Below, piece by piece: positions 1 through 64,000 of a DNA stretch of 64,000 nt. How positions within the stretch are numbered: position 1 is the stretch's first letter; each line of letters starts with the position of its first letter. A model generated the notes under the pieces. That model worked only from the letters and a program-made list of their open reading frames with translations, had not been told where the DNA came from and searched no databases. Location: contig NZ_ML974131.1 of assembly GCF_004143485.2 (NCBI RefSeq), positions 397,749 through 461,748 of the forward strand, written 5' to 3'. The DNA comes from Halorussus amylolyticus (GTDB lineage Archaea; Halobacteriota; Halobacteria; Halobacteriales; Haladaptataceae). Position numbers and translations under genes: made by a program.

Positions 1-32
1 TTCGCTCCTTCGCGTTGCGCCGAGAGAATCAG

Positions 33-106
33 TCCGCCCTCCCCGATTTGAACGGGGGGCAAGTCGATCTACAGTCGACTGCTCTACCAGTCTGAGCTAA
101 GGGCGG
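33..106 (-). tRNA. tRNA-Tyr (anticodon GTA)
   Basis: Read on the minus strand the segment folds into a complete cloverleaf. It has a 7-bp acceptor stem (CCGCCCT paired with AGGGCGG), a D arm containing GCTCAG and GGTAGAGC, an anticodon stem GTCGA/TCGAC with loop CTGTAGA, and a T arm with GTTCAAATC. The loop gives anticodon GTA, which decodes tyrosine. The discriminator base is A, no CCA is encoded, and no intron is visible. It lies divergent to the cell-division regulator gene that starts at 290. Confidence 0.95.
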
Positions 107-289
107 ATGCATTTCGAAGTAGGGCCGCTGTCGGACTTAAGGGTTATTATTCGATTTCCGCTCGCGCGCGAACTGCCCGACTGGAGCGCGATGCAATCCG
201 GCGCGAACGTTCGTGCGGGTGTCACCCGCGTCAGACATCTCGGGAAGATTGAAGTACCGAGGGGTTCGTACTTCGACACGAACAGTCGA

Positions 290-871
290 ATGAGCAAGAT
301 TACCTTCCGCGCGGACGACGACCTCATCGAGCGCATTGAGGCGCTCGACGACTCCAAGAGCGAGGTCATGCGCGAGGCGCTCCGGGCGTACCTCGACGGC
401 GAGACCGACCCGAGTTCGGACCGCGACGAGGGGCCGACCGGTGCGTCGAGCGCGACCGACGACAGCCTCGACGCGATTCTGGCCGAGCGCGTGGACGAAC
501 TCGTCTCCGACCGGCTCGCCGAGCGGGAGGCCGCGCGTCCGGCCGCTCGTGCGGGCGGCGCGCAGGACGTGAACGTAAACGTCACGCTCGAAACCGACGC
601 GCCCGTCCGGGCACACGACGCGGAGGCTGACTCTCGGGGCGTGTCGGACGCGGGCCGCTCGGCGGGTCGCTCGCGACCCGCCGAGTCCTCACACGACTGC
701 GGCCAGTGCGGCGAGTCGCTGTCCGACGACCACGTGTACTGCCCGAACTGCGGGGAGAAGGCCGCACGGCGGGTGTTCTGCGAGTGCGGCGACGAAGTGC
801 GCTCGGACTGGTCGTTCTGTCCGGGATGCGGCCGACGGACGCCCGCCGCGGACGTTCTCGACCGGTCGTAA
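290..871 (+). CDS. cdrL: CdrL-like ribbon-helix-helix/zinc-ribbon regulator
   Basis: A 193-residue protein, taken from ATG 290 (MSKITFRADDDLIERIEAL). Residues 1-36 form a ribbon-helix-helix DNA-binding domain. A long acidic and alanine-rich linker follows. The C-terminal 60 residues hold two zinc-ribbon-like motif pairs, with Cys at 137/140/151/154 and 164/166/177/180. A longer reading frame opens at 107, but it runs out of the tRNA flank and adds a non-conserved head, so 290 is preferred. In haloarchaea a long RHH protein (CdrL) is known next to cdrS-ftsZ2 and controls that operon; the gene order here is the same. Assignment rests on domain layout plus context. The protein probably binds the palindromes between 885 and 1030, which is inferred. 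Confidence 0.75.
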   Translation: MSKITFRADDDLIERIEALDDSKSEVMREALRAYLDGETDPSSDRDEGPTGASSATDDSLDAILAERVDELVSDRLAEREAARPAARAGGAQDVNVNVTLETDAPVRAHDAEADSRGVSDAGRSAGRSRPAESSHDCGQCGESLSDDHVYCPNCGEKAARRVFCECGDEVRSDWSFCPGCGRRTPAADVLDRS

Positions 872-884
872 GACACTTCGGTGC

Positions 885-1030
885 TAACGGCCGTTAACTA
901 TTTAACTTCTGACTATGTGGGTTTGTCTACGTAAGACGGCCGTCTTACACACCGGTTGAAACCGGGTAAACGCGGTGTTTACCCGGTTATACGTGTAAGA
1001 CAGGTGCGCGGCGTCCGTGCGCCGTCTTAC
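885..1030. promoter_or_regulatory. Palindrome cluster in the cdrL-cdrS intergenic region
   Basis: Four inverted repeats sit in about 145 bp: TAACGGCCGTTA at 885-896; GTAAGACGGCCGTCTTAC at 931-948 (perfect, 18 bp); 12-bp arms AACCGGGTAAAC/GTTTACCCGGTT at 960-971 and 977-988; and GTAAGAC at 995-1001 facing GTCTTAC at 1024-1030. A further GTAAGAC overlaps the cdrL stop codon (868-874). The repeated GTAAGAC half-site suggests an operator array for RHH dimers, with CdrL or CdrS the obvious candidates. Which protein binds is inferred. Confidence 0.7.
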
Positions 1031-1050
1031 CACAAAGGGGAATATGAACT

Positions 1051-1230
1051 ATGGAGCGTGTGACACTCCGAATACCAAAGCAGCAGATCGAGGAGGTCGA
1101 ACAGATGGTCGAGACGGGGGAGTTCCCGAATCGTAGCGAGGCGATTCGGGCCGCCGTTCGAGACATGTTGAACGAACAAGAGGAAACGACCGACCAGACG
1201 ACTGGGAAACGGTCGTGGGCGAAGGTGTAA
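1051..1230 (+). CDS. cdrS: CdrS, short RHH cell-division regulator
   Basis: A 59-residue protein ([20 protein letters not shown]...). The whole protein is one ribbon-helix-helix domain: a beta strand (RVTLRIP), a helix, the turn [12 protein letters not shown] and a second helix. It ends 2 bp before the ftsZ2 ATG, so the two genes are almost certainly co-transcribed. In Halobacterium and Haloferax the equivalent small protein CdrS sits directly upstream of ftsZ2 and regulates it. An out-of-frame ATG at 1044 was rejected because it gives no recognisable product. The promoter region upstream carries the palindrome cluster. Confidence 0.85.
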
Positions 1231-1232
1231 TC

Positions 1233-2465
1233 ATGCAGGATATCGTGCAGGAGGCCCTAACGAACGCTGAAGAAGAGAGCCGAGAGATGGACGCGTCCAC
1301 CGACGGCGACGAGTTCGGCGACCCCCGAATCGTCATCGTCGGCTGTGGTGGCGCGGGCAACAACACCGTCAATCGGTTGTACAACATTGGCGTCGAAGGT
1401 GCCGACACCGTCGCCATCAACACCGACAAACAGCACCTCAAGATGATTGAGGCCGACACGAAGATTCTGGTCGGCAAGAGCCTGACCAACGGTCTCGGTG
1501 CGGGCGGCGACCCCTCGATGGGTGAGCGCGCGACCGAGATGGCCCAGGGTACCATCAAGGAGGTACTCGGCGAGGCAGACCTCGTGTTCGTCACAGCAGG
1601 CATGGGCGGCGGCACGGGCACGGGTGCGGCCCCCGTGGTCTCGAAAATCGCCAAAGAACAGGGTGCTATCGTCGTCGGGATGGTCTCGACGCCGTTCAAC
1701 GTCGAGCGCGCGCGGACGGTCAAGGCCGAGGAAGGACTGGAGAAGCTTCGCAACGAAGCCGACTCCATCATCGTCCTCGACAACAACCGTCTGCTCGACT
1801 ACGTGCCGAACCTCCCGATTGGCAAGGCGTTCTCGGTGATGGACCAGATTATCGCCGAGACGGTGAAGGGCATCAGCGAGACCATCACCCAGCCGAGCCT
1901 CATCAACCTCGACTACGCCGACATGACTTCTATCATGAATCAGGGCGGCGTCGCGGTGATGTTGGTCGGCGAGACCCAAGATAAGAACAAGACCGAGGAG
2001 GTCGTCCGGGACGCGATGAACCACCCGCTTCTCGACGTGGACTACCGCGGCGCGTCGGGCGGACTCGTCCACATCACGGGCGGCCCGGACCTCACGCTCA
2101 AAGAGGCCGAGTCCATCGCCTCGAACATCACCGAGCGACTCGAAGCCAGCGCGAACGTCATCTGGGGCGCGCGCATCCAGAACAACTACAAGGGCAAGGT
2201 GCGGGTCATGGCCATCATGACCGGCGTCCAGAGCGCACAGGTGCTCGGTCCGAGCACCCAACAGCAGGCCAACGAGTCCCGCTCGCAGATGTCCGAAATC
2301 GACGACAGTTCGTTCGACTCCAGCCAGCGCATCGAGGGCGGGAGTAGCCTCGGCGGCACTGGCGGGTCCGCAAGCGGCGGGTCCAGCGGCAGTTCGTGGG
2401 GCGCACAGAGCGACGGCGGGCAGGACGAAGTCGAGACGAACAACGGTCTCGACGTCATCCGCTGA
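1233..2465 (+). CDS. ftsZ2: Cell division protein FtsZ2
   Basis: A 410-residue tubulin-family GTPase that builds the division ring. The N-terminal GCGGAGNNT at about 37-45 is the first nucleotide loop. The tubulin signature GGGTGTG is at about 125-131, followed by [13 protein letters not shown]. The T7-loop region is [11 protein letters not shown]. The C-terminal 55 residues are a Ser/Gly-rich linker ending in a short acidic tail (GLDVIR). Start is set at ATG 1233, immediately after the cdrS stop; the in-frame ATG at 1215 lies inside cdrS. FtsZ2 type rather than FtsZ1 is inferred from the cdrS operon, which marks ftsZ2 in haloarchaea. Confidence 0.93.
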
Positions 2466-2533
2466 GGGATTCGGAGCCTTCGTCCGACACCGCGTCGGGG
2501 TGTTTTTGATTCGTTTCGCTCCGAGCGACCGCG

Positions 2534-3550
2534 CTACGCTGCGTGAATCGAATCGAGCAGCGAACACTTCCGACAGAGGTCTCGCGTGGTCGAAGACCCG
2601 CACCGTTCGCACTCGCTCAGTTCGACTCTCCCCTCTTCGCGCGCGCCGAACTCTTTTGCGGCCAGCGCGGCCAGTTCCTCGTATCCGGCCATAATCGAGT
2701 GGCGTGTTCCGGGATGGTTCTCCTCCAATTTGTAGAGAAGCGACTGAATCTCGCCACGGTAGGCTTCGCTGGAGTGGGGGCACTCGGTGATGTGCGCCGG
2801 GAGGTCTTCGAGGTGGGCGTACAGCGCGACCTCCTTTTCGGGCACGTCGCGGAGGGGTTTGGCCCGCGGGATGAAGTGGTCGCCCTCCTCACGCGTGGGC
2901 GCGCCGTCCGCGCTCGCGGACGGCGCGCCCCCTTCGCGCTCGTCGAACCCGCCGAGGCTCGCGTCGAAATGCTTGGCGATTTGCGCGATGTCGCCCTCTA
3001 AGAAGTTCATCATCGCGGTCTGGGCTTCGTCGTCGAGATTGTGCCCGGTCAGGAGTTTGTCCGCGCCGAGTTTCTCGGCGTATCGGCTCAACACGTCCCG
3101 GCGGAACACCCCGCAGTACGCGCAGGCCGCCATGTTCTCGGGGTCGGACTCGACCACGTCGTCCATCCGGACGCCGAACTCCTCCTCGTAGGAGACGAGT
3201 TCGTGGCGGATGCCGAGATTCTCGGAGAGCTCTTCGCACGCCGCCACGCTCTCGTCGCGGTAGCCCTCGATGCCCTCGTGGACGGTCAGCGCGACCAGTT
3301 CGATGCGGGGGTCCTTCTCGAAGGTCCGATAGAGAATGTCGGTGAGGACGACGCTGTCCTTGCCTCCCGAGAGGCCGACGACCCACGTCTCGGGGTTCTC
3401 GGGCGTGGCGTCGTCCGGCACGAGGTTGTCCTCCCGGACCCGCCTGCGGACTCGCTTTTCGACCGAGGAGACGAAGTGGTCCTCACAGAGGTGCAACCCC
3501 GAGTAGGCGGCGTGCATGACCGCCTCGCGGCCGCATTTGTCGCAGTCCAT
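2534..3550 (-). CDS. ncsA: tRNA 2-thiolation ATPase, NcsA/TtuA/CTU1 family
   Basis: A 338-residue adenine-nucleotide alpha-hydrolase fold protein that adenylates U34 of tRNAs for sulfur transfer from a ubiquitin-like SAMP carrier. The PP-loop SGGKDS is at 61-66. An N-terminal zinc site is CDKC plus CEDH (residues 3-25). A CAYCG motif near 140 and a C-terminal CERC...CRKC cluster (314-329) match the family. Residues around 205-225 form an Ala/Pro/Asp-rich loop encoded by a perfect 16-bp-arm palindrome (2897-2930), probably a lineage-specific insertion. The partner E1-like enzyme UbaA is encoded at 24007 in this window. Confidence 0.88.
   Translation of the reverse strand: MDCDKCGREAVMHAAYSGLHLCEDHFVSSVEKRVRRRVREDNLVPDDATPENPETWVVGLSGGKDSVVLTDILYRTFEKDPRIELVALTVHEGIEGYRDESVAACEELSENLGIRHELVSYEEEFGVRMDDVVESDPENMAACAYCGVFRRDVLSRYAEKLGADKLLTGHNLDDEAQTAMMNFLEGDIAQIAKHFDASLGGFDEREGGAPSASADGAPTREEGDHFIPRAKPLRDVPEKEVALYAHLEDLPAHITECPHSSEAYRGEIQSLLYKLEENHPGTRHSIMAGYEELAALAAKEFGAREEGRVELSECERCGSSTTRDLCRKCSLLDSIHAA
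2897..2930. repeat. Perfect palindrome inside ncsA (16-bp arms, 2-nt loop)
   Basis: GGGCGCGCCGTCCGCG (2897-2912) is followed by CT and its exact reverse complement (2915-2930). It encodes a low-complexity loop in NcsA, so it is tolerated at protein level. It is one of at least ten such short-loop palindromes in the window. Confidence 0.9.
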
Positions 3551-3637
3551 CGCCAGAGAGTTTCGGTTCCGGGCGTTTGACGGTTTCGCCTCGGGACTCG
3601 TAAATTGATTATCGCGATATAGAATCTCCGGAAACGC

Positions 3638-3664
3638 GGCTTCGGAATCGCAGATTCCGAAGCC
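3638..3664. repeat. Hairpin between znuB and ncsA (12-bp arms, 3-nt loop)
   Basis: GGCTTCGGAATC, loop GCA, then GATTCCGAAGCC. It lies 26 bp past the znuB stop on the minus strand and upstream of ncsA. It could act as a terminator or mRNA-stabilising hairpin for the znu operon, but no U-tract follows, so the role is open. Confidence 0.75.
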
Positions 3665-3689
3665 CGACAGCTACCGAACGGCCTCGAAT

Positions 3690-4709
3690 CTACGTTTCTC
3701 GCTCGTCCCCGCCGTCGGCCTCCACGACGCGTTCCGAACGGTCGCCGCGGCGACCGTTCGGAACCACTCGCTTTCGAACGTCCGAAACGACGCCGCCCGC
3801 CAGCGTCATCGCGTACACACCGATTGCGGCCAGCACGATGGACCCGCCAGCGGCCACCCCGTAGTGGTACGAAATCGTCACGCCGACGATGCCCGCGAAC
3901 TCCGCGGCCAGAACTGCGAGCAGGAGCGACTGCTTGAACGTCCGGGCGGTCCGGGCGGCCGCAGCGACCGGAACGACGAGCATCGCGGCGACGAGGATGA
4001 CGCCCATGATTTGCATCGCGCTCACGACCACGACCGCGGTCAACACGACCATCAGCCGATTGTAGCGCGCCACGTCGATGCTCGCCGCGCGGGCCGCCGT
4101 CTCGTCGAACGTGACGTAGAGCAGGGGGCGGTACGTCGCCGCGACGAGCGCGGTGACGAGGAGGGTAATCGCCAGCAGGAGACCCACGCTCGATTTCGAC
4201 ACCGTGGCGAGACTCCCGAACAGGTAGGCGTCGATGCCGACCGAGATGCCGCCGTCGGTCGCGGTGATGAGCACGCTCCCGACCGCGAATCCGCCGGTCA
4301 GCACGATGGCGAGCGAGGTGTCCGAGTGCGCCTCGGTGTACTCGACCAGCAGTTCCACGAGGAGGGCCGTCACCACCGCGACCACGAGCGCGGTCGCGAG
4401 CGGATTCACCGACAGCGAGAACGCGGAGTTGACGAACAGGCCGACCGCGACCCCGGCGAACGCGGTGTGCGCGAGCGTGTCGCCTATCATCGACAGTTCG
4501 CGGTGGACGAGGAACGTGCCGACCAGCGGACCGACGATTCCGATGCAGACGACCGCGAGGTACGCCCGCTGCATGTACGGGTAGCCGAACACGCGAACGC
4601 CGGACACCTCGGCGAGCAGGTCCATCACCGTGCCGTAGGCGTCGGTCAGAAACCACTCGAAGAAGCCGGTGAGGAGCGCGACGTTCGTGAGAGTGCTGAG
4701 TTCGAGCAT
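3690..4709 (-). CDS. znuB: Zinc/manganese ABC transporter permease (ZnuB family)
   Basis: A 339-residue integral membrane permease with about eight hydrophobic segments (for example around residues 50-70, 85-105, 120-140 and 170-190). It contains the ZnuB/MntB-like stretch RELSMIGDTLAHTAFAG after the second segment. It is the last gene of a three-gene operon on the minus strand; its ATG starts 1 bp after the znuC stop. The hydrophilic C-terminal tail is Arg/Asp-rich and includes a perfect 34-bp palindrome (3731-3764), so that tail is probably under little constraint. Zinc rather than manganese is favoured by the His-rich binding protein in the same operon. Confidence 0.9.
   Translation of the reverse strand: MLELSTLTNVALLTGFFEWFLTDAYGTVMDLLAEVSGVRVFGYPYMQRAYLAVVCIGIVGPLVGTFLVHRELSMIGDTLAHTAFAGVAVGLFVNSAFSLSVNPLATALVVAVVTALLVELLVEYTEAHSDTSLAIVLTGGFAVGSVLITATDGGISVGIDAYLFGSLATVSKSSVGLLLAITLLVTALVAATYRPLLYVTFDETAARAASIDVARYNRLMVVLTAVVVVSAMQIMGVILVAAMLVVPVAAAARTARTFKQSLLLAVLAAEFAGIVGVTISYHYGVAAGGSIVLAAIGVYAMTLAGGVVSDVRKRVVPNGRRGDRSERVVEADGGDERET
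3731..3764. repeat. Perfect 34-bp palindrome in the znuB tail
   Basis: GTTCCGAACGGTCGCCG (3731-3747) is followed with no spacer by its exact reverse complement (3748-3764). It encodes part of the charged C-terminal tail of the permease. Confidence 0.9.
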
Positions 4710-4710
4710 G

Positions 4711-5487
4711 TCAGTGGTCGTGGTGAAGGATGCGTTGATTCGTTCCGTACGCCTCCGCGAGCGCGCCCGCGTCGGCGAACGTTTCGGGGTCGCCGTGGTA
4801 GTAGAGCTCGCGATTCAGACACGCGATTTCCGACGCGCGTGCGGTCACGACGCCGATATCGTGTTCCACGAGAATCACGGTCAGGCCGTCCGAATTGAGG
4901 TCGGCGAGCAGGTCGTAGAACGCCTCGCGGGACTCGGCGTCCACCCCGACGGTGGGTTCGTCGAGCGCGAGCAGGTCGGCCTCGGCCGCGAGCGCCCGTG
5001 CGATGAACACCCGCTGGCGCTGACCGCCCGAGAGCCGACCCACCCGTCGGTCCGCGAGGTCGGCGATGTCCACGCGGTCGAGCGCGTCGGCGACCGCGCG
5101 CCGGTCTGACTCGGTGAATCGACCGACGAGGCGGTGGGGATACCGACCCATTCGAACCGCTTCCTTGACAGTCACGGGCATGCTCCGCACCGCGCCCGCG
5201 ACGTTCTGGGCGACGTAGCCCACTCGCTCGCCGTCGTCGAACGACGCCGAGGACTCGCCGAACAGGCGGACCTCGCCCGAGTCGGGGCGGCGGAGACCGA
5301 GGACGAGTTCGAGCAGCGTGGACTTGCCCGACCCGTTCGGGCCGACCACGCCGAGGAACGCGCCGGACTCGACTTCGAGCGACACGTCTTGGAGGACCGG
5401 CTGGCCGCCGTAGCCGAACGTGACGTTCTCGACGCTAACGACGGGGTCCGATGCGTTTCGGTCGTCGTGGTCGTCAGTGGCGGACAC
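4711..5487 (-). CDS. znuC: Zinc/manganese ABC transporter ATP-binding protein (ZnuC family)
   Basis: A 258-residue ABC ATPase that powers the ZnuB permease. Walker A GPNGSGKST, the Q-loop region, the signature LSGGQRQR and Walker B LLALDEPTVG are all present, with the switch His in LVEHDIG. The start is set at GTG 5487 (VSATDDHDD...), 5 bp after the znuA stop. A longer frame reaching 5577 overlaps znuA and adds an Arg-rich head typical of antisense reading. The C-terminus is His-rich (ILHHDH). Confidence 0.92.
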   Translation of the reverse strand: MSATDDHDDRNASDPVVSVENVTFGYGGQPVLQDVSLEVESGAFLGVVGPNGSGKSTLLELVLGLRRPDSGEVRLFGESSASFDDGERVGYVAQNVAGAVRSMPVTVKEAVRMGRYPHRLVGRFTESDRRAVADALDRVDIADLADRRVGRLSGGQRQRVFIARALAAEADLLALDEPTVGVDAESREAFYDLLADLNSDGLTVILVEHDIGVVTARASEIACLNRELYYHGDPETFADAGALAEAYGTNQRILHHDH

Positions 5488-5492
5488 GGCTC

Positions 5493-6641
5493 TCACTCCG
5501 CCCCGAGCGCGGTCTTCAGCGTCGGGAGATTGATTTCCTGCATGACCTCGACGTAGCCCCACCCTTCGTCGGTCCACTCGTCGATTCGGCCGGGAATCGA
5601 AGTCATCGGAAGCACCTCGGTCGCGTCGGTCTCCTCGACGAGCTGGTTCGCGGCCGACTGGGACTCCAACGGGTCGGCGACCACGTACTCGATGCCGTGC
5701 TCTTCGATGATGTGCTGGGCGTCTTCGATGTCTCGGGGCGTGGGCTGGTCGTCGGGCGAGACGCCAGTCAGCGCCTCGACTTCGAAGCCGTACCGGTCGG
5801 CGAGGTAGCCGAAGGCGTCGTGGCCCGCGACGAGGACCACGTCCTTCGACGCGCCATCGAGCGCCGATTCGAACTCCTCGTGGAGGTCGTCGAGTCGCGA
5901 TTCGTACGCCGCGGCGTTGTCGGCGTAGGCGTCGGCGTTGTCGGGGTCGATGTCGGCGAACCCCTTCCGGATGTTCTCGACAGCCTGCGCGGCCCGCATC
6001 GGGTCGAGCCAGAAATGAGGGTCTTTTCCGGCGTGGTCATCGTGGTCCTCGCCGTCCTCGTCGTGTTCGTGGTCGTCTTCGTCTTCGTCTTCGTCGTGGT
6101 GTTCGTCGTCGTGGCTTTCGGTTTCGTTTTCGTCGTGATGTTCGTCGTCGTGGCTTTCGGTTTCGTCTTCGTCGTGGTGTTCGTCGTCGTGATTGCCTTC
6201 TTCGTCGTGGTCGTCTTCGCCTCCGTGGTCGTGTCCGTCGTCGAGCAGGTCCACGCCTGCTCCGGCCGTGACGACTGCGGTTTCGGCGTCGTCCTCGCGG
6301 AGGTTCGTCACGATGTCGTCGGCCCACGGCTGGAATCCCTCGAACACGTGGACGAACAGGTCGGATTCGAGCACGTCGCCCTGAATCTTCGGTCCCGGTT
6401 CCCACCCGTGACCGTGCTGGCCGACCGGAACGAGCGTCTCGGCGGTCGCGGCGTCGCCCGCGACCGCGGACGCGAAGTCGCCGAACACGAAGAACGACGC
6501 CTGCGCGGTCGCGTCCCCGTCTTCGGAGTCGCCGCCGCCAGCGACGCTGGAGACTGACTCTCCGACGCACCCCGCGAGCGAACCGGCGGCGAGCGCGCTT
6601 GCGACCGTCCCGAGTACTCGTCGTCGCGTGTGTTGCACCAT
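5493..6641 (-). CDS. znuA: Zinc ABC transporter substrate-binding lipoprotein (ZnuA family)
   Basis: A 382-residue cluster A-I solute-binding protein. The N-terminus has a twin-arginine motif (TRRRVLG), a hydrophobic stretch and a lipobox-like LAGC, so it is exported by Tat and lipid-anchored. Residues about 133-205 form a His/Asp/Glu-rich loop with a 13-residue repeat (ESHDDEHHDE plus N/D-E-T), followed by KDPHFWLDP, the conserved metal-ligand region. The His-rich loop is typical of zinc-specific members. First gene of znuA-znuC-znuB; the upstream 6642-6731 stretch is AT-rich and holds the promoter. Confidence 0.92.
   Translation of the reverse strand: MVQHTRRRVLGTVASALAAGSLAGCVGESVSSVAGGGDSEDGDATAQASFFVFGDFASAVAGDAATAETLVPVGQHGHGWEPGPKIQGDVLESDLFVHVFEGFQPWADDIVTNLREDDAETAVVTAGAGVDLLDDGHDHGGEDDHDEEGNHDDEHHDEDETESHDDEHHDENETESHDDEHHDEDEDEDDHEHDEDGEDHDDHAGKDPHFWLDPMRAAQAVENIRKGFADIDPDNADAYADNAAAYESRLDDLHEEFESALDGASKDVVLVAGHDAFGYLADRYGFEVEALTGVSPDDQPTPRDIEDAQHIIEEHGIEYVVADPLESQSAANQLVEETDATEVLPMTSIPGRIDEWTDEGWGYVEVMQEINLPTLKTALGAE
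6026..6245 (-). repeat. Tandem repeat coding for the His/Asp-rich loop of ZnuA
   Basis: A 39-bp unit coding for ESHDDEHHDE followed by (N/D)ET is repeated about three times, with degenerate flanks rich in GAC, GAA and CAC codons. The segment is likely to vary in copy number by slippage, as in other His-rich metal-binding loops. It is translated in frame. Confidence 0.75.
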
Positions 6642-6731
6642 ATATTGATAAGATTAGAGCACTAGATAATAAGAGCTGTGATTCGGAACATGTTTATTAT
6701 TAATTTGGGGCGGTCGGAGGACTGCGGGTCG

Positions 6732-7055
6732 CTACGAAGTGACCGAGTCGAGACGCTCGGCGATGCACACGTATCCGTCGGCGCGGACGGTCACGAGATA
6801 CGTCGAGTCGGGAATGGAAAACCGAACGAAGGCGTCTCGGTCGCTGTCGGTGTGTCCGGACCTGCGAAACAGCGCGTCGAGCGCATCGGTGTCGATGGAC
6901 TCGTACAGCGGCGGCAGTTCGGCGGGGTCCACCGCGTCACAGTCCGCGAGCGCTCGGGCGACCGTCACCACCACCGAATCGCTCGCCTCCCAGTCGTGTC
7001 TCGCGGTGTGAATCGAGTCGAGTCCCTCAGAGGATTGGGTCCTGTCGGAGTCCAT
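6732..7055 (-). CDS. HalOD1 output-domain protein
   Basis: A 107-residue protein made entirely of one haloarchaeal HalOD1 domain (SDSVVVTVARALADCDAVDPAELPPL... then FVRF.IPDSTYLVTV.ADGYVCI). These small proteins are common in haloarchaea and are thought to act as output modules of signalling systems. A TATA-like TATATAAA lies about 50 bp upstream on the minus strand (around 7109-7117). No histidine kinase or receiver gene is adjacent, so its input is unknown. Confidence 0.8.
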   Translation of the reverse strand: MDSDRTQSSEGLDSIHTARHDWEASDSVVVTVARALADCDAVDPAELPPLYESIDTDALDALFRRSGHTDSDRDAFVRFSIPDSTYLVTVRADGYVCIAERLDSVTS

Positions 7056-7264
7056 ACGTCAAAAAGGGATTGTGTGCGGGTGAGCGTGGGGGTTGATTGT
7101 TCTCGGTGTTTATATACCTCGGTCGGCGAAACTGTCGGGGTGGCGTCAGCTCGGCCTATCTTACGGGTCTCGGACTCGACCGGTCCCGTACTGGAATTGA
7201 TTGCTGTAGTCAAATCGGCACAAAACTACCGTCGCGCCGCACCGAATCGGGGACGAGCGAAAAC

Positions 7265-7422
7265 TCAGACGAGAAGCTGAATGTCGGCGTCGGCCATGTG
7301 TTCGAGCGCGGTGGCCGCGCCCACGCCGGTCCGCACGCCGTCGTAGAAATCGTCTCCGTAGTCCATCAGTTCGAGGGTCATCTCACGTCGCGCGTCTCGG
7401 TGACTTCGTATTCCGTGCTCAT
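7265..7422 (-). pseudogene. Fused remnant of tusA and dsrE-like sulfur-carrier genes
   Basis: Reading the minus strand from ATG 7422 gives MSTEYEVTETRDV then Arg and a stop (7378-7422). This resembles the first residues of haloarchaeal TusA-type sulfurtransferases, before the Cys-Pro motif. Overlapping that stop is a 38-residue frame (7265-7381) reading MTLELMDYGDDFYDGVRTGVGAATALEHMADADIQLLV in two joined pieces; it looks like the C-terminal end of DsrE/DsrF-like proteins. One deletion from early tusA to late dsrE would explain both halves. The two family matches are from memory and are not searched. It sits divergent to the rhodanese-MBL gene, the place where tusA-dsrE would be expected. Confidence 0.6.
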
Positions 7423-7452
7423 GTTGTATTCTATCTGCGCGAGATATTGGGC

Positions 7453-7650
7453 TTGTAGCACAATACCTTTTGCGACCACAAAAACCGTCGGTTTGTGGAA
7501 CTCGTACTCGATTGCCCGGTGTGTGTCACGAGCGCGCTACGCAAACACCGATAGAATGGCCGATATAGGCCAAAAATCGAGGTTATTCATATCTCCGTAT
7601 GCCACTCGCCCGGAGTAGTATTGCACAATTTTTGAATTACTATGCAAAGT
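7453..7650. promoter_or_regulatory. Divergent promoter region with TTGTGC/GCACAA motifs
   Basis: TTGTAGCACAA lies at 7453-7463, upstream of the decayed tusA on the minus strand. TTGCACAA is at 7621-7628, followed by ATGCAAAG near 7642-7649, upstream of the rhodanese-MBL gene. A related TTGTGCAA with ATGCATGCAAAA lies at 11142-11160 in front of the regulator gene. The shared half-site suggests one regulator for the whole sulfur locus, probably the HTH protein encoded at 11200. This is inferred from spacing and similarity. Confidence 0.5.
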
Positions 7651-7687
7651 TTTATGGCCGACCGTCCGGTAGACGCGACCGACAACA

Positions 7688-8872
7688 ATGAACGAAGACG
7701 CGTTTCCCACGACCGATGTGGACGTGGAATCCATCGGACCCGAGTCGCTGAAAGACCGAATCGACGACGGAGAGCCTGTCACCATCCTCGACGTTCGGGC
7801 GTCGGGGGAGTTCGAGGAGTGGCACGTGGACGGCGACTCGGTCGAAATCGTCAACGTCCCGTACTTCGAACTGCTCGACGGCGTCAGCGACGACCTCGAC
7901 CGAATCCCCGAGGGCGACCCCCTCGTCGTGGTGTGTGCCAAAGGGGGGTCGAGCGAGTACATCGCGGGCATGCTGGTCGAGGCGGGTCGCGACGCGGTCA
8001 GTCTCGCCGAGGGCATGAACGGGTGGGCGTCCATCTACGAGTACACCGAACTCGACCACGGCGGCGACGCGCTCGTCGCCCAGTACCAGCGCCCGTCGAG
8101 CGGTTGTCTGGGCTACCTCGTGGTGTCGGGCGACGAGGCCGCGGTCGTGGACCCGCTTCGGACGTTCGCAAACACGTACCGACAGGACGCCAAGGCGCTC
8201 GGTGCGGACCTGAAGTACGCCATCGACACCCACATTCACGCCGACCACGTCTCGGGCGTGCGAACGCTCGCCGACGCGGGCGTGGAGGGAGTCGTTCCGG
8301 CGACCTCGGTCGAACGCGGCGTCACCTACGCGGACGAAGTAACTGTCGCGGACGACGGCGACGTGTTCGAAGTCGGCGAGGCGACAATCGAGGCGGTGTA
8401 CACCCCCGGCCACACCTCGGGGATGACCTCCTACCTCGTTGACGATGCGGTTCTCCTGACCGGCGACGGTCTCTTTATCGAGTCCGTCGCCCGCCCGGAC
8501 CTCGAAGAGGGCGACGACGGCGCGCCCGACGCGGCCCGACAGCTCTATGAGTCGCTTCAGGAGCGCGTCCTCGCGCTCGACGACGACACTCTTGTCGGCG
8601 GTGCGCACTTCAGCGACGCGGCCACGCCCGCCGAAGACGGCACCTACACCGCGACTATCGGTGACCTCACCGGTGAGATGGACGCGCTCACGATGGACGA
8701 AGCCGAGTTCGTGGACCTCGTCCTCTCGGACATGCCGCCTCGCCCAGCCAACTACGAGGACATCATCGCGACCAACCTCGGCCAGCGCGACACCGACGAC
8801 GAGGAGGCGTTCGAACTCGAACTCGGTCCGAACAACTGCGCGGCGAGTCAGGACGCGCTGACCAGTGACTGA
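7688..8872 (+). CDS. Rhodanese/metallo-beta-lactamase-fold protein (persulfide dioxygenase-like)
   Basis: A 394-residue two-domain protein. Residues 1-115 are a rhodanese domain with the active-site loop CAKGGSS, which can carry a persulfide. Residues 120-390 are a metallo-beta-lactamase domain with THIHADHVSG (HxHxDH), the later ligand YTPGHTSGM and the Asp ligand in LLTGDGLF. Such proteins oxidise or hydrolyse persulfides in sulfur trafficking. It is followed by two YeeE/YedE genes in the same direction, which supports a role in thiosulfate or persulfide handling. Start at ATG 7688 fits a short leader after the operator at 7621. Confidence 0.85.
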   Translation: MNEDAFPTTDVDVESIGPESLKDRIDDGEPVTILDVRASGEFEEWHVDGDSVEIVNVPYFELLDGVSDDLDRIPEGDPLVVVCAKGGSSEYIAGMLVEAGRDAVSLAEGMNGWASIYEYTELDHGGDALVAQYQRPSSGCLGYLVVSGDEAAVVDPLRTFANTYRQDAKALGADLKYAIDTHIHADHVSGVRTLADAGVEGVVPATSVERGVTYADEVTVADDGDVFEVGEATIEAVYTPGHTSGMTSYLVDDAVLLTGDGLFIESVARPDLEEGDDGAPDAARQLYESLQERVLALDDDTLVGGAHFSDAATPAEDGTYTATIGDLTGEMDALTMDEAEFVDLVLSDMPPRPANYEDIIATNLGQRDTDDEEAFELELGPNNCAASQDALTSD

Positions 8873-8911
8873 ACCGAAACCGAGTCGTCTCCCGAAACAC
8901 CTCCAACGAGC

Positions 8912-9403
8912 ATGGAACTGATACCCCTCGTGACCGCGGCCGAACTGTTCCCGAACGGCGTCGAGCGATACGCAGTCGGCGGACTCCTCATCGGTCTCGG
9001 CGTCGCGGTCATCTACCTCGGAACGGGCATCATCGCGGGCGCGAGCACGTTTCTCGAATCGACGTGGTCGTACGCCTCGAACCTCCCTCGGTTCAATCGG
9101 CCGAAGTACCTCGGTTCGCGCGACTGGCGAATCGTGTTCACGGTCGGCATCGTCCTCGGGGCTGGCGTCTACGCGCTCGCCTTTCAGGGCGGCGCGTGGA
9201 CGACCGATGTCCAGTGGTGGCGGCTGTTCGGCGGGGGCGTCCTCGTCGGTATCGGCACCCGACTCGGCAAGGGGTGTACCTCAGGTCACGGCGTCTGCGG
9301 CGTCGGGTCGGTCTCTCAGACCTCGCTCGTCAACGTCGCGACGTTCATGGCGGTCGCCATCGGGACCGCTCAGCTGGTCCAGGCCGCGGGGGTGTCGCCG
9401 TGA
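8912..9403 (+). CDS. YeeE/YedE family protein (first half-size subunit)
   Basis: A 163-residue membrane protein with about four hydrophobic segments and the family motif GKGCTSGHGVCG near residue 123. Bacterial YeeE imports thiosulfate using conserved cysteines in such motifs. Here the family is split over two consecutive genes, and the stop codon overlaps the GTG start of the second half. Sits between the rhodanese-MBL gene and the second subunit, so thiosulfate or other sulfur-compound uptake is the likely job. Confidence 0.85.
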   Translation: MELIPLVTAAELFPNGVERYAVGGLLIGLGVAVIYLGTGIIAGASTFLESTWSYASNLPRFNRPKYLGSRDWRIVFTVGIVLGAGVYALAFQGGAWTTDVQWWRLFGGGVLVGIGTRLGKGCTSGHGVCGVGSVSQTSLVNVATFMAVAIGTAQLVQAAGVSP

Positions 9404-9885
9404 GCGCCGCGAGCGACCGCGGAGACGCCGACGGGCGACACCCGCTGTTCATGCCGGTGATACTTCTCGGCGGGCTGATATTCGGATTCGGTCTCGGCTA
9501 CAGCCACATGGCGCGCCCGGAGGTCGTCCTCGACTTCCTCCAGTTTGACGACCTCGGGCTCGTCTTCGTGATGGGCGGGGCCGCGGTGGTCAGCGCGTTC
9601 ACCTTCGCGCTCGGGACGCGAGTCCTCGACCGCGCGCCGCTGACCGGCAAGCCCTACACCCGCCGACTCAAGTCGCTCGACCGGAACGTCCTCGTCGGCG
9701 GCGGGATATTCGGCGTCGGGTGGGGCGTCTCGGGCATCTGTCCGGGCGCGGCCTACGCCAGCCTCGGCGTCGGGAACGTCCCGATTCTGTGGGCCATTGC
9801 CGGAATGTTCGTCGGCGCGTACGTCCAAGCGTTCTGGCGCGCCAGAACCGCCGAGACGAGCGTCGCACCCACCGCGAGCGACTAA
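9400..9885 (+). CDS. YeeE/YedE family protein (second half-size subunit)
   Basis: A 161-residue membrane protein starting at GTG 9400, which overlaps the previous stop codon (GTGA), so translation is probably coupled. It has about four membrane segments and the signature GWGVSGICPGAAYASLG around residue 113, with the conserved Cys of the YedE type. Together with the preceding gene it makes a full-length two-lobe transporter. An upstream in-frame ATG at 9064 lies inside the previous gene and gives an Arg-rich, non-membrane head, so it was not used. Confidence 0.85.
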   Translation: MSAASDRGDADGRHPLFMPVILLGGLIFGFGLGYSHMARPEVVLDFLQFDDLGLVFVMGGAAVVSAFTFALGTRVLDRAPLTGKPYTRRLKSLDRNVLVGGGIFGVGWGVSGICPGAAYASLGVGNVPILWAIAGMFVGAYVQAFWRARTAETSVAPTASD

Positions 9886-10327
9886 TCGAACGACTCCGCT
9901 CTCCAACGCGCTGGTCGAGCCAACAGCACTGCTGACGCTTCTCATCGCCGGATTTGCGAGGCTGTTCATGGTGTGGGTCGTCGGCGTGGGGTCGTCGGGC
10001 GCGAACGGGTTCGCGCCCGCGGCGGATACGGCGTCCTCGCGCTCCAACTGGCCTTGTGAGTGTTCGGGCTTGGTCTCCTGGGCAATCTTGAAAGAAGCTT
10101 CCAATACCGGCCGAGAAGGATACGACGAAGCTATCGGTATCGGTGAGTACCTTGTCGAAACCCGCGAAGAGATGGCGTATTCGTATACATCACACAGGAG
10201 TTCGACGAATGTAATAGTGCGTGAGGCTCCCAAAAACCGATACTGGCACTAGACGGGTAGACGAAATCAGACAGAATAGTATGATTCGAACATAACTGGC
10301 TCGCGGCCCTAACAGACGTGAACGCGC
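9886..10327. other. Gene-poor, probably decayed segment
   Basis: There is no convincing gene in this 442-bp stretch. Short open frames exist on both strands but none has a recognisable domain. A perfect palindrome lies at 9996-10019 (11-bp arms, GG loop). Flanked by an intact YeeE pair and a broken TauE gene, the segment is probably the residue of a deleted gene. Confidence 0.5.
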
Positions 10328-10483
10328 ATGGTAGCGGCCGAAGGACCGCTCACGGTCGATTTCGAAGCGATGCGACTCGTCGGACTCGTGGTGGTGGAGG
10401 TCGCAGTTCTCTATCTGAGATACGGCGCGTTAGAACGCGCGGTCGGCCCGGCGGTAAAACAGTCGGTGGTCGGTGAGAACTGA
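10328..10483 (+). CDS. Small membrane protein (DUF7512-like), TauE partner
   Basis: A 51-residue protein with one membrane helix (VGLVVVEVAVLYLRYGAL), a glycine/alanine-poor head and the tail ERAVGPAVKQSVVGEN. Its stop overlaps the ATG of the following TauE/SafE remnant (TGATG). In haloarchaea a small protein of this kind is often encoded just before a TauE/SafE exporter gene. The frame itself is intact although its neighbour is broken. Family naming is from memory. Confidence 0.55.
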   Translation: MVAAEGPLTVDFEAMRLVGLVVVEVAVLYLRYGALERAVGPAVKQSVVGEN

Positions 10484-11117
10484 TGTTCGAACTGTTCGGT
10501 ATGAGTGCGGCGTTGCTCGGCCTGTTCGTGGTCTTCGGACTCATGATAGGCGTGCTATTCGGGACCTCGGTCATCGCGACGCTCAAACACCGCGACCTCG
10601 AGCAAGTCGATTACAAACTCGGCGTCGCGATGATACTCGGGACCACTGCGGGACTCGAAATCGGAAAGCAAGCCGTCGTCGGTCTCCAAGCCGACGGCTC
10701 CGCCGACGCCATCATCAGCGTTACCTACGTGGTCCTGTTGGGCGGTATCGGCGCGTTCTTCACCTGCCAATCGCTCAAGGCGACGGTGGCGGCGGCGTCG
10801 AACACGACGCTACCGCGCACGCCGACACGAACGACATTCCCGACATCGCGAAGAAGATTCAGTCGTACCGGATTCCCCCGATGTTGACCCTGCGCGGCGG
10901 CGTGTAGGTGTCGCTCTGGGTGATACTGGACGTCGCGTTCGCGACCGGCCTGCTGTCGGGGTTCCTCGGCGCCGGCGGGGGGTTGATTCGAATGCCCGCG
11001 CTGTTCTACCTCATCGGCGTCCCCGTGCCGGTCGCGGTCGGAACCGACCTGTTCAAAATCGTGTTCTCCGACGGCATCGGGAACTACCTCTACGCGTCGG
11101 CGTCGGCCAGCGACTGA
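10483..11117 (+). pseudogene. Decayed sulfite exporter TauE/SafE family gene
   Basis: Three kinds of damage are visible. (1) The N-terminus reads MFELFGMSAALLGLFVVFG then jumps to GTSVIATLKHRDLEQVDYKLG; intact relatives, as I recall them, have about 35 more residues here. (2) Around 10780-10795 the frame shifts: the first frame runs into nonsense while another continues EHDATAHADTNDIPDIAKKI. (3) That second frame meets TAG at 10905-10907 between RGGV and VSLWVILDVAF, where one base change from CAG would restore reading. The frame then continues GLLSGFLGAGGGLIRMPALFY and stops at 11117, missing the C-terminal half. The product would be a multi-span sulfite/sulfonate exporter. Confidence 0.8.
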
Positions 11118-11141
11118 GCCGACGCCACCCGCGGAGCAGTG

Positions 11142-11160
11142 TTGTGCAATGCATGCAAAA
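11142..11160. promoter_or_regulatory. Palindromic operator-like site before the HTH regulator
   Basis: TTGTGCAATGCATGCAAAA contains the palindrome TGCATGCA and the TTGTGCAA half-site also seen, inverted, at 7621. It lies about 40-58 bp before ATG 11200, where a transcription start would fall for a short archaeal leader. Autoregulation by the downstream HTH protein is inferred. Confidence 0.5.
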
Positions 11161-11199
11161 CATTTTACGTGCGTGGTTCTTAGCCGCGGGCAGATACAG

Positions 11200-11595
11200 A
11201 TGGCAGATTCGATGGCCGAATATCTCCAGAAGGACATGGAGTGCGAGGGGTTGTTGGAGTGCATCCACGGCCTGAAGGAACTCGACCGCGAGTGTTTCCA
11301 CGTGCTGGTCGAGAGCGAAGCACCGCTGACCATCGACGAGGTCGCCGACCGCGTCGACCGCGAGCGCTCGACCGCGTATCGCTCCATCCAGCGACTCCTC
11401 CAGACGGGGTTCGTCCAGAAGGAGCAGGTCAACTACGAACAGGGCGGCTACTACCACGTCTACCGGCCGACCGACCCCGACGAGGTCGCCGACGACATGC
11501 AGCGGATGCTCAACGACTGGTACGCCAAAATGGGCCAGTTGCTCAGTGAGTTCCGCGAGAAGTACGACCAACAGGCCGTGCCCGCGGAGAACTGA
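11200..11595 (+). CDS. HTH transcriptional regulator of the sulfur locus (TrmB/ArsR-like)
   Basis: A 131-residue protein with a winged helix: LTIDEVADRVDRERSTAYRSIQRLLQTGFV is the helix-turn-helix, followed by a wing (YEQGGYYHVYRP) and a C-terminal helix for dimerisation. Cysteines occur near the N-terminus (CEGLLECIHG) and in RECFHVL, which could sense redox or sulfur state. Start at ATG 11200 is chosen over ATG 11149, which overlaps the operator. It closes a locus of sulfur-handling genes; regulation of that locus is inferred. Confidence 0.75.
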   Translation: MADSMAEYLQKDMECEGLLECIHGLKELDRECFHVLVESEAPLTIDEVADRVDRERSTAYRSIQRLLQTGFVQKEQVNYEQGGYYHVYRPTDPDEVADDMQRMLNDWYAKMGQLLSEFREKYDQQAVPAEN

Positions 11596-11660
11596 GGCCT
11601 CGATTCGAGACTTCAGTCCGAACGTCACCGTTTTGCCCCGCGGCGACGAACTCGTGACCG

Positions 11661-12305
11661 ATGAACCGAGACGAGGCCATCGAGCGCGTCGAGGAGATTC
11701 TCGCCAGCGTGGAAGGAGACACCATGCCCGTTCCCGTCCGAGAGCTGTGGGTGTACGGCGACGCCGCGCTGGGTCTCGACCCCATCGACCGCCTCGACGT
11801 GTACGTCACCAAAGACATCCTGCTCGGTGGCGATGCCGACCGCGAGGCCGAATTCCGGAAGTCCCACGGTGTCGAGGGCGTCGGCAAGACGGTGCGCGCC
11901 GAGTGGGCCGACGAGTATCCCGACCTGATTCGGGCCAACGACAGCGGTCACGCCGCACCGGAGAAGTGTCTGGCCGCCCACCTCCTACCCGAAGGCGAAC
12001 CGATTCACCTCGAAGTGTGTAATTCGAGCTTCGAGGACAACGTGACCCAACGGCTCCGCGGCGCGATGGCTCGCGAAGCCTACGAGCAGATTCTCGACCC
12101 GCGCGGGGTGTGTCTCTGGGCCGAGGGCCAGCGGAGCGACGAGGCGCTCCGAAAGCTCCGCGAAGGCGAACTCGTCTTCCCGACGCTCCCCGACGCGCTG
12201 GAGATGTTGGGGATGGACGAAGGCGATACCGAGGAGGCCGCAGAGGCGGTCGAGTCCTACCGGAAGCGCCAGGAAGGGGCAACCGTCCGCGGCGACGTGG
12301 TGTAG
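11661..12305 (+). CDS. Conserved haloarchaeal protein (DUF7095-like)
   Basis: A 214-residue acidic protein with no membrane segments. It begins MNRDEAIERVEEILASVEG; a segment ELWVYGDAALGLDPIDRLDVYV resembles nucleotidyltransferase-type folds in pattern only. A later stretch ALEMLGMDEGDTEEAAEAVESYRKRQ is helical. I recognise it as a family restricted to haloarchaea and know no experimental function. It is free-standing, downstream of the sulfur-locus regulator and convergent to the methyltransferase at 12470. Confidence 0.6.
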   Translation: MNRDEAIERVEEILASVEGDTMPVPVRELWVYGDAALGLDPIDRLDVYVTKDILLGGDADREAEFRKSHGVEGVGKTVRAEWADEYPDLIRANDSGHAAPEKCLAAHLLPEGEPIHLEVCNSSFEDNVTQRLRGAMAREAYEQILDPRGVCLWAEGQRSDEALRKLREGELVFPTLPDALEMLGMDEGDTEEAAEAVESYRKRQEGATVRGDVV

Positions 12306-12361
12306 AAGCGACTCGCTGACGGGCGTCGATGGCGTGGCGAACAGGCCGTGCATTGGTCGTT

Positions 12362-12402
12362 CGCGCGAGGGCGCACGGCGCACCCGCCTCGACCCTCGCG
12401 CG
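12362..12402. repeat. Inverted repeat between convergent genes
   Basis: CGCGCGAGGG (12362-12371) faces CCCTCGCGCG (12393-12402) with a 21-nt spacer. It lies between two convergent genes that end at 12305 and 12470, where a shared terminator or a structured 3' end would fit. No flanking T-run supports a simple terminator. Confidence 0.5.
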
Positions 12403-12469
12403 GCGAGTCTCAGGTCACGGGGGGTCTGGTCGCGCTTTCGTATGTAAAATCTCGGGCGCGAATCAGTTT

Positions 12470-13240
12470 TCACACCGACCCGACGGTCACGTAGAACGGA
12501 ACGACCTCGGCCCGGCGGTACTCGCCGTCTCGCATCTGCTCGACGACCGACCGGCCCATCTCGCGCCAGTCGGTTCGGAGGTCGTCGTACTCTTCGGTCG
12601 AGAGGTCACCACGGAGTAGCGTCTCGCGGTCGTCGGCCAGTCCCTCACCGCTCGCCTTTCGGCGGGCCGATTGGAGGTCGCGCTCGGCGTAGGGCGGTTC
12701 GATGCGTCGGATGTGGTAGTGTCGCCGGGTGGTGATTCCGGAGAGACCTGCTTCCTCGAACGCTTCCCGGACGCCCTCGCCGCCGAGGGTCACGTCGGTC
12801 TCGACGCCGTCGAGGTACGCCCGGCGCGCGCGCGCCGCGAGGCCGGTTTCGGTCTCGACGGTGGATTCGACCGAGACCGCGGCGTTGTCGGGTTCGACCG
12901 CGGCCACGAGGTCCGACGAGACGCGACCGAACTCCCGAACCGCGGCGGCGGGGTCGGGGAGATTGATGAGCAGGGCCTGACACACCACGAGGTCGAAGGC
13001 GTCGTCGCGGAAGGGGAGTCGGAGCGCGTCACCTGCCACCACGGGGAGGGCGCGGTCGGCGTCGCACCCGACCACCTCGCCGGGCGATTCCTCGGCGAGG
13101 ACGCGGGCGAGTTCGCCCGTGCCGCATCCCACGTCGAGGACGCGTTCGCGACCTCCGAGTTCGAGGTCGGCGAGCGCCTCGCGGTCGTCCCACATTCCTC
13201 GGCGCGTGTCCCGGAGGTAGTCGGCGGAGAACTGTCGCAC
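12470..13240 (-). CDS. Class I SAM-dependent methyltransferase
   Basis: A 256-residue protein. Motif I is VLDVGCGTGELARVLAEE around residue 37, followed by the acidic motif II region VVGCDADRAL and DAFDLVVCQALLINLPDPAAAVREFGRV, the typical Rossmann methyltransferase order. The substrate cannot be told from sequence; the C-terminal part is rich in charged residues and may bind it. The gene is alone on the minus strand, convergent with the upstream hypothetical gene and divergent from the DUF192 gene at 13381. Confidence 0.85.
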   Translation of the reverse strand: MRQFSADYLRDTRRGMWDDREALADLELGGRERVLDVGCGTGELARVLAEESPGEVVGCDADRALPVVAGDALRLPFRDDAFDLVVCQALLINLPDPAAAVREFGRVSSDLVAAVEPDNAAVSVESTVETETGLAARARRAYLDGVETDVTLGGEGVREAFEEAGLSGITTRRHYHIRRIEPPYAERDLQSARRKASGEGLADDRETLLRGDLSTEEYDDLRTDWREMGRSVVEQMRDGEYRRAEVVPFYVTVGSV

Positions 13241-13380
13241 GGTTGTCGGCCGACCTACGAACCGGGGGTGGAAAAGTGGGGCGATTCAAAGCCCGGACTT
13301 CTGCGGTCGTTCGCGGTGGCTCGAATCGCTCGCGGAGTTCTGACGACAGAGATTAGGCGGTGCTCCCGCGAGAGGTAGCT

Positions 13381-13884
13381 GTGAACCGAACGGAATTCGC
13401 GCGGTACGCCCTCAGAGTCGCAGGCGTGGTCGTGGTCGCGGCAGTAGTCCTATTTCACACCGGACTCCTCCCGGTCGGCGGGGAGGTCGCTCCCGACCGC
13501 GAGATTCGCGTCACCGACTGCGAGGGCACCGAGAAGGGTCACCTCGAAGTCGGAGTCGCGGAGACGTTCACCGAGCGATACGTCGGTCTGAGTCGCACCG
13601 GGTCGCTCGCTCCCGACGAGGGCCTCGTGCTAGCGTACGACGAAGCCGGGTCGAAGGGCATCGCGATGCGAAACATGAACTTCGCGCTCGACGTGGTGTT
13701 CGTCTCCAGCGACGGCGAAATCACGAAAATCGAGACGCTCGACGCGCCCGAATCGGCGATTTCGTACTACCTGACGTACGACTCGACCTCCGGACCCGGC
13801 CGGTTCGTGGTCGAGACGAACGCCGGATGGGCCGAAGCGAACGGCGTCTCTCCCGGCGATTGCGTTCGCGGGCTTCCGGCGTAG
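13381..13884 (+). CDS. DUF192 family exported or membrane-anchored protein
   Basis: A 167-residue protein, read from GTG 13381 (NRTEFARYALRV), which has a GAGG ribosome-binding-like element just before it; ATG 13360 in frame would add seven residues. A single hydrophobic segment at about 10-28 is a membrane anchor or signal. The rest is the DUF192 beta-barrel, with VETFTERYVGLSRT..., the SKGIAMRNMNFALDVVFVSSDG core and FVVETNAGWAEANGVSPGD. Function of DUF192 proteins is not established. Confidence 0.85.
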   Translation: MNRTEFARYALRVAGVVVVAAVVLFHTGLLPVGGEVAPDREIRVTDCEGTEKGHLEVGVAETFTERYVGLSRTGSLAPDEGLVLAYDEAGSKGIAMRNMNFALDVVFVSSDGEITKIETLDAPESAISYYLTYDSTSGPGRFVVETNAGWAEANGVSPGDCVRGLPA

Positions 13885-13950
13885 CGCGACGCCTCTGTAC
13901 TTCGCCGCGAAGCCAAGGTTGATACCCCGCCGACCGCCTACGATTTCGTA

Positions 13951-14631
13951 GTGTCGTCTCCACGTGCGGACTTTCTATCTGGCGTTCGAGTCGCCGCGCC
14001 GATTCTGCTCGGCGTCGCCCCGTTCGGCATGGTCGCGGGCGTCGCCGCGGTCGGCGCGGGCATCCCTCCAATCGAGGCGCTCGCCATGTCGGTCGTCATC
14101 TTCGCCGGAGCCTCGCAGCTCGCGGCGGCCGAACTCATCGGTCGGAACGCGCCCGCGGTCGTAGTCGTGTTCACGGTGTTCGTCATCAATCTCCGGATGG
14201 TGATGTACAGCGCGTCTATCGCACCGTACTTCGCGCGCCAGTCCGCCAAGTGGAAGGGCTTCCTGTCGTACCTCCTGACCGACCAGGCCTACGCGGTTTC
14301 GCTCCTCAAGTTCGAACGCAACGGGGACGTGTCCCGCCGGTGGTACTACCTCGGCATCGCGGTCCCGCTCTGGGTGGTCTGGCAAATTGCCACCGTCGCC
14401 GGAATCGCGCTCGGGTCGGGCGTTCCCGACGGTTGGCACCTCGACTTCGCGGTCCCGCTCGTCTTCCTCGCGGTCCTCATCCCGGCAGTCACCGACCGCG
14501 CGACCGTGGCGGCCGCGGTCGTCGGCGGAACGGTCGCAATCGTCGCCAACGGTCTCCCGTACAATCTCGGACTGATAACCGCGGCCGTCGTCGGCATCGC
14601 CACCGGCCTGCTGGTGGAGGAGGTGGCGTAG
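13951..14631 (+). CDS. azlC: AzlC family branched-chain amino acid exporter, large subunit
   Basis: A 226-residue protein starting at GTG 13951 with five or more membrane segments. The start FLSGVRVAAPILLGVAPFGM and the stretch SVVIFAGASQLAAAELIG are the AzlC signature. It is followed immediately, with no gap, by azlD at 14632. AzlC and AzlD together export branched-chain amino acids or related compounds such as azaleucine in bacteria; the substrate in this organism is not shown. Confidence 0.9.
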   Translation: MSSPRADFLSGVRVAAPILLGVAPFGMVAGVAAVGAGIPPIEALAMSVVIFAGASQLAAAELIGRNAPAVVVVFTVFVINLRMVMYSASIAPYFARQSAKWKGFLSYLLTDQAYAVSLLKFERNGDVSRRWYYLGIAVPLWVVWQIATVAGIALGSGVPDGWHLDFAVPLVFLAVLIPAVTDRATVAAAVVGGTVAIVANGLPYNLGLITAAVVGIATGLLVEEVA

Positions 14632-14976
14632 ATGCCGGGAACCGACTACGGACCGGTCACGCTCTGGGCCATCATCGTCGTGGCGGGCGTCGCGACCTAC
14701 GCGCTCAGGCTCTCGTTCATCGCGCTGTTCGGCCGTCTCGACGACGTTCCCGAGGGCGTCGAGCGCGCGCTCCGGTTCGTCCCCGCGGCAGTCCTCGCGG
14801 CGTTGGTCGCGCCGGACTTAGTCTACGTCGAGGGGTCGATGTCGCTCCCACCCGCGAACCCGCGCCTGCTCGCGGCCGCGGTCGCGGCCGCGGTCGCGTG
14901 GCGCACCGAGGACATCGCGGCCACGCTCGCCGCCGGGATGGTCGCGCTCTGGGCGCTGTTCTTCGTGATTCCGTAA
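14632..14976 (+). CDS. azlD: AzlD family small subunit of the amino acid exporter
   Basis: A 114-residue membrane protein with about four hydrophobic helices. It begins directly after the azlC stop codon, so it is co-transcribed and probably translationally coupled. The stretch YALRLSFIALFGRLDDVPEGVERALRFVPAAVLAALVAP is the AzlD core. Two Ala/Val-rich helices and a short polar tail end the protein. Confidence 0.9.
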   Translation: MPGTDYGPVTLWAIIVVAGVATYALRLSFIALFGRLDDVPEGVERALRFVPAAVLAALVAPDLVYVEGSMSLPPANPRLLAAAVAAAVAWRTEDIAATLAAGMVALWALFFVIP

Positions 14977-14979
14977 GCG

Positions 14980-15153
14980 TCACCGATTTCGGAGCGTCAA
15001 TATTGCGAGCGCGACTGCGCCGACCGCGAGCGCGAACGTCACCGCGCTGTCTGCGTTCCCGCCGAACCGCCAGCCGAAGACGGTGTAGCCCGCGAAGCCG
15101 ACGACGAACGCGAGCAGGCCGATTGCTTGGAGGACTCTGGACTGTGCGCGCAT
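14980..15153 (-). CDS. Small two-helix membrane protein
   Basis: A 57-residue protein from ATG 15153 (MRAQSRVLQAIGLLAFVVGFAGYTVFGWRF). Two hydrophobic helices are separated by a short GGNADS loop, and it ends in LTLRNR. A longer frame to 15261 overlaps the nfo gene and is charged, so it is not used. No family is recognised. It is convergent with azlD, with 3 bp between the stops. Confidence 0.6.
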   Translation of the reverse strand: MRAQSRVLQAIGLLAFVVGFAGYTVFGWRFGGNADSAVTFALAVGAVALAILTLRNR

Positions 15154-15218
15154 ACCGTCTCTTCTCGCGATATCCGTAAAATAGCTGGGACGCTCGGTTC
15201 TCGTCGCTGCCGGGACGC

Positions 15219-16052
15219 TCAGTTTCCGTTTCGGAGTTCTTTCACGCGCTCGATGTTCCACGCGAAGCCCCGGCCGTCCTCGTGGGGCGTTTCGAGGACG
15301 AGGGGTACGTCTTCGAGGTCGGGGTGATTGACGAAGGCGGACATTCCTTCATCACCGATGTACCCTTCGCCGATGTGGGCGTGTTCGTCCTTGTTGGTGC
15401 CACACTCGTGTTTCGAGTCGTTGAGGTGGACGCACTGGAGGTGTTCGAGACCGACCACGTCGTCGAACTCCGCGACGGCCTCCTCGACCGCCTCCTCGCT
15501 GGAGAGGTCGTAGCCCGCCGCGAAGGCGTGGGCGGTGTCAAGACACACGTCTAAGTCCTGCTCGGAGCGGTCGAGGACCGCGGCGAGATGTTCGAAGTCG
15601 CCGCCGAGTTTGGTTCCCGACCCGGCGTCGCTCTCGACGAGGACGGTCACGCCGTCGGGGATATCGAGTTCGTCGAGCGCGCTCGCGGCGTTGTCGAGGC
15701 CGTTCTCGACGCCCGCGCCGGTGTGTGCGCCGAGGTGGACGTTGACGTAGGGAACGTCGAGCTTGGCGGCCGCATCGACCTCCTTTTGCATACTGTCGAT
15801 GGACTTCTCGCGGAGACCGTCCTTGGGGGTACAGAGGTTCACGAGGTACGACGAGTGGATGACCCACGGACCGACGCCGTTCTCGGTCGAGAGCGACCGG
15901 AACTGCTCGGCCTCGTCGTCGCCGATGTTCGGGTCCTGCCACACCTGGGGCGAGTGGGTGAAAATTTGGCCGCAGTTGCCGCCGTCCTCGACCTGGCTCT
16001 CGACGGCGTTGTACACGCCGCCAGCGATGGATTCGTGCGCTCCGACTTTCAT
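15219..16052 (-). CDS. nfo: Endonuclease IV (AP endonuclease)
   Basis: A 277-residue TIM-barrel endonuclease that nicks DNA at abasic sites using three zinc ions. Signatures are [10 protein letters not shown] at the N-terminus, [27 protein letters not shown] and HLNDSK...[14 protein letters not shown], which supply the His, Asp and Glu metal ligands. Length matches the bacterial and archaeal family. It stands alone, divergent from the peroxiredoxin gene at 16139, and could share a stress-response context with it. Confidence 0.93.
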
Positions 16053-16138
16053 GTGTGCGGGCAGGCATTCGGGGGCTATAGTGGCTTCGAAGGTGTCTCG
16101 GAGCGAATTTTTAAGACGGTCGGGTGATACCCCCCGCT

Positions 16139-16669
16139 ATGGGCGACTCTCGCGGTATCGAGGTTGGCGAGACGGCGCCGGACGTGGGTGCGCCGCTGGT
16201 CCACCCCGACGGCGAGGTGACCGAGACGAAGCTCTCGGAACTGTTCGAGGAGACGCCGGTGTTGCTCTCGTTCTACACCAACGACTTCACTCCCGACTGC
16301 ATCGAGGAGTGGTGTTCGTTTCGAGACTACGATTGGTTCGCCAGCGGCGACCAGGTCCAAGTCGTCGGCGTCAGTCGGTCGCGGGCGTACACGCACAGGA
16401 AATTCATCGACTACCTCGATTTAGGGTTCCCCCTCTACGCCGACCGCGACCTCGACATCTCCGACGCCTTCGGCGTGACTTACCGGGTGTTCAAGGTCGC
16501 GGCCCGGTCGCGCCGGTCGTGTTTCCTCCTCGATTCGGACGGCAGGGTTCGGTACAAGTGGGTGGGCGAACACCCGCTCGACCCAACTCGCGACACCCCG
16601 CCGGTCAGCGAGATTCACGAGGCCATCACCGACGAGTTCGGTGAGGAACACGAGACGTTCGGGTTGTAA
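16139..16669 (+). CDS. Peroxiredoxin (AhpC/TSA/redoxin family)
   Basis: A 176-residue thioredoxin-fold protein starting at ATG 16139. VGETAPDVGAPLVHPDGEV is the family head, and VLLSFYTNDFTPDCIEEWCSFRDY contains the peroxidatic cysteine region. VVGVSRSRAYTHRKFIDYLDLGFPLYADRD follows, with the conserved fold continuing to a C-terminal helix. It would reduce peroxides with electrons from thioredoxin-like proteins, several of which are encoded in this window. An ATG at 16124 adds five residues and is less likely. Confidence 0.87.
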   Translation: MGDSRGIEVGETAPDVGAPLVHPDGEVTETKLSELFEETPVLLSFYTNDFTPDCIEEWCSFRDYDWFASGDQVQVVGVSRSRAYTHRKFIDYLDLGFPLYADRDLDISDAFGVTYRVFKVAARSRRSCFLLDSDGRVRYKWVGEHPLDPTRDTPPVSEIHEAITDEFGEEHETFGL

Positions 16670-16716
16670 TGGATAACTGTCTTACTGTCCGGTAGAATCG
16701 TGGTTCTCGAACACAG

Positions 16717-16848
16717 ATGTCCGATGCTTCTGACCGTGAGCCGAGCGCCCATCGGTCCCACAAAGCTCCGAAATCCGTTCGTAAACTCCTCGAACGACTC
16801 GGATTCAAGCCGCCTCGGGACTCACCGGACCGCTCTCGTAACGAGTAG
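16717..16848 (+). CDS. Small basic protein, unknown
   Basis: A 43-residue frame (MSDASDREPSAHRSHKAPKSVRKLLERLGFKPP...). It is hydrophilic, with a predicted helix VRKLLERLGF. It ends 5 bp before the stop of the convergent lipoate-ligase-family gene. No family is recognised; codon use resembles the neighbours, but such a short frame could be chance. Confidence 0.35.
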   Translation: MSDASDREPSAHRSHKAPKSVRKLLERLGFKPPRDSPDRSRNE

Positions 16849-16853
16849 TCGCC

Positions 16854-17669
16854 TCACTCCGTCGGGTCCTCGCGGTCCCGAACCCACGACTCGCTCGCGA
16901 ACTTCGTCTCCGCTCGGTCGCGGGCGCGTTCGAGTTCGTCGTCGGTCCACGACCCCTCCTCGGCGTCGGCCCACTCGCGGAGGGCTTCCTCGACGGCTTC
17001 GACGGCCTTCTCACGGCTCACCCCCGCTTGCTCTCGCATCGTCGTCACGCGCTCGCGGAACTCCGCTGGCGTGGTGTCGGGGGCCGAGAAGGTCCCGAGA
17101 TGCCGGTCGGCGTTCAGGTCGAACTTCAGCGACCCGTGCTGAATGATAGCGTCCTTCCGGCGGTACTGGGCGTTCCCGCTGATTTTCCGCGCCTCGTCGC
17201 CAGCGACCACGTCGTGGGCGGGGTGGAGTTCCCGCAGGTAACACGCTGGCTGGTGGATAGCGGGAAGTTTCTCGCCGGTGAATCGGGCATCGATACCGAG
17301 TCGCTCGAAGGCGTCGAAGATGGGTTCGCAGAGCAGTTCGTAGGTGTCCATCAGGTCGCCCGGCAGTTCGTTGGCGGGCGCGACGATGGAGTAGGAGATG
17401 TCGGCGTATCGGTCGTGGTAGATGCCGCCGCCACCGGTCGGCCGCCGGGTGACGGAGATTCCCTCGCGGTCGCAGAACTCCCACGCGACCGTTTCGGGGT
17501 CCTGACGGTAGCCGAGCGAGAGCGTGCTCGGGTCCCACTGGTACACTCGCACGGTTCGCGGACCGCCGTCGGCCGCGGTTTCGGCGGCGATTTCGTCGAG
17601 CGCCATGTTCAGGGGACCGTCCCACGACTCCTCGCGGATAAGCCGCCACTCGCGGTCGGACAGCGCCAT
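16854..17669 (-). CDS. Lipoate-protein ligase A family (biotin/lipoate transferase fold)
   Basis: A 271-residue protein from ATG 17669 (MALSDREWRLIREESWDGPLNMALDEIA). Motifs are LSLGYRQDPE, the family RRPTGGGGIYHD loop that binds lipoyl-AMP, the conserved lysine region ARKISGNAQYR and the following GSLKFDL. It attaches lipoate or octanoate to E2 or GcvH proteins. A frame reaching 17750 adds a head of doubtful value. The start lies about 85 bp from an iron-box-like palindrome at 17758-17773 that is shared with a divergent small ORF. Confidence 0.9.
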   Translation of the reverse strand: MALSDREWRLIREESWDGPLNMALDEIAAETAADGGPRTVRVYQWDPSTLSLGYRQDPETVAWEFCDREGISVTRRPTGGGGIYHDRYADISYSIVAPANELPGDLMDTYELLCEPIFDAFERLGIDARFTGEKLPAIHQPACYLRELHPAHDVVAGDEARKISGNAQYRRKDAIIQHGSLKFDLNADRHLGTFSAPDTTPAEFRERVTTMREQAGVSREKAVEAVEEALREWADAEEGSWTDDELERARDRAETKFASESWVRDREDPTE

Positions 17670-17757
17670 ACCGGGGGTTCGCGCGAGGAGGACTTGTGGA
17701 TTGCGAATGGCTGTCTCCGAATCCGACGCCCCGAAATCGAGCGCAAGCATTAAGTGT

Positions 17758-17773
17758 TTTAGGCGTGCCTAAA
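17758..17773. promoter_or_regulatory. DtxR/IdeR-type palindrome (iron-box-like)
   Basis: TTTAGGCGTGCCTAAA is a perfect 7-bp palindrome with a 2-bp centre, resembling the TTAGG...CCTAA operators of DtxR/SirR-type metal regulators known in haloarchaea. It lies between the divergent lipoate-ligase-family gene and a small ORF, so it may control either. Binding by such a regulator is inferred from the pattern. Confidence 0.6.
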
Positions 17774-17778
17774 CAACC

Positions 17779-17895
17779 ATGAATCCGAAGCGACTCGGAG
17801 ACAAGCGCGCCAAGCGAACTCGGACGTGGGCGTACGTGTGCGCCAGCCTGTTCGGTCGGAACCGGACGAACGAACCCTCGAACGACGACGCGTAG
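17779..17895 (+). CDS. Small basic protein, unknown
   Basis: A 38-residue frame (MNPKRLGDKRAKRTRTWAYVCASLFGRNR...). It starts 5 bp after the iron-box-like palindrome. The N-terminal half is strongly basic with one Cys; the tail is acidic. The position next to the operator makes a real gene possible, but the function is unknown and the frame may be spurious. Confidence 0.4.
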   Translation: MNPKRLGDKRAKRTRTWAYVCASLFGRNRTNEPSNDDA

Positions 17896-17979
17896 CGACG
17901 AACGCGCCCGATTTTCCCGAAAGTATTACGCCGGTAGTGAGACAAGCGAACGTCGGACGAGACGCCGTCCTGAACCACC

Positions 17980-18684
17980 ATGGAATTCGAACTCACTCAC
18001 AGACCCTCGTACGCCCACCTCGTGGTCGAACTCACCGCCGGAGAAACTATCATGGCCGAACCCGGAGCGATGGTTAGCCATACGCCGTCGATAGCAATCG
18101 AGACGACTTCGAGCCGTGACGGCATCCTGAGTTCCGCCAAGTCGATGCTCGGCGGCGAGTCGATGTTCGCCAACGAATTTACCGCCGAGAGCGAACTCGG
18201 AACGGTGACGCTCTCGCCGCCAACGCCCGGGGACATCACCCACTTCGAACTCGACGGCGACACCCTGTACGCAGTCGACGGCGCGTATCTCGCCTCGGAC
18301 CCGGAAATCGACATCGACTCGGAGTTCGGCGGACTCAAGTCGATGCTGGCGGGCGCGAGCATCACGCCGCTCGCGCTCAAGGGAACCGGGAACGTCTTCG
18401 TCGAAGCGTTCGGCGGCATCGAAACCGTCGACCTCGACCACGGGGAGTCGTACGTCGTAGACAACGAACACGTCGTCGCGTGGGAGGGGTCGGTCGAGTT
18501 CGACGCTCGGCGGGTCGGCGGGCTGAAATCCACGCTCCTCAGTGGCGAGGGCCTCGTCATGGAGTTCACCGGACCCGGACGGGTGTGGTACCAGACTCGC
18601 GGTATCGACACCTTCGCCGACGCCATCGCGAGAGCGATACCCGGAAACGGCGACGACGGGTCGGCGGACGCAGACCTGTTCTGA
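17980..18684 (+). CDS. AIM24 family protein (TIGR00266)
   Basis: A 234-residue protein of beta-rich AIM24 fold: ELTAGETIMAEPGAMVSHTP is the family head, then GLKSMLAGASITPLALKGTGNVFVEAFGGIE, and a C-terminal GLVMEFTGPGRVWYQTR. These proteins are widespread; the mitochondrial homologue influences inner-membrane organisation, but the microbial function is unproven. There is no signal peptide. Followed by a PEBP gene in the same direction 82 bp on. Confidence 0.9.
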   Translation: MEFELTHRPSYAHLVVELTAGETIMAEPGAMVSHTPSIAIETTSSRDGILSSAKSMLGGESMFANEFTAESELGTVTLSPPTPGDITHFELDGDTLYAVDGAYLASDPEIDIDSEFGGLKSMLAGASITPLALKGTGNVFVEAFGGIETVDLDHGESYVVDNEHVVAWEGSVEFDARRVGGLKSTLLSGEGLVMEFTGPGRVWYQTRGIDTFADAIARAIPGNGDDGSADADLF

Positions 18685-18766
18685 ACGCCGCGACTGTTCC
18701 GGACTTCGAAATTGACAGCCACCACGGCTATCACTTCTCGCGCCGTCTCCCCGACGAGGGAGTCCC

Positions 18767-19237
18767 ATGTCCGAACTCTCCTTCCGAACCTCGGCGTTCA
18801 CTCACGGCGAGTCGATTCCCGAGGCGTACACCTGCGAAGGCGACGACCGCTCGCCCGAACTCACCGTCGGCGACGTGCCCGACGACGCGGCGGCGCTCGC
18901 GGTGGTCGTAGACGACCCCGACGCGCCCGGTGGGACGTTCACCCACTGGCTCCTCTGGAACGTGCCGCCAGACACCGTCGAAATCTCGGAGGACGTACCC
19001 CAATCGGAGGCGGTTCCGGACCTCGACGGCGCGAGACAGGGCGAAAACGACTTCGGCGAACTCGGGTACCGCGGGCCGTGTCCACCGGAGGGCGACACTC
19101 ACGAGTACCGATTCACGCTGTACGTGCTCGACGAGGAACTGGGTGTCGAGGCGGGGGCGCTCCGACCGGAAGTACAGGGCGCGCTCGACGCGACGACTCG
19201 CGACTCGACGCAGTTCACCGGAACCTTCGGTCGGTGA
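18767..19237 (+). CDS. YbhB/YbcL family (PEBP, Raf-kinase-inhibitor-like) protein
   Basis: A 156-residue protein: IPEAYTCEGDDRSPELTV, then VVVDDPDAPGGTFTHWLLWNVPPDT, the GYRGPCPPEGDTHEYRFTLYVLD signature and a C-terminal TGTFGR. PEBP proteins bind anions or phospholipid-like ligands in a small pocket containing the DPDAP and GPCPP segments. The physiological role in archaea is unknown. It is in the same direction as the AIM24 gene. Confidence 0.93.
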   Translation: MSELSFRTSAFTHGESIPEAYTCEGDDRSPELTVGDVPDDAAALAVVVDDPDAPGGTFTHWLLWNVPPDTVEISEDVPQSEAVPDLDGARQGENDFGELGYRGPCPPEGDTHEYRFTLYVLDEELGVEAGALRPEVQGALDATTRDSTQFTGTFGR

Positions 19238-19540
19238 CACACCGGTCCCTCGAAACGGCTCGTTGAAGCCCGACGGCCGAACCGCCGTTCTGTTCCTGCA
19301 CCCCGAAAACGACGATTTCGAAGGGCTACGCCTTTCTCAGATTGGTGGAGAGAGTCGGGCGGTTCTCCCGCCAAACCGAATTTGCTATCGCGTTATTTCA
19401 TTTATACGTCGGGCGGGTGGTGACTCGAAACGCGACGCACACAGCGAGACGACCGCGGTTCGGGACGATTCGGGTCCGCTTTCGCAAGAACCGACGCCGA
19501 CGCGCGGGGCTTTTACCCGCCGGGCGTCTACTCGCGGGTA
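19238..19540. other. Intergenic stretch before rio2
   Basis: There is no convincing gene in these 303 bp. An AT-rich patch (around 19388-19412, containing TTATTTCATTTATACG) could hold a distal promoter. The rest is GC-rich and includes CCGCGGTTCGGGACGATTCG-like imperfect repeats near 19455-19480. Nothing else is evident. Confidence 0.4.
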
Positions 19541-20455
19541 ATGGTCCAGAACGTCGCGGGCATGCTCGCGGAGTTAGAGCCCGAGGACTTCCACCTGCTG
19601 TCGGGCATCGAGCAGGGGATGCGGTTTTCGGAGTGGGTCGCCCGCGAGAAGATTCCGGAGTTCTCGCGGCTCACGCCCGAGAACGTCGCGTATCGGCTCG
19701 ACAGGTGTCTCGCCCGCGACCTCGTCCAGCGCAAGACGATTCAGTACGAGGGCTACCAGCTCAAATTCGAGGGGTACGACGCGCTCGCGCTCCACACCTT
19801 CGCCGAGCGCGAGTCCGTCGAGGGGTTCGGCGCGCCGCTCGGCGTCGGCAAGGAGAGCGACGTGTACGAGGTCCAGTCCTACAAGCCGCTCGCGCTCAAG
19901 TACCACCGCGAGGGGTTCACCAACTTCCGCGAAGTGATGAAAGAGCGCGATTACACCTCCGACCGCGAACACGTCTCGTGGCTCTACACCGCGCGGAAGG
20001 CGGCCGAGCGCGAGTACGGCGCGCTCGAAGCGCTCTATCCCGACGTATCGGTCCCTCGGCCAATCGACCACAACCGCCACGCCATCGTGATGGAGAAGAT
20101 AGACGGCGTCGAGCTATCGCGAACGAGGTTGGAGGACGAGCAGGTGGTTCCGGTCCTCGACCTGATTCTCTCAGAGATGGCGACGGCCTACGACGAGGGG
20201 TTCGTCCACGCCGACATGAGCGAGTACAACGTCTTCGTCAGTAGCGAGGGCATCACCATCTTCGACTGGCCCCAAGCCACGCCGACCGACCACGAGAACG
20301 CCGCGGAGTTCCTCGAACGCGACGTGCGGAACGTGGCTCGATACTTCCACCGGAAGTACCCGCGACTCGTCGGCGACGTGGATGCCGCGGCGCTCGCGGC
20401 CGACATCGCGGACGGCGCGTTCGAGACCGTCCGCGAGTACGTCTTAGAGGACTAA
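19541..20455 (+). CDS. rio2: Serine/threonine-protein kinase RIO2
   Basis: A 304-residue RIO-family atypical kinase needed for late small-subunit ribosome maturation. Residues 1-90 are the winged-helix RIO2-type N-terminal domain ([20 protein letters not shown]...). The glycine-rich ATP loop is [14 protein letters not shown], the catalytic lysine lies in [17 protein letters not shown] is the catalytic loop and IFDWPQA carries the metal-binding Asp. Its 3' end overlaps the minus-strand DUF1328 gene by 12 bp. Confidence 0.95.
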
Positions 20456-20596
20456 CGAGAGTACCGCCAAGACGAGGAACGCGATGACCAGCCACTTGGC
20501 GATGTCCATCGACAGCCCCGCGACACCGCCAGCCCCGAGTGCGCCCGCGATGATTGCGAGGACGAAGAACGCGATGGCGAGTTCGAGAATCGCCAT
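20444..20596 (-). CDS. DUF1328 family small membrane protein
   Basis: A 50-residue protein ([20 protein letters not shown] then a glycine-rich turn, then [22 protein letters not shown]) with two membrane helices. DUF1328 proteins (YtjA type) are small, widespread membrane proteins of unknown role. It is convergent with rio2, overlapping its last 12 bp, so the two transcripts can pair at their 3' ends. Confidence 0.9.
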
Positions 20597-20950
20597 GCTA
20601 TCGGCCTCCGTTTCGTCGTCGATGTCGGTCGACCCTGTGCTGACAATGCGCTTGAGTGTGCGTCATACCTTTCGATAGGTGGAATACGTCCTTAGTTATC
20701 AGCTAGCTATATTTCGGAAACGGCCTGTTGGTCGATGGGAGCGTAGAAAACGGTTGCAACCGAAGACGAAGCCCTTAAAGCCGAACAACGAGAAATCTGG
20801 GTAACTCGCTGGCGGACGGGCACCAGCGGGCACCTGTCGGCCGCGTGCGCGCAGAACTGCGCGCACGCTGCCGACGGGACGGAATGTGGCCCGCGCAGTG
20901 CGTTCGCGCACCGCGCGGGCTGAACCACACAACGCCCGTGGTGATACACC
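20597..20950. other. Leader and promoter region of rpl15e
   Basis: This 354-bp gap lacks a gene. Its first part is upstream of the DUF1328 gene. It has an AT-rich segment near 20690-20710. Two hairpins lie directly before the L15e start: 20836-20875 (19-bp arms with one mismatch, AA loop) and 20889-20920 (14-bp arms with one mismatch, TTCG loop). They could regulate L15e expression. No promoter can be fixed by eye. Confidence 0.5.
20836..20920 (+). promoter_or_regulatory. Paired hairpins in the rpl15e leader
   Basis: Hairpin 1: GTCGGC then GCGTGCGCGCAG, loop AA, CTGCGCGCACGC then GCCGAC, with one C/T mismatch. Hairpin 2: GCCCGCGCAGTGCG, loop TTCG, CGCACCGCGCGGGC, with one A/C mismatch. They end 30 bp before ATG 20951, inside a likely leader. 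Ribosomal-protein mRNA leaders often carry autoregulatory structure, but binding by L15e is only a guess. Confidence 0.55.
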
Positions 20951-21541
20951 ATGGCAAAGAGCTTCTATTCGCACATCAAGGACGCGTGGAAGGACCCCGG
21001 CGACGGCGACCTCGCCGAACTCCAGTGGCAACGAAAGCAAGAGTGGCGCAAGCAAGGCGCTATCGAGCGCATCGAGCGCCCGACCCGCCTCGACAAGGCT
21101 CGCGAACTCGGCTACAAGGCCAAGCAGGGCGTCGTCGTAGCGCGAGCCAGCGTTCGCAAGGGGTCGGCCCGCAAGCAGCGCTTCAAGGCTGGCCGCCGGT
21201 CGAAGCGCACCGGCGTCAACCGAATCTACCGACGCAAGAACCTCCAGCGCATCGCCGAGGAGCGCACCAGCCGGAAGTACCGGAACCTCCGCGTGCTCAA
21301 CTCCTACTGGGTCGGCGAGGACGGGAGCCAGAAGTGGTTCGAAGTGATTCTGCTCGACCCCGAGCACCCGGCCATCCAGAACGACGACGACCTCGGCTGG
21401 ATTGCCGAACCCCAGCACAACGGTCGTGCGTTCCGCGGACTGACCAGCGCCGGACAGGACAACCGCGGTCTCCAGCAGAAGGGCAAGGGCACCGAGCACA
21501 ACCGCCCGAGCAACAACAGCGGTCAGGGTCGCGCGAAGTAG
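20951..21541 (+). CDS. rpl15e: Large-subunit ribosomal protein L15e
   Basis: A 196-residue archaeal/eukaryotic-type ribosomal protein. MAKSFYSHIKDAWKDPGDG is the haloarchaeal head, then RQEWRKQG-type basic stretch, ARASVRKGSARKQRFKAGRRSKRTGVNRIYRRKNLQ and the conserved RNLRVLNSYWVGEDGSQKWFEVILLDP. The C-terminus ends in a basic glycine/asparagine-rich tail. It is monocistronic, with structured sequence just upstream. Confidence 0.95.
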   Translation: MAKSFYSHIKDAWKDPGDGDLAELQWQRKQEWRKQGAIERIERPTRLDKARELGYKAKQGVVVARASVRKGSARKQRFKAGRRSKRTGVNRIYRRKNLQRIAEERTSRKYRNLRVLNSYWVGEDGSQKWFEVILLDPEHPAIQNDDDLGWIAEPQHNGRAFRGLTSAGQDNRGLQQKGKGTEHNRPSNNSGQGRAK

Positions 21542-21621
21542 ACTGGCGGCCGTTTCGAGCGCATCTTTTTACGAAATGACGGTCCGATAGCCGCGGCCGA
21601 ACGTCGCTTTCGGACCTTCGC

Positions 21622-22446
21622 TCACAGGGCAGTCAGCGCGACGGCCCCACCCACGAGTATCAGTCCGACTCCGAACAGCGCTCGTTTGAGCGCTTCGGCG
21701 CGGAGTCGTTCGCTTTTCTCTTCGAGACGTCCGACGACGACCCGTAGCGGCGTCTCGTCGGTCCCTCGGAGAGCGTATCCGTCGGCCGTCTCGACCAGTT
21801 CTCCCCGGACCAGCAGTTCGTCGCCGTCGCGTATCACCGTCGCCTGATACCGGTCCGGAGTCATGGTTTTCCGTCCGGCACTCACGGTGAACTCCCAATC
21901 AGACAGCATTCCGTCGTCGCCCGTCACGCCCAATCGTTCGAGGAGTCTGTTCAACGGGTCGAGTTCTCCGAGCGGAACGCTCTTTTCGGGGTCGCCGAGA
22001 TACAGATTCGGCGAATCGAAGGGGTCGTCGGTTTCGTCTCCGGTCTCGGCGTCGGTGAGCCACTCGCCGTCCACTTCGACGTGTTCCCAATCCTGCTCGA
22101 CCGTGAAGTCGCCGACCGATAGCCCGCTTTCGACGGTCTTCCAACGGGTCCCACTTCGGTCACCGCCCGTGTTTACTTTGCGCCGGACCCGCCACGCCCA
22201 GAGTGCCGCCGGGTCGTCGGTCTCGTCGGCCGGTTCGGGCGGGGGTCGCTCCGGAACCGCGGGGTCCGTAACCGAAACCGGGCCGCGGAGGGTCGTCTCC
22301 TCACCGGGTGCGTCTATTCCCTCGGAATCGGTCATGATGTCGGTAATCGTCTTGTACCTGCCGTACGGCTTGCGCGCACCGACCACGGTTCCGATTCCGA
22401 ACAGGGCGACCAGACCTGCGATGACGAGCGGGTCAACCTCGACCAT
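21622..22446 (-). CDS. Membrane-anchored protein with GIDE-like fold (putative)
   Basis: A 274-residue protein from ATG 22446 (MVEVDPLVIAGLVALFGIGTVV). It has an N-terminal membrane helix, a long soluble middle, and a C-terminal helix LFGVGLILVGGAVALTAL. In the middle, ALWAWRVRRKVNTGGDRSG then WKTVESGLSVGDFTVEQDWEHV resembles GIDE-type domains (substrate-free relatives of a ubiquitin-ligase membrane protein). I am not certain of that family. It is a haloarchaeal-type accessory gene of unknown role. Confidence 0.5.
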   Translation of the reverse strand: MVEVDPLVIAGLVALFGIGTVVGARKPYGRYKTITDIMTDSEGIDAPGEETTLRGPVSVTDPAVPERPPPEPADETDDPAALWAWRVRRKVNTGGDRSGTRWKTVESGLSVGDFTVEQDWEHVEVDGEWLTDAETGDETDDPFDSPNLYLGDPEKSVPLGELDPLNRLLERLGVTGDDGMLSDWEFTVSAGRKTMTPDRYQATVIRDGDELLVRGELVETADGYALRGTDETPLRVVVGRLEEKSERLRAEALKRALFGVGLILVGGAVALTAL

Positions 22447-22566
22447 GCTCGGCAGTTCGTTCCCAGTTAATATAAATCTGAACCGCCAGTACAGCAAAGG
22501 ACTGCCCGCGACCGTGGGCGGTCGTCGCGGTCGAAAATCGGATTCGACTTGACCGGATTTGACGGA

Positions 22567-22923
22567 CTACACGATGTCGGGCGAGAAGGGGTACGCCCAC
22601 GACTCCGAACCGATGGCCTTGACCGTCGCCCACAGGCAGAACGCGAAGTCCGCGAAGAACAGGCCCATAATGAGGAACCCGGTCATGACTCCGATGAGGT
22701 CGGAGTTTATGGTGAAGAAGACCGCACCGAGGGCTACCACGCTAATCAGGAAGAACAGTTGCCAGTTCAGCGCGTGGCGGGCGTTCGACTTCGAGAATCC
22801 GCCGTCCGAGAGGAGGTACATGATTCCCGCGCCGAAGATGCCGAAGAGGAATGCTAACGGGTGGACCACAATTCCGGCGAGCGTTCGCTGGTGCGAGTCG
22901 GGGGCTGTCGTAGCGGTGGACAT
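22567..22923 (-). CDS. DUF4870 domain membrane protein
   Basis: A 118-residue membrane protein: HPLAFLFGIFGAGIMYLLSDGGFSKSNARHALNWQLFFLISVVALG is the DUF4870 signature (the NARHALNWQ stretch is typical), followed by two further helices (GVMTGFLIMGLFFADFAFCLWATVKAI). Function is not established. The gene has an AT-rich upstream stretch (about 22924-22985). Confidence 0.88.
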   Translation of the reverse strand: MSTATTAPDSHQRTLAGIVVHPLAFLFGIFGAGIMYLLSDGGFSKSNARHALNWQLFFLISVVALGAVFFTINSDLIGVMTGFLIMGLFFADFAFCLWATVKAIGSESWAYPFSPDIV

Positions 22924-23045
22924 ATTCGAATAGAACGTTCGACGCGCTGCATTATGAATTTTTATCCGATGTTCATCATTGGTATTAAATAGCTCCGGCT
23001 GGTCTCACGCCGCGCCTCGATAAAAAAGCGATTCGTTCGGTCCGA

Positions 23046-23747
23046 CTACAGGGTCGCCGAAACCGAGAACGTCTTGCAGAGACCGCACGTGCGGCCGTAG
23101 TCCCAACCGTTGCTGGGCGACCAGTCGGTGTCGCAGAGGTTGCGACCGAGGCAGCCGGTGACGCTGCCGCCGACTTCCAGGCCGACAGGGTTGAGCGAGG
23201 GGTTGAACGTGAGACAGCCTTCGAGTTCGACCGGGATGCCCTTGATGGTACCCTTCCCGTCGATGCACACCTCTGACTCGCTGTAGGTGAATCCGGCACC
23301 TGCAATCGACAGGCACGCGTCGTCCACGCACACGGAGATGTCCGCACTGACTTCGGTGAGGCCGAACGTCGCCGACACCTTGATGAAGAGGTCCGAGCCG
23401 CCGATTACGGGCACGACGTCCGGAATCGTACCGAGACGAATCTTCTGGCTGAGCGTGGTGGCCTGTGCGCTAACTTCGTCGTTTCCCTCGGCGTGGAACG
23501 GCTGAGCGTTCTTGTGCGGGCCGACGTACACTCGGGTATCGACGTGGGAGTCGGGAGAGTCGGCGGTGACCTCCCAGTTCTCGGCGTCGAACACGGACGC
23601 GTCGGACTCCTTGAACCTAGAGTTCGCAGCCGCGAGACCGGGCATACCGAGCGCAGCGACTCCGGTCGCACCGGTGCTGAGGACTCGTCGTCGGGAGAAC
23701 GAGCTGTCGTTGGACTGTTCGTCTTCGTTGGTCTGTTTTTCTCGCAT
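23046..23747 (-). CDS. Tat-exported cysteine-rich protein (unknown)
   Basis: A 233-residue protein. The N-terminus FSRRRVLSTGATGVAALGMPG is a Tat signal without a lipobox Cys, so it is probably secreted. Residues about 45-130 are hydrophilic with few features. The last ~95 residues hold eight cysteines in a spaced pattern (CVDDAC, VCIDG, EGCLTF, GCLGRNLC, TCGLC) and end in SVSATL. Such a C-terminal disulfide-rich domain after a Tat signal recalls haloarchaeal halocin-type precursors, but the residues do not match halocin C8 as I remember it. The gene borders an AT-rich island, a sign of transfer. No immunity or transporter gene is adjacent. Confidence 0.6.
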   Translation of the reverse strand: MREKQTNEDEQSNDSSFSRRRVLSTGATGVAALGMPGLAAANSRFKESDASVFDAENWEVTADSPDSHVDTRVYVGPHKNAQPFHAEGNDEVSAQATTLSQKIRLGTIPDVVPVIGGSDLFIKVSATFGLTEVSADISVCVDDACLSIAGAGFTYSESEVCIDGKGTIKGIPVELEGCLTFNPSLNPVGLEVGGSVTGCLGRNLCDTDWSPSNGWDYGRTCGLCKTFSVSATL

Positions 23748-24006
23748 GCATTTTCTGCAATGAATTAAAGAGTAATATAATTATGGATTAGAAGAAGATA
23801 TAAAAAATTATATAGTAGAAATAAAATAATACAGCAAATAATATTGCTTTTATTTGTCTATTATTGGCTGTGAGCGTCGAGAGGCACGGACGTCCTGTTT
23901 CCGGAGCGTGGACGTTCCGTTCGACCTCTGTTTGTGAGTTCGGAGTCGCGAAACTACGGTCGGGCCAGTCCGCGGATTTATACCCGAAACCGCCCAACTG
24001 TCGGGT
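23748..24006. other. AT-rich island upstream of the secreted protein
   Basis: About 23760-23870 is strongly AT-rich (runs such as ATATAAAAAATTATATAG) in an otherwise GC-rich genome. It holds the promoter of the minus-strand Tat protein and may mark a foreign insertion. No gene is seen. Confidence 0.6.
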
Positions 24007-24822
24007 ATGAGTCTCTCGCTCGACCCGACCCAACTCGACCGCTACTCCCGGCACATCATCATGGACGAGGTGGGACCGGAGGGCCAGCAGGCCTTGCTGG
24101 ACGCCTCCGTCTTGGTCGTCGGCGCGGGGGGTCTCGGCTCACCAGTCATCCAGTACCTCGCGGCTGCGGGCGTGGGGACGCTCGGCGTCGCCGACGACGA
24201 CGACGTGGAACTCAGCAATCTCCAGCGCCAGATAATCCACGGCGACGGCGACGTGGGCCGTCCGAAAGTCGAATCCGCGGCCGACTTCGTGGCCGACCTC
24301 AATCCCGACGTGGACGTACAAACACACCACGCGCGCGTGGAACCCCACAACGTCGAGGAGTTACTCGCCGACTACGACTTCGTGGTAGACGCGACCGACA
24401 ACTTCCGGACGCGCTATCTGGTCAACGACGCCTGCACGCTCTCGGGAACGCCGTTCTCCCACGGCGCGATTTACAAATTCGAGGGACAGGTCACCACCTT
24501 CACGACCGAGGGACCGTGCTATCGGTGCCTCTTTCCGGAAGCGCCTCCCGAGGGGATGGTCGCCGACTGCGCCACCACGGGCGTCCTCGGCGTACTCCCG
24601 GGGACCGTAGGGTGCATTCAGGCGACCGAGACGGTGAAGTGCCTGCTCGGTGCGGGCGACCTCCTCGACGGTCGCATGGTGTTCTACGACGCGATGGCGA
24701 TGAGTTTCGAGGAGGTCGAGTTCCGGAAGAATCCTGAGTGTCCGGTCTGCGGCGACGACCCGATAGAGTCGGTCGCCGAGGTGGAGTACGCCGAGGAGTC
24801 GTGTCCCGTGAACGCCGACTGA
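24007..24822 (+). CDS. ubaA: UbaA, E1-like SAMP-activating enzyme (HesA/MoeB/ThiF family)
   Basis: A 271-residue adenylating enzyme that activates ubiquitin-like SAMPs for protein modification, tRNA thiolation and molybdopterin synthesis. VVGAGGLGSPVIQYLAAAG is the ATP-binding motif, DDDDVELSNLQRQI the conserved Asp/Arg segment, ATDNFRTRYLVNDAC follows, and ADCATTGVLGVLPG contains the likely catalytic Cys. CYRC and CPVC provide the zinc site. NcsA (2534) is the thiolation partner in the same window. Confidence 0.93.
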   Translation: MSLSLDPTQLDRYSRHIIMDEVGPEGQQALLDASVLVVGAGGLGSPVIQYLAAAGVGTLGVADDDDVELSNLQRQIIHGDGDVGRPKVESAADFVADLNPDVDVQTHHARVEPHNVEELLADYDFVVDATDNFRTRYLVNDACTLSGTPFSHGAIYKFEGQVTTFTTEGPCYRCLFPEAPPEGMVADCATTGVLGVLPGTVGCIQATETVKCLLGAGDLLDGRMVFYDAMAMSFEEVEFRKNPECPVCGDDPIESVAEVEYAEESCPVNAD

Positions 24823-24840
24823 ACGCGACCACTCCACTCT

Positions 24841-24873
24841 CCGAATCGGCGACTCGAAGAGTCGCCGATTCGG
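24841..24873. repeat. Perfect hairpin downstream of ubaA (15-bp arms, GAA loop)
   Basis: CCGAATCGGCGACTC, loop GAA, GAGTCGCCGATTCGG. It starts 18 bp after the ubaA stop. It may end or protect the ubaA transcript. A second, weaker repeat CCGATTCTGGGAATCG follows. It belongs to the short-loop palindrome class. Confidence 0.8.
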
Positions 24874-24960
24874 CCGCCCTCTCCCGATTCTCCGATTCTG
24901 GGAATCGCTCTCCCCTTATATGCCCCATCGGAGCCATGGTTTACATGTAGGTGAACCACA

Positions 24961-25530
24961 ATGGCCACTACCCAAATCGAAGGCGGCGCGAACGAGTTCG
25001 AGAGCACCATCGGCGGCATCACGGTCCGCGGAAAGGCCCACAGCCTGAGCGCGTGGTTCGTCCTCGCGCTCAGACTCATGATGGGCTACGCCTTCCTTTA
25101 CTCGGGATGGGACAAAATCGTGGCCGCCGAACCGTTCAGCGCGCAGGGCTACCTCGTTGGCGCGGTCCCGGACGCCAGTCCGATGGCGGGCGTGTTCGCG
25201 GCGATGGGTAACACCGCGTGGTTCGTGGAGTTCGTCAACGTCGCGGTGCCGTGGGGCGAACTCCTCATCGGTCTCGCGCTCATCGTCGGCGCGTTCGTCA
25301 GACTCGCCGCGTTCTGGGGCGCGTTCATGATGCTGATGTTCTACTTCGGCAACTGGGACGTGGCCCACGGCATCATCAACGGCGACTTCGCGTACATGCT
25401 CGTGTTCCTCGCGGTCGCGGCGTTCGGCGCGGGCCGCATCGTGGGACTCGACGCGCTCATCGAAAAGTACGAACTCGGCGGCGAGGCGCTGGTCGAGAAG
25501 TACCCGATGCTCCGGTACGTGCTCGGGTGA
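24961..25530 (+). CDS. DoxX family membrane protein (paralog 1)
   Basis: A 189-residue protein with four membrane helices: LSAWFVLALRLMMGYAFLYSGWDKI is the DoxX start. VPWGELLIGLALIVGAFVRLAAFWGAFMMLMFYFGNW and GDFAYMLVFLAVAAFGAGRIVGLDALIEKYE follow. DoxX/DoxD relatives take part in thiosulfate or quinone redox chemistry in some archaea, but the role here is not known. It has a close paralog at 60704 with 48 bp of identical DNA (25213-25260 versus 60947-60994). A TATA-like CCTTATATG precedes it. Confidence 0.88.
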   Translation: MATTQIEGGANEFESTIGGITVRGKAHSLSAWFVLALRLMMGYAFLYSGWDKIVAAEPFSAQGYLVGAVPDASPMAGVFAAMGNTAWFVEFVNVAVPWGELLIGLALIVGAFVRLAAFWGAFMMLMFYFGNWDVAHGIINGDFAYMLVFLAVAAFGAGRIVGLDALIEKYELGGEALVEKYPMLRYVLG

Positions 25531-25592
25531 ACGCTACATTTTTAAGTGAATTACCGGTATCCTTTTGTGGGTAAAGTACGTTCATCGAAACA

Positions 25593-25742
25593 ATGAGTTC
25601 TCTCGACGACGATTCTCCAAGCGAAACTACGGACAGAAGTGGGAGTTGCGACGACGTAGACGAAGAGACTCGCGCTAAACTCGACGAGGACGGTGTTCTG
25701 ATGGATACTGAGGAAGTCGTCGAAAGTTTATCGGAGCTGTAA
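25593..25742 (+). CDS. Small acidic protein, possible antitoxin
   Basis: A 49-residue acidic protein (MSSLDDDSPSETTDRSGSCDDVD then ETRAKLDEDGVLMDTEEVVESLSEL). The second half looks like a short helix-rich binding peptide. It is followed 41 bp on by a protein with a RelE-like overall size, so a toxin-antitoxin role is inferred only from pairing, charge and lower GC content. Confidence 0.45.
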   Translation: MSSLDDDSPSETTDRSGSCDDVDEETRAKLDEDGVLMDTEEVVESLSEL

Positions 25743-25783
25743 GTCGCGTAATTTTTACGATATCGGTGCCGTGTGCTCTCTTA

Positions 25784-26227
25784 ATGACACAGCCCGCCGT
25801 CTATCTCCCTCCCGTGTTTTCCGAGAACGTCTGCGATTTGGACAAGAACCACCAACGACAGATAAAGTCGAAAATCGAAGAAATTGCAGGCCGTACCGTT
25901 TCCGATATCGAAACCCACGCCCCGCGTTCGAAGCTCTACAAACGGCTAACCGGCCGAAAGTACACGTGGACCGCCCGTGCCGGAACGTGGCGTCTGTTTT
26001 GTACCTACTTCGAACACGTCTACGATGGTGACGAACATATTCCAGTCATCGTTTTTCTGAACGTCCAGTATCGCGAAAAGGACTACCAGCGGATCGACAG
26101 TTCAGTAGTGCCGAAAGTCGAAGTGACGAACGTATTGGAGTGGGCGAACGAAAAGTCCGACCGAGAAATACGGACACACAGGGACGACGAAATGGCTGAA
26201 CACATCGACGAGAGCTTCGACGTGTAG
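25784..26227 (+). CDS. Possible RelE-like toxin or nucleic-acid-binding protein
   Basis: A 147-residue protein starting at ATG 25784. VYLPPVFSENVCDLDKNHQRQIKSKI then KLYKRLTGRKYTWTARAGTWRLFCTYFEHVYDG suggests a compact alpha/beta core rich in Arg, Lys and Tyr as in RelE/ParE toxins, with IPVIVFLNVQYREKDYQRI as the C-terminal strand. It is not a definite family hit. The acidic tail (EMAEHIDESFDV) is unusual. The gene pair has lower GC than its neighbours. Confidence 0.5.
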   Translation: MTQPAVYLPPVFSENVCDLDKNHQRQIKSKIEEIAGRTVSDIETHAPRSKLYKRLTGRKYTWTARAGTWRLFCTYFEHVYDGDEHIPVIVFLNVQYREKDYQRIDSSVVPKVEVTNVLEWANEKSDREIRTHRDDEMAEHIDESFDV

Positions 26228-26230
26228 GCT

Positions 26231-27325
26231 TCACGTCGAGACCTCTATTGTCTCTTTACTTTCCGCGCTCTCGTACACCGCTTCTATCGTCTCCACGTCC
26301 ACGAGTCCGTGCCGACCGTCTGGGTGAATCTCGCCACCGGTCCGAACCTGATGGGCGAAGTACTCGAACTCCTCTAACATCTGGTCCACCTGCTCGTAGT
26401 CCACGTCAGCGCGCGTCCCCTCGACTTCGAGGACGAACCCCCGATATGCGTCGCCCATGAACGCGGGTTCGATTGCGAGTTCGCCCTCGGTGCCGACCAC
26501 CTTGAGGTGGCTCGACTCGTGGGCGTTCTGGCTGGCCGAACACGCCGCCAGCGTCCCGTCGTCGAACCGAATCTGGAAGGTCGCGCGCTCGTCGGGCACG
26601 TCGGCGAACGCCTCGTCTTCTGAGTAGCCGAACGCCGAGACCTCCGCGGGGTCGGCGTCGAGGACGAATCTGGCGGTGTTGATGGGGTAGACGCCGAGGT
26701 CGGTCACCGACGCGCCCGGCCCCGCGAGGTCGGGGTCGAGTCGCCACTGGTCGGGGTTCGGAATCATCTCCAACAGGCGCTGGGACATGTGGCCGTGGAC
26801 GACCGCGGGGTCGCCGATGGCTCCCGACCGGACGAGTTCGCGCGCTCGCCGGACCGCGGGTTCGGTCTGCATCCGGTAGCCGACCATCAGGGGAACGTCG
26901 GCGTCCTCGCAGGTCTCGACCATCCGGCGGGCGCGCTCGGCGCTGGCCTCCATCGGCTTCTCACAGAGGACCGCCTTCCCGAAGTCGGCGGCCGATTCGG
27001 CGAATTCGAGGTGGAGGGCGTTCGGCGTGCAGACGTACACCGCGTCGTAGGCGTCGGTCGCTTCGCCGTCGTGGAACGCCTCGTACGTGAGACCGTGAGC
27101 CACGTCGAACTCCTCGGCCGCTTCCTCGGCTTTTTTACGGTCGCCGCTTACGACCACCGTAGTCTCGCAGACCTCCGAGTCGGCGACCGCCGGGATGGCT
27201 TCGTCGCGAGTCCACCACCCGAGTCCGACCATCGCGAAGCGAACCGGCTCGAAGTCGGTCTCGGTCTGCCAGTCGCGCCGGTCGAAGTCGTCGAGCGAGG
27301 TCGCGAGCGAGTCGGTGGTGTTCAT
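26231..27325 (-). CDS. Gfo/Idh/MocA-type sugar dehydrogenase (xylose dehydrogenase-like)
   Basis: A 364-residue oxidoreductase from ATG 27325 ([22 protein letters not shown]). Rossmann [20 protein letters not shown] is followed by [31 protein letters not shown], the family's EKP motif carrying the catalytic lysine. The layout and residues are close to haloarchaeal NADP-dependent D-xylose dehydrogenase (Gfo6/XacA), as recalled. It would oxidise a pentose such as xylose. No other pathway gene is adjacent, so the substrate is uncertain. A longer frame to 27541 lacks conserved sequence. Confidence 0.82.
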
Positions 27326-27546
27326 ACCGAACCGTCCACTCCCAGTTTGACGTGCTTTTCGGCGATTCGAGGGCGTCGAAGTACGCCCCGGACGTCGAAT
27401 CGGGAAGTCGCCGCCGATTCCAACGGATACATACTCCTCTGAAACCGAGATTCTGACATGGATTCTCGGACCGGCGCAGACCTCGGACATCCCCCGAAGA
27501 AGGCGGCTGGCCGGGGTCGCCGCTTCTACCGTGGGTCGCACTCGGG

Positions 27547-28533
27547 ATGCTCACGGTCGGTGTCCTCCTCGTCGCCGCGAGCGCGTACGCGAGACGATAC
27601 GTCTCCCCCGAACTCGCGCTGGTCGGGGTCTTCGACGGCGTCCTGCTCGGCGTGGTCGGCGCAATCGGTTTCGTCCACCTCTCGTCGGTCGAAACCTTGG
27701 CGGCGAGCCAACCCCCAATCGGTCGGGCGTGGTACGGCCCGCCGACGCTCGGTGTCGGACTCGCCACGCTGGTCGGAAGCCTCGCCGTCGGGCGGTGGCG
27801 CTGGCCCGAACGCCCGCGGTACGCCGGACTCGGAATGGTGCTCGGCCTGTGGGTCGCCTACCCGGTCCTCGTTCCGAGTCCGCTGACCAATCCGCTCGGC
27901 TCCCTGCTCGCGGTCGCCACGCCCGTCGCCGTGGGGTACGTGGTCTGGACGGACGCGAGCGACCTGCTCAGCGACGTGCTCGCCGACCGCGCCGCCAAGT
28001 GGTTCGGGGCCGGAATCGGGTTCGCGGCGTCGCTCCTGTTCGGCTTCTCGATGGGGATGGTCACGTTCTCACCCGACCCCGGCGGCGCGAATCTGACCGA
28101 GGACTTCGTGACGACCGCGCGGGTCGCCGACCCGCTCGTCTACTGGCCCGCGGTGGAGTTCCACCTCCACGACGCAATCGGAACCACGCCGGTCAGCGGC
28201 GTGCTCTCGGTCGGGACGGTCCTCCTCGTGGGACTCCTCGCCGCGCTGGTCGGCCTGAACGCCGCCCTGTTCGCGGCCCGGTGGCGCGCGACCCCGACCG
28301 ACGGCCGGGCGGGGACCGCCGCGGGGTCGGCGGCCATCGCCGCACCGACCGCGCTCTGTTTCTGCGGTCCCGCTATCGCCGGACTCGTGGCGGCGTCGAT
28401 GGTCCCTGAGGTGGCCGCCCCGGTCTACTGGCTGTTCGCCGACCTCGCTTCGCCGGTGGGCGCGCTCTTCTTCGCGACGAGTGTGGCGCTTCTCACAGGG
28501 AATCTGGTTCGGGCGAGCATGAAGGGTGTGTGA
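27547..28533 (+). CDS. Multi-span membrane protein, unknown
   Basis: A 328-residue protein with about seven to eight membrane helices; a Cys pair occurs late ([18 protein letters not shown]). The first ATG (27547) may be late: upstream in frame, LPWVALG continues the first helix without a stop until about 27455, so the true start could be non-ATG or the head damaged. Conserved-looking segments include [23 protein letters not shown] and [12 protein letters not shown]. No family is recognised. Confidence 0.6.
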
Positions 28534-28579
28534 GCGGTCTCGCTCGAAACCCGGCTTCCCTTCGATTTTCAATCTCGCC

Positions 28580-28863
28580 AAGCATCCCGGCGCGCGCTGG
28601 CGCTCCCTTGTGGAGCGCCATCATTCGTGCGAGGGATGAGTATTGCAGGGAAGGAGCGACCGACGGGAGCGACTGACCGAGAAACGCAGTCGGTTGGGGA
28701 GGTGTGTGGCCTGCGGTGGCGGTGCTGTGCGGTTTCATATGTACCGGGAGTAGCTAGCTTCACTCGAAAACACGAGCAAATGAAACCGGAATCAACAAAC
28801 AGCAAACGGCGAACAAACAACAAAACGGCGAACGAGAACAGAGCTAGCTATTCCCGGTACCTA
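28580..28863 (+). repeat. Dispersed repeat, copy 1 (with inverted tail)
   Basis: It starts near CGGCGCGCGCTGGCG, has a hairpin TGGCGCTCC/GGAGCGCCA (28598-28620, loop CTTGT), then GCGAGGGATGA, GAGCGACCG, GTCGGTTGGGGAGG and GCGGTGCTGTGCGG, and ends in the tail TACCGGGAGTAGCTAGC (28742-28758). About 80 bp later an inverted tail GCTAGCTATTCCCGGTA (28843-28859) begins a second, oppositely oriented end. The body aligns with the copy at 50.92-51.08 kb. Confidence 0.85.
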
Positions 28864-28984
28864 GAAGACTCCCTCGCTCACTTCGTTCGCTCGCTCCCAT
28901 TCGGAAGTGAAGATTCACGAAACGATTGGTGGCAAAAATTCACGAAGCGTCACTCAAAACTCTGCATCACGAAACGACCTTCTC

Positions 28985-29614
28985 TCACACGCCGTCCACG
29001 AGTCGCCGGAACTGCGCGGGCGGAATCGCCCCTCTCGCGGCGTGGCCGTCGTAGGCGAACGTCGGGATGCCCGACACTCCGGCCTGCTGTGCCCGCGCAA
29101 ACCGCTCCCGGAGGTCGGCTTCGAGGTCGGCGTCCTCGGTCGCGGCCCGAATCTCGTCGGGGTCGAGACCGACATCCGCCGCAATCTCCGCGAGTACGTC
29201 CGAGTCGCCGATGTCCCGGCCGTCCTGCCAGAGCGCCTCGAAGACGGCGTCGTGGAACGCCGCGAACGACTCCTCGCCGTACTCGCGGCGGACGTAGAGC
29301 GCGGCCTGCTGGGCGTCCCACGAGTCCACGTCGCGCGAAAAGTCTCGGACCATCTCGACGCCGTACTCGTCTCTGAGTCGCTCGACGTTCTCGCGGACCT
29401 GCGCGAAGTAGGCGTCGTCCTTGCTGTCGTCGGCCCCGTGGTCGATGTCGCCCGACTCGTCGCGCTTGCTCGCCCGGAGGTCGTAGAAGCGCCACTCGAC
29501 TTCGGGCGGGTTCTCGGCCTCCGCGAGGTACTGCTCCATCGCGGCCTTCCCGAGGTAGCAGAACGGGCAGACGTAATCGGAGTACATCACCAGCGTCTCG
29601 TCGGCGTCGGTCAT
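28985..29614 (-). CDS. DsbA family oxidoreductase (FrnE-like)
   Basis: A 209-residue thioredoxin-fold protein from ATG 29614. VMYSDYVCPFCYLGKAAMEQYL holds the CPFC active site, the helical insertion domain follows, and VSGIPTFAYDG supplies the cis-proline loop. There is no signal peptide, so it is cytosolic, like FrnE-type disulfide isomerases. It lies just past a dispersed repeat and is downstream of the coiled-coil gene on the same strand. Confidence 0.9.
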   Translation of the reverse strand: MTDADETLVMYSDYVCPFCYLGKAAMEQYLAEAENPPEVEWRFYDLRASKRDESGDIDHGADDSKDDAYFAQVRENVERLRDEYGVEMVRDFSRDVDSWDAQQAALYVRREYGEESFAAFHDAVFEALWQDGRDIGDSDVLAEIAADVGLDPDEIRAATEDADLEADLRERFARAQQAGVSGIPTFAYDGHAARGAIPPAQFRRLVDGV

Positions 29615-29647
29615 GGGTCGCCTTCGGACCACAGAGGGAAAAGCCGC

Positions 29648-30715
29648 TCACCGACGGCCGGAATCTCCGGTTTCGTGCGACCCGTCGCGCTCGGGTTCGG
29701 GCCGATGCTCGCCGAACGTCGCCTCGACCTCCGCCCAGTCGAGCGGCGGTTCGAAGCCGTCTGTCGCGGTTTCGAACGCCGCGACCTGCTCGCCGAAGCG
29801 GTCGGTCCACTCCGGTCGCGCGAGGTCGGCGAGGCGAACGTCGAGGTCGTCCAATCGCGCGCCCAAGACGTCCAGTCGCTCGTCGAGGTCTGCGAGAGAG
29901 TCGTCGAGGTCGGCCCTGCGTCCCTCGGCGTCGGTGCCTTCGCGCTCGCTCCACGTCCGGAGGTCGGCGAGTTCGGCCCGAACGTCCGCGAGCAACAGCG
30001 CCATTACTCGGTGGCGGAGTCGCACGTCGGCCCACGTCGCGCCGGTTTGGGTGGGTTCGGCTCCCGATTCGGGAGCGTCTCGCTCGACGGCGGCCGCCAT
30101 CTCGTCTATCGCGGCCGCGAGGTCGCCGAGCGACTGCTCGACGGCGTCGGCGTCCGCTTCGAGTTCGCGGACCCGAGTCTCCGAATCCGTCGCCCATTCC
30201 TCGAACGATTCGAGGTCGAGTTTGAGTTCGTCGGCGGCCCGCTGGACTTGCTCGGCGTTCGACGCGAGTCGGCGTATTCCGGTCGCCACACTGAACACGG
30301 CGCCGTCTTCCCCGGCGCGTTCGACCAACCGTTCGAGGTCGGTACCGAGTAGCGTCGCCCGGTTTTCGACCGACTCCACCCGCGATTCGAACGCGTCGAG
30401 TCGCGCCGCAACGGTGTCGAGGTCCGACACCGATTCGGCTTCGTCCCGGGCGTCCGAGAGCGCGATGCCCGCGAGTTCGGTGCGCGTCTCGGCGGTCGAG
30501 ACGGCCATCGACGCGTCCCCCAGCGCCTCACTTACGGCGTCGTGGCTCACGACGTCGTCGGTCGCCACGCGGTCGAGGGTCGCCCGCACGACATCGGGGT
30601 CGTAGGCGTCGTCCCTGCTGACGATTTCGTCCACGGCGTCTTCGACCGACCGGCCGACGATGGGTTTGCCGTCGTCTTCGTGGCTCATGTAGCCGCGTTT
30701 TCCGCGACTGCCCAT
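29648..30715 (-). CDS. Coiled-coil haloarchaeal protein (halo transducer-like)
   Basis: A 355-residue protein, read from ATG 30715 (MGSRGKRGYMSHEDDG; ATG 30688 is also possible). GKPIVGRSVEDAVDEIVSRD opens the conserved head. The rest is mainly long amphipathic helices, with many Leu/Ala heptads and strings such as LDDLDVRLADLARPEW. No enzyme motif is seen. The family seems restricted to haloarchaea and may be structural or signal-related. It lies divergent to the pst operon. Confidence 0.6.
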   Translation of the reverse strand: MGSRGKRGYMSHEDDGKPIVGRSVEDAVDEIVSRDDAYDPDVVRATLDRVATDDVVSHDAVSEALGDASMAVSTAETRTELAGIALSDARDEAESVSDLDTVAARLDAFESRVESVENRATLLGTDLERLVERAGEDGAVFSVATGIRRLASNAEQVQRAADELKLDLESFEEWATDSETRVRELEADADAVEQSLGDLAAAIDEMAAAVERDAPESGAEPTQTGATWADVRLRHRVMALLLADVRAELADLRTWSEREGTDAEGRRADLDDSLADLDERLDVLGARLDDLDVRLADLARPEWTDRFGEQVAAFETATDGFEPPLDWAEVEATFGEHRPEPERDGSHETGDSGRR

Positions 30716-30835
30716 TATAGCTTCCGTCAGTGGTATATACAGGTCTCCATACTGGAATATAGTCAGCATAGTGTGGTTCGTACGGCTCCGTTCGCATCTG
30801 ATTCGAACGTACCGGGACGTACCCGATTATTCAGC

Positions 30836-30847
30836 TATTATAAACCG
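30836..30847 (+). promoter_or_regulatory. TATA box of the pst operon
   Basis: CTATTATAAACC lies about 30-40 bp before the pstS ATG (30878), a good place for a haloarchaeal TATA box with a short or absent leader. The preceding CGAACGTACCGGGACGTACCCG (30806-30827) contains imperfect repeats (CGTACC...CGTACC) that may be a phosphate-box-type site. Confidence 0.55.
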
Positions 30848-30877
30848 CTTTAGTAGTCTCTCCCACCCGTTCATCCG

Positions 30878-32041
30878 ATGACGCAAGATTCGGAGCGTCT
30901 GAGCGACATAGTATCACGGCGGAAGTTCCTCGCAGCGTCCGGGGCTCTGGGTGCGACGGCGCTGGCGGGATGTTCCGGTGGCTCGGGCGGTCAAGACACG
31001 ACCGAGGCGAGCGACGATTCTGGAAGCGACGACTCCGGAAGTGACGAGGAGACCGAAGAGCCGACCGAGGAGGAAGAGGAGTCCTCCGACGAGGGCGGCC
31101 AAATCGCGCCGCTGACGGCCGACGGTTCCTCGACGGTGTACCCCATCACGAGTCAGGCGGGGTCGCTCTGGAACGGCAACGCGCCCGCCGACGACGAGGA
31201 GTACTGGGGTCCCGGACAGTACGACATCGAGACCGACAAGAACATGGCCGACTACTGGGCGGGCCTCTACGGCTTCGAACCCAGCGGCGAACCGGGAACG
31301 CCCCCGTTCTACACGAGTATCGGCCTGAACCACACCGGCGTCGGCCTCGAAAAACTCGAGCGCGGGCAGGTCGATATCGGCGACGCGAGCGCGCCGGTCA
31401 GCGCCGAGTTCCCCGACCGGAGCGAGGAGGAACTCGAACCGTTCACCGACCACATCGTCGCCATCGACGCCCAGCCTATCGTCGTGAGTCAGGAGATTTA
31501 CGACGCGGGCGTGACCGAACTCACGCTCTCGGACATCCAGGACATCTACCGCGGCGAGGTCGAGAACTGGTCGGAACTCGGCGGCCCGGACCGCGACATT
31601 CAGGCCATCGGCCGCGCGGAAGGCTCCGGCACCGACACCTCGTTCCGGAACAACGTGCTCGGCGACCCCGACGCCGACATGCCGGGCGTCGACAGCCGCC
31701 ACGGCCAGAACCAACAAGTCAAGACCGTCGTCACCGAGGCAGACAACGCGCTCGCGTACATCGCGCTCGCGTTCGTGGACGACTCCACGCCCGCCATCGA
31801 CCTCGAAATAGACGGCACCCTCTACGAGTACCCCGACGACTTCGGGACGCTCGACTACCCGCTCTCGCGTGCGCTCCATACGTACACGTGGGACGGGACC
31901 TCCGAGAAGGAGGCGTCGTTCATCCGGATGCTTCTCCACGACTACGGTCAGACCATGTTCGTCGAGACGGCAGACTACCTCCCCCTTGCCGACGAGGAAC
32001 TTGAGGAGCAACTCGGACTGCTGCCCGAGCCAACTAACTGA
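30878..32041 (+). CDS. pstS: Phosphate ABC transporter substrate-binding protein PstS
   Basis: A 387-residue Tat-exported lipoprotein: SRRKFLAASGALGATALAGCSGG is the Tat signal with lipobox, followed by an acidic Ser/Asp linker. TADGSSTVYPITSQAG is the phosphate-binding head, GSGTDTSFRNNV contacts phosphate, and LSDIQDIYRGEVENWSELGG is the PstS signature. First gene of pstS-pstC-pstA-pstB-phoU. Confidence 0.95.
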   Translation: MTQDSERLSDIVSRRKFLAASGALGATALAGCSGGSGGQDTTEASDDSGSDDSGSDEETEEPTEEEEESSDEGGQIAPLTADGSSTVYPITSQAGSLWNGNAPADDEEYWGPGQYDIETDKNMADYWAGLYGFEPSGEPGTPPFYTSIGLNHTGVGLEKLERGQVDIGDASAPVSAEFPDRSEEELEPFTDHIVAIDAQPIVVSQEIYDAGVTELTLSDIQDIYRGEVENWSELGGPDRDIQAIGRAEGSGTDTSFRNNVLGDPDADMPGVDSRHGQNQQVKTVVTEADNALAYIALAFVDDSTPAIDLEIDGTLYEYPDDFGTLDYPLSRALHTYTWDGTSEKEASFIRMLLHDYGQTMFVETADYLPLADEELEEQLGLLPEPTN

Positions 32042-32089
32042 ACCGCGCGACCGAACGCAGCCCAGTATTTGTTTCCAGTGATTCAATAA

Positions 32090-33202
32090 ATGACCGATTC
32101 ATCGCTGTTCGACCGAGACGCGCGCGTTCGACGGGTCGTCGAGAGCGACCGCGACGTCGCGGCCCTGTTCGCAGTTGGGGGCGTCTGCTTGCTCGCTGCC
32201 TTCGTCATGTTCGTACTGGACTCTACGATGGCGGTTGTCCCGCTCGTCGGCTTCGTCGCCGCGACCGGTTACGGCTGGTTCGCTCACCAAGCCGAGACCG
32301 CGCGTGCGCTGACGTTCCTCGGTACCGTCTCGACTGTCGTCGTTCTCGGCCTCATCACGGTCTACGTGTTCCTCGAAGCCTGGCCGGTGCTACAACTGAT
32401 GGGTGTCCGATTGTTCGGCTTCACCGACCCAATCACGGTGTTCGGTGTCACGCTGTTGCCCGGCGTCGAGTCGTACTGGAGCACCAGCGAACACGTCTAC
32501 TCGCTGATTCCGATGATATGGGGGACGTTCGTGACGACCGTCATCGCGACACTCATCGCGGCACCGCTCGGCATCGCGGCGGCGCTCTTTCTGGCCGAAA
32601 TCGCGCCGCCGTTGGTTCGCGAGACGGTCAAGCCCGCGGTCGAAATCCTCGCCGGAATCCCGTCCATCGTGTACGGCTACCTCGGGTTCGTGACGCTCAA
32701 CACGTTCCTGTTCACGAACTTGGAGATGGCCAACCTCGGGAGCCTGTTCCTCGTCGGTCTCGTCATCGGCCTGATGGCGCTCCCGACGGTCGTCTCGGTC
32801 GCGGACGACGCGCTCACGTCGGTCCCCGCGAGCATGCGCGACGGCGCAATTGCGATGGGGTGTACCGAGTGGCAGACCATGAAATCCATCACGCTCCCGG
32901 CGGCGCTCTCGGGCGTCTCGGCTGCCGTCCTGCTCGGCATCGGTCGAGCGGTCGGCGAGACGATGGCCGCGACGGTCATCCTCGGCCATAGTCAGCGACT
33001 CCCCGACCCGCTTCAGGACGTGTTCGACAACACCGAGACGCTCACCAGCCTCATCGCGAGTCAGTACGGTAACGCCGACGGGCTTCACATGAACGCGCTG
33101 TTCACCGCGGGCGTCGTGCTGTTCGTGACCGTTCTGATTCTCAGTGTGGGTGCCAGACGCGTCGAGATACGCATGGAGCGAAAGCTCGGTGGTGGCGAAT
33201 GA
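32090..33202 (+). CDS. pstC: Phosphate ABC transporter permease PstC
   Basis: A 370-residue permease with an N-terminal pair of helices (LFAVGGVCLLAAFVMFVLDSTMAVVPLVG) beyond the usual core. The transport domain has IPMIWGTFVTTVIATLIAAPLGIAAALFLAEIAPP and the EAA-like loop AIAMGCTEWQTMKSITLPAALSGV. Its end overlaps the pstA start (33199), consistent with translational coupling. Confidence 0.93.
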   Translation: MTDSSLFDRDARVRRVVESDRDVAALFAVGGVCLLAAFVMFVLDSTMAVVPLVGFVAATGYGWFAHQAETARALTFLGTVSTVVVLGLITVYVFLEAWPVLQLMGVRLFGFTDPITVFGVTLLPGVESYWSTSEHVYSLIPMIWGTFVTTVIATLIAAPLGIAAALFLAEIAPPLVRETVKPAVEILAGIPSIVYGYLGFVTLNTFLFTNLEMANLGSLFLVGLVIGLMALPTVVSVADDALTSVPASMRDGAIAMGCTEWQTMKSITLPAALSGVSAAVLLGIGRAVGETMAATVILGHSQRLPDPLQDVFDNTETLTSLIASQYGNADGLHMNALFTAGVVLFVTVLILSVGARRVEIRMERKLGGGE

Positions 33203-34749
33203 GCCACACCGACGAGTCGGCGCTGGCCGCCGAGCGGACCGGCACCGCACAGCGACTCGCCTCGGCAGTCGTCGGCGTGGGTCTCGTAACGTTCGTCCTA
33301 TCGCTTTTGAGCGTCGCGCGCATCCTCACCGAGGAGACAACCCTCCTCGGGGTCGGCCTGTACGACTTCCTCGCGCTCGGCGCGCTCGCGATGGGCGTCG
33401 GCGTCGTCGTCCTCGGGGTCGGCTCCCGAACCGGCGCGTTCGAAACGAATCCCGACGATACCCCCGGTCTCGTCACCGCGGCGCTGTTCGGCGTCGGCGC
33501 GTTCGTCGTCGCGGGTCTCGTCGCGTCTCAGACGCTCGGACTCGGGACGCTCGGGTGGTTCGCGCTCGCCGCGGTTTCGTTCGTCGTCGCGCTGTTCGCG
33601 GTCGCGCTCACGCCCGAGGATATCGGCTCGACGCTTCCCGCTGGCGGTGTTGCCGTCGGCGCAGCCGCGCTCGTGCTCGGCGACGTTCTCGCCCCCGGAT
33701 TCGCGTGGGAGCCGGTCGGCTTCTCGGCGACGTTCACCGGCGCGATGGTCGCGCCGCTCGTACTCGCCGTGGCGACGCTCGTGGCCTCGTGGGCCGCGGC
33801 GAAAGCCTACGAGGGGTACGGGAGTCGCGGACGCCAGACCGGGGCGTACCTGCTCGTGGGAATCAACGCGGTCGGCATCCTCACCGTCCTCGCCGGGCTG
33901 TTGGCGTTCATCGCGTTGAAGGGCGTCGGCCCGGCGACCCAAGGATTCTCGCTCGTCCCGTTCGAGTGGCCGTTCGTCACGAACGGCTACTCCTACCAGC
34001 CCGACATCGTGAACGGCGTGTATCCCGCCATCGTCGGCACCGTCTGGCTCGTCGTCGGCGCGGTCATCACCGGCGTTCCGGTCGCGGTGGCGGCCGCACT
34101 CTTCCTGACCGAGTACGCCGAACAGGGCCGGTTCGTCGGCGCGGTCGAAATCGCGACCAACGGGCTGTGGAGTACCCCGAGCGTCGTGTACGGCCTGTTC
34201 GGGTACGCGTTCCTCGTTCCCCGACTCGGCGGTTCCACGTCGCTCGTCTCGGGGATGCTCGTACTCGGATTCATGCTGATGCCGCTGTGTCTCATCACAT
34301 CGCGAGAGGCTATCAAGGCGGTCCCCGACGAGTACCGCGACGCGAGCGCCGCGCTCGGGGTGAGCCAATGGGAGACCATCCGAAGCGTGGTTCTCCCCGC
34401 CGCACTGCCGGGCGTCCTCACCGGCGTCATTCTCGGCGTCGGTCGCATCGCTGGCGAGACCGCGCCGATTCTCCTCGTAATGGCGGGCGGACTCCGTGAC
34501 GACGCGCCCGACGTGCTCGGCTCCTTCGAGTTCACCAGCGCCGCACCGTACGTCGCGAACGACGCGCTCCTCCAGAGCGCGCCAGCGTTGCCGTATCAGC
34601 TCTACGCCACCATCACGGCGGGCGTCTCGGCCGAAAACGCGGCGGAGTTCGGCTGGGCGACGGCGTTCGTCCTGCTGGTGGTCGTCCTGTCGTTCTACGC
34701 GATTGGCATCGCCTCTCGAATCTACTTCCGACGGAGACTGAACGCATGA
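33199..34749 (+). CDS. pstA: Phosphate ABC transporter permease PstA (with N-terminal extension)
   Basis: A 516-residue permease. The C-terminal ~290 residues are Pst[36 protein letters not shown] and the EAA loop [22 protein letters not shown], plus [17 protein letters not shown]. The N-terminal ~220 residues add about six helices absent from ordinary PstA proteins (near 280-300 residues). The stop overlaps the pstB start at 34746 (ATGA). Confidence 0.92.
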
Positions 34750-35651
34750 GCGAAACCAAATCCATCGACCCCGAGATGACCGACGAACCGAGAACGACGA
34801 CGACCGGCGAGAGCGACGAAGAGCTTCGCGCCGAGTGGACGGCCTACGACTTCGAGGGCGACCCGAAGCTGTCGGTGGACGGCCTCGACGTCCACTACGG
34901 AGACGAGCAGGCGCTACACGACATCTCCATCGAGATTCCCGAGCGAAGCGTCACCGCGCTCATCGGGCCGTCCGGATGCGGGAAATCTACGTTCCTCCGG
35001 TGTCTGAACCGGATGAACGACCGGATTCGAGCCGCGACGGTCAGCGGGGACGTCACGTTCGAAGGGCGGAACATCTACGAAGACGACATCGACCTCGTCG
35101 AACTCAGAAAGCGAGTCGGAATGGTGTTCCAGTCGCCGAACCCGTTCCCGAAGTCCATCCGCGACAACATCGCGTACGGACCGCGCAAGCACGGCGACGT
35201 TCGAACGGGCCTGCTCGCGAAACTCACCGGACGCGACGACGCGGCCCGCGAGGAAGAACTCGTGGAGGAGTCGCTCAAGCAGGCCGCGCTCTGGGAGGAG
35301 GTCAACGACCGACTCGACGACAACGCGCTCGGACTGTCGGGCGGCCAGCAACAGCGCCTCTGCATCGCACGGTGTCTCGCGGTTGACCCCGAAGTCATCT
35401 TGATGGACGAACCCGCCTCGGCGCTCGACCCCATCGCGACCGCGAAAATCGAGGACCTCATCGGCGACCTCGCGCAGGAGTACACCGTGGTCATCGTGAC
35501 CCACAACATGCAGCAGGCCGCGCGCATCTCCGACCAGACCGCGGTGTTCCTCACGGGGGGCCACCTCGTCGAGTACGGCGACACAGACCAAGTGTTCGAG
35601 AACCCCAGGAGCCAGCGCGTCGAGGACTACATCACCGGGAAGTTCGGGTGA
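34746..35651 (+). CDS. pstB: Phosphate ABC transporter ATP-binding protein PstB
   Basis: A 301-residue ABC ATPase: Walker [37 protein letters not shown] (Q-loop) and the signature [16 protein letters not shown] are clear, with Walker [15 protein letters not shown] and the switch His in [16 protein letters not shown]. The first 45 residues are an acidic head. Couples ATP to PstC-PstA transport. Overlaps the neighbouring genes. Confidence 0.96.
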
Positions 35652-35674
35652 TTCCCGTGCTGGGCGACACCGGG

Positions 35675-36712
35675 ATGCAGACCCGAAAACTCCAGAAAGT
35701 CGGCGGTTCGACCTACACGGTCTCGATTCCGAAGCGATGGGCCGAGACCCACCACCTCGAAGCCGGGTGCGAGGTCCACCTCTACACCCACACCGACGGT
35801 TCGCTCGTCGTTCGGAGTTCCCGGACAGACGGCGGCGACCTCGCGACCGCTCGGGTCGAAATCGCGGAGTCGGACCCCGAAGTCGTCAAACGCGTGCTCA
35901 AAGCGACGTACGCCGCCGGGTTCGACGAAGTGGCGCTCACCCCGGTCGAGGCGTTCACCGACGACCAGCGCCGGACCGCCAGCGCGCTCGCGCGGACGCT
36001 CATCGGGACCGAGGTGGTCGAGGCCGACGACGCCAGCATCGTCGTCAGAAACCTCCTCGACCCCGGCGACGTGTCGGTCAGACAGTCGGTGATTCAACTC
36101 CAGTTCGTCACGCTCTCGATGCACCGAACCGCGACCGACGCGGTGGTCGCCGACGCCGCGGGCGGGGCCGAGCAGGTCGCGGGCCGCGACGACGAGGCCG
36201 ACCGCCTGTTCGAGATGCTAGCGCGCCACTTCAATCGGTCGCTGACCGACTTCGAGGAAATCGACCACCTCGGCGTGGGCCGTTCGGAACTGTTCGACTG
36301 CTATCTCGCCGCCCGCCAACTGGAGCGCGTGGCAGACCACGCCGTCAGAATCGCGACGGTCGCCCGGCGTCTCGACCGCGACGCCGACGAGGCAGTGGAC
36401 GACGAGGTAGCCGAGCGCATCCGGGAGTCGGCCGACAGCGCGAGAGGAGTGGTCGAGGACGCCACCGAGGCGGTCCTCGGCGATTCCGCGGTCGAGGACG
36501 CTCACGGCGTCCTCGACCGCCGCGACGAGGCGGTCGATGACCTCGAAGCCATCGAGCGCGCGGTGTTCGAGCGCGGCGCGACCGCGTCCGAGCGACCGCC
36601 GACCGACGCCTACCTCCTGACTCGCGTCCTCGACAGTTTGGTCCGAACCGCGGAGTACGGCGGCAACATCGCCGAGGTGGCCGTGGAGTCGGCTATTCGC
36701 GATGGGAACTGA
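35675..36712 (+). CDS. phoU: PhoU domain protein with AbrB-like head
   Basis: A 345-residue protein from ATG 35675 (MQTRKLQKVGGSTYTVSIPKRW), an alternative GTG at 35648 overlapping pstB. The first 50 residues are a SpoVT/AbrB DNA-binding fold. The rest contains two PhoU-type three-helix bundles (LQFVTLSMHRTATDAV..., then ARQLERVADHAVRIATVARRL and TRVLDSLVRTAEYGGNIAEVAVES). It probably controls phosphate uptake and may act as a regulator as well. Confidence 0.85.
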   Translation: MQTRKLQKVGGSTYTVSIPKRWAETHHLEAGCEVHLYTHTDGSLVVRSSRTDGGDLATARVEIAESDPEVVKRVLKATYAAGFDEVALTPVEAFTDDQRRTASALARTLIGTEVVEADDASIVVRNLLDPGDVSVRQSVIQLQFVTLSMHRTATDAVVADAAGGAEQVAGRDDEADRLFEMLARHFNRSLTDFEEIDHLGVGRSELFDCYLAARQLERVADHAVRIATVARRLDRDADEAVDDEVAERIRESADSARGVVEDATEAVLGDSAVEDAHGVLDRRDEAVDDLEAIERAVFERGATASERPPTDAYLLTRVLDSLVRTAEYGGNIAEVAVESAIRDGN

Positions 36713-36749
36713 CGGGCGAAAAACGGCGACCGGTACCGACCCGCGATAC

Positions 36750-37109
36750 TCACTCGCGTCCCCGATTCTCCACGAACGCCACGATTTCCTCGGCTCCGAG
36801 GAACCCTGCCGCCATTCTGTCCACGAGGTCGCCGTCCTCGAACAGCAACAGCGTCGGGACGCTCCGCACGTCGTACGCCTCGACGAGTCCGGTGTCGTCG
36901 CGCGGATTGCACGTCCCGACCGCGGCCGCTGTCGCGCGAGCGACGTTTCCGAGGACCGGTTCGATTGCTTGACACAGCGTACAGCCCTCCGTGTAGAACT
37001 CCACGAGGGCGAGGTCGTGGGCGGCGACGAAGGCGTCGAGTTCGTCGCTGTCTTCGAGGCCGACCGGTCTGTCCGGAGTTTCCGACGGTTCCGATGTAGC
37101 GTCCGACAC
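36750..37109 (-). CDS. Thioredoxin family protein
   Basis: A 119-residue thioredoxin-fold protein. The active site is FYTEGCTLCQAIEPVL (CTLC instead of CGPC), with cis-Pro in VRSVPTLLLFEDGDLVDRMAGF-like context. The first 25 residues are an acidic head. The atypical CTLC shifts its redox potential and suggests a specialised partner. It lies on the opposite strand from phoU and the next gene, with a strong hairpin in its promoter region (37139-37176). Confidence 0.88.
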   Translation of the reverse strand: MSDATSEPSETPDRPVGLEDSDELDAFVAAHDLALVEFYTEGCTLCQAIEPVLGNVARATAAAVGTCNPRDDTGLVEAYDVRSVPTLLLFEDGDLVDRMAAGFLGAEEIVAFVENRGRE

Positions 37110-37138
37110 GACCGTCCGTAGCTCACGACGCGATTTAG

Positions 37139-37176
37139 GCGTTCCGCCCGCGTCCGAACGGACGCGGGCGGAACGC
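37139..37176. repeat. Perfect 18-bp-arm hairpin (AA loop) in a divergent promoter region
   Basis: GCGTTCCGCCCGCGTCCG (37139-37156), loop AA, then its exact reverse complement (37159-37176). It lies 30 bp upstream of the thioredoxin gene and 67 bp before the gene at 37243. No TATA box lies inside it. It is the longest of the short-loop class in a gap. Confidence 0.9.
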
Positions 37177-37242
37177 TGTTATCGACCTCGAAGTTCCGGG
37201 GGTACATTCTTAACACCCGGCTGAGAAGCCGGTCGTGAACCG

Positions 37243-38478
37243 ATGACCCCCGTCCGAACTGCAGTCGCCCTGCTCGCGCTCGTGGGTTTCGGTCTCGTGG
37301 TCGGACTCCCCGGCTCGATTCACCACTTCGGGTCGGCGACCGAGTCGGGGACCTCACCTCCTGCCGACGCGCTCGTCGAACCGCGGGAGAACGCGAGCCT
37401 GCTCTGGCCCTACACGAGCAAGAGTCGGTCGGTCGAGGACCGAACGCTCGCGATTAATCTCGTTATCCACGGCGGCCAGGACGAGGTTCGGCGGTCGCTG
37501 GCCGACCAGACGGGACTCGAATGGAACCGCACTGACGACAACGAGACCGAGGCCGACGCCAGCACCCACTCGGTGGTCGTGACCGACGACGGATTCGAGT
37601 GGAGCAGCGCTCGCGGTTCGACTCGCTACACGTACATCGACGCGGGGCCCCACGGCGGTCCCGGAATGTGGAAGACGCCGGACTATCAGCTTCACTCCGG
37701 GAACTATCTGGGCACGCGACAGCATATCCGAGCGTACAACGCGCCCAACCCCGACGACGACTGGACCGCGCTGCAGGCCCACGGCGAGTACTGGGACTGG
37801 TTCAGACTCAGGCACACGGTCACGAGCGTACAGGGGTCGGCCCGAATCGTGGAGTCGGAGTTCCTCGACGAACCGTACGTGAGCGAGGTTCGCCGCGAGT
37901 ACCACGGCAACCGCGGCGGCGGCAACGACGGCTGGATAACCGCGGTCGAACTCGCGCTCGCGGGCATCGTCGTCGGCCTATCGTTCGGGCGGGCGCTTCC
38001 CGACTCCGTCGAGCAGGCGCGCTCGGAGGCCGAAGCCGTCTTCGCGAAGAACGGCAAGCGGGTACTCCTCCCCGGTTCGCTCGCGGCGCTGTATCTCGGT
38101 GTCAGAACCGCTGGCGTCGCGCTGGAGGGGGTGTTGCCGACCACGTCACCGAAGGTGTTCGCGGGCGTCCTCTATCCCGTTCTGGCGTTCGGAATCCCGC
38201 TCGTCGCGGCCCGAGCGTCCCGGCCGCTCGGCCGAACGATGGCGTTCACGCTCGCGGTCGTGGGTCTCGGTGCGGCGTTCGTCCTCGACTTCTCGGCGCT
38301 CGGCGTGAACTCGGTGTCGATTCGGCTCGCCGTCCATCGGGTGGCGCTCCTCGTCTCGGTCGGACTCGTCGCGGCGGGGTGTGCCCGACGCGACGGCGCG
38401 GGCGAAGCACCGCTGGTCGCGCTCGGCGCGGTGTTCTGGGTGCTGTGCCTGCTGTTGCCGCTCCTCGGAATGCTGTGA
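37243..38478 (+). CDS. Membrane protein with an extracellular N-terminal domain, unknown
   Basis: A 411-residue protein. A first helix (VALLALVGFGLVVGLPGSI) is followed by about 210 residues predicted outside the membrane. They are rich in Asp/Glu and Trp/Tyr, including WSSARGSTRYTYIDAG then HSGNYLGTRQ and WDWFRLRHTVTSVQGSA. Five to six helices then follow (AVELALAGIVVGLSFGRAL... to FWVLCLLLPLLGML). No family is recognised. Placed alone between thioredoxin and VapBC. Confidence 0.55.
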   Translation: MTPVRTAVALLALVGFGLVVGLPGSIHHFGSATESGTSPPADALVEPRENASLLWPYTSKSRSVEDRTLAINLVIHGGQDEVRRSLADQTGLEWNRTDDNETEADASTHSVVVTDDGFEWSSARGSTRYTYIDAGPHGGPGMWKTPDYQLHSGNYLGTRQHIRAYNAPNPDDDWTALQAHGEYWDWFRLRHTVTSVQGSARIVESEFLDEPYVSEVRREYHGNRGGGNDGWITAVELALAGIVVGLSFGRALPDSVEQARSEAEAVFAKNGKRVLLPGSLAALYLGVRTAGVALEGVLPTTSPKVFAGVLYPVLAFGIPLVAARASRPLGRTMAFTLAVVGLGAAFVLDFSALGVNSVSIRLAVHRVALLVSVGLVAAGCARRDGAGEAPLVALGAVFWVLCLLLPLLGML

Positions 38479-38508
38479 CCTAAATGCTTGGACGATGCGA
38501 CTCGCCCG

Positions 38509-38892
38509 TCAGTACTCGACGACTTCGAGTCCGCTGATGCGGTCGAAGTCGCCGTCGCGCGTCACGATTTTCGCTCCGTTCTGCCGACAGACGCCCGCGA
38601 TGAGAACGTCGCCGAGATTTATCGGCGTCCCGGTGTCGAGGAGTTCGGCCTCTACGAGCGCGGCTTCTCGCGCGGCCGCGTCGGTCGATGGAAGCGGTTC
38701 GACCCAATCGAGTCCGGTCGCGACTCGCTCGACCTGTTCGCGTCCGCCGGTTCGCGCCGCACCCCGGTAGACTTCGAAGAGCGCGAGCGTGGGTGCGAAA
38801 AACGGCTTGTCCTCGTGGGCGGTGAGGAACTCGCTGGCGGCGTCCGCGCCGTCGAGGTAGTCCACCAGAAACGACGTGTCGAACGCCAGCAT
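38509..38892 (-). CDS. vapC: VapC-type PIN-domain ribonuclease
   Basis: A 127-residue PIN-domain protein: [12 protein letters not shown] at the N-terminus gives the first catalytic Asp, [12 protein letters not shown] the Glu, and [32 protein letters not shown] the other acidic residues. It is the toxin of a type II system. The upstream VapB gene overlaps it by one base in the order antitoxin-toxin. Confidence 0.93.
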
Positions 38893-39110
38893 CAGGCGCG
38901 CTCCCGGAGGTCGGCGTCGAGTTCGTCGCGCGTTTTCCCGACGGCCTCGCGGAACCCCTCGATGTCGCCCATTGCGCCGAACCCCTTCATCACGTCTCGG
39001 TCGCGTCCGGTGAGTCGGAGAATCGTGTCCGTGAAGCTCTCATCGTCCTGTTTGTGTTCCTTCAGCCGGTCGTACGCTTCGTCCGTGATGGTGAGGCTCT
39101 TCGTTCCCAT
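38892..39110 (-). CDS. vapB: VapB-type antitoxin
   Basis: A 72-residue protein ([28 protein letters not shown]...). The head is an AbrB/RHH-like strand-helix segment for DNA binding, and the C-terminal half ([21 protein letters not shown]) is the toxin-binding helix. The stop overlaps the vapC ATG (TGATG). A 10-bp inverted repeat lies just upstream of the start (39111-39134). Confidence 0.9.
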
Positions 39111-39134
39111 ACGTGTACGTCTGGACGTACACGT
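39111..39134. promoter_or_regulatory. Operator of vapBC
   Basis: ACGTGTACGT, spacer CTGG, ACGTACACGT. It starts directly upstream of the vapB ATG (on the minus strand) and is a likely autoregulatory binding site of the VapB or VapBC complex. The mutS start follows on the other strand at 39171-39219. Confidence 0.75.
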
Positions 39135-39218
39135 ACTTGTTTGTGCCGGTGGTTCCTGTCGTCGGATTTCATGAGCCGATTCGGAGAGCATAACCGCCTC
39201 CGGCGAGTGACTTCTCGC

Positions 39219-41852
39219 ATGGACGCGGCGCTGGGGCCACCCGAGAAGATGGCCGAACGCGGCGACGAACTCACGCCGATGCTGAGCCAGTACTACGAAC
39301 TCTGCAAGCAGTACGACGACTCGCTCGTGCTGTTTCAAGTGGGGGATTTTTACGAGACATTTTGCGAAGCGGCCGAGACCACCGCCAGACTGCTCGAAAT
39401 CGCGCTCACTCAGCGCGAGGACTCGACCGGCACGTACCCGATGGCGGGCATCCCCATCGACAGCGCCGAGTCGTACATCGAGACGCTCCTCGACGCGGGC
39501 TACCGAATCGCGGTCGCCGACCAGGTGCAGGACCCCGACGAGGCGACCGGCGTGGTCGAGCGCGCGGTCACGCGCATCGTCACGCCCGGTACGCTGACCG
39601 AGGACGAACTCCTCGACACCGACGACAACAACTTCGTGGCGTGCCTGACCGAGGACCCCGGCCGGTACGGACTCGCGTTCCTCGACGTTTCGACCGGCGA
39701 CTTCTACGCCACGAGCGCCCGGCGTGAGGAGGCAATCGCGGACGAGGTGAGTCGGTTCGCGCCCGCCGAGGCCATCGTGGAACCCGACGCCTCCGCCGAC
39801 CCCTTCGATGCGGACTGCATGGTGACTCCCTACGACTCCGAGGCGTTCGACGCCGAGGGGGCGACCGACCGGGTGAACGCCTACTTCGGGTCGCCCGACG
39901 AACTGCTCGCCGAGGACGCCGAAATCCGGGCGTGCGGTGCCCTGCTCGCCTACGCCGAGTACACCCGCGGCGGCGCGGAAACGACCTGCGATGACAGCGA
40001 TGACGACGGAGACGCTGACAGCCGCCTCGACTACCTGAACCGCCTCACGCGCTACGAACCCCGCGAGTACATGCTCCTCGACCGGGTGGCGGTCTCCAGC
40101 CTCGAACTGTTCGAGCGCCGAACCGTCCACGGGAACGCCGACGTGACCCTGCTCGGGGTGCTCGACGAGACTTCCTGTGCGCTCGGGAGCCGAAAGCTCA
40201 AGGACTGGCTCCGGCGGCCCCTGCTCGACGCCGACCGAATCGACGCCCGCCTCGACGCCATCGACGAGTGGACCGGCCGGGTCCGCGAGCGCGAGCGTGC
40301 GCGCGACCATCTCCGGGACGTGTACGACATCGAGCGACTCGTCGCGCGCATCTCGCGAGGTCGAGCCAACGCCCGCGATTTGCGGGCGCTCAAGGCCACG
40401 CTCGACGTGGTGCCCGACCTCAGAGAGACGCTGGCCGACTTCGAGGCCGAGAAACTGGCCGAACTCCGCGAAAATCTCGACGAACTCGCCGACGTTCGGG
40501 ACCTCGTCGGGCGCGCCATCCGAGCGGACCCGGCACGCGAAATCACCGAGGGAAACGTCATCAAGTCGGGCTACGACGACGAACTCGACCGCCTCCGCGC
40601 GACCGAGCGCGAGGGGAAGGCGTGGATAGACGACCTCGAAGCCACCGAGCGCGAGCGCACCGGCATCGACTCGCTCAAGGTGGGGCACAACTCGGTCCAC
40701 GGCTACTACATCGAGGTCACGAACCCCAACCTCGACGCGGTGCCCGACGACTACAACCGCAGACAGACGCTCAAAAACTCCGAACGGTTCTACACCCCCG
40801 AACTCAAACAGCGCGAGGACGAGATTCTCCGGGCCGAGAACCGGGCCGACGACCTCGAACACGAACTGTTCCGCGAGGTCCGGCGGGAGGTCGCCGCGGA
40901 ATCGGAGCGCGTCCAAGCCGTCGCCGACGCGCTCGCGGAGCTCGACGTACTGGCAGGCCTCGCCGAGGTCGCCGCCACGCGCGACTACGCCCGCCCCGAA
41001 ATCGGCGGTGAGGGGACTCACGTCGAGGGCGGACGCCACCCCGTGGTCGAGCGCACCCAGCGCTCGTTCGTGCCGAACGACACCCACCTCGATTCGGGTG
41101 ACCGCTTCGCGGTCGTCACCGGCCCGAACATGTCGGGGAAATCGACGTACATGCGGCAGGTCGCGCTGATAACCGTCCTCGCTCAGACCGGAAGCTTCGT
41201 TCCGGCCGCGAGCGCCCGCATCGCGCCCGTGGACCGCATCTTCACCCGGGTCGGTGCGAGCGACGACATCGCGGGCGGTCGCTCGACGTTCATGGTCGAG
41301 ATGACCGAACTCGCGGCCATTCTCCGGAGCGCCACCGATAGCTCGCTGGTCCTTCTCGACGAGGTGGGTCGAGGCACCAGCACCACCGACGGTCTCGCCA
41401 TCGCCCGCGCGGTCACGGAGTACCTCCACGACGAAATCGGCGCGCTCACCCTCTTTGCGACCCACCACCACGAACTCACCGAGACCGCCGACGAACTCCC
41501 GGGCGCGTTCAATCTCCACTTCGCCGCGGACCAGACCGGCGACGAAGTCTCGTTCGACCACGACGTTCGCCCCGGCGCGGCCACCGCCTCCTACGGCGTG
41601 CAGGTCGCCCGCTCGGCGGGTGTTCCCGACCCGGTGGTCGAGCGCTCGAAGAGACTGCTGGCCGAGAGCGACGCGACGGACGTGGAATCCAGCGACCAGT
41701 CCGACGACTCGGACGCCGAACCCGCCCCGAAAGCCGTCACGGACGGCGCGAGAGACGAACTCGCGGCCCGGCTACGCGAGGTGGATGTGGCGACGATGAC
41801 GCCGCTGGAGGCGATGAACGCGCTCGCGGAATTGAAGCGCGACGTGGAGTAG
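39219..41852 (+). CDS. mutS: DNA mismatch repair protein MutS
   Basis: An 877-residue Mut[32 protein letters not shown] is the mismatch-binding head with the conserved Phe-x-Glu-type region. The C-terminal ATPase has [17 protein letters not shown] (Walker A), [33 protein letters not shown] (Walker B) and [10 protein letters not shown] short acidic insertion ([13 protein letters not shown]) is present near residue 260. Start is ATG 39219; ATG 39171 is in frame but adds a non-conserved head. It faces nucS, with 222 bp between the stops. Confidence 0.95.
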
Positions 41853-41893
41853 TCCACGTCGGACGCCCGGTGACACTCCTCTTTGGTGGGACT

Positions 41894-42006
41894 GAAAGGG
41901 GCCGGGCGCTGGACGAAGGCGGCCGAAGTAAGCACTGCAAGGAGGGAGCGAAGCGACCGACTGAAGCGCGCAGCGAGGCCCTCGAGTCCAGCGCCCGGGG
42001 GCTTTC
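41894..42006. ncRNA. Long-stem structured element between mutS and nucS
   Basis: GAAAG GGG CCGGGCGCTGGAC (41894-41914) pairs with GTCCAGCGCCCGG GGG CTTTC (41986-42006): 13 bp plus 5 bp with a 3x3 internal mismatch. The loop contains GCACTGCAAGGAGGGAGCG and other short repeats. It lies between convergent genes. It could be a ncRNA, a mobile hairpin or a terminator region; none is proven. Confidence 0.5.
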
Positions 42007-42074
42007 TACCGCGTCTTCCATCGAATACCTTCGATGCTCTTCCGGTCAAATCCGACTACTCGAAGGTAAAGTAT

Positions 42075-42845
42075 TCATTCCGGCGGTCCCAGCGAAACGA
42101 ACTCCAAGCCCTTCTCGGCCAGCAGTCCCCTCGCGCGCTCGGTCACCGAGGGGGCCACCAGAACCCCGCGAATCTCGGCGTCGGCGTGTAGCTCTCGGCC
42201 CAGCGCCTCGACGTACCGCGAGAGCTGACCCACCGCATCGGGGCCGACCCGCCTGCGCTTGAGTTCGACCACGACCGTCGCGCCGTCGGCGTCCCGTCCG
42301 TAGATGTCCACCGCTCCGGCGGGCGTCTCGCGCTCGGTGGCGAGCGGTCGGAATCCCCGCTCCACGAGGTCCGGGTCGTCGAGGATGCGCTGGCGGAGGT
42401 CCTCCTCGGTGCCCGAGAGCGAGCGGTCCTCGGCGTCGGTCACGTCGAACGTCGTGACCTGCTGAATCCGGTCGAACGCGACCAGCAGTTCCTCCTCGGG
42501 TGATTCCCGGTGGCTCCGGATTCGAAACTCCCCCTCGACGACGCTCGACTCGTGGGTACAGCCCGGCGGTTGCCAGTTCACGGGCTGTTGGCCCTCGTCG
42601 GTGTGGACCAGCGCCGTGCCGTCGGGCTTGAGAACGACGAGTCGGTCGCCGGGACCGAGGTGGCTCGACGCCCGGCCGTCGTACTCGACGGTACACCGCC
42701 CGAATACGGTTATCATGTCGCCCGTAGCGATGGCCGTGGCTACCCGGTCGCGGGCCGTCTCGGGGTTCGGCCGGTTGAGCGTCGGCCGCGCTGTGGATTC
42801 GGCGTCTCCGAGTCCGTCGGCGGGGTCGCCGTCTGCAGTTGTCAC
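42075..42845 (-). CDS. nucS: Endonuclease NucS (EndoMS)
   Basis: A 256-residue endonuclease of non-canonical mismatch repair, cutting near T-T, G-G or G-T mismatches with the help of the sliding clamp. The N-terminal half is the DNA-binding region (ITVFGRCTVEYDGRASSHLGPGDRLVVLKPDGT...). The C-terminal catalytic core has AVDIYGRDADGATVVVELKRRRVGPDAVGQLSRYVEAL, with the Asp and Glu-x-Lys active site. The gene faces mutS. Confidence 0.93.
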   Translation of the reverse strand: MTTADGDPADGLGDAESTARPTLNRPNPETARDRVATAIATGDMITVFGRCTVEYDGRASSHLGPGDRLVVLKPDGTALVHTDEGQQPVNWQPPGCTHESSVVEGEFRIRSHRESPEEELLVAFDRIQQVTTFDVTDAEDRSLSGTEEDLRQRILDDPDLVERGFRPLATERETPAGAVDIYGRDADGATVVVELKRRRVGPDAVGQLSRYVEALGRELHADAEIRGVLVAPSVTERARGLLAEKGLEFVSLGPPE

Positions 42846-42877
42846 TGCCGGAGGTAGGCGACGAACCCACTAAAGCG

Positions 42878-42928
42878 GTGCGCGGCGGGGGGGGGGGGGG
42901 GGCCGCCCCCCCCCCCCCGCCGCGCACC
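42878..42928. repeat. Homopolymeric G16/C13 hairpin
   Basis: GTGCGCGGC followed by 16 G, then CCG, 13 C and GCCGCGCAC. The outer 9-bp arms pair perfectly. It lies between nucS (start 42845) and the DUF6735 gene (stop 42937), both on the minus strand. It may be a terminator, a length-variable tract or partly a sequencing artefact; the exact run length is uncertain. Confidence 0.7.
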
Positions 42929-42936
42929 CACTTGAC

Positions 42937-43560
42937 TCACTCCGGCAGTATCACCTCCCGGTCGTCACCCCACGACTCGACACGCGCCGAGAGGTAGTCG
43001 GTCGCTTCCTCGGGGGTCACGGCCCCGTGGTCTACCATCTCACCGACTGCGGCCTTCGTGCCGCGGAACCACCCTCGGAGGTAGTCGTCGCCCGCGTTCG
43101 GTTGCGGTTCGACGCCCCACGGTCTGGCTTCGAGTAGCGCGCCGTGACCGACCGTCTCGCTTCGCTCGACTCGGTCGCTGTCGGTTTCGAGACCGAACCA
43201 CAGGACGTGGAACGGCGTCGTCTCGTAGTCGTCGCCCACCCGGAAGAACGCCTCGTGGTGGAGGAAATCGAGGCGCTCGGCGACTATTTCGGCGAGAGAG
43301 AGGTCGGTCGCGACGGGGTCGGGGGTCACGCCGAACGACGTGTCGGACGCGAACGGCGTCTCGGCCGAGATGCGCCGGGCGAGGCCGAAACTCGCTCCGC
43401 CCCAGTGCGAGCGGTGGAGGTCGAAGGTCGGGTCAGAGTTCGGTTCGGTGTCGGTTCCGGCGTCGGCGCTGTCGCTGGAATCCGTGTCGTCGCGGTGGTC
43501 CGTGTCGTTTCGACAGCTAATGTCGTCGCGGCGGTACGCGAGGAGTGCGCGGTGTCCCAT
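42937..43560 (-). CDS. DUF6735 family protein (haloarchaeal)
   Basis: A 207-residue protein from ATG 43560 (MGHRALLAYRRDD). The family head MGHRAL.AYRR is followed by an Asp/Ser-rich loop and DLHRSHWGGASFGLARRISAETPF. It ends in RVESWGDDREVILPE. No enzyme motif is seen and the function is unknown. The start agrees with the family; a longer frame to 43770 adds unrelated sequence. Confidence 0.75.
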   Translation of the reverse strand: MGHRALLAYRRDDISCRNDTDHRDDTDSSDSADAGTDTEPNSDPTFDLHRSHWGGASFGLARRISAETPFASDTSFGVTPDPVATDLSLAEIVAERLDFLHHEAFFRVGDDYETTPFHVLWFGLETDSDRVERSETVGHGALLEARPWGVEPQPNAGDDYLRGWFRGTKAAVGEMVDHGAVTPEEATDYLSARVESWGDDREVILPE

Positions 43561-43622
43561 CCGGGGAGGGTTGGTCCCGGCTTCGGACTTAAATCTACGT
43601 GCGGACCTCCGTTGGCGCGTGA

Positions 43623-43658
43623 TTTTCGGGTCGGTCGCGGTCGCGACCGACCCGAAAA
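43623..43658. repeat. Perfect 17-bp-arm hairpin (GT loop)
   Basis: TTTTCGGGTCGGTCGCG (43623-43639), loop GT, then CGCGACCGACCCGAAAA (43642-43658). It lies in the gap between two divergent genes (DUF6735 start 43560; cystathionine synthase start 43828). It belongs to the short-loop palindrome class. Confidence 0.9.
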
Positions 43659-43827
43659 GCGTTCGCGCCGAGTCGCGACGTTGCCGATACCGGCATTTTC
43701 CCAGTGATAAATGGATAATCGCGATAGGAAATAGGCGGCCGTGACGGTGTGACGAGAGTTCGCCCGGCACTCGCTACCGGCGTTCCGGGACCCAAACGAA
43801 TATCCGGACTTCCACCGAGGTAGGCCC

Positions 43828-45009
43828 GTGACTCACGACGACAACCGTCTCGGCTTCGAAACCGCGGCGATTCACGCCGGGGAGGAACCGAATCTCGAAC
43901 CCGGCGGCACCGGCGACCTCGTCTCGCCGATTCACCTCGCCTCGACGTTCGCGATGGACCGGGCGGGCGACCCGAGCCACGGCTACAAGTACTCTCGCTT
44001 AGGAAACCCGACGCGAGACGCGCTCGAACGCCGACTCGGCGCGCTCCACGACGCGACCCACGGCATGGCGTTCGGGTCGGGGATGGCCGCCATCGCCACC
44101 GCGTGCCTCGGACTGGTCTCGCCCGGCGACCGCGTCGTGGCGTTCGACTCGCTCTACGGCGGGACGCGGGTGTTCCTCTCGGAGTTCCTCGACCGGTTCG
44201 GCGTCGGCGTCGAGTACGTCGATGCGACCGACCCCGCGAACGTCGCCCGAGCGATGACCGACGACACCGCGCTCGTCTGGATGGAGACGCCGACCAACCC
44301 CCTGCTCAAACTCTGCGACCTCGCCGCCATCGCCGAGATTGCACACGAATACGACTGTCCGCTCGCGGTGGACAACACCTTCGCGAGTCCCTACTTCCAG
44401 CGCCCCCTCGACCTCGGCGCGGACCTCGTCGCGTACAGCACGACGAAGTACCTCAACGGCCACACCGACTCCATCGGCGGCGCACTCGTCACGGACGACG
44501 ACGACCTCGCCGAGCAGTTCCGATTCGTGCAGGGGTACGCGCTCGGGTCGATGCTGGCTCCGTTCGACTGCTATCTGGTGCTTCGCGGCGTGAAGACGCT
44601 CCCGGCCCGAATGGCGCACCACGAGCGCAACGCCCAGGCGGTCGCGGAGTTTCTGGCCGACCACGAGGCGGTCGAACGGGTCCACTACCCCGGACTCGAC
44701 TCCCACCCCCAGCGCGACCTCGCCGACGAGCAGATGGACGGCTACGGCGGCGTGGTCTCGTTCGAAATCGACGGCGACGGCGCGGAGGCGCGGGCGTTCG
44801 TCGAGTCGCTCGACGTGTTCACGCTCGCGGTCAGCCTCGGCGGCGTCGAGAGCCTCGTCGAACACCCTGCGAGCATGTCGGCGTCGTACGTCCCCGAGGA
44901 CGAGCGCGAAGCCGCGGGCATCACCGACGGTCTCGTCCGAGCGCCCATCGGCATCGAGAGCACTGACGACCTGCTCGCGGACCTCGACCGCGGACTGAGT
45001 CGATTGTAG
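43828..45009 (+). CDS. Cystathionine gamma-synthase/lyase family PLP enzyme
   Basis: A 393-residue protein starting at GTG 43828. FETAAIHAGEEPN is the family head, KYSRLGNPTRDALERRLGALH follows, and LVAYSTTKYLNGHTDSIGGA contains the PLP lysine. It converts O-acylhomoserine or cystathionine in methionine/cysteine metabolism; which of the two directions it catalyses cannot be told from motifs. It stands alone, followed by an ion antiporter. Confidence 0.92.
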   Translation: MTHDDNRLGFETAAIHAGEEPNLEPGGTGDLVSPIHLASTFAMDRAGDPSHGYKYSRLGNPTRDALERRLGALHDATHGMAFGSGMAAIATACLGLVSPGDRVVAFDSLYGGTRVFLSEFLDRFGVGVEYVDATDPANVARAMTDDTALVWMETPTNPLLKLCDLAAIAEIAHEYDCPLAVDNTFASPYFQRPLDLGADLVAYSTTKYLNGHTDSIGGALVTDDDDLAEQFRFVQGYALGSMLAPFDCYLVLRGVKTLPARMAHHERNAQAVAEFLADHEAVERVHYPGLDSHPQRDLADEQMDGYGGVVSFEIDGDGAEARAFVESLDVFTLAVSLGGVESLVEHPASMSASYVPEDEREAAGITDGLVRAPIGIESTDDLLADLDRGLSRL

Positions 45010-45124
45010 GCGGGGGGACGTTCGCGCGCAAAACCGACCGCAAGAATCGGACATCGCGCCGCCGCGTTACGGACATGCCCAACCCACCCGTACCGATTTC
45101 CGGGCGCGCACCGTACGACGGCGC

Positions 45125-46090
45125 GTGCCCAGTCTCTCGTTCGACCTGCTCCTCGTCGCGGGGAGCGTCCTCGCGCTGTGGTACGGCGCGTCCGCGTTCG
45201 TGGAGTCGGCCGCGCGACTCGCTCGCGGTGTCGGCGTCTCCGACCTCGTGGTCGGTCTCACCGTGGTCGCGGCCGGGACCTCCACGCCCGAACTCCTCGT
45301 GACCCTCGACGCCGCCGTCGTCGGCCGGACCGACATCGCCGTCGGAAACGTCGTCGGGTCGAACGTGTTCAACCTCGGCCTGCTGGTGGGCGTCGTTGCG
45401 CTCGTCGCGCCACTACCGACCACCCGGACGTTCGTTGTTCGAGATGGCACCGCGCTGGTCGGTGCGACCCTTCTGACGACCGCGCTGGTCGCCGACGGAC
45501 GCCTCGGGAGACTCGAAGGACTCGCGCTCGTCGCGCTCTACGCCGGGTACGTCGCGGTGCTGATTCGGTGGGACGGCGGGAGTTCGAGCGCGGAAGCCGA
45601 CGGCAGCCCCGAAACGTCCTCGGCGACCGTGGTGGCCGACCGGACGTTCGAGTCGCACGACCTCCTCCGGGCGGTCGCGGGACTCGCGGTCCTCGTGGTC
45701 GGTGCGCACCTGCTGGTGGAGTCGGCGGCCGACCTCGCCCGTCTCGTCGGCGTCTCCGAGTGGGTCATCGGCGCGACGGTCGTCGCGGTCGGCACCTCGA
45801 CGCCGGAGCTGGCGACCTCGCTCGCGGCGTCGGCCCGCGGGCGACACGGTGTCTCGGCCGGGAACTTCGTCGGGTCGAACGTGTTCAATCTGCTCGCGGC
45901 GCTCGGCGCGACGGCGGCGATTCGTCCGGTCTCCGTGACACCCGACGCGTGGACCGGTCTGCTGTGGCTCTGCGGACAGATGGTGGTCGTCGTGGTTCTG
46001 TTCCGGACCGGGTGGCGACTCTCCCGGCCCGAAGGAGCGTTGCTCGTCGTCGGGACGCTGGCGTGGTGGGTCGCGAGTGTCGCGGGGTGA
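45125..46090 (+). CDS. Sodium/calcium antiporter (CaCA family)
   Basis: A 321-residue protein starting at GTG 45125, with two homologous halves of about five helices each. Each half has the ion-binding motif: VGNVVGSNVFNLGL in the first, SAGNFVGSNVFNLLAAL in the second, each preceded by a G(T)STPEL motif (AAGTSTPELLVTLDAA and AVGTSTPELATSLAA). The central acidic loop (SAEADGSPETSSATVV) is short. It moves Ca2+ or Na+ across the membrane. Confidence 0.93.
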   Translation: MPSLSFDLLLVAGSVLALWYGASAFVESAARLARGVGVSDLVVGLTVVAAGTSTPELLVTLDAAVVGRTDIAVGNVVGSNVFNLGLLVGVVALVAPLPTTRTFVVRDGTALVGATLLTTALVADGRLGRLEGLALVALYAGYVAVLIRWDGGSSSAEADGSPETSSATVVADRTFESHDLLRAVAGLAVLVVGAHLLVESAADLARLVGVSEWVIGATVVAVGTSTPELATSLAASARGRHGVSAGNFVGSNVFNLLAALGATAAIRPVSVTPDAWTGLLWLCGQMVVVVVLFRTGWRLSRPEGALLVVGTLAWWVASVAG

Positions 46091-46194
46091 GAGGTGTCCC
46101 GAGATGAGAGGCGTCTCGGGGTATCGCGAGGCGACGCTTCCGACGCTCGGGCGAACCACCACCGTATTTGTCCCGGCCGCCGAAATCGCCGCCA

Positions 46195-47214
46195 ATGACC
46201 GACCTCGGAAAGGTGGACCGGGAGTTCTTCGACTCGCACATCTACCCGAATCTCGGGGCCGACCGCGGGGACGTGACCCTCGGACCGCGACACGGCGTGG
46301 ACTTCGGCGTCATCGACGTGGGCGGGCAGGCGGTCGTCCTCGCCGCCGACCCGCTCTCGCTGACGCCCGCGCTCGGCTTCGAGAAGGCGGCGTGGTTCGC
46401 GGTCCACGTCGCGCTCTCGGACGCCGCGGTGTCGGGGATTCCCCCCTCGCACCTCGCGGTCACGTTCACCCTCCCGCCCGAGATGACCGACGCGGAGTTC
46501 CGGACCGTCTGGGAGACGTTCGACCGCGAGGCCACCGACCTCGGCGTGAGCATCGTGACCGGCCACACCGCCCGATACGGCGGATGTTCGTACCCGTGGG
46601 TCGGCGGCGCGACCGCGCTCGCGGTGGGCGACCCCGACGACCTCGTGCGGCCCGACGGCGCGACTCCGGGCGACCGACTGCTCGTCACGAAGGGACCGGG
46701 TCTCGAAGTCGCGGGCTTTCTGGTGACGCTGTTCGAGGACGCGGTGGATCTCCCCGAACAGACGATTTCGGACGCCAAGGAGCGGTTCTGGGACCTGAGT
46801 CCGGTCCGGGACGCGCTGACCGCGGCGGCCGCCGGACCCGTCACGGCGATGCACGACGCGACCGAGGGCGGCCTTCGCGGCGCGCTGGTCGAACTCGCGC
46901 GGGCCGGAGGGGTCAGACTCGACGTGGACTCGTCGGCGGTGCCGTTCCTGCCGGGCGTTCGCGAAGCGTGCGACTTCTTCGAGGTGGACCCGTGGACCGC
47001 GACCAGCGAGGGGACGCTCCTGCTGACTGTCGAGGCGTCGGGCGTCGAGGCGGTCCTGTCGGCGCTGGAAGCCGAGGGCATTCCGGCGGCCGAAATCGGC
47101 GAGGTTCGGGAGGGCGAGGGGGCGTATCTGGACGGCGAGCGCGTCGAACCCCCGGAGGTGGACCCCTCGTGGGAGGTCTTCGAGGAGTACGCCGAGAAGG
47201 TGGGACTGGAGTGA
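46195..47214 (+). CDS. AIR synthase-related protein (HypE/ThiL-like family)
   Basis: A 339-residue protein from ATG 46195 (MTDLGKVDREFFDSHIYPNLG). The N-terminal AIR-synthase domain has GRHGVDFGVIDVGGQAVVLAADPLS-type residues and GFEKAAWFAVHVALSDAAVSGIPPSHL. The later AMHDATEGGLRGALVELARAGGVRL is the family's ATP-binding C-terminal core. Related to HypE, but no Cys-rich C-terminus is present and no hydrogenase genes are near, so the substrate is unknown. It is in the same direction as the antiporter. Confidence 0.8.
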   Translation: MTDLGKVDREFFDSHIYPNLGADRGDVTLGPRHGVDFGVIDVGGQAVVLAADPLSLTPALGFEKAAWFAVHVALSDAAVSGIPPSHLAVTFTLPPEMTDAEFRTVWETFDREATDLGVSIVTGHTARYGGCSYPWVGGATALAVGDPDDLVRPDGATPGDRLLVTKGPGLEVAGFLVTLFEDAVDLPEQTISDAKERFWDLSPVRDALTAAAAGPVTAMHDATEGGLRGALVELARAGGVRLDVDSSAVPFLPGVREACDFFEVDPWTATSEGTLLLTVEASGVEAVLSALEAEGIPAAEIGEVREGEGAYLDGERVEPPEVDPSWEVFEEYAEKVGLE

Positions 47215-47297
47215 ACCGGGGATCCTCCGTATTTTATTTCGTAGACGTGTTTGGCGGTGAGACGTGTGCTCAGCGGGAAAAGGGGTGTTTGACACGA

Positions 47298-47603
47298 GAA
47301 GCTAGCTACTCCCGGTACCTATGAGGACCGCACAGCACCGCGACCGCACCGCGCCCCGTGCCTCCCCGCCTGCTCGCGCACGAGGCGCTCGCGGCGCGTC
47401 CCGTGGTCTGCGTAGCCTCCGAAACGCCAGACTTGTCCGGGCCCCTGCGGTCAGGAAGCACTCGCGCGCCTCCGGCAGAGGCGCGCGAGTGGGGAGGTGT
47501 GGGGATTCCTGGCGGATGAAGGGCGAGGGAGGCGCGAGCGACCGACAGGGAGCGAGCAACGACTGAGGGCTTCAATTCCTAGGTACCGGGAGTAGCTAGC
47601 TTC
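47298..47603. mobile_element. Dispersed repeat, copy 2 (24-bp terminal inverted repeats)
   Basis: The ends are perfect 24-bp inverted copies (47298-47321 and 47580-47603), each including the 17-nt tail TACCGGGAGTAGCTAGC, for a total of 306 bp. The right half has the hairpin ACTCGCGCGCCTC/GAGGCGCGCGAGT (47460-47490, loop CGGCA), GAGCGACCGACAGGGAGCG and the tail. The left half is similar in reverse orientation (GCGGTGCTGTGCGG on the minus strand). No coding capacity and no clear target duplication. Confidence 0.75.
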
Positions 47604-47730
47604 ACGCCGATGAACCCTATTCGAAATGAATACGGTACCAGCGACTGGCGGAGGCTGATGAACGCTAACAACGAGCGAAGCCACTCCGAAAAAATCCCGG
47701 CACGGAACCGAATACGCCAGAAGTACGCTT

Positions 47731-47997
47731 CTACGCGCCGGCTTCTTCGAGCGCCGATTCGAGTTCCTCGCGCTGGGTGACGCCGACGAATCGCTCTACC
47801 ACGCCGTCGTCGTTCTCGACCACGATGGTCGGAATCGAGCGGACCTGATACTCGTTGGCGACGTCTTGGTGTTCGTCCACGTCAATTTTCTCGAACTCGA
47901 CATCGCCCCAGTCAGACTCCATCTCTTCGAGGATGGGGTCCTGAGTCTTGCACGGGCCACACCAGTCGGCGTAAAAGTCCTTCAGGGTGACAGTCAT
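47731..47997 (-). CDS. Thioredoxin
   Basis: An 88-residue thioredoxin from ATG 47997 (MTVTLKDFYADWCGPCKTQD). The active site is WCGPC, with the cis-Pro in VRSIPTIVVENDDG. The length is that of a minimal thioredoxin. Longer readings extending upstream to 48303 overlap the opposite strand's Sec61-beta gene and are Arg/Ser-rich, so they were not used. It serves as electron donor for reductases. Confidence 0.93.
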   Translation of the reverse strand: MTVTLKDFYADWCGPCKTQDPILEEMESDWGDVEFEKIDVDEHQDVANEYQVRSIPTIVVENDDGVVERFVGVTQREELESALEEAGA

Positions 47998-48148
47998 TGG
48001 TGGTCTGGCCGAATGTACCTGCGCCGCGCGCATAAGGGTTTCCCACCGACGCTGACTTGCCGCGACCGCAACTCTCCAGCGTTCTGACCACCCGGACGCG
48101 TCGAGACGCTCCGAAAGGTTTAGGCGACCCGAGGGCGCATCGTGACTC

Positions 48149-48313
48149 ATGAGCAGCGGAGAAAACAGCGGCGGACTGATGTCCAGCGCGGGACTCGTCC
48201 GATACTTCGACGCCGAGGACAGTAACGCGATTCGCATCGACCCTAAGACCGTCGTCGCCTTCGGGGTCCTGTTCGGTCTGTTCGTCCAGATGCTGAACGT
48301 CATCGGACTGTAA
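48149..48313 (+). CDS. Preprotein translocase subunit Sec61-beta
   Basis: A 54-residue single-span membrane protein ([24 protein letters not shown] then [22 protein letters not shown]). The N-terminal Gly/Ser head and the [16 protein letters not shown] segment are those of archaeal Sec61-beta. It is the small accessory subunit of the SecYE translocon. Start ATG 48149 is supported by the full family match. Its neighbours are unrelated. Confidence 0.93.
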
Positions 48314-48368
48314 CGGCGCTCTTTCGTCTCGGAGAAAGTATATCAGACGTCTCACTGTAGCGCCGCGC

Positions 48369-49415
48369 ATGTCAGACAGCAACGGCGTTTCGATTTCTGG
48401 TGACGCTCACTCTCGCGCCGAACTCCGGGACGCGGTCCGCGATATGTTGCCCGCCGCCGAACTCCGGGACGTTCGTGCAGTCGAGCGCGGGAAGAACGCC
48501 GTCTACGTCGTCACCCTCTCAGATGGCGAGGAGTCGCGCGAACTTGTTCTGAAGGTCGGCACCTACCACTTCCCGGAGGGGTGTCGCGCCGAACCGTTCG
48601 TCCTCGACCGAATCGCGTCTCGCACCGAAATTCCCGTGCCGGAGGTCGTGGGGTTGGGTGAACTCGCAGACGCCCCGTGCTTCCTCGCCGAGCGCGTCCC
48701 CGGCGAGACGTTCGAGTGCGACCCCGAAGCCCTCGCGCCCGAGACGTTCGAGCGAGTCTGCGTCGAGGCGGGCCGAAATCTCGGCGAGCTCCACGCCGCG
48801 CTCCCGGCCGACGACTGGGGATTGTTGGGCGTCGAAGCGGGCCACCAGTCGCTCGAATTCGTTCGAACGTTCGACGACTGGCCGACCTACTTCGAAGCGT
48901 GGGCGAGCCACAACGTCGAGCGCCTCGAAGGCACCCGATTTTCGGACCTGACTCCCGCGTTGGACTCCCGGGTCGCCGACGCCGCGGCGGAACTTCGGGA
49001 ATACGGCCCGTTCGACCCGGTCGTGACTCACTACGACTACCGACTCGGCAACCTCCTGCTGAACCGAGACGCGTCCAATCGCCCGGTCACGAACGCGGTC
49101 ATCGACTGGGCGACCCCGACCGCGGCGACCGCCGAATCCGAGTTGGCCGTGACCGACGCCCTCCTCGTGGACTGGCCAGCGTTCGGACCCGACAGAAAGC
49201 GACACCTCCGCGAGCGTCTCTACGAGGGATATCAGGAGACGAACGACCTCGAACGCGACGCGGGATTCGAGGTACGGCGTCGGGTGTACGACTTCGCGGC
49301 GCGACTTCGACTGATGGTGAATCTCGACGAGGAGATGGCCGGACGCCCCGAAACCGCCGTCGAGGCCCGCGCCCGCGAGCATCGGGACGCGCTCGCCCGA
49401 TTCGGCGCGGAGTGA
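48369..49415 (+). CDS. Phosphotransferase (APH/choline kinase-like) family protein
   Basis: A 348-residue kinase-fold protein. The N-terminus has VYVVTLSDGEESRELVLKVGTY, with the ATP-binding lysine. GRNLGELHAALPADDWG precedes VVTHYDYRLGNLLLN, the Brenner-type HxD...N catalytic loop; AVIDWATPTAATAESELAV supplies the metal-binding Asp. The family phosphorylates small hydroxyl substrates such as aminoglycosides or choline; the actual one is unknown. Confidence 0.85.
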   Translation: MSDSNGVSISGDAHSRAELRDAVRDMLPAAELRDVRAVERGKNAVYVVTLSDGEESRELVLKVGTYHFPEGCRAEPFVLDRIASRTEIPVPEVVGLGELADAPCFLAERVPGETFECDPEALAPETFERVCVEAGRNLGELHAALPADDWGLLGVEAGHQSLEFVRTFDDWPTYFEAWASHNVERLEGTRFSDLTPALDSRVADAAAELREYGPFDPVVTHYDYRLGNLLLNRDASNRPVTNAVIDWATPTAATAESELAVTDALLVDWPAFGPDRKRHLRERLYEGYQETNDLERDAGFEVRRRVYDFAARLRLMVNLDEEMAGRPETAVEARAREHRDALARFGAE

Positions 49416-49457
49416 CGAGACGCACGCTTTTTGCGCCCCGACTTCGTAACCCCGGTC

Positions 49458-50075
49458 ATGACTCTCAAAGCTGGCGTCATCGCCGTCCAGGGCGACGTGA
49501 GCGAACACGCCGACGCCGTCCGCCGGGCCGGAGCGGCCCACGACCGCGAAGTCGAGGTGGCCGAGATTCGGACCGCGGGGACAGTGTCCGACTGCGACCT
49601 GCTTCTGATGCCCGGCGGCGAATCGACCGCTATCTCGCGGCTTCTCCAGTCGGAGGGCATCGCCGAGGAAATCGTCGCCCACGCGCAGGCGGGCAAGCCC
49701 GTGCTGGCGACGTGCGCGGGCCTCATCGTCGCCGCGACCGACGCGGGCGACGACCGCGTGGAAAATCTCGGTATCGTAGACGTGACCGTCGAGCGCAACG
49801 CCTTCGGTCGCCAGAAGGATAGCTTCGAAGCGCCCCTCGACGTGGCGGGCCTCGACTCGCCGTTTCCGGCAGTGTTCATCCGCGCGCCGCTCATCGAAGA
49901 GGTGGGTGAGGGGACGGAGGTCCTCGCCGAGTGGGACGGCCGACCGGTCGCGGTCCGGGACGGACCCGTGGTCGCCACCTCGTTCCACCCCGAACTCACG
50001 CCCGACTCGCGGCTTCACGGGCTCGCGTTCTTCGAGGACGCGGACGCAGAGGAATCGATTCCCGTCGGCGAGTAG
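49458..50075 (+). CDS. pdxT: Pyridoxal 5'-phosphate synthase glutaminase subunit PdxT
   Basis: A 205-residue class I glutaminase from ATG 49458. GVIAVQGDVSEHADAV is the head, LMPGGESTAISRL is the glutamine pocket, and PVLATCAGLIVAA holds the catalytic Cys; the His-Glu pair is in ATSFHPELTPD. It supplies ammonia to the PdxS synthase. PdxS is not in this window. It heads a tight group with the DUF151 gene and hisE. Confidence 0.95.
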   Translation: MTLKAGVIAVQGDVSEHADAVRRAGAAHDREVEVAEIRTAGTVSDCDLLLMPGGESTAISRLLQSEGIAEEIVAHAQAGKPVLATCAGLIVAATDAGDDRVENLGIVDVTVERNAFGRQKDSFEAPLDVAGLDSPFPAVFIRAPLIEEVGEGTEVLAEWDGRPVAVRDGPVVATSFHPELTPDSRLHGLAFFEDADAEESIPVGE

Positions 50076-50111
50076 GGCAGACTTTTCTTGCTGGCTCCCG
50101 TCGGTCGGGAC

Positions 50112-50564
50112 ATGAACGCCGACATCGATGCGGTGCGAGTCGCCATGACCGGCGAGGGTCCGGTCCCGGTGGTCGTGCTCGCGCCCGACGACGACGAGGA
50201 CATTCTCCCCATCTTCATCGGCTTCGAGGAGGCGGTCAGCATCGCCCGCGGGATGGAAGCCGAGGACATCGGTCGCCCGCTGACTCACGACCTCCTGCTC
50301 GACGTGATGGAGGAACTCGGCGGGCGAGTCACCCGCGTCGTGGTGTCGTCGCTCGAAGACAACACCTACATCGCCGACCTCCACATCGACACCCCGCGAG
50401 GGACGACCGTAGTGGACGCCCGGCCGAGCGACTCGCTCGCGCTCGCCGCCCGGACGAACGCCCCGGTCGAGGTCGGCGACGAGGTGTTCGAACACGGCCG
50501 ACGAGACCCCGAGGAGTTCGAGGAACTGCAGGATATCAACGAAGTCGCGGAGTTGGGACCATGA
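50112..50564 (+). CDS. Bifunctional nuclease family (DUF151) protein
   Basis: A 150-residue protein from ATG 50112 (MNADIDAVRVAMTGEGPVPVVVL). PIFIGFEEAVSIARGMEAEDIGRPLTHDLLLDVMEELGG is the family core, then VVSSLEDNTYIADLHI and VDARPSDSLALAART. DUF151 is called a bifunctional nuclease in plants and bacteria, but an archaeal function is not shown. Its stop overlaps the hisE ATG (ATGA), indicating co-translation. Confidence 0.9.
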   Translation: MNADIDAVRVAMTGEGPVPVVVLAPDDDEDILPIFIGFEEAVSIARGMEAEDIGRPLTHDLLLDVMEELGGRVTRVVVSSLEDNTYIADLHIDTPRGTTVVDARPSDSLALAARTNAPVEVGDEVFEHGRRDPEEFEELQDINEVAELGP

Positions 50565-50875
50565 GCGGGAACCCGGAAAGCGACGGCGACACCGACGCCG
50601 TGCTCGACGAACTGTTCGCGGTCATCGAAGACCGCAAGGAGACGATGCCCGAGGGGTCGTACACCGCCTCGCTGTTCGACCACGAGAAGGGCGAGAACGC
50701 GGTCCTCGAAAAGCTCGGCGAGGAGGCGACCGAACTGATTCTGGCGGCGAAAGACGACGACCGCGAGGAGATGGCCCACGAGAGCGCCGACATCGTCTAC
50801 CACCTGCTGGTCCTGCTCTCGATGAAGGGGATGGACATCGAAGACCTGCGGGCGGAGCTTCGAGAGCGGCGGTAG
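50561..50875 (+). CDS. hisE: Phosphoribosyl-ATP pyrophosphatase HisE
   Basis: A 104-residue MazG-fold enzyme of histidine synthesis: FAVIEDRKETMPEGSYTASLFDHEKG then LEKLGEEATELILAAKDDDREEMAHESADIVYHLLVLL carry the conserved acidic metal-binding residues. It hydrolyses phosphoribosyl-ATP to phosphoribosyl-AMP. No other his gene is next to it. The ATG overlaps the stop of the DUF151 gene. Confidence 0.94.
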   Translation: MSGNPESDGDTDAVLDELFAVIEDRKETMPEGSYTASLFDHEKGENAVLEKLGEEATELILAAKDDDREEMAHESADIVYHLLVLLSMKGMDIEDLRAELRERR

Positions 50876-50916
50876 GGCGATTTTGGGGGGTCGATTCCGG
50901 GAATCTTCGTTAGAAT

Positions 50917-51230
50917 CACGGCGCGCGCTGGCGCGACTCGTGGTTTGAGTCGCGCCCAAAGCGCGCGAGGGATGACGAGAACGAGCGACCGCAGGGAGTG
51001 AGTGAACGAATCGGTTGGGGAGGATTGTGGCCCGCGTTTGCGGTGCGGATGCGGTCTCATAGGTACCGGGAATAGCTAGCTGCTCTCTACTTCTGTCGTT
51101 GAGGATTTTGACCGCGTCTCTACCTCCGTCGTTGAGGACTTTGACCGCGTGGAAAGTCGCGCATACCCGGAATAGCTAGCCGCTCTCTACTTGCGGTCCA
51201 GTTTATTGGGTTTCGTTATCTACTCCCGGT
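50917..51230 (+). repeat. Dispersed repeat, copy 3, with extra tails
   Basis: CGGCGCGCGCTGGCGC leads to a hairpin GGCGCGACTC/GAGTCGCGCC (50930-50956, loop GTGGTTT), then GCGCGAGGGATGA, GAGCGACCGCAGGGAG, ATCGGTTGGGGAGG, GCGGTGCGG and the tail TACCGGGAATAGCTAGC (51064-51080). Two 33-bp tandem repeats follow (51084-51149). A second tail with one mismatch lies at 51164-51180 and a weak inverted tail near 51221. The body aligns with copy 1 over about 160 bp. Confidence 0.85.
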
Positions 51231-51322
51231 GCAAATGGAGGCCGCATCCGCACTGCAACGAATCGCATCCGCACCGTAACCGGGCGGGAGCTTTCGAAGC
51301 CAACACCCGGCAATTCCGAAGA

Positions 51323-51637
51323 TTACTCGCCGTCCGCCTTCTCGAACCGATGCAGAACGACCTCACTATCGTCGTCCCACTCGAAGTTGTCGTGCGCTCG
51401 GTTCAGCACCTCGCGGTACTGCTCCAAATCGGCCATTCCCTCGGCTTGCGCGTCCTCGTCGGTCAGGTCGCCCAATCGACGCTCCTGTACTTCGACCACC
51501 TCGAACGCCTCCCCGCTAATCTCGAAGCGGTCGCCCGTCTCGGCGTACTGGTCGCCGCGGTGAATCTGTGTCACGTCGCCCGCGAGCGCGCTGTCTCGCA
51601 TTCGTCCGTTCGGGAGCAGGGTGTCTGCGTCTACCAT
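51323..51637 (-). CDS. ASCH-domain-like small protein
   Basis: A 104-residue protein from ATG 51637 (MVDADTLLPNGRMRDSALAGDV). TQIHRGDQYAETGDRFEISGEAFEVVEVQERRLGDL is the ASCH-type barrel core (PUA-related, RNA-binding). It ends in a helix-rich acidic tail. A function in RNA or nucleotide binding is suggested by the fold only. It is close to the third dispersed repeat copy. Confidence 0.7.
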   Translation of the reverse strand: MVDADTLLPNGRMRDSALAGDVTQIHRGDQYAETGDRFEISGEAFEVVEVQERRLGDLTDEDAQAEGMADLEQYREVLNRAHDNFEWDDDSEVVLHRFEKADGE

Positions 51638-51698
51638 ATCGAAGAAGACGGACGCGACCGACAAAGTGGTTGGGGACTCCTGGCCTCCTCCCTCGGAC

Positions 51699-52064
51699 TT
51701 ATTCCTCGGCAATCCACCCGCCGAGCGCACCGGCAATCGCGCTTTCGAGGCCGAGAATTAGCGCGAGCAACACCCCGACGAGGAAGATGCTCCCGCCGAG
51801 CAGGGGGCCAAGCGGACCGAGACCGACAGTGCCGAGCGCCCCGGCCGCGATTCCGAGCACGACGGCGAGGACGACGCCGCCGATGGAGCCAGCGAGCAGG
51901 CCGTGCCACGCGCCGCCGCCGAAGCCGCCGCCCGCGATGTAGCCCGCGACGAAGCCGCCGAGCAGGCCCGCGGTGAGCTGGCCGAGTCCGGGGAAGACGA
52001 TGCCGAGCGTCCCCACCACTACTTGAATGACGAAGCCGACCGCGACCGCGTACCAGTTGGTCAT
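51699..52064 (-). CDS. DUF5518 membrane protein
   Basis: A 121-residue protein with four glycine/alanine-rich membrane helices (AVAVGFVIQVVVGTLGIVF, LTAGLLGGFVAGYIAGGG and so on) and the C-terminus GALGGWIAEE. The pattern is that of DUF5518 proteins of haloarchaea. No function is known. Confidence 0.8.
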   Translation of the reverse strand: MTNWYAVAVGFVIQVVVGTLGIVFPGLGQLTAGLLGGFVAGYIAGGGFGGGAWHGLLAGSIGGVVLAVVLGIAAGALGTVGLGPLGPLLGGSIFLVGVLLALILGLESAIAGALGGWIAEE

Positions 52065-52131
52065 CTCGTCTCAGTGTACGCTTCGCGCGGAGATAAGGCT
52101 GATTGCGGCCTCCAGTCGAACTCGATGCCCA

Positions 52132-52800
52132 CTACTCGAATTTCACGCCCACGTCGTGCATCCCCTCGTTCTCCATCGCGATGTTGATGAGCAGCGGCGT
52201 CAGCCCTTCGACCTCCGCGGCGTTCGCGATTCCGCCCGCCGAGAGCGCGCGAAGTCCCTCGATTTGCTCGGCGAGCGTCACCACGATGTCCACGGCGTCG
52301 TCGTTGTCGCCGACGACGAGGGTGTCGAGGTCGAGTTCCACGTCGAGATTGGCGAGGCGGTCGGCCGAGAGATTGTGGAACGCGCCGACCACAGGGACGC
52401 CGTCGGGCGCGGTGTCGGCGACCAGTTCGGTCACGCTCCCGGCCTTCGGGGGCTTGTAGTGGAAGCCGTCGTCGTCGCGCTTCATCCCGACCGCCGGGGT
52501 GACGAGCACGTCGGCGTCAGTGATGCGGTCGGCGACCGACTCGATAGTGTCCCGGACGTGGTAGGCGGGCACCGCGAGCACCACCACGTCGGCGCGGTCG
52601 GCCGCCATCTCGTTTCCGAACCCCTTGACCGTGCGCTCGACGCCGACGCTGTCGAGTTCGGTCTCGTACTCTTCGGCCTTGCCTCGCGCGCGCTCGGGGT
52701 CGCGAGACCCGACGAGAATCTCGTGGTCGGTGTCGCGCGCCCACCGGAGCGCGAGCGCCTGTCCGATGTCTCCCGTTCCGCCGAGAAGTGCGATTCGCAT
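52132..52800 (-). CDS. npdG: NADPH-dependent F420 reductase NpdG
   Basis: A 222-residue NADP:F420 oxidoreductase from ATG 52800. LLGGTGDIGQALALRWA is the NADP fold, ILVGSRDPERARGKAEEY recognises the 2'-phosphate, and VLVTPAVGMKRDDDGFHYKPPKAGS and VVGAFHNLSADRL match the family's F420-side motifs. It exchanges hydride between NADPH and F420. The C-terminus ALSAGGIANAAEVEGLTPLLINI is conserved. Confidence 0.93.
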   Translation of the reverse strand: MRIALLGGTGDIGQALALRWARDTDHEILVGSRDPERARGKAEEYETELDSVGVERTVKGFGNEMAADRADVVVLAVPAYHVRDTIESVADRITDADVLVTPAVGMKRDDDGFHYKPPKAGSVTELVADTAPDGVPVVGAFHNLSADRLANLDVELDLDTLVVGDNDDAVDIVVTLAEQIEGLRALSAGGIANAAEVEGLTPLLINIAMENEGMHDVGVKFE

Positions 52801-52836
52801 ACCCCACGTTCGACGCGGGGCCGGATTAAACATTCC

Positions 52837-53235
52837 TTACCGCGACGCCGACGGCGTTCCGAGCGCGGCCCGAAGCCTGTCGTAGCCGTCGCCCGACGCT
52901 CGGCGGGCGACTCGTAGTGCGACCAGCACCGTCACGACCCGGCCCGCGAGGTCGAGCGCAGTTTCGGGGGCGACCACGCGCTCGACCGTCCAGAAGCCGA
53001 CGAGCGAGACGCCGAACAGCGCGAGAAAGAACAGCGTGAGTCGGCCAGCGCCGTCGTGAGACGCCGTCTTCTGGTTCACGTACCAGCGCGCAATCGGAAG
53101 TCCGACAAGGAGAGACACCGCGGCGTAGGGCCAGAACGCAGTCGGGTTCGGCGCGACGAGCGCGCCGAACAGGATTGCGAGAAAGCCGCCGAGTCCGAGT
53201 GTCCACGCCGCGCGTTCGGCGTCTTGCCAGTTCAT
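52837..53235 (-). CDS. Small multi-span membrane protein, unknown
   Basis: A 132-residue protein with about four helices (LGGFLAILFGALVAPN, FWPYAAVSLLVGLPIARWYV, LFFLALFGVSLVGFWTVERVV, DLAGRVVTVLVALRVARRA). The first residues MNWQDAERAAWTLGLGG and the Arg-rich C-terminus suggest topology in-out. No family is recognised. Confidence 0.6.
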   Translation of the reverse strand: MNWQDAERAAWTLGLGGFLAILFGALVAPNPTAFWPYAAVSLLVGLPIARWYVNQKTASHDGAGRLTLFFLALFGVSLVGFWTVERVVAPETALDLAGRVVTVLVALRVARRASGDGYDRLRAALGTPSASR

Positions 53236-53271
53236 AGGTCAGCTATTGAACGCAATCTCGGAAAATTATTG

Positions 53272-54135
53272 CTATTCCAATATTTCTGGAAGCTCGTTGA
53301 CCGACGCCACGACCGCATCCGCACCTGCGTCCTCGTACTTCCGGCGGCCTTCCGCACCGGTCAAACCGCCGGTCAGCACGCCGACCCCGACGTACTCCCG
53401 GTCGGGGTCGGCCTCGGCGGCGTTTCGCGCGGTCTTCACGTCGTCCAAGGTGTCGCCGACGAACACGACCGAGTCGGCGTCGAATCGGTCGGCGAGGGTG
53501 ACGAGCGCGTGTGGGTGGGGCTTGCCCTCCTCCCAGTCGTCCATCGTGAACCGCCGGTCGTCGGGTACGCCGAGTCCGGCCCGGCGCTGGGCGATGTCGG
53601 CCTCGGCGGCGGGTCTGCCGGTCACGATTCCGAGGGGTCGGTCGGCGAGCGCGTCGAGAGTCGCGGGGTCGAGGATGACCGGTTCGTCGTGGATGAACCC
53701 CGGCGCGTCGATGTCGGGGGCCTCGCCCTCGATGTCCGAGTAGAGGTCCGCGCCGAGGTAGAGTTGCTGGAACACCGCCCGGAGGCGCTCGGTGTCCCAC
53801 GCCTCGCGAACGCGCTCGCGGGCACTGCCCGCGAGCGCGTCGTCCACGACCGATTCGGCGGCCGAGAGACCGCCGCCCGACTCTCGGATTCGGTCGGTGA
53901 AGGCGTCCACGTCGAGGTCGAGTCCCTCCCGGCGCGCGAGGACGTGAAGCGCCGCGGCGTAGGTGAGTTCCCAGTCGTTGTTGAAACCGCCCGCGTCCTT
54001 GAACGCCTGAATCTCGGCCTTCGCGATGGTGTCGCCGTAAACGCGCTCTATCGACTCCACGATTGCTCGCCGGTAGGAGTCGGCCACGTCCACGACCACG
54101 CCGTCGATGTCCAGCACGACCGCGTCTGCTTGCAT
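53272..54135 (-). CDS. HAD-type phosphatase (TIGR01548 family)
   Basis: A 287-residue HAD-superfamily protein from ATG 54135 ([25 protein letters not shown]). DIDGVVVDV is motif I with the nucleophile Asp, [10 protein letters not shown] is motif II, and [15 protein letters not shown] and [23 protein letters not shown] form motifs III and IV. It is associated with archaea; the substrate is unknown. A 14-bp-arm palindrome (53811-53839) codes for part of the cap domain ([10 protein letters not shown]). Confidence 0.85.
53811..53839. repeat. Perfect palindrome in the HAD gene (14-bp arms, 1-nt loop)
   Basis: CGCGCTCGCGGGCA, C, TGCCCGCGAGCGCG. It encodes a helix of the cap domain and is in frame. 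Confidence 0.85.
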
Positions 54136-54218
54136 GCGTGGGGGTAGTGAACCGGCGTTCAAGGGTCTTGCGACGCGTAATCGGAACGTTCAGAACGAAT
54201 CCGGCCGCCAGTAGGCGT

Positions 54219-54491
54219 GTGACACGAACCGTTGACGACCTCCGGAACGAGATTCGCCAGGCAGTCGGGAGATACGAGCGCGTCGAATCGACCGCCTTCA
54301 CCAAGGAAGCCCTCGCCGCAATCTGCGACGCCGTGAGCTACGATATCGAGACGAACCGCCTTCCCGCCAAGTCGGAGATGCGAGCAGGTATCCTCTGGAA
54401 AATCGGCGTCGCAGACGACCCGGAGAGCGCGAAGCGACCCTTCCGGAAGGCGGAACTCGAAGCTATCGCGGACGCGCTCGGAATCGAGTAG
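54219..54491 (+). CDS. Small haloarchaeal protein, unknown
   Basis: A 90-residue protein starting at GTG 54219 (VTRTVDDLRNEIRQAVGRYERVESTAFTKEAL). It is helix-rich: AICDAVSYDIETNRLPAKSEMRAGILWKIGV then KRPFRKAELEAIADALGIE. No known domain is recognised. An earlier in-frame ATG (54063) lies inside the HAD gene's antisense strand and gives an Arg-rich head, so GTG 54219 is preferred. Confidence 0.6.
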   Translation: MTRTVDDLRNEIRQAVGRYERVESTAFTKEALAAICDAVSYDIETNRLPAKSEMRAGILWKIGVADDPESAKRPFRKAELEAIADALGIE

Positions 54492-54511
54492 TCGATTATC
54501 CTCATTGAGTG

Positions 54512-55297
54512 TCAGTCGTCCTCGCGCGCCCCCTTCACCTGCGCGACGTGGCTCAGCGTGACCAGACCCAGACCTCCGACGAGGTTCCCGGCGGTGACGA
54601 CGGCCGTCGTCCCGACCAGCGCGCCGACCCCGACGTTCGCACCGAGGAACACGCCGAACAGGACGTGAAGTATCGTGACGACCACGTGGTCGAAGGGGCC
54701 GAGCGTCAGCAGGACGCCCACGATGTACGCCATCGCGATTCGGCTCCCGACGCTGTTGACCGCCGCCAAGAGAAACGACAGCAGCGAGACGAGTGCGCCT
54801 CCGGTGATGGCCTTCACGAACTCGGCGGACGGTTCACGGCGGACGATTTCCTCGGCGGTCGTGACGAGGACGTGGGGCGTCCCCGACGGAAGCGCGCCTT
54901 CGACCGACAGGAGGGCCACGAGGAGCGCGCCGCCGACGAGGTTGAACGCGAACGTGAGCGTCCAGAGCCGAACCAGCGGGCCGACCAGCCACGACTCCGA
55001 TTCGTCGGCCGCTTTCGCGACCGGGTCGAAGAAGTTCTCGTTGAACAGTTCGGCCCGGCCGACGACCAGAAACACGACCCCGGTGCCGAACGCGAGCGCC
55101 CCTGCGACTGGGGCGACCTCGTCGAACTCGGGTTCGACCGCGGCCTCCACGATGCCGAGCGCGGCCATCCCGAAGACGATGGTGAATCCCGCGATGAAAC
55201 TGGTCGAGACGAGTTCGAGCAACGACTGGTCGAGGCGGCGCTCGCCCTCGGCGACCGCTCGGTCGAAGATTTCTGCGGGGTCGGGCGCGACCGACAC
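54512..55297 (-). CDS. Formate/nitrite transporter (FocA/NirC family)
   Basis: A 261-residue protein with six helices of the FNT fold: ELVSTSFIAGFTIVFGMAALGIVEAAV, then VFLVVGRAELFNENFFDPV, WLVGPLVRLWTLTFAFNLVGGALL and the C-terminal helices through VVTAGNLVGGLGLVTLSHVAQVKG. AELFNEN and TAGNLVGG are family-conserved. It would move formate, nitrite or similar anions. Substrate is not shown. Confidence 0.88.
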   Translation of the reverse strand: MSVAPDPAEIFDRAVAEGERRLDQSLLELVSTSFIAGFTIVFGMAALGIVEAAVEPEFDEVAPVAGALAFGTGVVFLVVGRAELFNENFFDPVAKAADESESWLVGPLVRLWTLTFAFNLVGGALLVALLSVEGALPSGTPHVLVTTAEEIVRREPSAEFVKAITGGALVSLLSFLLAAVNSVGSRIAMAYIVGVLLTLGPFDHVVVTILHVLFGVFLGANVGVGALVGTTAVVTAGNLVGGLGLVTLSHVAQVKGAREDD

Positions 55298-55354
55298 GCT
55301 TCACTCGTCGGTCGGATTTCGGAAAAACGTCGTGGCAGGCCCGCCAGCCGGAGA

Positions 55355-55906
55355 CTACTGCAGTACGCCCATCGAGATGACCGCGACGAACAGCAAGCCG
55401 AGCGCGTATATCGCGTCGAGCCAGAAGAAACTCAGCAGATTGGCGACGTAGATAACCGCAACGACCGGCAAGGCGAGCAACACGAGCGGCGCACTTCGCC
55501 ACTCGCGCTTGGTTCGGTTCCAGATGGTCTCCGCGTCGCCGGTACTCGGGAAAGCGTGCATTCCGACGCTCGCACCGAGCCACAGCAAGCCGTAGGCGGG
55601 CGCGCCGAACTGGTCGACGTAGAGTCCGCTTCCGTCGGGTTTCCCCCAGAGAAGCGCGAGCGCTCCGAACAGTCCCAACGCCAGCGCGGTGTTCAGGACG
55701 AACGGCGCGACGCTGACGGCGAGCGAGGCGCGAAAGCGCTCGGGTTCGTCGTGGAGGACGTACCCGGCGGGATTGCCGACTCGGAAGTAGCAGACCTCGG
55801 CGACTGGAATGTCGTAGCGGTCGCAGACCTTTTTGTGGGCGAACTCGTGGACGACGACGCCGGGGAACGTCACGAGACTTATCAGGAACCCGGGAATGAT
55901 GAGCAT
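55355..55906 (-). CDS. M50-like membrane metalloprotease
   Basis: A 183-residue protein with four to five helices. VVHEFAHKKVCDRYDIPVAEV contains the HEFAH zinc motif. The protein is much shorter than typical M50 proteases and lacks a clear PDZ domain, so it resembles the small M50/DUF3267-type proteins. Intramembrane cleavage is possible; the target is unknown. It precedes the FNT transporter on the minus strand. Confidence 0.75.
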   Translation of the reverse strand: MLIIPGFLISLVTFPGVVVHEFAHKKVCDRYDIPVAEVCYFRVGNPAGYVLHDEPERFRASLAVSVAPFVLNTALALGLFGALALLWGKPDGSGLYVDQFGAPAYGLLWLGASVGMHAFPSTGDAETIWNRTKREWRSAPLVLLALPVVAVIYVANLLSFFWLDAIYALGLLFVAVISMGVLQ

Positions 55907-56024
55907 ACCGCGAACGTTTCATCTCGAAGTAATAAAGTTAGGTTTCATTATCGTCGGCGATAATTTCCTCGATTCGCGTCCGAACGTCCGATTCGCTCAC
56001 TGCGGACGCGCTACTCTTGCGCCA

Positions 56025-56414
56025 TTATTCTCGCGCCACGAACACCGTGTCGCCCGGAATCGTCTCGCGCTCGACGGGAACCGCGGGCTGGTCGCCGCCC
56101 AGGGTGGTGAACAGCAACGCGGCGTCGGCCCGGCGCGCGAGGTCGCGCGCCGGGCCGTGAAGTTCGGGCGGGAAATTCAGCGCGTAGATGGCGTCGGCGT
56201 CCCGATAGACCGCGAGGTCGGGGTCGAAAACGTCGTCCGCGACGAACGCGACGCCCGCCGGGACTTCTCGGGGATGGACGTCGGTCGCGGTCACCGTCTT
56301 TCCGGCGTCGGCGAGCGCGGCCGCCACGTCGGTCCGGCGGCCGATTCCGACCTCCACGAGCGTCTCGAACCCCGAGAGGCGGTCGGCGAGGGCGTCGCGG
56401 GTGTGTGGGTCCAC
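56025..56414 (-). CDS. UPF0146 family protein
   Basis: A 129-residue protein read from GTG 56414 (DPHTRDALADRLSGFETLVEVGIG). RRTDVAAALADAGKTVTATDVHPREVPAGVAFVADDVFDPDL is the conserved core of a Rossmann-like methyltransferase-related fold, and DAIYALNFPPELHGPARDLARRADAAL follows. UPF0146 has no known function. A 15-bp-arm palindrome (56126-56157) lies in the coding region at the GPARDLARRAD segment. It overlaps nothing and is divergent from the archaemetzincin. Confidence 0.8.
   Translation of the reverse strand: MDPHTRDALADRLSGFETLVEVGIGRRTDVAAALADAGKTVTATDVHPREVPAGVAFVADDVFDPDLAVYRDADAIYALNFPPELHGPARDLARRADAALLFTTLGGDQPAVPVERETIPGDTVFVARE
56126..56157. repeat. Perfect palindrome inside the UPF0146 gene (15-bp arms, GG loop)
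   Basis: CGGCCCGGCGCGCGA, GG, TCGCGCGCCGGGCCG. It encodes an Arg/Ala-rich stretch of the protein. Confidence 0.88.
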
Positions 56415-56453
56415 GGCGGGAAGTTTATGGGCCGCTCGCGCATAGTGGTTCCT

Positions 56454-56975
56454 ATGCTCGTTGATGTCGTCCCAGTCGGGGACGTTTCCGCGCAGGTCAA
56501 GCGGCAGGCCTCGGCCGCGCTCCGCTCTGTCTACGACTGCGAGGTCACGATTCACGAATCCCAGTCGGTCCCCACCGGGGCCCACGACGAGAAACGCGAC
56601 CAGTACCGGGCCGAGGAGTTCATCGAACTCGCGGGCCGAATCGGGTCGGGCGCGAAGAACATCGCCATCACGCCTAAGGACCTGTTCTACCGCAGACGAA
56701 ACTACGTCTTCGGTCTCGCCTACCTCGACGGCAAGGGGAGCGTCATCTCGACCTACCGACTCCAGACCTCCAGCGACGGCGGCTTCTCGAATCGGAGCGC
56801 GAGCGACATCTTCTCCGACCGGGTTCGCAAGGAGGTCGTCCACGAAATCGGCCACACGATGGGTCTCGAACACTGCGACAACAAGCGGTGCGTGATGAAC
56901 TTCTCGCCCACCGTCCGAGAGGTGGACGTGAAAGAGGAGAATCTCTGCGGGTCGTGTCAGCGAATCGTTCTATGA
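56454..56975 (+). CDS. amzA: Archaemetzincin (AMZ metalloprotease)
   Basis: A 173-residue zinc protease: MLVDVVPVGDVSAQVKRQAS is the archaeal head, then KNIAITPKDLFYRRRNYVFGLAYLDGKGSVISTYRL. The zinc motif HEIGHTMGLEHCDNKRCVMNFS, with the Met-turn Met, is followed by CGSCQ, giving the family's extra Cys zinc site. It degrades peptides; substrates are unknown. It is divergent from the UPF0146 gene. Confidence 0.94.
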   Translation: MLVDVVPVGDVSAQVKRQASAALRSVYDCEVTIHESQSVPTGAHDEKRDQYRAEEFIELAGRIGSGAKNIAITPKDLFYRRRNYVFGLAYLDGKGSVISTYRLQTSSDGGFSNRSASDIFSDRVRKEVVHEIGHTMGLEHCDNKRCVMNFSPTVREVDVKEENLCGSCQRIVL

Positions 56976-58274
56976 GCGGAGTCGGCGAAGCCAGCCCACG
57001 CCGCGCCACCTGAGTCCTTCGATTCCTGCTCCGAGGAGCGCCAGCACGCTCACGAACAGCGGAATCGCCTGCTCGCCGAACCCGGTCGGCAGGACGTACT
57101 TGGTTATCGAGACGCCGTAGTTCAGATACTGCTCGACTATCCACCGATTCTCCTCGGCGTCTGCGAGTCCCGCATCGTCGGCGGTGGGTCGGTCGCTGCT
57201 CCCCTCGCCGGGAAGTCGGTCGGCCTCGTAGGGCAGGCCGCCCGTTTTCACGGCCCACACGATTTCGCCCTCCTCGTTCACCTGCACCACGCGGTCGTTG
57301 TACGAGTCGGTGACGAGCGTGTGCCCGTTCGGCTGTCGGTCGGCGTCCCGGGGCCACTGGAGCGTGCCGCTCCCGCCGAACGTCCAGACGACTTCGCCGT
57401 CGGCGTTCATCTCGACGATACGGTCGTGTTCGCTGTCGGCCACGAGCAGGTGGTCGTCGGCCAGCCTGTCGGGGTTGTGCTGCTCGTGGAGAATCTCACC
57501 CTCCTCGTGGTAGTCGTCCGGTCCGACCACGGGTTCGACGCTCACCGAGCCGTCGTCTTCGACGTGGAGTTCGGCCACGGTGTCGAAGTTTCGGAGGCTA
57601 ATCTGGAACACGCCGGGTTCGAGTCGGTCCACGTCGTTGACGTGGGTCCAGTCGCCCTCGGGACCTATCTCGTCGGGGCGCTCGTAGTCGTCGGTGGCGT
57701 ACCACTCCCAGACGATGTCCTTCGATTCGTTCACCGCGAACACGCGGTCGTTGCCCATGTCCACCATCACCCAGTGGTCTTCGCCGTCCACGGTGTAGTG
57801 GTCGGCGTCGTGGAGTTCGTGTTCGTGAAGCTCCACGTCGTACCACGCGTACTCCCACACCGTGTCGTTGGTCGATTGCTCGACGATTCGGAGGCTGTTG
57901 CGGACGCAGTTAGTGTACCCGTCGTTCTGATACTCCTCGGGACAGTCGGCGTCGGGAATCTCCTCCGCGGTCGAAATCTGGATGCGGTCGGGACCCAGCG
58001 CCTCCACGTCGAACACGTCGTCGGTCTCGTCGTACTCCCAGACGACCTCGCCCTCGGGCGACACCTCGATGGCTCGTCCCTCGTCCTGATACCCCTGCAA
58101 CGCGACGAGAGTGTTGTTTTCGGGCGAGTGGTCGTTCACCGTCAGTTGGGGATACGCCGGGGCCGAGAGGACGCCGACGGTCGCGACTGCGAGACAGACC
58201 ACCGCGAGGCACGCGAACAGCTTTGCGCGCCTCTCGTGGCCGGTGCCGAACCAGACTAAGAGGACACGTATCAC
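56970..58274 (-). CDS. Arylsulfotransferase-like beta-propeller protein
   Basis: A 434-residue exported or anchored protein: an N-terminal helix (LFACLAVVCLAVATVGVL) precedes a large beta-propeller. Segments TLVALQGYQDEGRAIEVSPEGEVVWEYDETDD, HELHDADHYTVDGEDHWVMVDMGNDRVFAVNE, GDWTHVNDVDRLEPGVFQISLRNFDTVAEL and RDADRQPNGHTLVTDSYNDRVVQV match ASST-type propellers. The last 60 residues carry a C-terminal membrane helix. Sulfotransfer activity is not proven here; the conserved His are present. Confidence 0.75.
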   Translation of the reverse strand: MIRVLLVWFGTGHERRAKLFACLAVVCLAVATVGVLSAPAYPQLTVNDHSPENNTLVALQGYQDEGRAIEVSPEGEVVWEYDETDDVFDVEALGPDRIQISTAEEIPDADCPEEYQNDGYTNCVRNSLRIVEQSTNDTVWEYAWYDVELHEHELHDADHYTVDGEDHWVMVDMGNDRVFAVNESKDIVWEWYATDDYERPDEIGPEGDWTHVNDVDRLEPGVFQISLRNFDTVAELHVEDDGSVSVEPVVGPDDYHEEGEILHEQHNPDRLADDHLLVADSEHDRIVEMNADGEVVWTFGGSGTLQWPRDADRQPNGHTLVTDSYNDRVVQVNEEGEIVWAVKTGGLPYEADRLPGEGSSDRPTADDAGLADAEENRWIVEQYLNYGVSITKYVLPTGFGEQAIPLFVSVLALLGAGIEGLRWRGVGWLRRLRS

Positions 58275-58400
58275 TAAGTGGGGCTATGCATGCACGAACG
58301 AAAACCGTTCGGTTCTTCGTTGACTCCGACAGCCTCCTGCCCGGCGCGCAGGAACAGTCAAAAGCCGAGAGAAGAACCGTTCCCACCGAAAACCGAGTTT

Positions 58401-60215
58401 TCAGGGCGCGTAGTAGTACTCGCCCTGCTTCTTCTGCTGTTTGTCCAACTGACTGCCCGGCTTGTTGATGCGCGGGCGGCCGACGTTCTCGTCGCGCCGG
58501 AAGGTGATATCGAGGTTGGCGAGGAAGTCGTTCATCCCCTCGCGCATCTCCTTGGGTTTGCTCGCGCGGCCGCGAACGGCGGGTTCGCCGTCGAACACCA
58601 TCAGGCGGTCGGCGAGCAGGTCCATCAAGTAGATGTCGTGGTCGATGACCAGCACGGTGGCGTCCTGCTGTTCGGCGAACCGCCGGATGGCGCGGGTCGC
58701 GCGCACCCGCTGTTCGACGTCGAGGTACGCCGAGGGTTCGTCGAGCAGGTAGAGGTCCGCGGACTTCGAGAGGCAGGCCGCGATGGCGACTCGCTGGCGC
58801 TCGCCGCCCGAGAGGTCGGTGAGGTTCTGCTCCATGATGCGCTCTAACTGGAGCGGTTGGGCGATTTCGGTGTTCCAGTACGACGACCCCACGCGGTCGG
58901 TGATCGAATGCATGAACGCGTCCACGCGCATCGGCTGGTCGATTTCGATGTACTGGGGCTTGTACGCGATGTCGAGGCTGAAATCGAGTTCGCCTTCATC
59001 GGGTTCGAGTTGGCCCGCCAGCAGTTTCGCGAGCGTCGATTTCCCGATGCCGTTCGGGCCGACGACGCCCAGCACTTCGTTCTCGCGAATCGCGCCGCCC
59101 TCCACGTCGAGACCGAACTCCCCCTCGCCGTAGGACTTCGAGAGGTCGGGGTACTCGACGAGGGTGTCGGCGCGCGTGACCTGCCGCGGTGCGTGCTCCT
59201 CGAACTCGATGGCGTTCGGCCGGATGCGCATGTTCTCGTTGTCGAGGTAGCCTTCGAGATACTCGTTGATGCCGTTCCGAACCGATTTCGGCGAGGTGAT
59301 GACACCGTACGCGCCGGGTTCACCGTACGCGACGTGGAGATTGTCGGCCACCAAATCGAGGATGGCGAGGTCGTGTTCGACCACGAGTATCGACTTGCCG
59401 TGTTCCTCGGCCATCTCCTGAATCAGGCGCGCGGCGGCCACTCGCTGGCTGATGTCGAGGTACGGCGTGATTTCGTCGATGAAGTAGAAGTCGGCGTCGC
59501 GGGCGAGCGCGGCCACGAGCGCGACCCGCTGGAGTTCGCCGCCCGAGAGGCTGTCGATGGACTGGTCCATCACGTGCTCGATTTCGAGGCGGGAGAGCAG
59601 GTCGTCGAGGACGCCGCGCTCGTCGGTGTTTTCGAGCAGGGCGGAGGTCGGGCCGTCGAATCGGTCGGGAATCTTATCGACGTACTGGGGCTTGCGAGCC
59701 ACGCTCACGCCGCCGTCCTTGACCGAATCGAGGTAGTCCTGTAGCTCGGTGCCCCGGTAGGCGTCGAGGACCGCCTCCCACCCCGGCGGGTCGGCGTACT
59801 CGCCGAGGTTGGGCGCGAGTTCGCCCGCGAGAATCTTCACGGCCGTCGTCTTCCCGATGCCGTTCGGGCCGAGGATGCCCGTGACCTGTCCCTCCAGCGG
59901 GACCGGCAGGCCGTACAGCGAGAAGGCGTTCTCGCCGTAGCGGTGGACCGGTTCGTCCTGCAACTCCTGGGGGAGATTGATGATTTCGATGGCGTCGAAC
60001 GGGCACTTCTCGACGCAGATACCGCAGGTCTCGCCGAGACAGATTTCCTCGCTGATGTGAATCTGGTCGGGACCCCCTTCGTCGGCGTCTTCGCCCCGGA
60101 GCGTGATGCACTCCTTGCCGGTGCGGTTCGGCGGGCAGTAGTTCTTGCACTCGTAACTGCACCGGTCTGGCTGACACCGTTCGAGGTCCACGACCGCGAT
60201 GCTGTCGTCCGCCAT
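58401..60215 (-). CDS. abce1: ABCE1/RLI ribosome-recycling ATPase
   Basis: A 604-residue protein. The Fe-S cluster head has CQPDRCSYECKNYCPPNR and LGETCGICVEKCPFDAI (two 4Fe-4S sites). Two ABC domains follow: GPNGIGKTTAVKILAG with LSGGELQRVALVAALARD, and GPNGIGKSTLAKLLAGQ with LSGGERQRVAIAACLSKS. The hinge follows each. It splits ribosomes after termination. Start ATG 60215 excludes a long, odd N-terminal frame. Confidence 0.97.
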   Translation of the reverse strand: MADDSIAVVDLERCQPDRCSYECKNYCPPNRTGKECITLRGEDADEGGPDQIHISEEICLGETCGICVEKCPFDAIEIINLPQELQDEPVHRYGENAFSLYGLPVPLEGQVTGILGPNGIGKTTAVKILAGELAPNLGEYADPPGWEAVLDAYRGTELQDYLDSVKDGGVSVARKPQYVDKIPDRFDGPTSALLENTDERGVLDDLLSRLEIEHVMDQSIDSLSGGELQRVALVAALARDADFYFIDEITPYLDISQRVAAARLIQEMAEEHGKSILVVEHDLAILDLVADNLHVAYGEPGAYGVITSPKSVRNGINEYLEGYLDNENMRIRPNAIEFEEHAPRQVTRADTLVEYPDLSKSYGEGEFGLDVEGGAIRENEVLGVVGPNGIGKSTLAKLLAGQLEPDEGELDFSLDIAYKPQYIEIDQPMRVDAFMHSITDRVGSSYWNTEIAQPLQLERIMEQNLTDLSGGERQRVAIAACLSKSADLYLLDEPSAYLDVEQRVRATRAIRRFAEQQDATVLVIDHDIYLMDLLADRLMVFDGEPAVRGRASKPKEMREGMNDFLANLDITFRRDENVGRPRINKPGSQLDKQQKKQGEYYYAP

Positions 60216-60217
60216 GA

Positions 60218-60520
60218 TTAGAAGGTGACGTTGCTGGTCAGCAGAATCGTCCACGTCACGAACCAGAGCGAGAACGTCATGAACATCACGTAGAGGTGGT
60301 CCTTGGTCGAGAAGTCCGCCAAGTCGATGCCCAGCACCTGCAGGACGGGGAACTGAGCGAAGACGAACGCGCCCACGACCGCCAGCCCGAGCTGGCTCTG
60401 GGGTTCGGTCCCGAGGAACCACGCGGACGCGACGGCCGCGGCGACCCCCGCGAGCGTGGAGACGGCCGTCACCGTCACCCCTCGCATGTGGGACGCTCGC
60501 TGTTCGGAAGCTGTAGCCAT
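60218..60520 (-). CDS. EMC6-like small membrane protein
   Basis: A 100-residue membrane protein: TVTAVSTLAGVAAAVASAWFL, LAVVGAFVFAQFPVLQVLGI and DHLYVMFMTFSLWFVTWTILL are three helices in the EMC6-like pattern. Its stop is 2 bp before the abce1 start, so the two are co-transcribed. This linkage to abce1 is seen in haloarchaea. It may help membrane insertion, by analogy with the EMC. Confidence 0.75.
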   Translation of the reverse strand: MATASEQRASHMRGVTVTAVSTLAGVAAAVASAWFLGTEPQSQLGLAVVGAFVFAQFPVLQVLGIDLADFSTKDHLYVMFMTFSLWFVTWTILLTSNVTF

Positions 60521-60703
60521 ACACGTGAGTGAGGGGTCCGTGTTGAAAAACCCAACCTTTCGGCCCGACTTGGCGGCGGGGAGAGTCGAAGCGCGACCGC
60601 GCTACTCGAAGACGGTGGGTCACCACCATCTCCTCGGAATAACTCTTGGTAATTATGTCGCCTTCGTTGGAGGAGTACGTTTAATAAGCGTCTACGTGTC
60701 GAA

Positions 60704-61264
60704 ATGGATATGTCGTCCCAAGAAGTCCGACTTCGAAGCACGATTGCAGGGTTCACCGCGGAAGGAAAACTCCACACGCTGAGCGTGTGGTTCATTCTCG
60801 CGCTCAGACTCATGATGGGCCTCGCCTTCTTCCAGAGCGGCATCGACAAGGTGCTCTCGGGGAGCTTCGACGCCGCGGGCTACCTCCAGAACGCGCCACC
60901 GGCCAACGGGAGTCCCGCCGCGGACCTGTTCGTCGCGATGGGCGAGACCGCGTGGTTCGTGGAGTTCGTCAACGTCGCGGTGCCGTGGGGCGAAATCCTC
61001 ATCGGACTCGGCCTGCTCGTCGGTGCATTCACCCGACTCGCGGCGTTCTGGGGCGCGTTCCTGATGCTCCTGTTCTACCTCGGAAACTGGGACATCTCCC
61101 ACGGCTACATCAACGGCGACTTCGCGTACATGCTGGTGTTCCTCTCGGTCGCGGCGTTCGGCGCTGGCCGAATCCTCGGTCTCGACGCGTACATCGAGCA
61201 GTACGAAATCGACGGGCAACCGCTGGCCGAGCGACATCCGTGGACCAGATACATCCTCGGGTGA
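60704..61264 (+). CDS. DoxX family membrane protein (paralog 2)
   Basis: A 186-residue paralog of the protein at 24961 (STIAGFTAEGKLHTLSVWFILALRLMMGLAFFQSGIDKVL...). Four helices with VPWGEILIGLGLLVGAFTRLAAFWGAFLMLLFYLGNW. It shares a 48-bp stretch of identical DNA with paralog 1 (60947-60994), and the protein is similar throughout. It starts with ATG 60704; ATG 60710 is an alternative. Role unknown. Confidence 0.88.
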   Translation: MDMSSQEVRLRSTIAGFTAEGKLHTLSVWFILALRLMMGLAFFQSGIDKVLSGSFDAAGYLQNAPPANGSPAADLFVAMGETAWFVEFVNVAVPWGEILIGLGLLVGAFTRLAAFWGAFLMLLFYLGNWDISHGYINGDFAYMLVFLSVAAFGAGRILGLDAYIEQYEIDGQPLAERHPWTRYILG

Positions 61265-61387
61265 CGTGTCCGGTCGAAATCGACCGGTTCACGACGCCAC
61301 GACCGAATGAGTACCGGTAACATCAGTCAGATTACGCGTGGCAGTCGTTCTCAATACTTTTATGACGGTTGCGAGTTTCGAATCGTA

Positions 61388-61672
61388 ATGATGGTATCTC
61401 AGGCCGAGCGCGAAAACATCGACGAACTCCCGCCGAGTGCGAAGCTGGTTTTCAAAGTGTTGGAATACAACGGTGCGTTGACCCAGAAACAAATCGTCGA
61501 GGAGTCGATGCTGTCGGCCCGAACGGTCCGATACGCTCTCGAACGACTGGAAGAGCTCGAAGTGGTCCAGGAGGACGTGTACTTCGCCGACGCGCGACAG
61601 AATCTCTACGAAATCGACGTTGCGACCGAGACGACGCCGGAGGCCGCCGACGCCCAGCAGTGCGCCGAGTAG
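61388..61672 (+). CDS. Winged-helix transcription regulator (MarR/TrmB-like)
   Basis: A 94-residue protein from ATG 61388 (MMVSQAERENIDELPPSAKLVFKVL). GALTQKQIVEESMLSARTVRYALERLEELEVV is the winged helix-turn-helix, followed by a wing DARQNLYEIDV and a short tail. An ATG at 61391 is an alternative start. The family is haloarchaeal; a target is unknown. It is followed by the IS-derived segment. Confidence 0.8.
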   Translation: MMVSQAERENIDELPPSAKLVFKVLEYNGALTQKQIVEESMLSARTVRYALERLEELEVVQEDVYFADARQNLYEIDVATETTPEAADAQQCAE

Positions 61673-61834
61673 GCTTTCGAACCGCGCCCACTCGTCCGAG
61701 CTGATTCTGTCGGATGTACTGCTTCGAATAGCGGTGATTTCCACGTACGTACACCCGACAGGCTCCGTTGAAACCCTCAGAGAGATACGGCTTCACCCGG
61801 TAGTTCGACTGAATATAGGCCATCCAAAGTCACG

Positions 61835-61915
61835 GTTACTCCGGTTTGTTGAGCAGGCTTCACTTGGCACATCGACCCGCCGGTCGCTACTCTTCAATCG
61901 ATCTGAATTCTGACA
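61835..61915 (+). pseudogene. Transposase fragment (IS5-like, N-terminal)
   Basis: PKSRLLRFVEQA is followed, after a frame change near GCTTCAC, by HLAHRPAGRYSSIDLNSDK. This resembles the N-terminus of haloarchaeal ISH transposases (as recalled: PKS.LLRF.EKA.HLARRAVARYSS). Only this part survives; there is no DDE core. Confidence 0.55.
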
Positions 61916-61921
61916 AAAATA

Positions 61922-62467
61922 TCATCTGTTACTATTTTTCTGCACTCGCTCTTTTACAATGGGTGCCCTGTCATTGAGTTCCTGAAATATGTCTTCCTCA
62001 CCGATATATGGTTCAGATTTATCGATGAAATACTCCATCTTTTTGACCTGATTCTTTTGTAGTTCTTGGGAGTCTCCCAAGCCGTAGTAATCACTGTTAT
62101 CTAAAATATCCACAGCTTTAACAGCTACCGCGCTTCTTCCCAATTCAAAACATCTCTTATATATGTCGTAGTGCCGTTCCAGATAGTCGTCGATATTCTC
62201 GTCGAAACTAGTGGCTTCCACGATATTTGCAACGTCTTCTCCGAACTTCGAACGAATCTCGTCGGAAGTCACATCTGTATCCTCTAGCAGGTCGTGGAGA
62301 AGGCCAGAGATGACGATGCGCTTCTCATACTCTCTGTCGTAAAGATTCATTCCCACTCTTGTACTGTGAAGAATCACCGGTTTCGGGTTATCTCCCGAGG
62401 ATTCGAACGAATGCACCAGATATTGAATAGCTCGTTCTATCGCTTCATCTTCTTCTATATCTCTCAT
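61922..62467 (-). CDS. HD-domain hydrolase, possible alarmone (SpoT/MESH1-like) hydrolase
   Basis: A 181-residue protein. ILHSTRVGMNLYDREYEKRIVISGLLHDLLEDTDVTSDEIRSKFG contains His, the HD pair and the ED that follows in SpoT/MESH1-type hydrolases. AVAVKAVDILDNSDYYGLGD provides the last Asp. Length fits a stand-alone small hydrolase, without synthetase or TGS domains. Codon use is AT-rich and unlike the neighbours, pointing to transfer. It lies between IS-like ends. (p)ppGpp hydrolysis is inferred from motif only. Confidence 0.7.
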   Translation of the reverse strand: MRDIEEDEAIERAIQYLVHSFESSGDNPKPVILHSTRVGMNLYDREYEKRIVISGLLHDLLEDTDVTSDEIRSKFGEDVANIVEATSFDENIDDYLERHYDIYKRCFELGRSAVAVKAVDILDNSDYYGLGDSQELQKNQVKKMEYFIDKSEPYIGEEDIFQELNDRAPIVKERVQKNSNR

Positions 62468-62656
62468 CTCTATGACTAGTAAGCGGATACGCTATCAAAT
62501 TCCTTTTGACACGAACTGCCTGAGATGCCTTTGCTGACCGACCCGACGACCTCGGACTCTCTTTGTCCTCGTGAGAGTCGCATACCTGCCTAACGCTATT
62601 TCAGCGAGGAAAGTATTGAACAAGTGGGGATTCAACAGAGCCAGCCGACAGTACGA

Positions 62657-63427
62657 CTACGGGTACTCGTTTTCGAAGCCCGACTCCATTCCGGCGTGGA
62701 TGAACTCCGCGAGGATGTGACCGATTCGCGTGTCGGCGGTCCAGAGCGCGGTCTCGCCGAAGGGGTCGGGGTCGTCGCCCTCAGTCAGCACCGAGAGCAG
62801 GACGGTGGCGTCGTCCACGAGAAGCGTCCGCCCGGTGAAGCCGCCGGTCTGCTCGCGCGAGGTGACGACCACCCGAATGGGGTCGTCGGCGAAGCGGTCT
62901 TCGACCGCCGGGTCGCGCGTGACGACCACGACCGGTATCCCGGCCGCCGCGCGCTCGGCGAGCGCGCGCTCGACCCCCTCGGAGAACAGGTCCGCCGTTC
63001 CGGCCACTAACACCACCTGCTCGTCGGCCCGGCGAATCAGTTCGGCGACTCGTTCGTGGACCGTGTGGCGGCCGTGGAGGGTCGAAACCTCGCCGTCGTC
63101 GGTGTGGTCTGCGTGCTCGTTCCGGACCGCGTCGAGGCTCTCGAAGGCGCGCTCCTGCTCGCGCTCGATTCGCGCTCGAAGCTGTTCGCGCGCCGCGTCG
63201 AGGCTCACCGGGCGGTACTGCTTGGGCGAGGACTCGACCACTTCCACGAGTCCCCGGTCGGCCAAGTCGTCGGCCGCGCCGTACACCTGCGACCGCGGCA
63301 CGTCCGAGAGTTGGCTCACTTCCTGGGCGGTCCCGGTCCCGAGCCGCTGGAGCGCCACGAACACCTTGGCCTCGTAGTTCGAGAGACCGAGTCGCTTCAG
63401 CGCCTCGACTGCCTCGTGTGCGCTCAT
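62657..63427 (-). CDS. TrmB family transcriptional regulator
   Basis: A 256-residue protein: LKRLGLSNYEAKVFVALQRLGTGTAQEVSQLSDVPRSQVYGAADDLADRGLVEVV is the winged helix. A coiled-coil helix follows (EQLRARIEREQERAFESLDAVRNEH). The C-terminal domain VLVAGTADLFSEGVERALAERAAAGIPVVVVT is the TrmB-like effector-binding fold. It is divergent from the MMPL gene, with a palindrome between, so it probably controls that transporter. Confidence 0.87.
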   Translation of the reverse strand: MSAHEAVEALKRLGLSNYEAKVFVALQRLGTGTAQEVSQLSDVPRSQVYGAADDLADRGLVEVVESSPKQYRPVSLDAAREQLRARIEREQERAFESLDAVRNEHADHTDDGEVSTLHGRHTVHERVAELIRRADEQVVLVAGTADLFSEGVERALAERAAAGIPVVVVTRDPAVEDRFADDPIRVVVTSREQTGGFTGRTLLVDDATVLLSVLTEGDDPDPFGETALWTADTRIGHILAEFIHAGMESGFENEYP

Positions 63428-63490
63428 CTACCCCGTCAGAGACGCCCCCGGAAGTAAGGGGTTTCGAGTGGCGGCGCTCCGCACAGGGTT

Positions 63491-63508
63491 ATTGTAGGAA
63501 TCTACAAT
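63491..63508. promoter_or_regulatory. Palindromic operator between TrmB regulator and MMPL gene
   Basis: ATTGTAG, spacer GAAT, CTACAAT. It lies just upstream of a TATA-like TTTATACC (63511-63518), 36-53 bp before the MMPL ATG. Binding by the divergent TrmB protein would block or activate the transporter. Inferred from position. Confidence 0.6.
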
Positions 63509-63543
63509 AATTTATACCCCTGGCGACAACGGATGGGTAGCCA

Positions 63544-64000
63544 ATGGACCTCGCCGAGCGATACGCCGACGCAATCACGACGTACAGCAAGGCCGTACTG
63601 GTGGTGTTACTGCTCGCCACCGCGGTCGTGGGGTACGGCGCGGGGAGCATCGACGCGGGACTCACCATCGCGAGCTTCGGGAGCGACTCCACCGAGGCCG
63701 AGAAACTCGATTACGTCCGCGAGAACTTCACGTCCGGCGAGGACAACGCCACCGTGATGCAGGTGGTGGTCCGGGGCGACAACGTCCTCACGAAGGAGTC
63801 GCTGGTCGAGACGTTACGCCTCCAACAGCAGTTACGCGACAACGAGACGGTCGCCGCCACGCTCCGCGACGACCAACCGACCGCGGGCCTCTCGAATCTA
63901 ATCGCGACGACTGCGATACGACAGGAGCAGGCCGAAAGCGGTGAGAACGCGACTGTCGCAGGCCCGCCGCCGACGCTCGACCGCCAAATCGCCCACCTGG
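63544..64000 (+). CDS. MMPL/RND family transporter (N-terminal part, cut by the window)
   Basis: The first 152 residues are seen, starting at ATG 63544. AERYADAITTYSKAVLVVLLLATAVVGYGAG is the first membrane helix. FGSDSTEAEKLDYVRENFTSGEDNATVMQVVVRGDNVLTKESLVETLRLQQQLRDNETV is the start of the periplasm-like loop typical of MMPL-type RND proteins. The rest lies beyond the window. It probably exports lipids or hydrophobic compounds. Confidence 0.85.
   Translation, partial: MDLAERYADAITTYSKAVLVVLLLATAVVGYGAGSIDAGLTIASFGSDSTEAEKLDYVRENFTSGEDNATVMQVVVRGDNVLTKESLVETLRLQQQLRDNETVAATLRDDQPTAGLSNLIATTAIRQEQAESGENATVAGPPPTLDRQIAHL

Follow-up and report, generated by a model that had tools for sequence, protein, structure and literature searches.

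The window analysed here, a stretch of 64,000 nucleotides from Halorussus amylolyticus, contains a 306-bp element in the gap between an AIRS-family gene and a thioredoxin gene. Its two ends form a perfect 24-bp inverted repeat (47298-47321 and 47580-47603), which extends to 30 bp at 93% identity (47295-47324 and 47577-47606). An earlier note on this DNA had described an element bounded by such repeats and free of target duplication at its flanks, and both points hold: the head motif (24-28 bp) found at its ends matches the genome at 69 places with no more than three mismatches, against none for the reversed control; the 306 bases fold more stably than shuffled sequences (z = -6.1); and the flanks, ACACGA on the left and ACGCCG on the right, contain no target duplication. 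The head scan behind these counts used a 25-bp head over the whole genome, with the reversed pattern as its control. The two arms, however, are not partial copies of one repeat body, as the same note had supposed. The element is a convergent pair of two repeat units, one of type A on the plus strand and one of type C on the minus strand, which have the head and the CCTCCCC-hairpin module in common; the type C arm, too, scores against the type A model (E = 5.6e-4). Three other loci in the genome match over the full length or nearly so, at 79-85% identity, which brings the A-C composite to four loci. Because linker length varies freely among the copies, no reading frame is kept and the element is non-coding. 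It has no Rfam match at E ≤ 1. Its parts are given in Table 1, together with the other units of the window.

Table 1. Coordinates of the A-C composite, its modules and the type B and degenerate units of the window
Feature	Position	Strand	Context or evidence
A-C composite, two converging units	47298..47603		between AIRS-family gene (46195-47214, +) and thioredoxin gene (47731-47997, -)
Class I head of unit A, GAAGCTAGCTACTCCCGGTACCTATGAG, with the left repeat arm in its first 24 bp	47298..47325	+	conservation onset sharp in 61 class I heads
C-rich linker, ACCGCAC/ACAGC-like repeats, length differing among copies	47326..47352	+	copy comparison
Type A hairpin module, CCTCCCCGC-stem-GCGGCGCGTCCCGTGGTC	47353..47408	+	R1 model, E = 1.3e-8 (focal copy itself in the model's alignment); covariation
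Centre of the composite, GTAGCCTCCGAAACGCC..., recognisable in the remaining A-C composites	47409..47449		copy comparison
Hairpin module of unit C; stem arms 47459-47472/47478-47491, 100% complementary	47450..47502	-	self-comparison; type A model match
Type C-specific module, GAAGCCCTC ... CCCTTCATCC; similar modules in further haloarchaeal genera	47514..47573	-	copy comparison
Class I head of unit C, with the right repeat arm in its outer 24 bp	47576..47603	-	self-comparison
Type B unit, head at 28761	28588..28761	-	site in common with H. salilacus
Degenerate unit diverging from the 28588..28761 unit, heads 79 bp apart	28840..28940 (end approximate)	+	same arrangement in H. salilacus
Type B unit with its head at 51083, plus a further decayed head at 51162-51183	50919..51083	-	no counterpart in H. 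salilacus

Plan of the repeat units

All units follow the same order. First comes the 5' head, sharply bounded and about 28 bp long; a C-rich linker (ACCGCAC/ACAGC) whose length varies is next, and the tail is made of one or two GC-rich hairpins, with CCTCCCC before and CRTCC after. The type A tail has one hairpin. In type B, the tail opens with a variable loop region, after which comes a hairpin with strong pairing that ends in GCGCGCCG; the type C tail starts with GAAGCCCTC...CTTCATCC, and its terminal hairpin is picked up by the type A model as well. Each of the four type C units seen in the H. amylolyticus genome faces a type A unit. Type B is present at two further places in the window and in at least 65 copies in the genome. 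Its 3' boundary is sharp: conservation stops abruptly after GCGCGCC just as it sets in abruptly at the head, and single units are thus elements in their own right. Most heads sit at one end of a single unit, and only eight pairs converge, at about 300-390 bp. Since most copies of the terminal inverted repeat are therefore single heads of one-sided units, the repeat that bounds the focal element is a by-product of two converging units. Would paired heads then be better preserved? By a hand count from the head scan they differ from the motif at about 1.4 positions on average and single heads at 1.6, so that pairing brings no better conservation.

The type B tails of the H. amylolyticus genome carry at least four kinds of head, namely class I (GAAGCTAGCTACTCCCGGTACCTATGAG), class II (GAAGCGTCCTGCTCGCACGTCACCTATGAG), class III (GGCCCCTTTCAGTCCCACC, which occurs in distant families too) and class IV (GACCGCTACTYGCACGGTACMWATGAG). 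The class I head also differs by species (for instance CTGCCGTCACC in G016 and CTCCCGAAACC in G017), and its exact pattern has zero matches in named genomes other than H. amylolyticus.

Several features surround the heads. Class II units are often arranged as divergent pairs, in which a unique spacer of a few tens of bp separates the two heads (L311, L312, L315, L316, L319), and in several families a further conserved hairpin-like module precedes the class III head (for example at loci L284, L285 and L322). At class I and II units the GC skew is about +0.2 on the upstream side of the head and switches to -0.41 directly downstream of it. In 18 of 78 cases, locus-specific tandem repeats with a period of 6-60 bp terminate 0-35 bp upstream of the head, compared with 5 of 100 control intergenic stretches (Fisher p = 5e-4); such arrays are found, for example, at L094, L089, L116 and window 51084-51190, and some contain extra decayed heads.

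The hairpin stems vary in sequence yet remain paired. In the 18-pair type A stem, 98% of cells are paired, ten pairs have changed on both sides and one-sided changes are nearly absent; covariation reaches 0.446, against 0.126 in shuffled and at most 0.077 in slid versions. CGTC lies 3' of many type A hairpins, alternating with CATC. The inner stem of type B, taken over 111 stems, has 1045 Watson-Crick pairs, 3 G-T and 4 A-C, counts obtained with a mismatch-penalising stem finder that understates non-Watson-Crick pairs. Stem change seems to proceed block by block, in the manner of DNA palindromes, and not through G-U steps. Where the outer type B stem departs from pairing on the plus strand, the mismatch is nearly always A-C, equivalent to G-U when the minus strand is read (columns 85 and 86 of A1; 15 of the 16 unpaired cells); G-U amounts to 6.6% on the minus strand against 2.6% on the plus strand. 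This bias is the main argument pointing to a minus-strand RNA or single strand.

Placement, shared sites and distribution

Heads lie outside called genes in all 68 cases placed (0 of 68 inside), the calls coming from a simple, uncurated gene model. By the orientation of the upstream and downstream neighbours, 18 are between convergent genes (U+D-), 13 between divergent genes (U-D+) and 36 between tandem genes (21 U-D- and 15 U+D+), with one left unassigned; head orientation relative to genes is close to random. A 3'-UTR or terminator element, an idea prompted by the convergent genes in the window, was rejected on the strength of this near-random orientation. A promoter or leader was likewise rejected, a TATA-like signal being present upstream of 3 of 79 heads, against 6 in the control stretch. 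The genes adjoining heads are ordinary ones, judged on the best 25 of 172 families among 119 neighbouring proteins.

Between H. amylolyticus and H. salilacus, for which 62 and 42 sites were listed, both flanking genes are orthologous at 13 site pairs, and the focal site is a fourteenth; by a rough estimate, chance would give one or two. About a quarter of the sites are common to H. salilacus; for the other three quarters or so, these incomplete site lists gave no shared counterpart. Orthologous copies have the same orientation in both species. In 11 of the 20 units compared, the orthologous copy ranks 1-4 of 54 in similarity, and lower in the rest; wholesale gene conversion among copies was rejected, since orthologous copies are often still among each other's nearest relatives. 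The empty-site comparison proposed in the earlier note also gave a result: with the same two genes on either side, the site is filled in H. amylolyticus and H. salilacus and empty in the congener G009. The AIRS-thioredoxin gap measures 516 bp in H. amylolyticus and 586 bp in H. salilacus, where this A-C pair is also present; in G009 the two genes are separated by 66 bp that contain no element. A clean insertion is not demonstrated by this, because the empty site is shorter by 450 bp and not by 306. The type B unit with its head at 51083 has no H. salilacus counterpart, although both neighbouring genes are conserved there. Taken with the shared sites and the empty focal site, this implies that sites are gained or lost over time, slowly. 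Elsewhere in the window, a 700-bp stretch (25531-26230) is absent from H. salilacus, which has 68 bp there; it seems to contain two small genes, the second of which resembles, by eye, a RelE/ParE-type toxin (toxin-antitoxin pair).

Within Halorussus, a single genome yields as many as 28 copies with the type A model; outside the genus there are almost none. The type B model matches all 65 candidates scored in the H. amylolyticus genome, copy counts being lower bounds, and at least 13 of the 27 genera tested have a match; among the candidates scored, G009, G022, G030 and others gave none. Across 257 Gb of genomes, the type B core pattern occurs in haloarchaea only among the matches listed, which include Haladaptatus, Halosimplex, Haloarcula, Natrinema, Halococcus, Haloarchaeobius, Halegenticoccus, Halapricum and Natronomonas. 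Units are carried by chromosomes, and plasmid matches sit on replicons typed as non-mobilizable. Viral contigs and phages have no repeat matches, and horizontal carriage by viruses was rejected on this ground. G009, a Halorussus species with zero type A or B matches where most congeners have many, is useful for finding a gene lost together with the repeats.

Known repeat families and candidate enzymes

The open-access literature searched on haloarchaeal intergenic repeats holds no description of this family, for which neither a name nor an Rfam entry was found. REPINs are among the nearest published descriptions (PMC3116915). Like REP, BIME and REPIN sequences, the haloarchaeal units are intergenic and palindromic, number dozens to hundreds of copies, occur as singles and inverted pairs, and fall into several classes per genome. 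The family is arranged like REP/BIME, yet it falls outside the RAYT-linked family. Its units are about 110-215 bp long, as opposed to 20-60 bp; its hairpins have CCTCCCC before and CRTCC after, in place of a GTAG or CGTC tag at the hairpin end; inverted doublets are better conserved in REPINs, whereas paired heads here are no better kept than singles; and, unlike RAYT-linked REPs, the repeats are seen in haloarchaea only and the H. amylolyticus genome has no RAYT/Y1 gene. The CGTC REPs of bacteria, for their part, have no known dedicated transposase (PMC3733652), and in this the haloarchaeal units resemble them.

Two repeat groups of Haloquadratum walsbyi also deserve comparison. PATEs are transposase-free, with near-terminal palindromes, no target duplications, and heterogeneous ends that keep a conserved terminal oligonucleotide; they lack inverted terminal repeats and have ends in common with IS605-type transposons (PMC3119063). 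The present units, compared with PATEs at the level of published descriptions, are similarly transposase-free haloarchaeal repeats without target duplication, and they too have near-terminal palindromes and varied ends with a conserved oligonucleotide at the terminus, but the A-C composites do have inverted terminal repeats and no IS605-type transposon was linked to the units. SMRs have inverted terminal repeats unlike those of known transposons, no target duplication, a length too short for a transposase and an unexplained mode of movement; SMR-A, of about 110 bp, is highly alike within its type and inserts into other mobile elements (PMC3119063). The repeats, the missing duplication and the short length are found in the haloarchaeal units too; unlike SMRs, however, their copies are diverse, mostly one-headed and adjacent to ordinary genes, and the SMR preference for insertion into PATEs or IS605-type elements is not seen.

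What could move such units? The Y1/RAYT transposase (PF01797) is absent from the H. amylolyticus genome (G000, 99.9% complete) and from G016, and mobilisation by RAYT as in REPs was rejected on its absence from the former. The H. amylolyticus genome has four TnpB genes and no TnpA. TnpB counts do not track element counts, G009 having seven TnpB and zero type A or B matches, and derivation from IS605/TnpB was rejected because TnpB is present in every Halorussus genome, with or without repeats; by eye, the gene calls beside class III heads include no TnpB-like gene. The full-length transposon sharing the 24-bp ends, which the earlier note suggested looking for, was not found either, and the best 25 of 172 neighbour-gene families (119 neighbouring proteins) contain no transposase.

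Possible origin and spread of the family

The earlier note had called the element MITE-like, and it is indeed small, non-coding, bounded by terminal inverted repeats and multi-copy. A classical MITE would have arisen from a DDE transposon by deletion and would be mobilised by that transposon's transposase acting on the 24-bp repeats; perfect repeats, a length of 306 bp, four full or nearly full-length composites and orthologous sites both filled and empty all agree with this. Yet terminal inverted repeats are present on the four A-C composites and not on most of the 69 heads, single units have a sharp 3' end of their own, and the same tails carry several different heads. Some known MITEs lack target-site duplication; here there is none, no parent transposon with GAAGCTAGCTACTCCC ends was found, and the copies are only 79-85% alike. 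A strict MITE is accordingly improbable. We consider a structured RNA family, either a small or a cis-acting RNA, transcribed perhaps from the minus strand in the case of type B, quite unlikely as well. Strong stem covariation speaks for it, as do the outer-stem departures of type B that fit minus-strand G-U, but the variable stems show almost no G-U or one-sided intermediates, and random orientation relative to genes, the lack of a TATA-like signal upstream of heads and the lack of an Rfam match weigh on the other side.

The units might instead be chromosome-organising or protein-binding sites, where a nucleoid protein binds or topoisomerase or condensin is loaded, and which selection on DNA shape would maintain. 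Sites common to two species, the presence of units on chromosomes and non-mobilizable-typed plasmids and not in viruses, the change in GC skew across the head (about +0.2 to -0.4) and the species-specific head variants are consistent with them; against this, the incomplete lists gave no counterpart in the second species for about three quarters of the sites, and the congener G009 lacks type A and B matches, which makes such a role unlikely. A broader account, to be held tentatively as a possible though not a favoured one, takes the units as haloarchaea-wide, hairpin-forming chromosomal elements with interchangeable 5' heads, either moved or maintained by a non-RAYT enzyme or serving as chromosome-organising sites; on this account the heads look like recognition sequences that differ by species on a constant hairpin scaffold.

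On balance, we lean towards a family of haloarchaeal mosaic repeats of REP/BIME-like character, whose spread would depend on their hairpins and on an enzyme acting in trans, the focal element being a composite of A and C. The units would most likely spread as REP and BIME sequences do, an enzyme provided in trans copying a single DNA strand that folds into hairpins; they would land in intergenic DNA in either orientation, where they may combine into pairs. In the H. amylolyticus genome this spread is probably slow or over by now, because near-identical unit copies indicating recent movement are not seen there and shared sites look inherited. The best reading is that the family was once dispersed and is now largely vertically inherited.

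These intergenic repeats appear to be abundant in haloarchaeal genomes; they invite false small ORF calls there, and could confound comparative work on promoters or small RNAs. Because they join exchangeable heads to a hairpin scaffold that is conserved, and lack a recognisable transposase, they offer a testable REP-like system outside bacteria.
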